26,564 nt of DNA, taken from Deltaproteobacteria bacterium RIFOXYA12_FULL_61_11. GTDB lineage: Bacteria; Bdellovibrionota_F; JAHFAK01; YA12-FULL-61-11. Under the pieces are notes generated by a model, which had not been told where the DNA came from, ran no database searches, and worked only from the letters and a program-made list of their open reading frames with translations. The position numbers and the translations under genes are program-made. The first letter of the stretch is position 1. Each line of letters begins with the position of its first letter. The stretch lies in assembly GCA_001799195.1 (NCBI GenBank), contig MGSU01000235.1, positions 10,386-36,949 on the forward strand. The letters run 5' to 3'. Positions 1 through 26,564 of the stretch are shown here, piece by piece.

Positions 1-782
1 GCCACGCGTTTGTACCCGAGCGTGCGCTGGAGCTCCCCGACGTCGAGGACGATGGTGTCGAGTTCTCCGTAGAGCGAGGGAGGCGCGAGCTTGGTGAAGG
101 CAGTGGTCAGAGGGAGGAAGATCGCCCGTTCGAAGCGGTGGGGATCGAGCGGCAAACGTTGGCGTTGGCGCTCTTCCAAGGGCGAAGGGGGTTCCCTCAA
201 CACCCCGATCACCGTCCACCAGGTATGGTTGAGCCGGAAGGCCGAGCCTACCGCAGCTCCGGGATCGGCAGCGGAGAGCATCTTAGCGATATCGTACCCG
301 ATCACGGCCACGTTGCGCAGGTGCACATAGTCCTGTTCGAGGAAACCTCGTCCCGAGCTCGTCTTCTTCTTCAAGATATCCAGGAAGCGAGGATCAACTC
401 CGACCACTTTCAAGGATTTGGCATCCTCGTCAAGGCTGCTGGCATGGATCGGAAAGGTCTTGGCACCGGCGAGGTCGAGAACCTGCCCGGAAGAGCGCAG
501 GGGCTCGAGGGCGAGAAGATCGGACCGAGCCAATCCGCGACTGGTATTGATGGTCTTGCCCAGAGCTTCCTCGGCCACCGGTTTGGCTTGGATATGGACC
601 AACTGCGAACCCATGGCCTCGATGCTGGCGAGAATCTCGGCTTGCGCCCCTTCCCCGATAGAGACCATGGCCACCACCGCCCCGACGCCGAAGACAATGC
701 CCAAGAGCGCCAGCAAGGTTCTCAACAGGTTGGTGCGAAAAGGCTCGAAGCTCTGGACGAACAACACTCCCCACGGGGTCAT
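1..782 (-). CDS. MacB-type ABC transporter permease, 3'-truncated by window edge
   Basis: This is the inner-membrane permease of a tripartite ABC efflux or lipoprotein-type exporter. The frame is open from an ATG at 782 to the left edge, about 260 codons, without a stop. The start follows a GAGGTG ribosome site and overlaps the adaptor gene by 4 bases (ATGA), indicating coupled translation. Residues 1-45 hold the typical MacB N-terminal helix (TLLALLGIVFGVGAVVAMVSIGEGA). The rest is the periplasmic MacB_PCD region, with the family pattern GxxLxSIEAMGSQLVHI near residues 46-66. MacB-family permeases of about 400 residues end in three more membrane helices, which would lie beyond the window. 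The ATPase is a separate gene upstream (1825-2538), so this is a LolC/YknZ-like split arrangement rather than the fused E. coli MacB. Substrate unknown. Confidence 0.9.
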   Translation of the reverse strand, partial: MTPWGVLFVQSFEPFRTNLLRTLLALLGIVFGVGAVVAMVSIGEGAQAEILASIEAMGSQLVHIQAKPVAEEALGKTINTSRGLARSDLLALEPLRSSGQVLDLAGAKTFPIHASSLDEDAKSLKVVGVDPRFLDILKKKTSSGRGFLEQDYVHLRNVAVIGYDIAKMLSAADPGAAVGSAFRLNHTWWTVIGVLREPPSPLEERQRQRLPLDPHRFERAIFLPLTTAFTKLAPPSLYGELDTIVLDVGELQRTLGYKRV

Positions 783-1828
783 TTTTCACCTCGCGGCGAG
801 GGGTCCGGCAACTCCACCTCGACCTCGCTGCCCGGGGCATAGGGCGCCGACTCGAGAGGCTCGGCGCGGACCAGGAAGACCTTCTCCGTGGCATAGGGCG
901 TGGAAAAATCATCCTCCAAAGTGCCAAGCTCTACCGGGAACCCATTGATTTCTGTTATTTTCGCACGGAAGCGCCCCCCTTGCCTAGCCACCCCTACCAG
1001 GACTTCCTGCCCCTGGGTCAGGCGGGGATAGAGATGTTCGGGCAGATGAGCCTCGACGAGCACCTCAGTACTGGTTGCGAGTTTGAGATAGGCCCAACCA
1101 CCCATGATCCATTGACCGACGGCGATCTTGCGTCGGCGATGGGCAAGCAGGGGATAGGTGACCAGGCCTGCCTTGGTGGCGTGATGCTCGAACGAAGCCG
1201 TTATCGTGTCGAGATAGGTCAGATAGGAGCCGGCCAGGACGACGTTAATGCGATGGTATTCTTCGGCATTACGGTAATGTCGTTGCAGTAACTCCAGGAC
1301 CCTACGCTCGGCCTCGACCTCGAAATCGGCAATCTTGGCCTCCATCTCCATGATCGCGAAATCCTTCTCGGCCACGAGGTCGCGTTTTCGCAGGTCCCAG
1401 GCCAACTGCTCAGCGCGCAAGCGTTTACGTGCCAGGAGAAGCCCATGATCGGCCTGATCCTGGCGGATGCGTTCGAGGATGAGGTCCCGCTCGGCTTCCG
1501 CCCGGCTGTGTTCCCTCACGACATAGTCCCTGAGTTGATCGAAGTCGGTTTCGAAACGGGCGAGCAGGGTGCCGGCCTCCACCTTGGTACCCTCCTCGAC
1601 CAGGAAGGTGGCCTTCGCGTGCATGCGCTCCATCCACCAACCGCGAATACGGATCGAAGCCGTCGGGGCGAAATAGGTTTCGGAGGCCTTGGGAACCAAG
1701 ACTCCCTCGATGGTTAATCCTAAAACCGGAAACGTAAGGGCGAAGAAGCTCGGAACGAACAGGGAGACGAATCTCAACCTCGGGAAGAAGCCTAATCTGA
1801 TCCTCGGAGTGGCCGCCGTCATCGTCAC
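779..1828 (-). CDS. HlyD-family periplasmic adaptor (membrane fusion protein)
   Basis: This protein should link the ABC permease to the outer-membrane channel across the periplasm. It has 349 residues from a GTG at 1828, or 347 from the in-frame ATG at 1822. The GTG choice gives a 4-base overlap with the ATPase stop, matching the coupling elsewhere in the operon. Residues about 22-42 form the N-terminal anchor. Residues 74-93 (FLVEEGTKVEAGTLLARFET) are the lipoyl half-motif. Residues about 95-190 are charged and heptad-like, consistent with the alpha-helical hairpin. The C-terminal third contains short beta-rich segments expected for the barrel and membrane-proximal domains. Similarity to characterised adaptors looks low outside the lipoyl and coiled-coil parts, so the assignment rests partly on position between ATPase and permease genes. 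Confidence 0.85.
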   Translation of the reverse strand: MTMTAATPRIRLGFFPRLRFVSLFVPSFFALTFPVLGLTIEGVLVPKASETYFAPTASIRIRGWWMERMHAKATFLVEEGTKVEAGTLLARFETDFDQLRDYVVREHSRAEAERDLILERIRQDQADHGLLLARKRLRAEQLAWDLRKRDLVAEKDFAIMEMEAKIADFEVEAERRVLELLQRHYRNAEEYHRINVVLAGSYLTYLDTITASFEHHATKAGLVTYPLLAHRRRKIAVGQWIMGGWAYLKLATSTEVLVEAHLPEHLYPRLTQGQEVLVGVARQGGRFRAKITEINGFPVELGTLEDDFSTPYATEKVFLVRAEPLESAPYAPGSEVEVELPDPSPRGEK

Positions 1829-2538
1829 TGTCCCTCGGCGAACGCTGGTGAGCGTCCGCGGAGCTCGACCATTCTACCGTCGCGCAGGTGAACCTGCCGT
1901 GGGGCCTGTTCGGCGATGGCCGGGTTGTGCGTCACCAGGATCAAGGTCGAGTTGGCTTCGTGTTGAACCTCGCGGAGCAAGGCCATGATCTCCTTCTCGG
2001 TCACGCTGTCGAGATTCCCGGTTGGCTCGTCGCAAAGGAGTAACGAGGGCGCTCCGACGAGGGCCCGGGCTATAGCCACCCGTTGACACTCCCCTCCGCT
2101 GAGTTGGGTCGGTTTGTGCTTCTTCCGATGTCCCATACCGACCCGATCCAGCCAATACTCCGCCTTGGCGCGGTGTTCCGAAGGAGGCAGCTCGCGGTAC
2201 CGCAGGGGCAGCGCGACATTGGCAACCACGTCGAGGTTGGGAAGCAGGTTGAAGGACTGGAAGACGAAGCCGATAGTGCGGCCCCGGACCCGGGACAAGC
2301 GTTGGTCGTCGAGGTTCGAAATATCCTCACCATCGAGACGATAACTGCCCGAGGTAGGGGTATCCAAACAACCGAGCACATTGAGCAGAGTCGACTTGCC
2401 CGAGCCCGACGGACCGGTCAGCGCGAGCACTTCGCCGCGTTCGACCACGAGATCGATGTCGGAGAGCACCTCCACTAGGTGTTCACCCAAGCGATAGGTC
2501 TTGCTCACACCGCGAAGCTCGAGGTGGGGATCAGTCAT
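1825..2538 (-). CDS. ABC transporter ATP-binding protein, MacB/LolD type
   Basis: This is the ATPase that powers the adjacent permease, 237 residues, the usual size for LolD/YknY-type subunits. Walker A is GPSGSGKS at residues 42-49, the Q-loop FQSFNLLP at about 93-100, the ABC signature LSGGE at 146-150, and Walker B LLLCDEP at 166-172, followed by the D-loop GNLDS and a switch His in LVTHN. The signature continues ECQR where QQQR is common. The ATG at 2538 was chosen because homology begins there (TDPHLELRGVSKTYRLG); a longer in-frame extension upstream lies inside the TolC-like gene. The start overlaps that gene by 8 bases and the stop overlaps the adaptor, so all four proteins should be made from one message. 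Confidence 0.95.
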   Translation of the reverse strand: MTDPHLELRGVSKTYRLGEHLVEVLSDIDLVVERGEVLALTGPSGSGKSTLLNVLGCLDTPTSGSYRLDGEDISNLDDQRLSRVRGRTIGFVFQSFNLLPNLDVVANVALPLRYRELPPSEHRAKAEYWLDRVGMGHRKKHKPTQLSGGECQRVAIARALVGAPSLLLCDEPTGNLDSVTEKEIMALLREVQHEANSTLILVTHNPAIAEQAPRQVHLRDGRMVELRGRSPAFAEGQ

Positions 2539-4048
2539 GGAGCGCATCCTCCTCCACGCTGACGCCGAAGCGCTCCCCGAGTAAACCGACCGAGGCATAC
2601 ACCGCCATATAGGCCTGGTGCCAAACGACCAGGGCTCGGGAAGCAGCCCCACGGGCTTCGGCCCGTTCGCGCTGGAACAGGACCAGGTCGTTGAGGGTGG
2701 ACAGGCCGAGGCGATATTTTTCCTCCTCGGCGGCCAACTTGAGATCCGCGAGGTCGGCGATCCTGGCCAGGAGTTCATGTTGGCGACGCCGCAGGTCGAG
2801 GGCTTCCAGATTACCGGACAAGGTCACTGCGAGTTCGCGGCGCTGCAGGGCCAGTTCCCGGTCCAAGCGACGGAGACGCAATCTGGCAGCCTCGCGTTTT
2901 CCCCAGAGCGCCGCCCCGGGAAAAGGACTCTGGAAACGCAGGGCGAGCTGACCGCCAAAGGCATCGAAACCTCCCAGCCGTTCCATGCTGAGGGGCCAAG
3001 TATCTGCCACCCCATTGACAGATAAAGATGTTTCGAGGTCCACGAGCGGGCGGAGCTGGTCTTGTTCGTAGGCCAGGCTCACACTCTCTCGCCGATGTTG
3101 GACGAGCAAAGCCCGATAACCAGGTTCGCGTTCGAGTTGCACCTTGGCGAGGTAAGCACGGGTCTCGGGCACCCTGAGCTCAAGGGGAGGACTATCGACG
3201 AGTACCGGACGCAGGTCTGGGTCCGGATCGAGGAAGGAGAGAAAGGTACGGCGGTGTTCGCCTACCCGATAGCGACTCTCTTCCAGGGAAGCGCTGAACC
3301 TGACCAAGTTCTCCTCGACCACGAGAACATCGTTCTTGGGCAAGAGCCCCTTCTCGACATGTCCACTGGTGAGTTCGAATTGCTGCTTGGCCCGTTCATG
3401 GGCCTCCTCTTGCAGGGCTTGTTCCTGTTCCGCGAGCCACAAGTCCCAGTAAGCGTTCGTCAAGGACAAGAGCAACTCCTGGAGCGCCCTGCGGAATTCG
3501 CACAAGGCCGCTTCGAGGTCCAACCTGGTCTGCAAGAGGTCCCTGCTCGGCAGGTCGATGCCGAAACCGCGCAGCAAGGACTGGGTCACCGCGATCGAAC
3601 CGCTGTTGGCGTGTAAGGGGTCTATCAGGGCATTCTTATCGTTGGTGTCATCGCGCTGAGCCTCGTACCCGAAACTGAGGTTGGTCCCGGTGCGGAGGCG
3701 CTGTTCTACTCCGGCTCGCAGGCTCAATCCGTTCTCGCGGAGATTCTGCACCCCGGAAATGCTCTGTCGTGCCGGGGCCTCCTCGAGCGAGGCCGTACCG
3801 CGCAGGTTCAGCACAGCGGCGAATGGCAAGTCGGCGGCCTCCAGAGCGGCCCGGTGTTCGGCAATACGAGTGCGTTCGACTTGCATTTCCAGGGCTTGAC
3901 GCAAACCGAGCTCGACGTAGTCCTGGAACCCGAAGCGCCTTTCGCCTCCTGCCGCGGCCGAGGTCCGCACGAGTGCGCACAGGAGCAGCACCCCCAGGAA
4001 CCACAGGGCGCGAGGCCGAGATCGTGTCGGACGGTAGGGTGGGAACAT
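2531..4048 (-). CDS. TolC-like outer-membrane efflux protein
   Basis: First gene of the efflux operon; it should form the outer-membrane channel of the tripartite pump. It has 505 residues, slightly longer than E. coli TolC. An arginine-rich start and hydrophobic core (residues about 13-33, ending in TSAAA) form a signal peptide. The body shows the two OEP halves: long amphipathic helices rich in Leu, Glu, Arg and Ala, with a beta-strand-like segment around residues 100-135 and the repeat-related segment around 330-375. The C-terminal helix contains EEEKYRLGLSTLNDLVLFQRE, a motif typical of the family. No lipobox is seen, so it is probably not an OprM-type lipoprotein. A TTGACA promoter with an inverted repeat lies just upstream. 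Confidence 0.92.
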   Translation of the reverse strand: MFPPYRPTRSRPRALWFLGVLLLCALVRTSAAAGGERRFGFQDYVELGLRQALEMQVERTRIAEHRAALEAADLPFAAVLNLRGTASLEEAPARQSISGVQNLRENGLSLRAGVEQRLRTGTNLSFGYEAQRDDTNDKNALIDPLHANSGSIAVTQSLLRGFGIDLPSRDLLQTRLDLEAALCEFRRALQELLLSLTNAYWDLWLAEQEQALQEEAHERAKQQFELTSGHVEKGLLPKNDVLVVEENLVRFSASLEESRYRVGEHRRTFLSFLDPDPDLRPVLVDSPPLELRVPETRAYLAKVQLEREPGYRALLVQHRRESVSLAYEQDQLRPLVDLETSLSVNGVADTWPLSMERLGGFDAFGGQLALRFQSPFPGAALWGKREAARLRLRRLDRELALQRRELAVTLSGNLEALDLRRRQHELLARIADLADLKLAAEEEKYRLGLSTLNDLVLFQRERAEARGAASRALVVWHQAYMAVYASVGLLGERFGVSVEEDALHD

Positions 4049-4069
4049 GGTACGAAACCATGATGTGGA

Positions 4070-4106
4070 CCGGACCGAGCCTAGTCCGGGGCTGGGAGTC
4101 TGTCAA
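4070..4106 (-). promoter_or_regulatory. Sigma-70-like promoter with inverted-repeat operator for efflux operon
   Basis: On the minus strand, TTGACA (4106-4101) is followed by a 17-base spacer and TAGGCT (4083-4078). A perfect 6-bp inverted repeat, CCGGAC at 4070-4075 and GTCCGG at 4084-4089, sits on either side of the -10 box and reaches the predicted start of transcription. This is a classical repressor position. No regulator gene is adjacent, so the regulator would lie elsewhere. The repeat is short and could be chance. Confidence 0.5.
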
Positions 4107-4210
4107 CGAGAAGGAGGAGCAGGGAAATCCTTGGCCATTCCGGAGCGCCGATTGTACAACAGGGTTCGTGGCCATGCCAACGGTGGCAGGACGGAGTACG
4201 AGCGACCGGT

Positions 4211-6157
4211 ATGACAGCCCCGACAACCTCGAGAAAAAGCACAACCCCGGCCAAGCTCCTGCTCGACCGAGCGTTGGTCGTCGGTACCCTTGTTCTCCCC
4301 TTCGTCGTCTATGTCCTCTCTCTCCCTGAGGGAGTAACCTTCGCCGATGGCGCGGATTTCGCCTCGGCCGCGGTCAACCTGGGAGTACCACACTCCAGCG
4401 GGTATCCCCTCTTCACCCTTCTCGGGCATTTCGCGACAACCCTCCTTCCTTGGATGAGCGCGGCTCGCGCGGTCGCCCTGGTCTGTGTCCTGTGCAGCAC
4501 CTTGACCCTTGCCGTTGGCTTGCACCTGTTGGCCTTGCTCGGCGTCCGGCGCTGGATAGCCGCCGCGATCCTCCTGGCCTATGCTTTCACTGTGGAAACC
4601 TGGGTCCAGGCCAGGACCGTAGAGGTTTATGGGTTGCACACGCTGCTCGTGGCCCTCGTGCTCCTGCACCTCCTACGGTGGCTGGAAGACCATGAGGACC
4701 GGCGCTTGCTCCTCGTCTCCTGGTTGCTGGGGTTTTCCTTCACCAATCACCTAACCACAGCCCTCCTCTTCCCGACCCTAGCGGTCGTCTTCTTCCTGCA
4801 CTGGCACCATCGACGTTCCTTTGCCGCGACGGCCGACCTCCTGGTGCGCTGTACCGCCCGGATCGGGCCCCCGCTCCTGCTCTACCTCTATTTACCTCTC
4901 ACCGCCTCCTTCCCCGACGGGCGCAAGTTCTGCTGGGGCGACCCTCGGACGGTGGAGAACTTCCTGCGGCAGGTCTCGGGCATCGATTTCCTGCGCCTCT
5001 ATACCAGCGACGAGCCCCATTCGGCTTGGCTCCGGTTACTCGAATTCATCAACTACCAATACGATCAGTTCTACTTCCCCGGTGCCTTCTTCGCAGCCCT
5101 GGGCATCCTCCATCTGGTCCTGCGCCGCCCTCTGGTCGTGCTGCTCCTGGCTCTGTTCTATCTGACGCAGGTCCTTTATACCGCCGTGTACCAGATCCAA
5201 GACATCCACGGTTATTACTTGCCCTTGCTCCTGCTCTTCGCCCTCGCCGCGGGAACAGGCGTGGAGTGGCTGCTGCGGGTCCGTATCCCCCTCGCAGTGC
5301 GCAACAACCGCTGGATGGGCGCGCTCTTCGTTGGCCTACTCTTCGTCTATCCGGGCTACCTGTTATACTCCAACCGCTTCGTGGCCTACGTCGGCAACCG
5401 CGCCGAGAGCTTCTCTCGGATAGCGTGGCGGAACTTGCCGCCCGGCGGTCTCGATCTGAACGGCAAGTCGGAGTTGCTCTTCCCGATGTGGTACCAAACC
5501 TATCATGTCGAACCCCGCATCGACCGCGCGGTCCTCTCGACCGACTTCTTGGTATGCTGTTCTTGGTACCGGGATTTCTTGCGCAGGACCTTACCTACAC
5601 TGGACCTCCCTTCTGAGGAAGAACTCGAAGGGCGTTACTTGGAGCTCTTCGACGACGTTATACTGCCCAATGCCCGACATTTCACCTTCCATTCCTCGGG
5701 CTTCATCACGAGACCGTACCATCCCGATTGGGTCTTCGTGAACCAGGGGCTCTTGTCCCGGATCTTGCCCCGCGAGGAAGCCACGGGTCGCGTGCGTCCG
5801 ACCAACCTGATCGCCTCGGTCTTCCCCTCTCACGGCATCGAGGTGCAACTGCGCGACCGAACCGAATGGATCTTCCCGGACGTGGCCACGCGCTTCCGGC
5901 CAGGCGAGACAGCCTATTGCGTGATCCAGTGGCAACACCAGCGCCTACATCGCACCGAATGGCGCTGGTTCGGTCCGGCCGGAAACTTGGTCAGCGCGGA
6001 ATCCCGCGAGATCCCTACCGCGGAACAACTCTCCTTCTCCGTCCTCGAACTCACAGGCCGCCGGGCTTCTCTCCCGGGAACATGGCGGATCGAGATCCTC
6101 ATCGACGGAGAACTCCAGGCCGAGGTCGGCTTCGAGGTGGAGGAAGCATCCCCATGA
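4211..6157 (+). CDS. DUF2723 family membrane protein, putative GT-C mannosyltransferase
   Basis: This is a 648-residue polytopic membrane protein. The N-terminal 370 residues contain about ten hydrophobic helices; the C-terminal 270 residues look soluble and extracytoplasmic. The first loop after helix 1 carries the family signature, with acidic residues Asp46 and Asp49, then NLGVPHSSGYPLFTLLG at about 57-72. DUF2723 is related to GT-C protein O-mannosyltransferases and to eukaryotic TMEM260, and in that fold the acidic loop residue is catalytic. A lipid-linked sugar donor and a protein or envelope acceptor are inferred, not shown. The gene stands alone, divergent from the efflux operon and convergent with crcB. 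The ATG at 4211 has only a weak GGAG upstream. A beta-rich C-terminal region (about residues 520-648) is not part of the core domain. Confidence 0.8.
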   Translation: MTAPTTSRKSTTPAKLLLDRALVVGTLVLPFVVYVLSLPEGVTFADGADFASAAVNLGVPHSSGYPLFTLLGHFATTLLPWMSAARAVALVCVLCSTLTLAVGLHLLALLGVRRWIAAAILLAYAFTVETWVQARTVEVYGLHTLLVALVLLHLLRWLEDHEDRRLLLVSWLLGFSFTNHLTTALLFPTLAVVFFLHWHHRRSFAATADLLVRCTARIGPPLLLYLYLPLTASFPDGRKFCWGDPRTVENFLRQVSGIDFLRLYTSDEPHSAWLRLLEFINYQYDQFYFPGAFFAALGILHLVLRRPLVVLLLALFYLTQVLYTAVYQIQDIHGYYLPLLLLFALAAGTGVEWLLRVRIPLAVRNNRWMGALFVGLLFVYPGYLLYSNRFVAYVGNRAESFSRIAWRNLPPGGLDLNGKSELLFPMWYQTYHVEPRIDRAVLSTDFLVCCSWYRDFLRRTLPTLDLPSEEELEGRYLELFDDVILPNARHFTFHSSGFITRPYHPDWVFVNQGLLSRILPREEATGRVRPTNLIASVFPSHGIEVQLRDRTEWIFPDVATRFRPGETAYCVIQWQHQRLHRTEWRWFGPAGNLVSAESREIPTAEQLSFSVLELTGRRASLPGTWRIEILIDGELQAEVGFEVEEASP

Positions 6158-6166
6158 CCTCCACGG

Positions 6167-6571
6167 CTACGAACCGGCCCTCCAGACAAGACAAGCCCAA
6201 CGGGCCATCCCGGCTCCGGCGAGCAGGGCGGCGCAACAACCAGCAAGGGTCAGGACAAGATACCCGAGGGCGAGCAAGGGTGCTCCATCCCGAGCTACTT
6301 TGTCCACTTCGTGGATGAAGGCGGACATGGTGGTGAAGCCTCCGCAGAAACCCGTGGCCAAGAGCAGGCGCGGCCCGGGACCGAACTGGCCGAACTGGAG
6401 GAAGAAGACGGACAGGGCCCCCATGACCAGGCATCCGAGCAGATTCGCCGCCAACGTCCCCAGCGGGAACGGCCCGCCGAAATGACTCGCGGCCACGGTC
6501 AAGAGATACCGGCAGACGGAACCGGCGAACCCCCCGCTTCCGACCAACACTGCTTCGACCAACCCCTTCAT
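6167..6571 (-). CDS. crcB: Fluoride ion channel CrcB/FluC
   Basis: This protein exports fluoride across the inner membrane as a dual-topology dimer and relieves fluoride toxicity. It has 134 residues and four hydrophobic helices, normal for the family. Signatures are GGFAGSVCRY at 13-22, GTLAANLLGCLVMG at 38-51 with the pore Asn43, and GFCGGFTTMSAF at 74-85. In well-studied homologues the last motif reads TTFSTF, and its two phenylalanines form the fluoride-coordinating F-box. Here the first is Met82 and the second, Phe85, is kept. The ATG at 6571 follows GGAGG at an ideal distance. No fluoride riboswitch was recognised upstream. The gene is convergent with the DUF2723 gene, with only 9 bases between stops. 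Confidence 0.95.
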   Translation of the reverse strand: MKGLVEAVLVGSGGFAGSVCRYLLTVAASHFGGPFPLGTLAANLLGCLVMGALSVFFLQFGQFGPGPRLLLATGFCGGFTTMSAFIHEVDKVARDGAPLLALGYLVLTLAGCCAALLAGAGMARWACLVWRAGS

Positions 6572-6659
6572 GGCGCCTCCGGACTAGGACCCGGACCAGG
6601 ATACCACGACCCTCGAGTCCACGTCATGCCGGGGGACATTGCCTTCACCCTCTCCCCAT

Positions 6660-6698
6660 GGTATCGAAGCGGTAGAATCCCCTAGAGGTACCGATACC
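6660..6698. promoter_or_regulatory. Inverted repeat in crcB / peptidase divergent region
   Basis: GGTATCG at 6660-6666 is mirrored by CGATACC at 6692-6698, perfect 7-bp arms with a 25-base spacer, ending one base before the peptidase start codon. A weak plus-strand promoter (TTGCCT at 6639-6644, 17 bases, TATCGA at 6662-6667) would place its -10 over the left arm. It may be an operator, or an RNA hairpin covering the peptidase ribosome site. The 6572-6699 gap serves both divergent genes. Confidence 0.35.
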
Positions 6699-6699
6699 C

Positions 6700-8814
6700 A
6701 TGAGCTTCCCCGGGGGCCTCTCGTATCCACCTACCCCACGGGAGGACGTGGTCGAACTCCACCACGGTATCGCCGTAGCCGACCCCTACCGTTGGCTCGA
6801 GGACCTCGAGGCCCCGGTTGTGAAGACCTTCGTCAAACGCCAGAACGAGCTGACCCGGGCAGAGCTCGCCACGAGTCGGCGTGCCGAGTTCGAAGCCCGT
6901 CTCCGCGTCTTGTGGAACCACGAACGGTACGGAATTCCGTGCAAGGCGGGAGGACGCTACTTCTACACCCACAACCCCGGGTTGCAACGCCAGGACGCCC
7001 TGTTCTGGCAACCGAGCTATTCCGCCGAACCACGCCTGCTGCTCGACCCGAACCTCTCGACCGAGGAAGGCGGCCAGGCCCTCGCCGACTACATCGTCAG
7101 CCCGGACGGCAGCAAGGTCGCCTATGCTCTGGCCTCTGCCGGCTCGGATTGGCAGGAATGGAGAATCCGCGAGGTCGACACCGGCCGCGACCTGCCCGAT
7201 CGACTGCGCTGGATCAAGTTCTGCAAGGTTGCATGGACTAGAGACAACTCCGGTTTTTTCTATGCACGTTACGCTGCCCCGGACCAAGGGCTTGAACTCA
7301 GCTCCTTGAACCAGAACCAGCGTCTCTATTTCCACGCCCTCGGCTCCGGGCAGGATGACGACCTGCTCGTCCTCGAACGCCCCGACCAGCCGCGTTGGGG
7401 TTTCCAGCCCATCCTGGGCGACGATGCCCACCACCTTTTTATCGAGGTCTGGCGGGGTACAGACCCGGAAACTGCCTACTACCTCCTCGAACTCGACGAG
7501 AAGCCCTGGCGGCCACGGCCCTTGATAGAGGATTTCGATGCCAGGTACGTGTTCGTGGCCCTCGACCGAGGGCGCGCGATCTTCCACACCGATCTCGACG
7601 CCCCCCTGGGCAGGGTGATCTCCCTGGAGCTCGAGGCACCGGCACGAACGGGTTGGCGCGAGGTGCTGCCGGAACGTCCGGAACCTCTGCTCGAGGTCAC
7701 GAGAGTTGCCGATCGTCTTGTGGCGACCAGATCGCGACACGCAGTAGCCTCGGTCGCCCTCCATCGGTTGGACGGTTCGCTCGTCACCGACCTCGAGTTA
7801 CCCGCCACAAGTTCGGTCCAGGGGTTCAAGGCCCATCCCGAGGACCCCGAGACCTTCTTCGCCCACACGACCTTCACAGCCCCGGCCACGATCTGGCGTA
7901 TCGACGTGAGAGAACCTCACCCCCGCCCCTTCCGCGCCGGCCGGGTCGAAAGCTCCTCTGACCGCTTCAAGGTTGAGCAGGTCTTCTACGAGAGCAAAGA
8001 CAAGACGGTCGTGCCCATGTTCCTGGTTTCGGCCCGGGATCGCCATGCCGGGAAACCGGGTCCGGTCTACCTCTATGGTTACGGCGGGTTCTCGGTGTCC
8101 ATGAGTCCGACGTTCTCCCCGGCGATCCTCCATTGGTTGGAATTGGGAGGGCTGTTCGCCCAGCCTTGCCTGCGAGGCGGCGGAGAATACGGCCGGACAT
8201 GGCACGAAGCGGGAACCAAGCTACACAAACAAAACGTCTTCGACGATTTCCTCGCCGCAGCCGAGTGGCTGATCGCGGAAGGATACACCACCCCCGAGCA
8301 ACTGGCCATCGGCGGCGCCAGCAACGGTGGACTGCTCATCGGCGCTTGCATGACCCAGCGTCCCGACTTGTTCGCTGCCTGCCTTCCCGCGGTGGGTGTC
8401 CTGGACATGGTGCGCTTCCATCGGTTCACCATCGGCTGGGCCTGGCAGAGCGATTACGGAAATCCCGAGGATCCCGAGGAGTTCCATGCCCTCCTGGCCT
8501 ATTCGCCGTATCACAATGTCAAACCGGGCACGCGCTACCCCGCCACCCTCATCACCACGGGGGATCACGATGATCGGGTCTTCCCTGCCCACAGCTTCAA
8601 GTTTGCAGCGGCCCTCCAGGCTGCCCAGGTTCCCGGAGGTCCTCCCATCTTATTGCGCGTGGAGCAGGACGCGGGGCACGGCGCCGGAACCGCGGTGGAC
8701 AAGCTCATTGCCACGACCGCCGACCGTTGGGCCTTCATGGCAAGGCACTTGGGACTCGAACCCCAACCTACTCCCGGCATGCCAGAACCCCTATCACCAC
8801 AGGAGCGACCATGA
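6700..8814 (+). CDS. Prolyl oligopeptidase family serine peptidase (S9A)
   Basis: This is a 704-residue peptidase expected to cut short peptides after proline. The N-terminal and central part (about residues 70-430) forms the beta-propeller gate; residues 1-65 and 430-690 form the alpha/beta-hydrolase domain. The catalytic triad is visible: Ser541 in GGASNGG, Asp624 in GDHDDRV and His660 in DAGHGAG. Arg626 matches the substrate-binding arginine of porcine POP. The sequence YGYGGF at 459-464 and LRGGGEYG at 491-498 are typical S9A marks. No signal peptide is present, so it is probably cytoplasmic, unlike many bacterial S9A enzymes that are exported. Its stop overlaps the start of the next gene (ATGA), so the two proteins are translated together. 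Only a poor AGAGG lies upstream of the ATG. Confidence 0.95.
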   Translation: MSFPGGLSYPPTPREDVVELHHGIAVADPYRWLEDLEAPVVKTFVKRQNELTRAELATSRRAEFEARLRVLWNHERYGIPCKAGGRYFYTHNPGLQRQDALFWQPSYSAEPRLLLDPNLSTEEGGQALADYIVSPDGSKVAYALASAGSDWQEWRIREVDTGRDLPDRLRWIKFCKVAWTRDNSGFFYARYAAPDQGLELSSLNQNQRLYFHALGSGQDDDLLVLERPDQPRWGFQPILGDDAHHLFIEVWRGTDPETAYYLLELDEKPWRPRPLIEDFDARYVFVALDRGRAIFHTDLDAPLGRVISLELEAPARTGWREVLPERPEPLLEVTRVADRLVATRSRHAVASVALHRLDGSLVTDLELPATSSVQGFKAHPEDPETFFAHTTFTAPATIWRIDVREPHPRPFRAGRVESSSDRFKVEQVFYESKDKTVVPMFLVSARDRHAGKPGPVYLYGYGGFSVSMSPTFSPAILHWLELGGLFAQPCLRGGGEYGRTWHEAGTKLHKQNVFDDFLAAAEWLIAEGYTTPEQLAIGGASNGGLLIGACMTQRPDLFAACLPAVGVLDMVRFHRFTIGWAWQSDYGNPEDPEEFHALLAYSPYHNVKPGTRYPATLITTGDHDDRVFPAHSFKFAAALQAAQVPGGPPILLRVEQDAGHGAGTAVDKLIATTADRWAFMARHLGLEPQPTPGMPEPLSPQERP

Positions 8815-9416
8815 CCACCTTTTCCTCAATGCTCACCTCATCCCAGCCCGAACTCGGAGCTATCGAACGTCATCTCGATGGATTGCCGGCACCTGAACGC
8901 CTGCGCCAGGTCCTTGCTCTCGGGCCGTCCCTCCAACGCAGCCTGTGGGAGTTGGCCTCCGCGGGAAAACAACTCGGACCCGAGTATCTCGTCCCGGCCG
9001 ACGCCCCTCCCCTCGCCTTGCACCCCTTCGAGGGCCGCAACTCTCTGCCCGCCTTCTCCCGCTTCGCCAAGGTGTTCTACCGCCAACCCGACGGGGGGCT
9101 CGCCGGCTACAACCGCGCCTGGATCGCGTGGTTGATCGGCAATGGTTATTTCACCTGCGCCCCTCATCCCCAAAAACCCGAGCACGAGCTGCGCATCGAC
9201 TACACGATCCTCCCCCAACACGGCTTGCCCGAGGTCGGACCGGTCCGCTCGAACGACCTCTTCCCGAGTCGCTTCGTGTATGGCGGCATGCGCGACGACC
9301 TGCGCCGCGTGGCGGCCGATGTCCTGATCGGCCGGGCCTTCGATCGCGCGGGCAAGGCCATGGACGCCTGGTTCGTGCTCTGCCGCTGGAACCAACCTAC
9401 CGCAGCGCGAACCTGA
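8811..9416 (+). CDS. Hypothetical protein, translationally coupled to the peptidase
   Basis: I do not recognise this 201-residue protein. The ATG at 8811 has AGGAG eight bases upstream and overlaps the peptidase stop by 4 bases, so a shared role or at least shared expression is likely. There is no signal peptide or membrane segment. The N-terminal 60 residues look helical; residues 75-150 contain several short motifs rich in aromatic residues (LHPFEGRNSLPAFSRFAKVFY, then a Trp-rich stretch AWIAWLIGNGYF). The region RIDYTILP..GLPEVGPVRSND and the late segment WFVLCRW give it a compact, globular look. It ends tail-to-tail with the next gene: the palindrome TGATCA (9414-9419) supplies both stop codons, with no spacer. 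Confidence 0.75.
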   Translation: MTTFSSMLTSSQPELGAIERHLDGLPAPERLRQVLALGPSLQRSLWELASAGKQLGPEYLVPADAPPLALHPFEGRNSLPAFSRFAKVFYRQPDGGLAGYNRAWIAWLIGNGYFTCAPHPQKPEHELRIDYTILPQHGLPEVGPVRSNDLFPSRFVYGGMRDDLRRVAADVLIGRAFDRAGKAMDAWFVLCRWNQPTAART

Positions 9417-10511
9417 TCAGCGTTGGGCCGACAGCGCCTGCATCTTCTGCGCGACGTCCTTGGCAATGGCGGGCTCGACCGGCCGGTAGAACAGATCCTG
9501 GTAACACTCTCGGGAGTCGAGGGCATGTCCCTTGCCGGGGTAGTAATGAAACTGCAGGTTGGACTTCTTCCACACCGAACGGTTGAGGAATTCGATGGCC
9601 CGGGTGTGGTACTCGGGGGTCTGGTTGTCGTAGGTCCCCTGGAAGAAGACGACCGGTACCTCGAGGCCGGAGAGGATCTGCGCCGGTTGGGCGTACTTGG
9701 TCTCTTGGACGATGTAGCTGTTCGGGATGAGCAACTCGTTCAATAAAAGGTTACTGAGACTGCCGCCGCGGAACTCCATGCTGGATAACCGATCGTCGCC
9801 GTCGAGATCAAGCATGGCCCATTGCGCGGTCAGCGCCGCGGTCAGGGGGTGTGCTGGAGTGAGTTCGGCCCGGCTGAGAGAGCGGTCGCGGTCGGCATCG
9901 AGGTCCTGGAACTGCTCCAGGGGCCTGTACACGACCTGCTCGAACACCGCGGTCACGATTGGCGTGGATAGAAAACCGATCAAACCAATCCCTGCGACGA
10001 ATTTTTCCTCCTTGGCTACACGTAGCGCTACGCAGGTGCCCTCGCTGTGTCCGAGCAGCAGCACCGCGGCTCCCGGAAACCGCTCATGGGCGGCGCGGAC
10101 CGCGGCCCGCGCATCTTCAACAAAATAATACAAAGGATTGGCATAAAAGGAACCGTGCTTCTCCTTGGCCTTCGGATCCTTGGCGAGCAGCGCGTTGAGG
10201 ACGTAGGATCGCTTGTGGTAGCGCAACCCGGCCAGCCCGGTCTCGGCGAGCGCGGAGGCGAGGTCGGCGAAGAAGAGATTGCGTTGCTTCCCCACGGTGC
10301 TCGCGGTGAGATCTTCGTCCATGGACTGGGCACCCGAACCGTGCAGCAGCACGACCACGGCGGCCGGTTTCACCCCGGCTCCGCCTTCCGGCAGGGACCA
10401 CTTGGCCGGGAGCGGGAACCCCTCGTGGCCCGCGAGGTCGAAATCGAGTTCGGTGGCGGAAATCAGCGCAGGGACTGCGAAGCAGGCAAGTAGGCAACAG
10501 GTGCGGAACAT
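9417..10511 (-). CDS. Secreted alpha/beta hydrolase with inserted EF-hand pair
   Basis: This is an exported alpha/beta-hydrolase-fold enzyme, 364 residues, with a signal peptide (residues 1-19, ending in LISA). The oxyanion-loop HGSG is at 57-60, the nucleophile elbow GHSEG places Ser156, the acid is probably Asp295 in GTYDNQTP, and the base His329 in GKGHA. Between the elbow and the acid, in the usual cap region, lie two EF-hand loops with ligands in the standard positions: residues 205-216 (Asp205, Asp207, Asp209, Glu216) and 235-246 (Asp235, Asp237, Asp239, Glu246). Calcium could therefore stabilise or control the cap over the active site. The substrate is unknown; peptidase or esterase activity is possible. 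The start follows a GAGG. A promoter-like sequence lies about 30 bases upstream. Confidence 0.88.
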   Translation of the reverse strand: MFRTCCLLACFAVPALISATELDFDLAGHEGFPLPAKWSLPEGGAGVKPAAVVVLLHGSGAQSMDEDLTASTVGKQRNLFFADLASALAETGLAGLRYHKRSYVLNALLAKDPKAKEKHGSFYANPLYYFVEDARAAVRAAHERFPGAAVLLLGHSEGTCVALRVAKEEKFVAGIGLIGFLSTPIVTAVFEQVVYRPLEQFQDLDADRDRSLSRAELTPAHPLTAALTAQWAMLDLDGDDRLSSMEFRGGSLSNLLLNELLIPNSYIVQETKYAQPAQILSGLEVPVVFFQGTYDNQTPEYHTRAIEFLNRSVWKKSNLQFHYYPGKGHALDSRECYQDLFYRPVEPAIAKDVAQKMQALSAQR

Positions 10512-10541
10512 GGGGACCTCGTTGCAATCGTTGAACAGCGC

Positions 10542-10570
10542 ATCCTACCTGCTCCTTCGGGGACTGACAA
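10542..10570 (-). promoter_or_regulatory. Sigma-70-like promoter for EF-hand hydrolase
   Basis: On the minus strand, TTGTCA (10570-10565), a 17-base spacer and TAGGAT (10547-10542) precede the hydrolase start at 10511. The -10 box resembles that of the efflux operon (TAGGCT), with the same spacing. Confidence 0.5.
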
Positions 10571-10612
10571 GGGCGGCGGTTAACATCCGATGATGGGCGA
10601 TCGAAGCACACT

Positions 10613-12088
10613 TCACGGCAAGTTGAGACAGCCGAAAGGCCAGTCGTAGGTCCAGGCCACACCGCAACGCTGGCCGCAACCGGCACAGGTTTCGGGTTTG
10701 CAGTACTTGCGCTCGGCCCAGCAGCAAGCGCAGGGATCGTTTGTGCAGCACACCGGCTCTGCCCAACAATACGTACCGAGACGCGCCGGATCTGGACCGG
10801 TCCCGGCCGGGCAGTCGCCGAGCAGGGCGCTGCGCGAACAGTCGTCGTAGCAGATGGTCGGGTCGCAGGTACAGCTACCCACGGGGACCCCGGGGGGCAG
10901 TCCCTTCGGAGCCCCGTCGGGTAACGGATCGGTGTGATCGGGCAACTCAGGATCCGTGGGAGCCGAGATAGTATCCTGCCACCAGTCGCCTTTCGAGCGC
11001 GGATCCATATAACTGCCACTATCACGCACCGCGACCTTGACCTCGTTGGAACCTGCCGTGCCCAGCACTTCACCCCCGCGCACCGCAGGCAGCTCGATCC
11101 TTCCGGCCGCGTCGAGTTCGCGGTAGCGAGCCAACAGAGCAGGATCGGCACAGAAACCCTCAAGGTGAACCGTATAGCCGTCGATGGCCGTGTCCGCTCC
11201 GTTCACGGTCAAGGTGAGCGCGCTGGTCGAGGCATAGAGAACCAGGTACTGTGCTCCGTTTCCCAGGTCGTAGCCACAACGCGGCGCCAGGACCCCCTGG
11301 CCGGGCTCGGCACGCAGGCCAAGCAGGCTGACAGGCCAAGCCGTCTCGACTTCGTTCTTGGGGGCTTGCCGTTCCCAGTCCCATTGGTGCACCTGGTAGG
11401 CTGCGGTGAAATCTGCCCCTCTGCCGAGGATGGTGCCGAGTTGCGGCGCCTTAGGGTCAGGCGGTTCTCCGGCCGGGGGTCCGTAGGCGACGAGGCGCAG
11501 ATCCTGTTCCACGCGGGTGAAGCCGCGCAGTGCGAGATTGATTTCTGGGTTGCGCTCGGCTCCGGGCGCGGGTGCCGAGACGCGCAGCGCCGCGTAGCTT
11601 CGGGAGGACTTCGCAGGGCACGTTGTGGTCGAGCCGGGTGGTTGGTCTGTGCCCTGTCCTGCGCTCAAGCAGGTCCCCTGCTGGGTCTGGTCCCACTCCC
11701 GACCGCACTTTTTGCGCCCGTCCACGCAGCGTTCCGGCCGGCAGTATTTCAGCTCGGGCAGGCAACAGGCGTCGGGATCCTGCAAACAGCACAGCGGCTC
11801 GTGCGTACAGAATCCTGCCATGAGTTCGGACGGGGGTTGATGCACCTCGGCACAGGGAGCTAAGTCTGAGCTGCGCGAACAGTCGGCTAGGCAGGTCGTT
11901 CCGGCGCAGGCACAAGCACTCGGCGTTGCGGGATCACCGCTCGGATCGGCAACCAGCGAGTCGTCGGAGGGCTCTTGTGGCGGCAGAATCGCTTGCGAGG
12001 CGTCTTCAGCCGGTTCGATCGAACGCAGGGTACAGGAAGCGAGCAGGAGTAACGGCAGGAGCACGAGCATGGGTGGACGAAGACTCAT
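10613..12088 (-). CDS. Lipoprotein with two 14-cysteine modules
   Basis: This is a 491-residue lipoprotein. A signal peptide ends in the lipobox LASC, so Cys19 should carry the lipid. Residues 20-57 are a Pro/Asp/Ser-rich linker. Residues 58-141 and 405-488 are two copies of the same cysteine-rich module: they align without a gap at an offset of 347, and all 14 cysteines coincide (first copy 59, 61, 66, 70, 79, 94, 100, 101, 108, 109, 116, 121, 128, 140). Shared blocks include DCSRS, EPxCC, ACC, E-KYC-PE-C and CG--W. Between them, residues about 165-380 look beta-rich and may form one or two beta-sandwich domains. No family was recognised. The start has no clear ribosome site. The modules should be heavily disulphide-bonded or metal-binding outside the cytoplasm. 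Confidence 0.85.
   Translation of the reverse strand: MSLRPPMLVLLPLLLLASCTLRSIEPAEDASQAILPPQEPSDDSLVADPSGDPATPSACACAGTTCLADCSRSSDLAPCAEVHQPPSELMAGFCTHEPLCCLQDPDACCLPELKYCRPERCVDGRKKCGREWDQTQQGTCLSAGQGTDQPPGSTTTCPAKSSRSYAALRVSAPAPGAERNPEINLALRGFTRVEQDLRLVAYGPPAGEPPDPKAPQLGTILGRGADFTAAYQVHQWDWERQAPKNEVETAWPVSLLGLRAEPGQGVLAPRCGYDLGNGAQYLVLYASTSALTLTVNGADTAIDGYTVHLEGFCADPALLARYRELDAAGRIELPAVRGGEVLGTAGSNEVKVAVRDSGSYMDPRSKGDWWQDTISAPTDPELPDHTDPLPDGAPKGLPPGVPVGSCTCDPTICYDDCSRSALLGDCPAGTGPDPARLGTYCWAEPVCCTNDPCACCWAERKYCKPETCAGCGQRCGVAWTYDWPFGCLNLP
10625..10876 (-). repeat. C-terminal copy of the 14-cysteine module
   Basis: Encodes residues 405-488 of the lipoprotein. All 14 cysteines match the N-terminal copy without gaps; Cys453 and Cys471 are two further cysteines found only in this copy. 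The two copies are divergent in DNA, so the duplication is old. Confidence 0.85.
11666..11917 (-). repeat. N-terminal copy of the 14-cysteine module
   Basis: Encodes residues 58-141 of the lipoprotein, directly after the Pro/Asp-rich linker. It is the partner of the copy at 10625-10876, in the same orientation and of the same 84-residue length. Confidence 0.85.
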
Positions 12089-12155
12089 GGGTTATGGCAG
12101 CGCAACGCGCTTGACCAGCTAGGCTGGCAGGAGAAGTCCGGACGTGCTCCGCCCA

Positions 12156-12458
12156 TTACCGGCCGTCGAGGTCGACTTCCTCGGGGACCTCGTCCCAGGG
12201 CGCGGGCAGGTCATTGAAGGGGAAGGGTGGCCGGTCGGCGAGCAGTGTCATGTAGCGGATGAGCTGGTAGTCGTAAGCGGCGAGGTGGTTGCAGAACACG
12301 CGCAGCCGCTTGTTCTCCTGCAAGGTGCAGAGGAGCAAGATGTATTGGACGAGGATACACAGCGCGACGAGGGTGCGCACGATGCTGAAGGCGATAAACG
12401 CAATCACGGTCCTGAGTAGGCGCCACAGCACCTGGCTACGCGTCCTTTCCATTGTCAT
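12156..12458 (-). CDS. DUF4389 domain membrane protein
   Basis: This is a small inner-membrane protein of 100 residues whose function is unknown. One long or two short hydrophobic helices span residues 10-45 (LLRTVIAFIAFSIVRTLVAL, then ILVQYILLLCTL), followed by NKRLRVFCNHLAAYDYQLIRYMT and the family-like ADRPPFPFNDLP. Together these match the DUF4389 pattern. The ATG at 12458 is preferred because GAGAGG stands six bases upstream; an in-frame TTG at 12488 would overlap the end of the preceding gene and has no better site. It lies 26 bases after the secreted cysteine-peptidase-like gene on the same strand, so both are probably co-transcribed. Confidence 0.72.
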   Translation of the reverse strand: MTMERTRSQVLWRLLRTVIAFIAFSIVRTLVALCILVQYILLLCTLQENKRLRVFCNHLAAYDYQLIRYMTLLADRPPFPFNDLPAPWDEVPEEVDLDGR

Positions 12459-12484
12459 CTGGGACCTCTCAAGATAGAGTTTTT

Positions 12485-13267
12485 TCAATCACACAGGGAA
12501 TACTGGCTGTCGGGCGTAACGTGGAAGACCGGTTTTGTATTGCCGATCGTCCGGGTCAGCTCGGCGTTGAGCAGATAGTTGAGGGATCGGAAGCTCAGGT
12601 TGTCATTGGGGTCATAGACCGAAAGAGTCAATCGATGGGTCCCATTGCCGAGCCGTACGATGGTCACTCCTCTGACCAGGACGACGTGCATGGGATAGAG
12701 GATGAACGCGGTCTTGCCGGAGTTGAGGAGCGCCTTGATCTCGGAGAGCGCTCTGGCATCCGTTTCCGGGGAATAGTTTGTCAGACCCGACTTCAGACCG
12801 ATATAGTGCTTGGCAGTATCACGCAGGGTCAAGAAAGCGTTCTCGTACACCGACTGCTGTTGGAACCAGGGTAAATAGTCCTTACACATCTCACGCAGGG
12901 AGCAATATCCCTCGATGGGGACGCGTTCGCTGCAATTGTACCGGTGGAGGGAGAGGGCTTTCTTCACCGAGCGCCGTAATTCCTCCTCAGTCGGTTTTTT
13001 CCCGCTGCAGGTCAACTCGACATTGTTCAGGAACGCCCGGGTCACCCCGACCAAGCCCTGACATGCGCCGCCTTTATCGGCAATGTTCTGGAGGGGTGGC
13101 CACACTTTACCGACGAAGGTGCTGGGTTGGTTGATGAAACACAGGGCATCGGTTTCCAGGGAGAACGGCACTTCGACCGAAGAGACAAGCTCGTCCTCGA
13201 CGGCAGCGCAGGGGATACTGAGGAGAAGAGTCACTACCACAAGGACAACGCGCCCACTGACACCCAT
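12485..13267 (-). CDS. Secreted protein with papain-like Cys/His/Asp pattern
   Basis: I do not recognise a named family for this 260-residue protein. Residues 1-22 form a signal peptide (hydrophobic core VVLVVVTLLL); Cys20 is preceded by Pro, so it is not a good lipobox. The pattern GGACQGLVGVTRAFL (Cys69 at a helix start), PMHVVLVRGV (His194) and VYDPND (Asp219) is the order and local setting seen in C39-like and related papain-fold cysteine peptidases or transglutaminases. Six other cysteines (Cys43, 87, 112, 122, 128, 259) could form disulphides. A cysteine hydrolase acting in the periplasm or outside is therefore inferred. The last codons nearly reach the DUF4389 gene, which may be a membrane partner. 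Confidence 0.7.
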   Translation of the reverse strand: MGVSGRVVLVVVTLLLSIPCAAVEDELVSSVEVPFSLETDALCFINQPSTFVGKVWPPLQNIADKGGACQGLVGVTRAFLNNVELTCSGKKPTEEELRRSVKKALSLHRYNCSERVPIEGYCSLREMCKDYLPWFQQQSVYENAFLTLRDTAKHYIGLKSGLTNYSPETDARALSEIKALLNSGKTAFILYPMHVVLVRGVTIVRLGNGTHRLTLSVYDPNDNLSFRSLNYLLNAELTRTIGNTKPVFHVTPDSQYSLCD

Positions 13268-13337
13268 GGTATTCCCCCCGAGTGGAAAACCTGCCGACCA
13301 TAGCAGACAATCGCGAAAAAGGCGAGTTCGACCGAGC

Positions 13338-13366
13338 TTGGCACGGCAAAAACTATGGAGTAGGTA
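13338..13366 (+). promoter_or_regulatory. Sigma-70-like promoter for yceH
   Basis: TTGGCA at 13338-13343, a 17-base spacer and TAGGTA at 13361-13366 precede the yceH start at 13401. The -10 TAGG form recurs at other promoters in this window. The -35 also looks like a sigma-54 -24 element (TTGGCACG), but no GC is present at -12. Confidence 0.4.
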
Positions 13367-13400
13367 GGAATAGGAGCAAAGCTATAGATAAGGAGATCCC

Positions 13401-14096
13401 ATGCAACCGCCGATCACCCCGGAGGATGCCCGTATCCTGGGCGCCCTGATCGAGAAAGAGCTCACCACCCCGGAATACTATCCTCTCTCGCTCAACTACC
13501 TGGTCAATGCGTGCAACCAGAAATCCAACCGTGACCCGGTGACCGCCTACGAGGAGATGCAGGTCAACCTGCGTTGCAAAGAATTGGCCTTGCGCAACTT
13601 TGTCCGCACCACGCGCCCCAGCGACAGCAGGGTCTTCAAATATGCGCAAACCCTGAGTGATGCCCTGGCCCTCACCGGGGCCCAAACGGCAATCCTCTGT
13701 GAATTGCTGCTCCGCGGTTCCCAGACTCTCGGCGAGCTGCGCGGGCGGGCTTCGCGATTGCACCCCTTCGAAGACCTGGGGAGCGTCGAGGCCGTTCTCG
13801 ACCAACTCCAACATTCCGACCCCTGGCCCCTGGTGATCAAATTACCCCGCCGTACCGGACAGAAAGAGATGCGCTACGCGCATCTCCTGTGCGGACCTCC
13901 GAACGATGAGGTCGAGGAACCGGCTCCTCTGCCCCACGGGCACACCCCCTCTTCTCTCATCGCAGACACCGAAGCGGCCATGGAAACCCAAAGAGAATTG
14001 GAAGCAAGGGTGGCAGCGCTCGAACAGGCGGTGGCTTCCCTGCGGATGAAGATCGAAAGGCTGAGTACGACCTTGGCGACCCTGAGCGGGGAATAA
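13401..14096 (+). CDS. yceH: YceH family protein (DUF480/UPF0502)
   Basis: This 231-residue protein belongs to the DUF480 family, which folds as tandem winged-helix domains and probably binds nucleic acid or proteins; its role is not established. The family opening (EDARILGALIEKELTTPEYYPLSLNYLVNACNQKSNR) is plainly present at residues 8-44, as are the RVFKYAQ segment near 77 and the RGSQTLGELRGRA segment near 105-117 that starts the second domain. Residues about 190-228 form a heptad-patterned coiled coil, which is common in the family. AAGGAG at 13390-13395 fixes the ATG start. The FmdB-type gene follows 74 bases later on the same strand. Confidence 0.95.
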   Translation: MQPPITPEDARILGALIEKELTTPEYYPLSLNYLVNACNQKSNRDPVTAYEEMQVNLRCKELALRNFVRTTRPSDSRVFKYAQTLSDALALTGAQTAILCELLLRGSQTLGELRGRASRLHPFEDLGSVEAVLDQLQHSDPWPLVIKLPRRTGQKEMRYAHLLCGPPNDEVEEPAPLPHGHTPSSLIADTEAAMETQRELEARVAALEQAVASLRMKIERLSTTLATLSGE

Positions 14097-14170
14097 ATCC
14101 GACTTGCAAATAACCAGCGGCTGATTACTATTGCGCGGTCGCGAACTCAACGAGAATGAGGAGAGACCCC

Positions 14171-14413
14171 ATGCCGATCTTTGAATATCGCTGTCAGGAC
14201 TGCAGTCACCTCGCCGAATTCATCGTCACAGCTTCTACCGAGAACCACACCAAGAGTTGTCCGAAATGCCAGGGTACTCGCCTCGTCAAGGTGTTCTCGG
14301 TACCTGCGAAAGCCGTGGTCGGCGAAAGTTTCGGCTCTTGTGATTCCTGCGATTCGCCCAGTGCGCCGAGCGGTGGCTGTTCTTTCCCTGGCGGCTGTTG
14401 TCCCAATTGCTGA
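14171..14413 (+). CDS. FmdB-family zinc ribbon protein
   Basis: This 80-residue protein has the FmdB/CxxC zinc-ribbon start MPIFEYRCQDC. Zinc ligands are Cys8, Cys11, Cys30 and Cys33, and the segment LVKVFSVPAK follows as in the family. The tail has a second cluster of seven cysteines (SCDSC...GGC...GGCCPNC), rich in Gly and Ser, which is common in short family members. FmdB-type proteins are small proteins of unknown detailed role, once linked to regulation of formamidase. The ATG at 14171 is preferred over one at 14156 because AGGAGAG lies just upstream and homology begins at MPIFEY. Confidence 0.9.
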   Translation: MPIFEYRCQDCSHLAEFIVTASTENHTKSCPKCQGTRLVKVFSVPAKAVVGESFGSCDSCDSPSAPSGGCSFPGGCCPNC

Positions 14414-14433
14414 AAGCCCAAGCCACTCGAGGG

Positions 14434-14462
14434 TTGACAGTACGACCTATCTTTCATATCAC
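14434..14462 (+). promoter_or_regulatory. Sigma-70-like promoter for cysteine-rich lipoprotein
   Basis: A perfect TTGACA at 14434-14439, a 17-base spacer and TATCAC at 14457-14462 lie between the zinc ribbon gene and the cysteine-rich lipoprotein (start 14516), giving a leader of about 45 bases. Confidence 0.45.
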
Positions 14463-14515
14463 CTGCAAACCGTCGCCGCGTCGCGACTGTCCTTATTTCC
14501 ACCGTGGAGGTTCCC

Positions 14516-14875
14516 ATGCGTCTGTTCATCATCATCCCCATCGCTTTCGGACTGGTCTTCGGCCTGGGTTGTACTCCGAAGCAAGAAGGTGCGGCCACGA
14601 CCACCTGCGCGAAGAAGGATTGTGCCAAGTGCGAGAAATGCGACTGTGGTAAGTCCGACTGCGTCAAATGCCAGAAATGCGACTGCAGTAAATCCGACTG
14701 CCCGAAGTGCCACAAATGCAACTGTGGTAAACCCGATTGCCTCAAGTGCCAGAAATGCGACTGTGGTAAAGCCGACTGCCCGAAGTGCAATCCCCCGGCC
14801 GCTCCAGCCACAACCTCGAACGAATCCACTCCGGTCACCACGCCTCCGGCTGCTCCGGCACCGACCAGCAACTGA
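14516..14875 (+). CDS. Metallothionein-like cysteine-repeat lipoprotein
   Basis: This is a 119-residue lipoprotein. The signal peptide ends in FGLGC, so Cys19 should be lipidated and the protein anchored to a membrane. After a short linker, residues 42-93 are four 13-residue repeats of the form C-x-C-x-K-x-D-C-x-K-C-x-K, and residues 31-41 are a degenerate first half-repeat. The protein has 19 cysteines besides Cys19, many in CxC and CxxC pairs with Lys and Asp between them. This resembles metallothioneins and other soft-metal binders, so metal capture at the cell envelope is the simplest guess. The tail is Pro/Ala/Thr-rich. The ATG at 14516 follows GTGGAGG; an upstream ATG at 14504 would spoil the signal peptide. 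Confidence 0.88.
   Translation: MRLFIIIPIAFGLVFGLGCTPKQEGAATTTCAKKDCAKCEKCDCGKSDCVKCQKCDCSKSDCPKCHKCNCGKPDCLKCQKCDCGKADCPKCNPPAAPATTSNESTPVTTPPAAPAPTSN
14639..14794 (+). repeat. Four 39-bp coding repeats (13-residue Cys units)
   Basis: Four in-frame 39-base units (14639, 14678, 14717, 14756) encode the cysteine repeats. The units differ mostly at third positions and at a few variable residues, so they are old tandem duplications kept by selection. Confidence 0.92.
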
Positions 14876-14992
14876 TCTCCCATCGAGCTATAGCCCCATC
14901 CGCTCCGCACCACAACCACTATCTTCCTCAGTTTTGAACACAGTTTATTATTTATTTATTTGATATTTATTGTATTTAATCGAAAATACTCA

Positions 14993-15008
14993 TGGCACTT
15001 TTTTTGCT
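14993..15008 (+). promoter_or_regulatory. Sigma-54 (RpoN) promoter of the exported ClpP-like protease
   Basis: TGGCAC at 14993-14998 and TTGCT at 15004-15008 match the -24/-12 consensus, with GG and GC exactly 12 bases apart. Transcription should start near 15019, leaving a 28-base leader with GGAGG before the ATG at 15047. Directly upstream is an AT-rich stretch (14935-14990) with an inverted repeat, GTATTT at 14972-14977 and AAATAC at 14984-14989, which could bend DNA or bind IHF. A sigma-54 activator gene lies 1.5 kb away. Confidence 0.85.
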
Positions 15009-15046
15009 TTAAGTGCAAACAACTGTGCTGATGACCTGGAGGTCAC

Positions 15047-15916
15047 ATGTACCGATTCTCCCTTGCCCACCTAGCCCTATCCGCTCTCGGTTTGACCATG
15101 TTGCTTCGCGGGGCTATCGCTGAACCCTTGTTCCCTGGGCAAATCGATGGTTTTGCCGACTCCCGGCGACTGGCCAGGGGAGTAGTCACATTCAAAGGAC
15201 CAGTCGACGAAGCGAGCATTGCGTCGGCCATCGATCGCCTCGAAGTCGTCCTCTCTCTCACCGAGGATAGCAGTACCGATCAAGGCGAGAGTGCATCCCT
15301 CCCTATCAGCGAGGACGGCCGACCGATCATCACCATCGCCATCGATTCACCCGGGGGCTCAGTGAGTGACGGCTTGAAATTCATCAATGAACTGCGTTCG
15401 TTGGAAGAACGCGGCTATGTGGTGCGGACCGTGTGCCTGGCAGAGTGCGCCAGCATGGGTGCGGCTATTCTCGCCGCAGGCACCAAGGGCTATCGCGATG
15501 CGCACTCCAACAGTCGTATTATGCTCCACGCCGCGAGTGCGGGGGTCGAGGGTAAACTGAGCGAGATGACCGAAGGTGTAGGGGAGATGCTCGACAGCGT
15601 AGTCGGCCATCTCTATGAATTTTTGGCCTCACGCATGGACCTCGACCAGCGAACCCTCGTCCACTTCATGGCCAACGACGACGAATGGCTACAGGCCGAA
15701 GACGCAGTGGTCCTTGGCTTAATCGAGCGAATCGACGGAGAAGTCGTCGACAAAGAAGCCCTGTTGACCGAGTACCAGGAGCAACGTTTCCTCCGCCCCG
15801 AAACAGTGCGACGACAGATTTTGGATCTGACCGATAAACTCGGATCCATGAAGCGAAAACTGGTCAGCGTAAAAATTCAACAGGCCTTGCGCGAGCAAGA
15901 AGGAAAACGCCGCTGA
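15047..15916 (+). CDS. Exported ClpP-fold serine protease
   Basis: This 289-residue protein combines a signal peptide (residues 1-25, ending in GAIA) with a ClpP (S14) core. The marks are IDSPGGSVSDGL at 99-110, ECASMGAAILAAGTKG at 133-148 with nucleophile Ser136, and NSRIMLHAAS at 155-164 with His161. By alignment to ClpP (ERDRFLSAPEAVEYGLVD), Asp212 in DDEWLQAEDAVVLGLIE is the likely acid. The segment at 49-95 is extended relative to ClpP and the C-terminal 45 residues are charged and helical. ClpP normally works in the cytoplasm with a Clp ATPase; there is no ATP outside the inner membrane, so this enzyme must act alone or resemble SppA-type peptidases. GGAGG fixes the start. It is driven by a sigma-54 promoter. 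Confidence 0.87.
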   Translation: MYRFSLAHLALSALGLTMLLRGAIAEPLFPGQIDGFADSRRLARGVVTFKGPVDEASIASAIDRLEVVLSLTEDSSTDQGESASLPISEDGRPIITIAIDSPGGSVSDGLKFINELRSLEERGYVVRTVCLAECASMGAAILAAGTKGYRDAHSNSRIMLHAASAGVEGKLSEMTEGVGEMLDSVVGHLYEFLASRMDLDQRTLVHFMANDDEWLQAEDAVVLGLIERIDGEVVDKEALLTEYQEQRFLRPETVRRQILDLTDKLGSMKRKLVSVKIQQALREQEGKRR

Positions 15917-15931
15917 ACTCGAGAAAAGTAT

Positions 15932-16375
15932 TCAGCTCCTCGACACGACGTGTTCGATCACTTCATCCCGTTCTTCGAGCCATGGGTAGAGCAAACTGGC
16001 CTCTTTACGGACATGAGAGGAGAGCAGCAGGAAGAAATCGGCGACCGCACCATCGTCCATGTCCTCCCAACCCTTCTCCGCCTGTCTCACAAGATACGCT
16101 GCTTGTAATTGAAGCACTGCGTGATCGGCTTGCAGAGAAAGAACCAACCGGATCACTTCGAGATTATCGGTCTTGAATAAGGCCGCGGGGAAGAGAAGCC
16201 TCTCCTCCAAATCGAAATGTCGCTCGAGGTCGTTGGTGAAGAACGAGGACATGGTCTGGAAACGTCGGTAGAGTTCCTCGAAGTCCTGCCCATCGATAGC
16301 GAGATCAGTGTACCGCAAGTGGTTGAGCAAGGTTGTGTGGTCTTGTTGTCCCTGAGATAAATTCGTAGAAGCCAT
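15932..16375 (-). CDS. Hemerythrin-like HHE domain protein
   Basis: This is a 147-residue four-helix bundle protein expected to hold a di-iron centre. Candidate ligands are His13 (QDHTTLL), His53 and Glu57 (ERHFDLEERLLFP), His85 (ADHAVLQ), His121 and Glu125 (SSHVRKEASLLYPW). Such proteins bind oxygen or NO, or serve in iron-centre repair as YtfE/RIC does. The ATG at 16375 is chosen because AGGAGG lies just upstream, while an upstream in-frame GTG/ATG lacks one. It follows the sigma-54 activator gene on the same strand after 123 bases and may share its message, and it converges with the ClpP-like gene with only 15 bases between stops. Confidence 0.88.
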   Translation of the reverse strand: MASTNLSQGQQDHTTLLNHLRYTDLAIDGQDFEELYRRFQTMSSFFTNDLERHFDLEERLLFPAALFKTDNLEVIRLVLSLQADHAVLQLQAAYLVRQAEKGWEDMDDGAVADFFLLLSSHVRKEASLLYPWLEERDEVIEHVVSRS

Positions 16376-16398
16376 TGGTCCTCCTACCGCAGGCATCA

Positions 16399-16412
16399 CC
16401 ACCTCCTGGTGG
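16399..16412 (-). other. Small hairpin before hemerythrin ribosome site
   Basis: CCACC (16399-16403) and GGTGG (16408-16412) can pair around a 4-base loop, about 12 bases upstream of AGGAGG. It lies in the gap between the activator gene and the hemerythrin gene and could set their relative expression. It has no T-tract, so it is not a standard terminator. Confidence 0.3.
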
Positions 16413-16498
16413 GAGTACGAGCGTAGGCTGAAGGGCAGAAAAATTCAAGCCCTACATCTCGAGGCTTGGGTTCAGCGTATCGGTCATCAACGAAATGT

Positions 16499-17902
16499 TC
16501 AGCGCAAGCCAAGTTTACGCAACTTGTCGCAAAACGTATTCGGCTTGATTTTGAGGTTCGAAGCTGCCTCGTTGCGCAGCGAAGTCCTGGAAAGTTCTTG
16601 TGCCACAATGTCTCGTTCCAGATCCTGCAAGACAGTTGAGAGACCACGCTGCCGAGCCTCTTCCCAGAGATGCTCGATCATAGCAGGGCCCTCCTCTCCC
16701 AAAGAGCGTGGGTGGCTTCCTACCTGATCGGCTACCGGGAGATCCTCAGGGCACAAGGTACTCCCTCTCGCCTTGATGAAGAGGAACTCGATCACGCTGC
16801 GCAATTCACGGACATTTCCCTCCCAGGGCATGTTCTTGAAACGTTCGAGGAGTTCTGGTGCCGCCGAACGGACCTGCTTGCCATGACGAACAACGAGTTC
16901 ACCGAGGAATTCCTTGACCAAGAGCGGGATATCCTCTCGCCGATCCCGAAGAGCAGGCAGTACGATGGGGTAGACGTGTAAGCGCCAGAAGAGGTCCCGC
17001 CGAAACGTTCCCTTTGCTATGAGTTGTTCGAGGTTCTGGTTGGTTGCGGAGATCAGTCGGAAGCGCGAATGGACCAATTTCGTGCCGCCTAAGCGACAGA
17101 ATTCTCTTTCCTGCAACACTCTGAGCAGCTTGACCTGCACTTCTAACGAAAGCTCGCCGATCTCGTCGAGGAAGAGGTCTCCACCATGGGCCATCTCGAG
17201 ACAACCGATCTTGCGTTGGTTGGCCCCAGTGAACGCGCCGCGTTCATAACCGAACAGTTCGCTTTCGATCAAGGTTGCCGGTATCGCGGCACAATTGACC
17301 GCAATGAATGGCCGACGACCATTGCGCGCTATCTCCCGATGAATGGCGCGCGCAATGACTTCCTTGCCGCTGCCCGTCGGACCGGTAATCAGGACCGAAG
17401 TGTCGGGGAAGGAAGCCAACTCGGCAACCTGGTCGAGGATCTTGGTCATGGCGAGACTCGAACCAATGATGCGCCCCGGTCTGCTGGAAACGTGGCGGAG
17501 GATCTCTTCCTGCACCTCTCGTTCTGTGGTTTTCGCCCTGAGTTCGGAGGCAAGGGTCAACTGCAGCCGTACTTCATCGATTCGGTAAGGTTTTCGCAAA
17601 TAACCCGCTGCACCCAACCGAACGCAATCCCTGACCGAGCGTAAGGACTCCTCAGCCGTGGTCATCAGACACACGATCGAGGGGTCTCGCTCTTTCAGCC
17701 AACGAAGGAATTCAATGCCATCGCAATCTCCCGGCAGGTGGATATCCAGCACCGCCAGATCGATCGCGTGGCTCTCGACCAAGGTTCGAGCTTCTTCCGC
17801 ATTGGTAGCATGGAGAAAGCGGTACTCACCCGTGAGCGCTTGCAGGACTCGCTCTACCGTCATCCGATCGTCTTCGAGCAGCAATACTTGGTATTCCGAC
17901 AT
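16499..17902 (-). CDS. NtrC-family sigma-54-dependent response regulator
   Basis: This 467-residue regulator has a receiver domain (residues 1-120; phosphorylation site Asp53 in AVLDIHLPG, Lys104 in LRKPY), a sigma-54-contacting AAA+ domain and a Fis-type helix-turn-helix at the C-terminus. In the AAA+ domain, Walker A GPTGSGKE is at 174-181, the sigma-54 loop GAFTGA at 222-227 and Walker B GGDLFLDE at 240-247. All elements needed for activation of sigma-54 polymerase are present. The HTH lies in the last 30 residues (NEAASNLKIKPNTFCDKLRKLG). No sensor kinase gene is in the window, so the regulator is an orphan here. The ATG at 17902 starts the domain sharply after a G-rich site; a longer ATG at 17941 is unlikely because it would lie inside the promoter. 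Confidence 0.96.
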   Translation of the reverse strand: MSEYQVLLLEDDRMTVERVLQALTGEYRFLHATNAEEARTLVESHAIDLAVLDIHLPGDCDGIEFLRWLKERDPSIVCLMTTAEESLRSVRDCVRLGAAGYLRKPYRIDEVRLQLTLASELRAKTTEREVQEEILRHVSSRPGRIIGSSLAMTKILDQVAELASFPDTSVLITGPTGSGKEVIARAIHREIARNGRRPFIAVNCAAIPATLIESELFGYERGAFTGANQRKIGCLEMAHGGDLFLDEIGELSLEVQVKLLRVLQEREFCRLGGTKLVHSRFRLISATNQNLEQLIAKGTFRRDLFWRLHVYPIVLPALRDRREDIPLLVKEFLGELVVRHGKQVRSAAPELLERFKNMPWEGNVRELRSVIEFLFIKARGSTLCPEDLPVADQVGSHPRSLGEEGPAMIEHLWEEARQRGLSTVLQDLERDIVAQELSRTSLRNEAASNLKIKPNTFCDKLRKLGLR

Positions 17903-17935
17903 TTCCCCCCCCCTTTTGAATGACAACAAACGCTC

Positions 17936-17952
17936 TAGCAAACCTCTTACCA
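17936..17952 (-). promoter_or_regulatory. Sigma-54-type promoter of the NtrC-family regulator
   Basis: On the minus strand the sequence reads TGGTAAG, four bases, TTGCT. GG (17951-17950) and GC (17939-17938) are 12 apart as required. The -12 part is perfect; the -24 part matches five of seven consensus bases. The predicted start of transcription (about 17926) leaves a leader of about 24 bases. A sigma-54 activator with its own sigma-54 promoter suggests positive autoregulation. Confidence 0.65.
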
Positions 17953-17977
17953 GGTAGCAGCAATTCTTCCAGGGAGC

Positions 17978-18065
17978 ATTCGCTCAAGCGATTCGTAAAA
18001 ATCCCAGTCGAATTTCAGGGCCAATTACTCGATGAATTTCGGAAATCCGAATCGAAATGTCGAAT
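17978..18065. promoter_or_regulatory. Candidate upstream activator (enhancer) cluster
   Basis: ATTCG occurs at 17978 and 17991, and its complement CGAAT at 18009, 18048 and 18061; the outer pairs are each 13 bases apart and face one another. Two small dyads lie inside: TCGCT-CA-AGCGA at 17980-17991 and ATTTC-G-GAAAT at 18036-18046. The second is about 86 bases upstream of the -24 element, a usual distance for NtrC-type sites. The cluster may also serve the divergent Hsp20 genes. Short motifs like these can arise by chance. Confidence 0.35.
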
Positions 18066-18162
18066 CCTGCCTCTGGGATCCAAGGAGATCTTCATGGTAG
18101 CAGCATCGGGAGCCCGGATCGTCCAACGAGGGTGAGTCAGCGCTGGGCACATACCCGACGCA

Positions 18163-18191
18163 TTGACAGCCAAGAGGACGATGCTTAGAGG
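18163..18191 (+). promoter_or_regulatory. Possible sigma-70-like promoter for Hsp20 genes
   Basis: A perfect TTGACA at 18163-18168, a 17-base spacer and TAGAGG at 18186-18191 lie before the first Hsp20 start at 18247. The -10 box is poor. No CIRCE element or sigma-32 consensus was found. Confidence 0.35.
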
Positions 18192-18246
18192 TTAGACCGC
18201 GACGGTGAGTGCATAACCGTCTGGTCATCATAAGGAAGGAGGAACC

Positions 18247-18654
18247 ATGTTGCTCGAACGCCTGCTCAGACTCCAGGAAGAACTCGACACCCTCTTCACC
18301 CGTCCGGGCGCGGATCCCATGGTATACGGCAACCGCGCCTATCCTCCGGTCAATTGGTTCGAACGCGAGGATGCCCACGTCCTGACCACAGAACTCCCCG
18401 GCTTCGCCAAACAAGACGTCAAAGTCGAGGTCAAGGGGAACGTGCTCAACATCACCGGCAAACGCAATTCCGGGATCGAGGAAGGGTACGGCTTCCATCG
18501 CCGAGAACGCGGCTACGGCACCTTCTCGAGACAATTGAACCTCCCCCGCGAGGTCGATGCCGAGAGCATCAAGGCAAGTCTCCAGGATGGCGTGCTGACC
18601 ATCCAGTTCGAGAAACTCGCCCAAGCTCGCACCAAACAGATCACCATTGCTTGA
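18247..18654 (+). CDS. Small heat shock protein Hsp20, copy 1
   Basis: This 135-residue ATP-independent holdase binds unfolding proteins and keeps them soluble. The alpha-crystallin domain runs from about residue 33 to 125, with the marks TELPGFAKQDVKVEV at 47-61 and the A-x-x-x-x-G-V-L box (ASLQDGVLTI) near 110-119. The C-terminal anchor motif I-x-I is present as ITI just before the end. The N-terminal arm is short (about 32 residues). A strong AAGGAAGGAGGA site precedes the ATG. It is first of three tandem Hsp20 genes, 16 bases before copy 2. Confidence 0.95.
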   Translation: MLLERLLRLQEELDTLFTRPGADPMVYGNRAYPPVNWFEREDAHVLTTELPGFAKQDVKVEVKGNVLNITGKRNSGIEEGYGFHRRERGYGTFSRQLNLPREVDAESIKASLQDGVLTIQFEKLAQARTKQITIA

Positions 18655-18670
18655 ACAGGAGGAGCCACCC

Positions 18671-19066
18671 ATGCCCACGAACAACATCGAGATCCACGAG
18701 AAGAAAGAGTTACGGGACCGCGCGGAGACGACCTACTCCTGCAAGGTGTACACCCCGCAGGTAGACATCTGCGAGAAAGAAGACCACCTGCTGCTGGTCG
18801 CCGACCTCCCCGGCGTGACTCGCGAGGACGTCCAACTCCACCTCGACAACCAGGTTCTCACCCTCGAGGGCAAGATCCGACCGGAACGTTACGAAGGCCT
18901 GACTCCGCGCTCCGTCGAATACAATGTCGGGCATTTCCGCCGCGAATTTACTCTGGGCGCGGACATCGACCAGGAGAAGATCAGTGCGGCCATGGCTGAT
19001 GGCGTGCTGCGCCTGACCCTGCCCAAGGTTGAAAAGGCAAAACCCAGGAGTATCGAGATCCGCTGA
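18671..19066 (+). CDS. Small heat shock protein Hsp20, copy 2
   Basis: This is the second Hsp20, 131 residues, clearly diverged from its neighbours. The alpha-crystallin domain spans about residues 32-125, with VADLPGVTREDVQLHL and AMADGVLRLTLPK as the family marks, and the I-x-I anchor is IEI at the end. The N-terminal arm is charged (NNIEIHEKKELRDRAET). The start at 18671 is set by AGGAGGA; an upstream in-frame ATG at 18647 lies inside copy 1. It should be co-transcribed with copy 1 and may form mixed oligomers with it. Confidence 0.95.
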   Translation: MPTNNIEIHEKKELRDRAETTYSCKVYTPQVDICEKEDHLLLVADLPGVTREDVQLHLDNQVLTLEGKIRPERYEGLTPRSVEYNVGHFRREFTLGADIDQEKISAAMADGVLRLTLPKVEKAKPRSIEIR

Positions 19067-19078
19067 TCACACCAGCCT

Positions 19079-19092
19079 GAGGGGTCCCCCTC
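19079..19092 (+). other. GC-rich hairpin between Hsp20 copies 2 and 3
   Basis: GAGGG and CCCTC can pair (19079-19092), followed at once by a second small dyad, TCGAA (19091-19095) and TTCGA (19103-19107). There is no T-tract. Located in the 75-base gap, they could protect or cut the message and so set the level of copy 3 apart from copies 1 and 2. Confidence 0.3.
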
Positions 19093-19141
19093 GAACCCCC
19101 TGTTCGATGTCGGCAATCCTCCTCATGCTGAGGGAGTTATC

Positions 19142-19510
19142 ATGTTCTCCAGCCCACGCCCCCTTCGAGGACGAACCGACGAGAACGATTACTCACCTCC
19201 CGTCGACGTCAAGGACACGGGCCGGGGGTACGAACTGATCGCGGAACTTCCGGGAGTACGCCGCGAGGACGTGACCATCGAGGTCGAGGGCGATAGGCTC
19301 GTCCTGCGGGGCGAGAAGCATCTCGAACAACGTATCGAAGGCTTCGACTACCTGAGGGTCGAACGCCGCTCCGGTCCCTTCCACCGAGTGTACCAACTGC
19401 CCAAGGATGCCGACAGCTCCTCGATCACCGCCACCTTCGAGCTCGGCCTGCTCAAGGTGACCATTCCCCGTAAAGTCCAGGTCCTAGGCCGTGCCATTCC
19501 TGTGCGTTGA
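19142..19510 (+). CDS. Small heat shock protein Hsp20, copy 3
   Basis: This is the third Hsp20, 122 residues, the shortest. The alpha-crystallin domain covers about residues 18-112, with AELPGVRREDVTIEVEGDRLVLRG near 34-57. The usual A-x-x-x-x-G-V-L box reads ATFELGLLKVTIPR, with Leu in place of Val. The end carries a variant I-x-V anchor (AIPVR). The N-terminal arm is very short, which often limits oligomer size or substrate range. GAGGGAG lies before the ATG. A lipoprotein gene follows on the same strand. Confidence 0.94.
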   Translation: MFSSPRPLRGRTDENDYSPPVDVKDTGRGYELIAELPGVRREDVTIEVEGDRLVLRGEKHLEQRIEGFDYLRVERRSGPFHRVYQLPKDADSSSITATFELGLLKVTIPRKVQVLGRAIPVR

Positions 19511-19556
19511 GAAGACCACACGCGGACATGGATTCGAGACGAACCATCGTGGTATC

Positions 19557-21407
19557 ATGCCCCGGGGTCACCACCGAGTGCTGCTCATGTCGACATGTAA
19601 CTGTCTGTTCTTCATGTTTTTCATCCTGTACCTGGCCTGTTCCACACCAAACCTCGTCGGCACCAAGGATGACGATACCCCGGCCACTGCAACCGGCCAG
19701 GATGCCCTCGGGGAACTGATCGACATCGCTCCTTCTGCATCGCAGGCCAACGGCGAAGTCACCCTCACTACCTCCCCCCTGCTCACCGCGAAGGCGGCCA
19801 CCTCCCACCTCGATCAACAAGGACTTATGGGCTGCGTCGCTCTCCTCCAGAACGCCGGTCTCAGCATCCAGGTCGCCGCCAATCTCTCGCTCCTCGGCTG
19901 TCATCGCGCCCAAGGGGTTGTGCGTCATGCCACGGATCAGGCCCTGCCTTCGAGCGCCATTCCCTCTAATACGCTCCCCCCGGGGGCCATCCCCTCGAAC
20001 GCCTTACCCTCTTCGCTGGCTCCGGGAGCTGCCATTCCCTCGAACGCCTTGCCTTCCAGCCTGTTGGTCTACGGCATACCTTCCAACGCCTTGCCCTCCA
20101 GCGCCATTCCTGCCAATGCCAGTGTCGATTTCTACCTCTTGCGACCCCGCGATCTGGACCTCAAAGCCCAACTCGAGACCCACGTCATTCTCTCGCTCCT
20201 GGCCGTGATCGAAACATCCACCCTGACCTCGATCCAACACTGCGGAGGTGATCTCGCCCCGGACGACGCGACCTCTTTTTACCTGCACTGTGACCTCGAC
20301 TCCTTCCCGCTGCGAGGCCAGGAAGTGGTTTTCATCCTGTTGGCTGTGCCGGAATCGGCCTTCTCTAGTCTGCGGGTGGACGATAAACCCTTCGCGGAAC
20401 TCCCCGCGGTCGCGAGGCTCCGTACCCCTACTACTCCCATTGCGCCCCCTCCATCACAAGGATCCGACCCCAGCAATGATCCATCTCCACCCATCCCACC
20501 TGCCCTTCTTCCCGAAGATCCCAACGACCAACATACCGACCTATCACCTGATTCAAGCGACCCACCCGAGGATCCTTTTACCCCCCTCCACGACCCCTGC
20601 CCTCCCTATCAACTACCTACAGGTGGCGGAACCTGCGATTTCGGTCTGGTCGGCTGGTATCTCTATCCCGAACAGATCCCGGATGGCCAAGGGACGAAGG
20701 AAAGTCTCGATTTCACCAACAAGGTAGCGCAGCGCGGGGGTTTTCCCATCGCGATGCGTCAAGGACAGAAGGTCGTCGAAACTGTCTCGGCAAAAAAACC
20801 GGACCATGGGCAGACAGGTCTCTACCTCGATCACCTGCATTATTTGGAGATCCCGTTCGAGCTCCTCAACTGGGAAGAAGGAGCCGTGTCCTTCTTCATC
20901 CACCCCCTCGACGTGGGTGAAGCGATGGAGTCAATGGAACCGAATTGTCCCCTGGCCATCCCGCTCAGGCACCTGTTTAGTGCCAATGACTATTTTTGGG
21001 CTCGCACCAATAACCAGGGCAAGATCGAATGGTTCGGAGGGAACAATACACGCCTGGAACAACCGCTCAGATCCTCTCCCCCCCTGACGAACCATGTCTG
21101 GACCCACCTCGCTTTCACCTGGAGTACCACCTCGGGAGCAGCTATTTGGATCAACGGCGCTTGCAATGCGCTCGACTCCGGACTCCTTCCCCTCCAACCG
21201 GAGAACGCCGGCAACGGTATCTGCGGCCTCCCTCACCAAGATCCCCTTGTCTGGGGGAAACCCGGGTGCATCGATACACCCACCGCTCCGGTCTCGGCCC
21301 ATTACAGCGACCTCAAACTCTACTCACGACTGCCTACGGCCGAGGAGATCTGCCTCAATGCTCAGCGATACTGGAATGGCGCTACCTGTAATTCCCCACT
21401 TGAATGA
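19557..21407 (+). CDS. Lipoprotein with IPSNALPSS repeats and LamG-like domain
   Basis: This 616-residue lipoprotein is of unknown function. The signal peptide runs to the lipobox YLAC, so Cys28 should be lipidated. The ATG at 19557 is preferred because it supplies Arg and His residues before the hydrophobic core; an ATG at 19587 would give a signal without positive charge. Neither has a good ribosome site. Residues 129-188 contain five units of the type ALPSS...IPSN. Residues about 290-355 are a Pro/Asp/Ser-rich linker. The last 230 residues resemble a LamG/concanavalin-type lectin sandwich: GLYLD, then NHVWTHLAFTWSTTSGAAIWING and the closing YSDLKLYSRLPTAEEI. It could bind glycans or act in surface adhesion. 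Confidence 0.8.
   Translation: MPRGHHRVLLMSTCNCLFFMFFILYLACSTPNLVGTKDDDTPATATGQDALGELIDIAPSASQANGEVTLTTSPLLTAKAATSHLDQQGLMGCVALLQNAGLSIQVAANLSLLGCHRAQGVVRHATDQALPSSAIPSNTLPPGAIPSNALPSSLAPGAAIPSNALPSSLLVYGIPSNALPSSAIPANASVDFYLLRPRDLDLKAQLETHVILSLLAVIETSTLTSIQHCGGDLAPDDATSFYLHCDLDSFPLRGQEVVFILLAVPESAFSSLRVDDKPFAELPAVARLRTPTTPIAPPPSQGSDPSNDPSPPIPPALLPEDPNDQHTDLSPDSSDPPEDPFTPLHDPCPPYQLPTGGGTCDFGLVGWYLYPEQIPDGQGTKESLDFTNKVAQRGGFPIAMRQGQKVVETVSAKKPDHGQTGLYLDHLHYLEIPFELLNWEEGAVSFFIHPLDVGEAMESMEPNCPLAIPLRHLFSANDYFWARTNNQGKIEWFGGNNTRLEQPLRSSPPLTNHVWTHLAFTWSTTSGAAIWINGACNALDSGLLPLQPENAGNGICGLPHQDPLVWGKPGCIDTPTAPVSAHYSDLKLYSRLPTAEEICLNAQRYWNGATCNSPLE
19941..20120 (+). repeat. Coding repeat region, (ALPSS...IPSN)5
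   Basis: Five units begin with ALPSS or a variant and end in IPSN or IPAN, of 10, 10, 15, 14 and 10 residues. The DNA copies share blocks but differ in length, suggesting repeat gain and loss. Pro- and Ser-rich, it is likely an extended stalk. Confidence 0.85.
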
Positions 21408-21425
21408 CCCCTGGGAAGATTATCC

Positions 21426-21471
21426 CCGAGGTTGTGTTCTTCTTGGGAAAGATCCTACTACTCAACCTCGG
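21426..21471. other. Long-arm inverted repeat in convergent gap
   Basis: CCGAGGTTG at 21426-21434 and CAACCTCGG at 21463-21471 are perfect 9-bp arms around a 28-base loop, in the 132-base gap between two convergent lipoprotein genes. It can pair in transcripts from either strand, but there is no clear T-tract. It may stop or protect both messages. Confidence 0.45.
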
Positions 21472-21539
21472 TCACAGCGCAGGCCATGCGATGGGAAACC
21501 GATCAGAATACTAGCAGGTGAGATCAGGATAGTAGGAAC

Positions 21540-24500
21540 TCAGAGCCCCAGATCGTCGATGACGAGGTCGTCGACGTAGAAGCCGTCATAGACCACGCTG
21601 ACATCAGTCCAGAGACGGAAGCGCAGCAACAACTCGAAGCTCACATAGGCCTGTAGATCATACTCCCGGGGAGACCAAACGTCCTGGTTGCCGATAATGA
21701 TGTCCAATTCCTCCCAGGTCGCCCCGCCATCCCGGGATAGCTCGAGATAGACAAAGTCGCAGCAGTGTTCAAAGTACCAATGTGCATAGAAGCTCAATCG
21801 CGGGTTAAGGGCTAGGGTCAGGTCGACCGGGGTGAGCAGAGTCATGGCATCGTTGCGCTCACTCCCGTAGGTGCCATCGGGCGAATCGCAGTAGGAGAAG
21901 GTGCCGCCGAACGGGACTTGGTCCGTGAGGCCCCAAGTGCCGCCGAAGTCCCACGACACCTCGGTCTCAGCGTCGGCCCGGAAAAGGATCTGCCCATACG
22001 CAATAGGTGCAGGGAGAACCTGCACCTGCACCGCGGCAAAGCCCTGGTTGCCCTTGGCATCGGCTGCCTGCAGCATGATCTCGTGTTGACCGGGGCTGAG
22101 CGTGGTCACCTCCAGCATAGCGCCGGTGCCGAGGAAGCCGTCCAAGCTGGAGTACCAACCCAGTGCAGCCTCATCGAGCTGCCCGTCGACGTCGTCGACC
22201 GCCTGACCGGCGAGCAGTACCGCGTCGCCCTGGGTCACGGCCAAGGGTTCAGCAGGAGAGGTGATGGTGACCACCGGCGGGACCTCGTCGAGGTAGTCCA
22301 CGATCTCGAGGTTGAGGCTTGCCGAGGCTTCATTGCCCAGGCTGTCCCGGGCGAACAGGGAGATCAGGTGCAGACCGAGGTCGAGCGTGTCGAGGGTCAG
22401 GTCCGCGCCGCTGCCGAGCGCGCCGTCGAGGTCCGAGGTCCACCACAGGGAAAGTCCCGAGAGCATACCGTCCTCCGGATCCCAGGCCTGCCCGGAGAGG
22501 TTCACCGCTTCGCCTTGGACCACGCGCGCGCCCCAGGGCGGGTTCAAAATGGTCACCTGCGGCGAACTGTCGCCTCCGCAACCGAGAGGCGTGCCGATCG
22601 TCGAGGTGTCCTCGGGGTGGTAGCCGAATCTGTTGACCGGCTGGATGACCTCGCCGTCAAGCTCCAGCACCGTCCACAGCGTGGAGGGAATCTCCTCGGG
22701 CATGTAATAGGTGGCAAACAGGCTCTGGTCGACGTAGACCTCAACCTTGGCGCCCGAGGCTGCCATGTTCAGGGAAGGGATGCTACTACGGTTGGTGAAG
22801 TCGTGCACCAGATAGGTATAGGTGCCCGACAGACGCCTCAGGATGGTGATGGTCTCAGGTCCGTAGCTCGAGGTGTCGTCAACGTCGAGGTTGGCGTGGG
22901 GATACACGTCCTCGTTGGTGCCCCGATCACTGTAATAGATATGAGCATAATCGCAGAGCCCGCCCCCCTCGGAGGGCACGATCAGGTGGCTGTCCAGGTC
23001 TGACGGAGTCTCACCCCAGGTGAGGACCAAGCGGACCTGGCCCTGTTCCAGATTCTGTTCCCCGGAGACCGGCGAGATGGTCACATTCTGGTTGGCTCGG
23101 TCCTCCTCGCCGACGATGAGGACATCGAAATAGTTAGTGACAAAGCCCTCCAAGCGAGCCTCAACCGAATACACACCGGCCTCGAGCTGGGCGAACCAGG
23201 TGCCGTCGGGCTGGGAAGCGGTGCTCAACACGACCTCGCCGACCGTGGTGCCGTAACCCGGGCGAAAATCTAGTGCGCAGTTGTCCACACCCTGACCGGT
23301 CACCGCGTTGATGACCCGACCCGAGGCTGCGCCCGGACCGAGGTGCAGTTCGTCAATGACTAGGAAGGTTTGCAAGGTGGTCATCTGGTTGCCCACGACC
23401 AGAACGCGAGCCTGCTCGGCGCGGTACCCCTCTTTCTCGAACTGCAGGAAATACACTCCGGCGGGCAGACTCAAGCGATACGAACCATCCTCGGCAGTCT
23501 CGGAGAAATCGACCAATTGTCCCGAGCCGTCCCGGATCAGGAGGTTCACCCCGGCCAGTGCACCGCCATCGACTGCGTCCCGGATCTTACCCTCGACGAA
23601 GCCCCGGACCACAGTAGCGGCACTGGCGACCTCGACCACGACTTGCCCACGGACCATGCCGTGAACGTTGGTTACCTCGACCTCCACCGTGTAGAAACCT
23701 TCGTTCACCGGCGCGGTGTAGGTCGTGAAGTTGGCGTTCTCTTGTCCAACCTGACCGCCCTCTGCTTCCACCACGCTGAACAAGTAGTTCAGGCCACTGC
23801 CCGAGGGATCATGAGCCAGGACCCGAATCTCTGCCGAAGCTCCGGGGGAAACGGTGAAGGGCTGGGCGACCATGCTGGTGATGAGCGGCAACGGTGCAGT
23901 TTCCTGCCCGGGTTCACCCTGCGGTCCCATCGGGCCCATCTCGCCCTGCGGACCAACCAACCCCATTTCGCCTTGCGGACCTTGTTCCCCAGATATACCA
24001 TCCGCGCCGTCATTCCCGGTCAGGCCATGACAGAGGTACTCCCGACGGAGTATCTCACCGTCCTGGAGCAGCCCGTCGTCGGCCTCGCCGCCACCGGAGC
24101 CGTCATCCTTGCCGCTCACCAACTCGTATCCGCCGGCCGAGCAGAGATCTTCTGACTCGAGCGGACGTACCTCGATGAGGGTATCGTAGAGCCTGACGGC
24201 CGCGGCGCCGTCGCGCCAGCCAAGCAGCCAACTCTCGCCATTACAGTACCAGTACTCGGTGGGCTCCACGTCGTCGAGTTCATAGTACGCGAGGAGGTTG
24301 GACTTGCCGCAAGCCAGATCCTCGAGCTCGGCCTTGGCGAGCACACCCTGGTAGGTTAGGACGGCGCCCGACTGTCCCTTCTCGCCCTGGCAGTCCAGAT
24401 AGTTGTAACTGTCGTCGCCATTGATGTCCTCATTGGCGTCCTTACGACCATTGCCGTTGAGGTCCCAGCAGGACAAGCCGTCTCGGCCGCGTAGCAACTC

Positions 24501-24866
24501 CACCCGCGTCTCGACCTCCTCTTCGTCGATTTGGGCGAGCAACTTGTAAACACCGGGGACGACCTCACTCGGCAAACGCAGGCGGACCTCACCCTCATCG
24601 AGGAAATCCACCTCCAGGGGGATGCGCTCACCGCTCTCATTGACGAGAAAGACTTTGATATCCGATTGAAAATTCTTCCCATACAGGATCAAGCCGTCGT
24701 AGAGTGCGGCTTCATTCGAGGGGTCGTTCCCGAGTATCCGCTCGATGACCAGGGTCGTTTCCGCCCCCTCCGCATCTTTCCCACTCGGTTCTGTACCCTG
24801 AAATTCCCAGGTGCAACCCAAGTTCGCGAGCACGAAAAACGCGAAGCCCACCATTACCCTTGTCAT
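21540..24866 (-). CDS. Large multidomain lipoprotein with collagen-like region
   Basis: This is an 1108-residue surface lipoprotein. The signal ends in ANLGC, so Cys18 is lipidated. Regions in order: IPT/TIG-like (about 38-128); an acidic Asp/Asn-rich loop of dockerin/EF-hand style (DLNGNGRKDANEDINGDD, 135-152); short collagen-like triplets (161-169); 14 uninterrupted Gly-X-Y triplets (281-322); an Ig/PKD-like domain (327-415); two CarboxypepD_reg-like domains (422-505 and 512-600); a DUF2135/YfaP-like domain (610-745, opening TWGETPSDLDSHL); two Ig-like repeats (768-856 and 864-951); and a final jelly-roll-like region with a MAM or immune-inhibitor-A look (960-1108). No catalytic site was seen, so adhesion or surface structure is likely. 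GAGGAGG sets the ATG at 24866; longer in-frame starts reach into the next gene. Confidence 0.88.
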   Translation of the reverse strand: MTRVMVGFAFFVLANLGCTWEFQGTEPSGKDAEGAETTLVIERILGNDPSNEAALYDGLILYGKNFQSDIKVFLVNESGERIPLEVDFLDEGEVRLRLPSEVVPGVYKLLAQIDEEEVETRVELLRGRDGLSCWDLNGNGRKDANEDINGDDSYNYLDCQGEKGQSGAVLTYQGVLAKAELEDLACGKSNLLAYYELDDVEPTEYWYCNGESWLLGWRDGAAAVRLYDTLIEVRPLESEDLCSAGGYELVSGKDDGSGGGEADDGLLQDGEILRREYLCHGLTGNDGADGISGEQGPQGEMGLVGPQGEMGPMGPQGEPGQETAPLPLITSMVAQPFTVSPGASAEIRVLAHDPSGSGLNYLFSVVEAEGGQVGQENANFTTYTAPVNEGFYTVEVEVTNVHGMVRGQVVVEVASAATVVRGFVEGKIRDAVDGGALAGVNLLIRDGSGQLVDFSETAEDGSYRLSLPAGVYFLQFEKEGYRAEQARVLVVGNQMTTLQTFLVIDELHLGPGAASGRVINAVTGQGVDNCALDFRPGYGTTVGEVVLSTASQPDGTWFAQLEAGVYSVEARLEGFVTNYFDVLIVGEEDRANQNVTISPVSGEQNLEQGQVRLVLTWGETPSDLDSHLIVPSEGGGLCDYAHIYYSDRGTNEDVYPHANLDVDDTSSYGPETITILRRLSGTYTYLVHDFTNRSSIPSLNMAASGAKVEVYVDQSLFATYYMPEEIPSTLWTVLELDGEVIQPVNRFGYHPEDTSTIGTPLGCGGDSSPQVTILNPPWGARVVQGEAVNLSGQAWDPEDGMLSGLSLWWTSDLDGALGSGADLTLDTLDLGLHLISLFARDSLGNEASASLNLEIVDYLDEVPPVVTITSPAEPLAVTQGDAVLLAGQAVDDVDGQLDEAALGWYSSLDGFLGTGAMLEVTTLSPGQHEIMLQAADAKGNQGFAAVQVQVLPAPIAYGQILFRADAETEVSWDFGGTWGLTDQVPFGGTFSYCDSPDGTYGSERNDAMTLLTPVDLTLALNPRLSFYAHWYFEHCCDFVYLELSRDGGATWEELDIIIGNQDVWSPREYDLQAYVSFELLLRFRLWTDVSVVYDGFYVDDLVIDDLGL
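23901..24026 (-). repeat. Collagen-like Gly-X-Y repeat, 14 triplets
   Basis: Encodes residues 281-322 of the large lipoprotein. Triplets such as GEQ, GPQ, GEM and GEP, with Pro in X or acidic residues, are typical of bacterial collagen-like stalks. Confidence 0.92.
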
Positions 24867-24945
24867 CAATGCCTCCTCATCAGGTGTTGATCTATTAATG
24901 GATAGACCCCACCCCTGGTGAAGTCCATGAGATAGACCATCGACT

Positions 24946-24974
24946 GCGTTAGCAGCAGGACGGCCACATGTCAA
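24946..24974 (-). promoter_or_regulatory. Sigma-70-like promoter for large lipoprotein
   Basis: On the minus strand, TTGACA (24974-24969), a 17-base spacer and TAACGC (24951-24946) lie in the 127-base gap after the metallo-beta-lactamase gene, about 80 bases before the lipoprotein start. It suggests separate transcription of the lipoprotein. Confidence 0.4.
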
Positions 24975-24993
24975 GCAGCGATGAAGCGAGCTC

Positions 24994-25806
24994 TCAGTGC
25001 TCCTCCCCATTCAGGAAGGATCTCACCAGATGCAACCCGCTGAAACTGCCTCCCGAAAAGAACGCCAGGGGGTGTTCCCGACCGAAGATAGTTTTTCTGA
25101 TCACCTGCGGGGGCTGACCCGCGCGAGAGAGCGTCAGCACGCGCTCACCCAGCTCGCGTAGATAGACGATCTTGGCTCGGAGTTCGGGCAGGGGGTTCTC
25201 GCGCACGGATCCGCTTCCTGGGAAGAGCCGGCGCACCTCCAGACCGGCCACCATTTCGAGGGAAGCGATGATCCGCCAGACCTCGCCGTCCTCGCGCAGG
25301 GCTCGATCCCTCCCGCCTATGAAAAGATCCCCCGTGAACAACCAGCCTTCCTCCGGTTCATAAAGACAGAGGTGATCCACACTATGACCTGGTGTGCGCA
25401 ACACGCGGAAGCGATGCCGCGACGTGCAAACCTCCTCCGGGATGGGCTGTCCGATCGAAGGTTCGGGCATACCCCAGGCCAGGTGTTCGTAGAGGGCCAT
25501 CCGAAGTGTGCCCCTGGGATCGGCTAGGACCGGGAGGGCTAGCTCATGGGCTAGGATCCTCGCTCCGTCACGCCGCTGCAGCAGAGCGTTGCCTGCGATA
25601 TGGTCCTCATGGCTGTGGGTGTTGATCACGGTATGGATCCCGACCCCCTCGGTAGCGGCCGCGAACTCGGCGAGAGTGTGCCGGCAACCGGTGTCCACGA
25701 CCAGACCATCGACCAGGTAGGAGGCCGTGAAATAAACACCTCTGCCAAGAAAGCCGCGCGCCAGGCGGAAGAGTACGACCTCTCCATAGGTGCTACGTTG
25801 CAGCAT
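24994..25806 (-). CDS. Metallo-beta-lactamase-fold protein missing one metal His
   Basis: This 270-residue protein has the MBL fold. The metal motif THSHEDH is at 63-69 (His64, His66, Asp68, His69), followed by PGHS with His141 and TGD with Asp160. In related hydrolases the final ligand is a His in a PGHG-like segment after the next strand. Here the matching segment reads FPGSGS, with Ser198 in that place. Either the second metal site is altered or another residue replaces it. The substrate is unknown; lactonase, thioesterase or glyoxalase-II-like roles are possible. The ATG at 25806 follows GGGGAG; a TTG upstream is less likely. The gene follows the truncated alpha/beta hydrolase gene after 68 bases. 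Confidence 0.88.
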   Translation of the reverse strand: MLQRSTYGEVVLFRLARGFLGRGVYFTASYLVDGLVVDTGCRHTLAEFAAATEGVGIHTVINTHSHEDHIAGNALLQRRDGARILAHELALPVLADPRGTLRMALYEHLAWGMPEPSIGQPIPEEVCTSRHRFRVLRTPGHSVDHLCLYEPEEGWLFTGDLFIGGRDRALREDGEVWRIIASLEMVAGLEVRRLFPGSGSVRENPLPELRAKIVYLRELGERVLTLSRAGQPPQVIRKTIFGREHPLAFFSGGSFSGLHLVRSFLNGEEH

Positions 25807-25838
25807 GCAGGCTCCCCATGCAGTCAAATGCCGCGATG

Positions 25839-25867
25839 TCTTTACTCTTCTCTTCTACAGAGGACAA
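25839..25867 (-). promoter_or_regulatory. Weak promoter-like sequence before MBL-fold gene
   Basis: On the minus strand, TTGTCC (25867-25862), a 17-base spacer and TAAAGA (25844-25839) precede the start at 25806. Matches are partial, but spacing equals that of the stronger promoters here. Confidence 0.3.
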
Positions 25868-25874
25868 GAGCAGC

Positions 25875-26564
25875 TCAGTCTGAGAGGGTCACGCCACGCA
25901 ACTGTTCGAGCCATCCCTCGACTTTCGGATAATAGTCGGGTCGTACAAAGAGATCGTTGTGGCCAAGCCCTGCTTCGAATGCGACGAGGCGCCGCGTACT
26001 GGGGTGGGTGTACTGCTGGAGTTGGTCATCCAAGCTCTCGTCGAACAACTTGTCTTTACCCGCATAGACGAACATCACTGCAGCATTGCGAATAGTCCGG
26101 AAATTGTGCCAATAGCTCGGTTCCTCCTGCCCGTAAGGGGAAAACCCGTAGGCGAGACCATGTTGAGCCATCTCCCGGAGGTGCTGGAAAACCTTGGAGG
26201 GATAATTCTCGATGGCCGAGAGGAGGGCAGACGAAGCCCAGGCCGGCAGGGTAGGAGAATAGGCGAGATACGCGTCGGCGAGTCGGAAACGCTCGATCAG
26301 GGCCGTGAACCTCGGGTTGAGCAGCGCGGCCAAAGGCAGGTGTTCACTCACCTCGAGCACCCCGAACAAAGGGTCTGCTCCGATGAACGCTTCGAGCAGG
26401 AAATTGTAGTCGTAGTAGTCGGGATTCTTGGTTTCATCGGCGACCATGCGCCGACGCAGATGACCGAACCAGCGAGCCTTGCGGAGGAGCTTTGTCCCCT
26501 TGTAGGATGCATACCACCCTCGGCGTTCCTCTTCCAGAGTGTGGCGATGGGCGAGGAAGGGCAC
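25875..26564 (-). CDS. Alpha/beta hydrolase, C-terminal part (5'-truncated)
   Basis: The frame is open to the right edge, with 229 visible residues. The last third looks like the end of an alpha/beta-hydrolase domain: a strand with MFVYAGKDKLFDE, where the Asp would be the catalytic acid, and GLGHNDLF, where the His would be the base. The middle (YPSKVFQHLREMAQHGLAYGF) looks like the helical cap or lid seen in lipases and lysophospholipases. The nucleophile elbow would lie beyond the window, so activity cannot be judged. The GTG at the very edge could be a start but is more likely an internal Val. It is probably the first visible gene of a minus-strand unit with the metallo-beta-lactamase gene. 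Confidence 0.75.
   Translation of the reverse strand: MPFLAHRHTLEEERRGWYASYKGTKLLRKARWFGHLRRRMVADETKNPDYYDYNFLLEAFIGADPLFGVLEVSEHLPLAALLNPRFTALIERFRLADAYLAYSPTLPAWASSALLSAIENYPSKVFQHLREMAQHGLAYGFSPYGQEEPSYWHNFRTIRNAAVMFVYAGKDKLFDESLDDQLQQYTHPSTRRLVAFEAGLGHNDLFVRPDYYPKVEGWLEQLRGVTLSD

Follow-up and report, generated by a model that had tools for sequence, protein, structure and literature searches.

The pspA gene is a textbook sigma-54 gene, and the divergent pspF/pspA pair is a known arrangement. Among envelope peptidases of the ClpP fold, SppA uses a Ser-Lys dyad. Francke et al. (2011; PMC3162934) proposed that sigma-54 controls the exterior of the bacterial cell, argued that this role is general, and laid stress on how polysaccharide, flagella, lipid and peptidoglycan components are made and transported. 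Here, we describe a very probable sigma-54 promoter and the predicted exported ClpP-like peptidase gene behind it, found in a 26,564-nt window (the whole stretch of DNA analysed) from the genome of Deltaproteobacteria bacterium RIFOXYA12_FULL_61_11 (4.64 Mb in 342 contigs, 87% complete). The features of the locus are:

14936-14992, + strand: A+T-rich stretch directly 5' of the promoter (76% A+T over 80 bases)
14993-15008, + strand: very probable sigma-54 (-24/-12) promoter, expected transcript start near 15019
15038-15043, + strand: Shine-Dalgarno-like GGAGGT
15047-15916, + strand: ClpP-like serine peptidase gene, predicted exported, 289 aa, over the Pfam CLP_protease cut-off
15932-16402, - strand: hemerythrin-domain gene, between the ClpP-like gene and the regulator
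16499-17902, - strand: NtrC-type response regulator with a receiver and a sigma-54 activator AAA+ domain with GAFTGA
17937-17952, - strand: weaker sigma-54 candidate (TGGTAAGAGGTTTGCT), 34 nt upstream of the ATG of the regulator

By inspection of the sequence, the element reads TGGCAC-N5-TTGCT (TGGCACTTTTTTTGCT), with GG at 14994-14995, GC at 15006-15007 and ten bases in between. It thus has the RpoN spacing given by the initial annotation, and agrees exactly with the sigma-54 consensus TGGCAC-N5-TTGCW, GG-N10-GC included. The gap to the ATG of the intact ClpP-like gene (15047) is 38 nt, and the good ribosome site claimed for this gene is present as the GGAGGT just before that ATG. No other exact motif match occurs in the window; allowing two mismatches gives 8 matches against 9.1 expected, so that looser matches are at chance level and only the exact one is informative. 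When the 171-bp intergenic region here was dinucleotide-shuffled 100,000 times, an exact + strand match arose 17 times. No enhancer dyad of 6 or more was found at enhancer distance upstream of the element. A hairpin (TGACC-TGGA-GGTCA, 15030-15049, + strand) spans the ribosome site, with a stability no greater than that of shuffles (z -0.5), and a search of RNA families gave no match. The gene upstream (14516-14875, + strand) encodes a small predicted lipoprotein with repeated Cys/Lys-rich units (CAKCEKCDCGKSDCVKCQKCDC...) and no Pfam match. A+T-rich DNA also precedes two other exact sites in the genome, at L003 1-800 and L008 900-1520 (both - strand; 74-80% A+T upstream), which stand before uncharacterised exported proteins; they resemble the site described here and are possibly co-regulated with it.

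Genome-wide, the exact motif has 8 matches and a reversed control pattern also has 8, so its abundance is uninformative and the informative part is placement: 7 of the 8 exact matches are intergenic, correctly directed and followed by a start codon at 34-89 nt, whereas none of the 8 reversed controls is so placed. A position matrix applied to 0.79 Mb gave 18 promoter-positioned sites at a threshold of at least 13 bits, while the reversed matrix gave none and six column-permuted matrices gave 0, 6, 0, 0, 0 and 0; this sample was partly picked via contigs with motif matches, and site density is therefore not interpreted, while site positions are unaffected by contig choice. A second sample consisted mostly of contigs outside the listed motif matches, and its low site density arises by construction and is not evidence. 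Distances from sigma-54 sites to start codons cluster at 29-50 nt. One further exact site (L097 11526-12454 / contig C44 10659-11090) precedes the gene of an uncharacterised protein of 292 aa; the divergently oriented gene beside it is activator-like, with a partial AAA match.

The genome encodes one intact RpoN, whose first region is canonical and whose RpoN box reads ARRTVAKYRE, and rpoN is also present in the phylum's only other genome here. A positive control comes from the pspA of the same genome (over the NCBIfam cut-off), whose ATG lies 39 nt after the site TGGCACGGGAGATGCT and which adjoins a divergent activator gene:

L121 6859-7591 and contig C297 7731-8219: pspA and a pspF-like activator in divergent orientation, with a sigma-54 site

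Two other readings of the element were weighed. The motif may have arisen by chance, with the housekeeping sigma factor transcribing the gene from the upstream A+T-rich stretch; this would fit the equal motif counts of pattern and reversed control, and a 9-of-12 sigma-70-like sequence, TTGATA-N16-GAAAAT, does lie at 14960-14987. However, its -10 is poor, sigma-70-like sites are about as frequent as chance predicts (2 against 1.8 expected), and both the placement statistics and the shuffles speak against chance, making this reading improbable. Still less probable, to the point of being very unlikely, is a repressor operator formed by TGGCACTT and AAGTGCAA (14993-15018), an imperfect inverted repeat of 8-base arms with one mismatch and a 10-base gap: dyads of equal quality occur in the other two scanned regions, and an operator leaves the exact -24/-12 match and its placement unexplained. 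Because placement separates the motif from its controls and pspA has the same layout, a working sigma-54 promoter is the most likely reading. The promoter proposed by the initial annotation thus holds up on the exact motif, its placement and the presence of RpoN; judged from sequence, the site is very probably real, and we consider it highly likely that the gene for the 289-aa, predicted exported ClpP-like peptidase is transcribed from this canonical promoter. RpoN-bound RNA polymerase would sit on TGGCAC/TTGCT as a closed complex until an AAA+ activator opened it on a signal; the response regulator encoded 1.5 kb downstream may be that activator. The resulting transcript would start near 15019, and the ClpP-like gene would belong to this genome's group of sigma-54-led genes, most of which encode exported proteins.

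A narrower form of this sigma-54 explanation makes the adjacent regulator the specific activator of the promoter, so that regulator, hemerythrin protein and ClpP-like peptidase would form a local module. An activator gene had been noted 1.5 kb away, which is correct for the regulator's 3' end at 16499; its start codon is about 2.9 kb from the promoter if translation begins at the ATG at 17902, a longer TTG start at 17941 being less likely. The regulator is intact (receiver aspartate, GPTGSGKE and GAFTGA present), with a C-terminal Fis-like helix-turn-helix recognised by eye and not reported by Pfam at E 0.001. Autoregulation through its own candidate sigma-54 site is possible, as is an operon in which the hemerythrin-domain gene lies behind it. 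An activator within 3 kb is found for 6 of 17 sigma-54-led genes and 39 of 286 other leader genes (p = 0.027), a borderline value that depends on the distance picked (p = 0.05-0.06 at 2 and 4 kb). Against a dedicated pairing, the genome has 32 matches to the sigma-54 activator domain, about 25-30 of which are real activators, the upstream regions of the promoter and the regulator share no enhancer beyond one 8-mer, and no partner kinase was recognised among the neighbouring genes scanned. Given this number of activators, the modest enrichment and the lack of a shared enhancer, the regulator is a plausible activator of the promoter, and the local module is best held as a tentative reading, at somewhat less than even probability. 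A PrsR-type PEP-CTERM regulator was rejected as its identity (294.5 bits against a cut-off of 502.6). Beside the regulator lie three HSP20 small heat-shock protein genes in tandem (18247-18654, 18671-19066 and 19142-19510, + strand), and further along the window a very long predicted protein (21540-24866, - strand) matches collagen-like adhesin models and, weakly, a T9SS type A sorting domain (24.7 bits, cut-off 23).

The ClpP-like protein matches PF00574 (CLP_protease; 78.7 bits, cut-off 20.2) and no other Pfam family, and solved ClpP structures are matched at E 4e-17. Ser136, His161 and Asp212 align with the ClpP catalytic residues; the score against the ClpP equivalog model TIGR00493 is 73.4 bits, far under its cut-off of 308.6. 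A signal peptide ending AIA-EP is predicted (by eye and a crude rule), which argues against cytoplasmic work with a Clp/Hsp100 unfoldase. The description as an exported ClpP-like protein is therefore upheld in its homology and catalytic residues and, as a prediction, in its export. A charged C-terminal tail of about 60 residues is predicted to be helical by a single-sequence structure model of low confidence (mean pLDDT 42.7), too poor for use as a fold. A separate canonical ClpP is encoded in the genome (L063), and one paralogue of the 289-aa protein lies elsewhere in it:

L062 1477-2661, - strand: paralogue, ClpP-like and predicted exported, carrying a long N-terminal insert

The paralogue is 40% identical over the alignment and shares the C-terminal tail and the cysteine pair Cys130 and Cys134. 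A signal peptide is predicted for it as well, and no good sigma-54 site was found upstream of it. No orthologue of the ClpP-like gene was found in GTDB contigs, viral sequences, 386 genomes or the phylum's one other genome, in scans that relied on a handful of exact peptide words or on a score threshold and may overlook distant relatives; the other matches inspected were canonical ClpPs with no export signal. The exported pair looks like a lineage-restricted peptidase family that merits biochemical study, and it is more unusual than the promoter before one of its members. That the 289-aa protein acts in the envelope without an ATP-driven unfoldase, using its ClpP catalytic residues within a sigma-54 envelope response run by the neighbouring regulator, in a phylum of which hardly any member has been studied, is a fuller picture that we regard as rather unlikely in its entirety.

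Control of an envelope enzyme by sigma-54 had been called unusual, which was not borne out in this genome. Export was called by a crude hydrophobicity rule for signal peptides and lipoprotein signals, not by SignalP, and the comparison set of leader genes comprises genes with room for a promoter. By this crude rule, the first sample has 18 sigma-54-led genes, of which 13 look exported, compared with 98 among 314 leader genes (p = 3e-4); in the pooled samples the figures are 14/19 and 192/541 (about 70% vs about 35%, p = 6e-4), and a genome-wide set from a relaxed pattern gives 10/14 (p = 0.007). Among the targets are two lipoproteins, one a cupredoxin and one with a CAP domain, as well as two calcineurin-like phosphoesterases and a thrombospondin/laminin-G protein; many more are unknown exported proteins. 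Exported targets are thus the majority among sigma-54-led genes, making the arrangement of the ClpP-like gene normal in this genome, and control of the exterior by sigma-54 has been argued to be general (PMC3162934).

A canonical sigma-54 signal can therefore be read in a barely sampled phylum, represented here by two genomes, and its mostly exported targets fit the idea that sigma-54 governs the cell exterior. As in that proposal (PMC3162934), exported proteins and lipoproteins are over-represented among the products of sigma-54-led genes; unlike its emphasis, the targets here are mostly uncharacterised exported proteins. Like known sigma-54 systems, this genome encodes RpoN and NtrC-family activators, with the site 38 nt before a start codon, whereas the locus differs from the usual systems in having no recognisable enhancer and a ClpP-like exported protein as its target. 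Compared with ClpP (PF00574, MEROPS S14), the 289-aa protein keeps SPGG, ASMGAA and the Ser136/His161/Asp212 set, but it has a predicted signal peptide, a divergent N-terminal part, a tail predicted to be helical, and ECASMG where ClpP has GQAASMG. It resembles SppA and other envelope ClpP-fold peptidases in having a ClpP-like domain that would act outside the cytoplasm, and unlike SppA it retains the ClpP-type Ser-His-Asp set and matches PF00574 alone.
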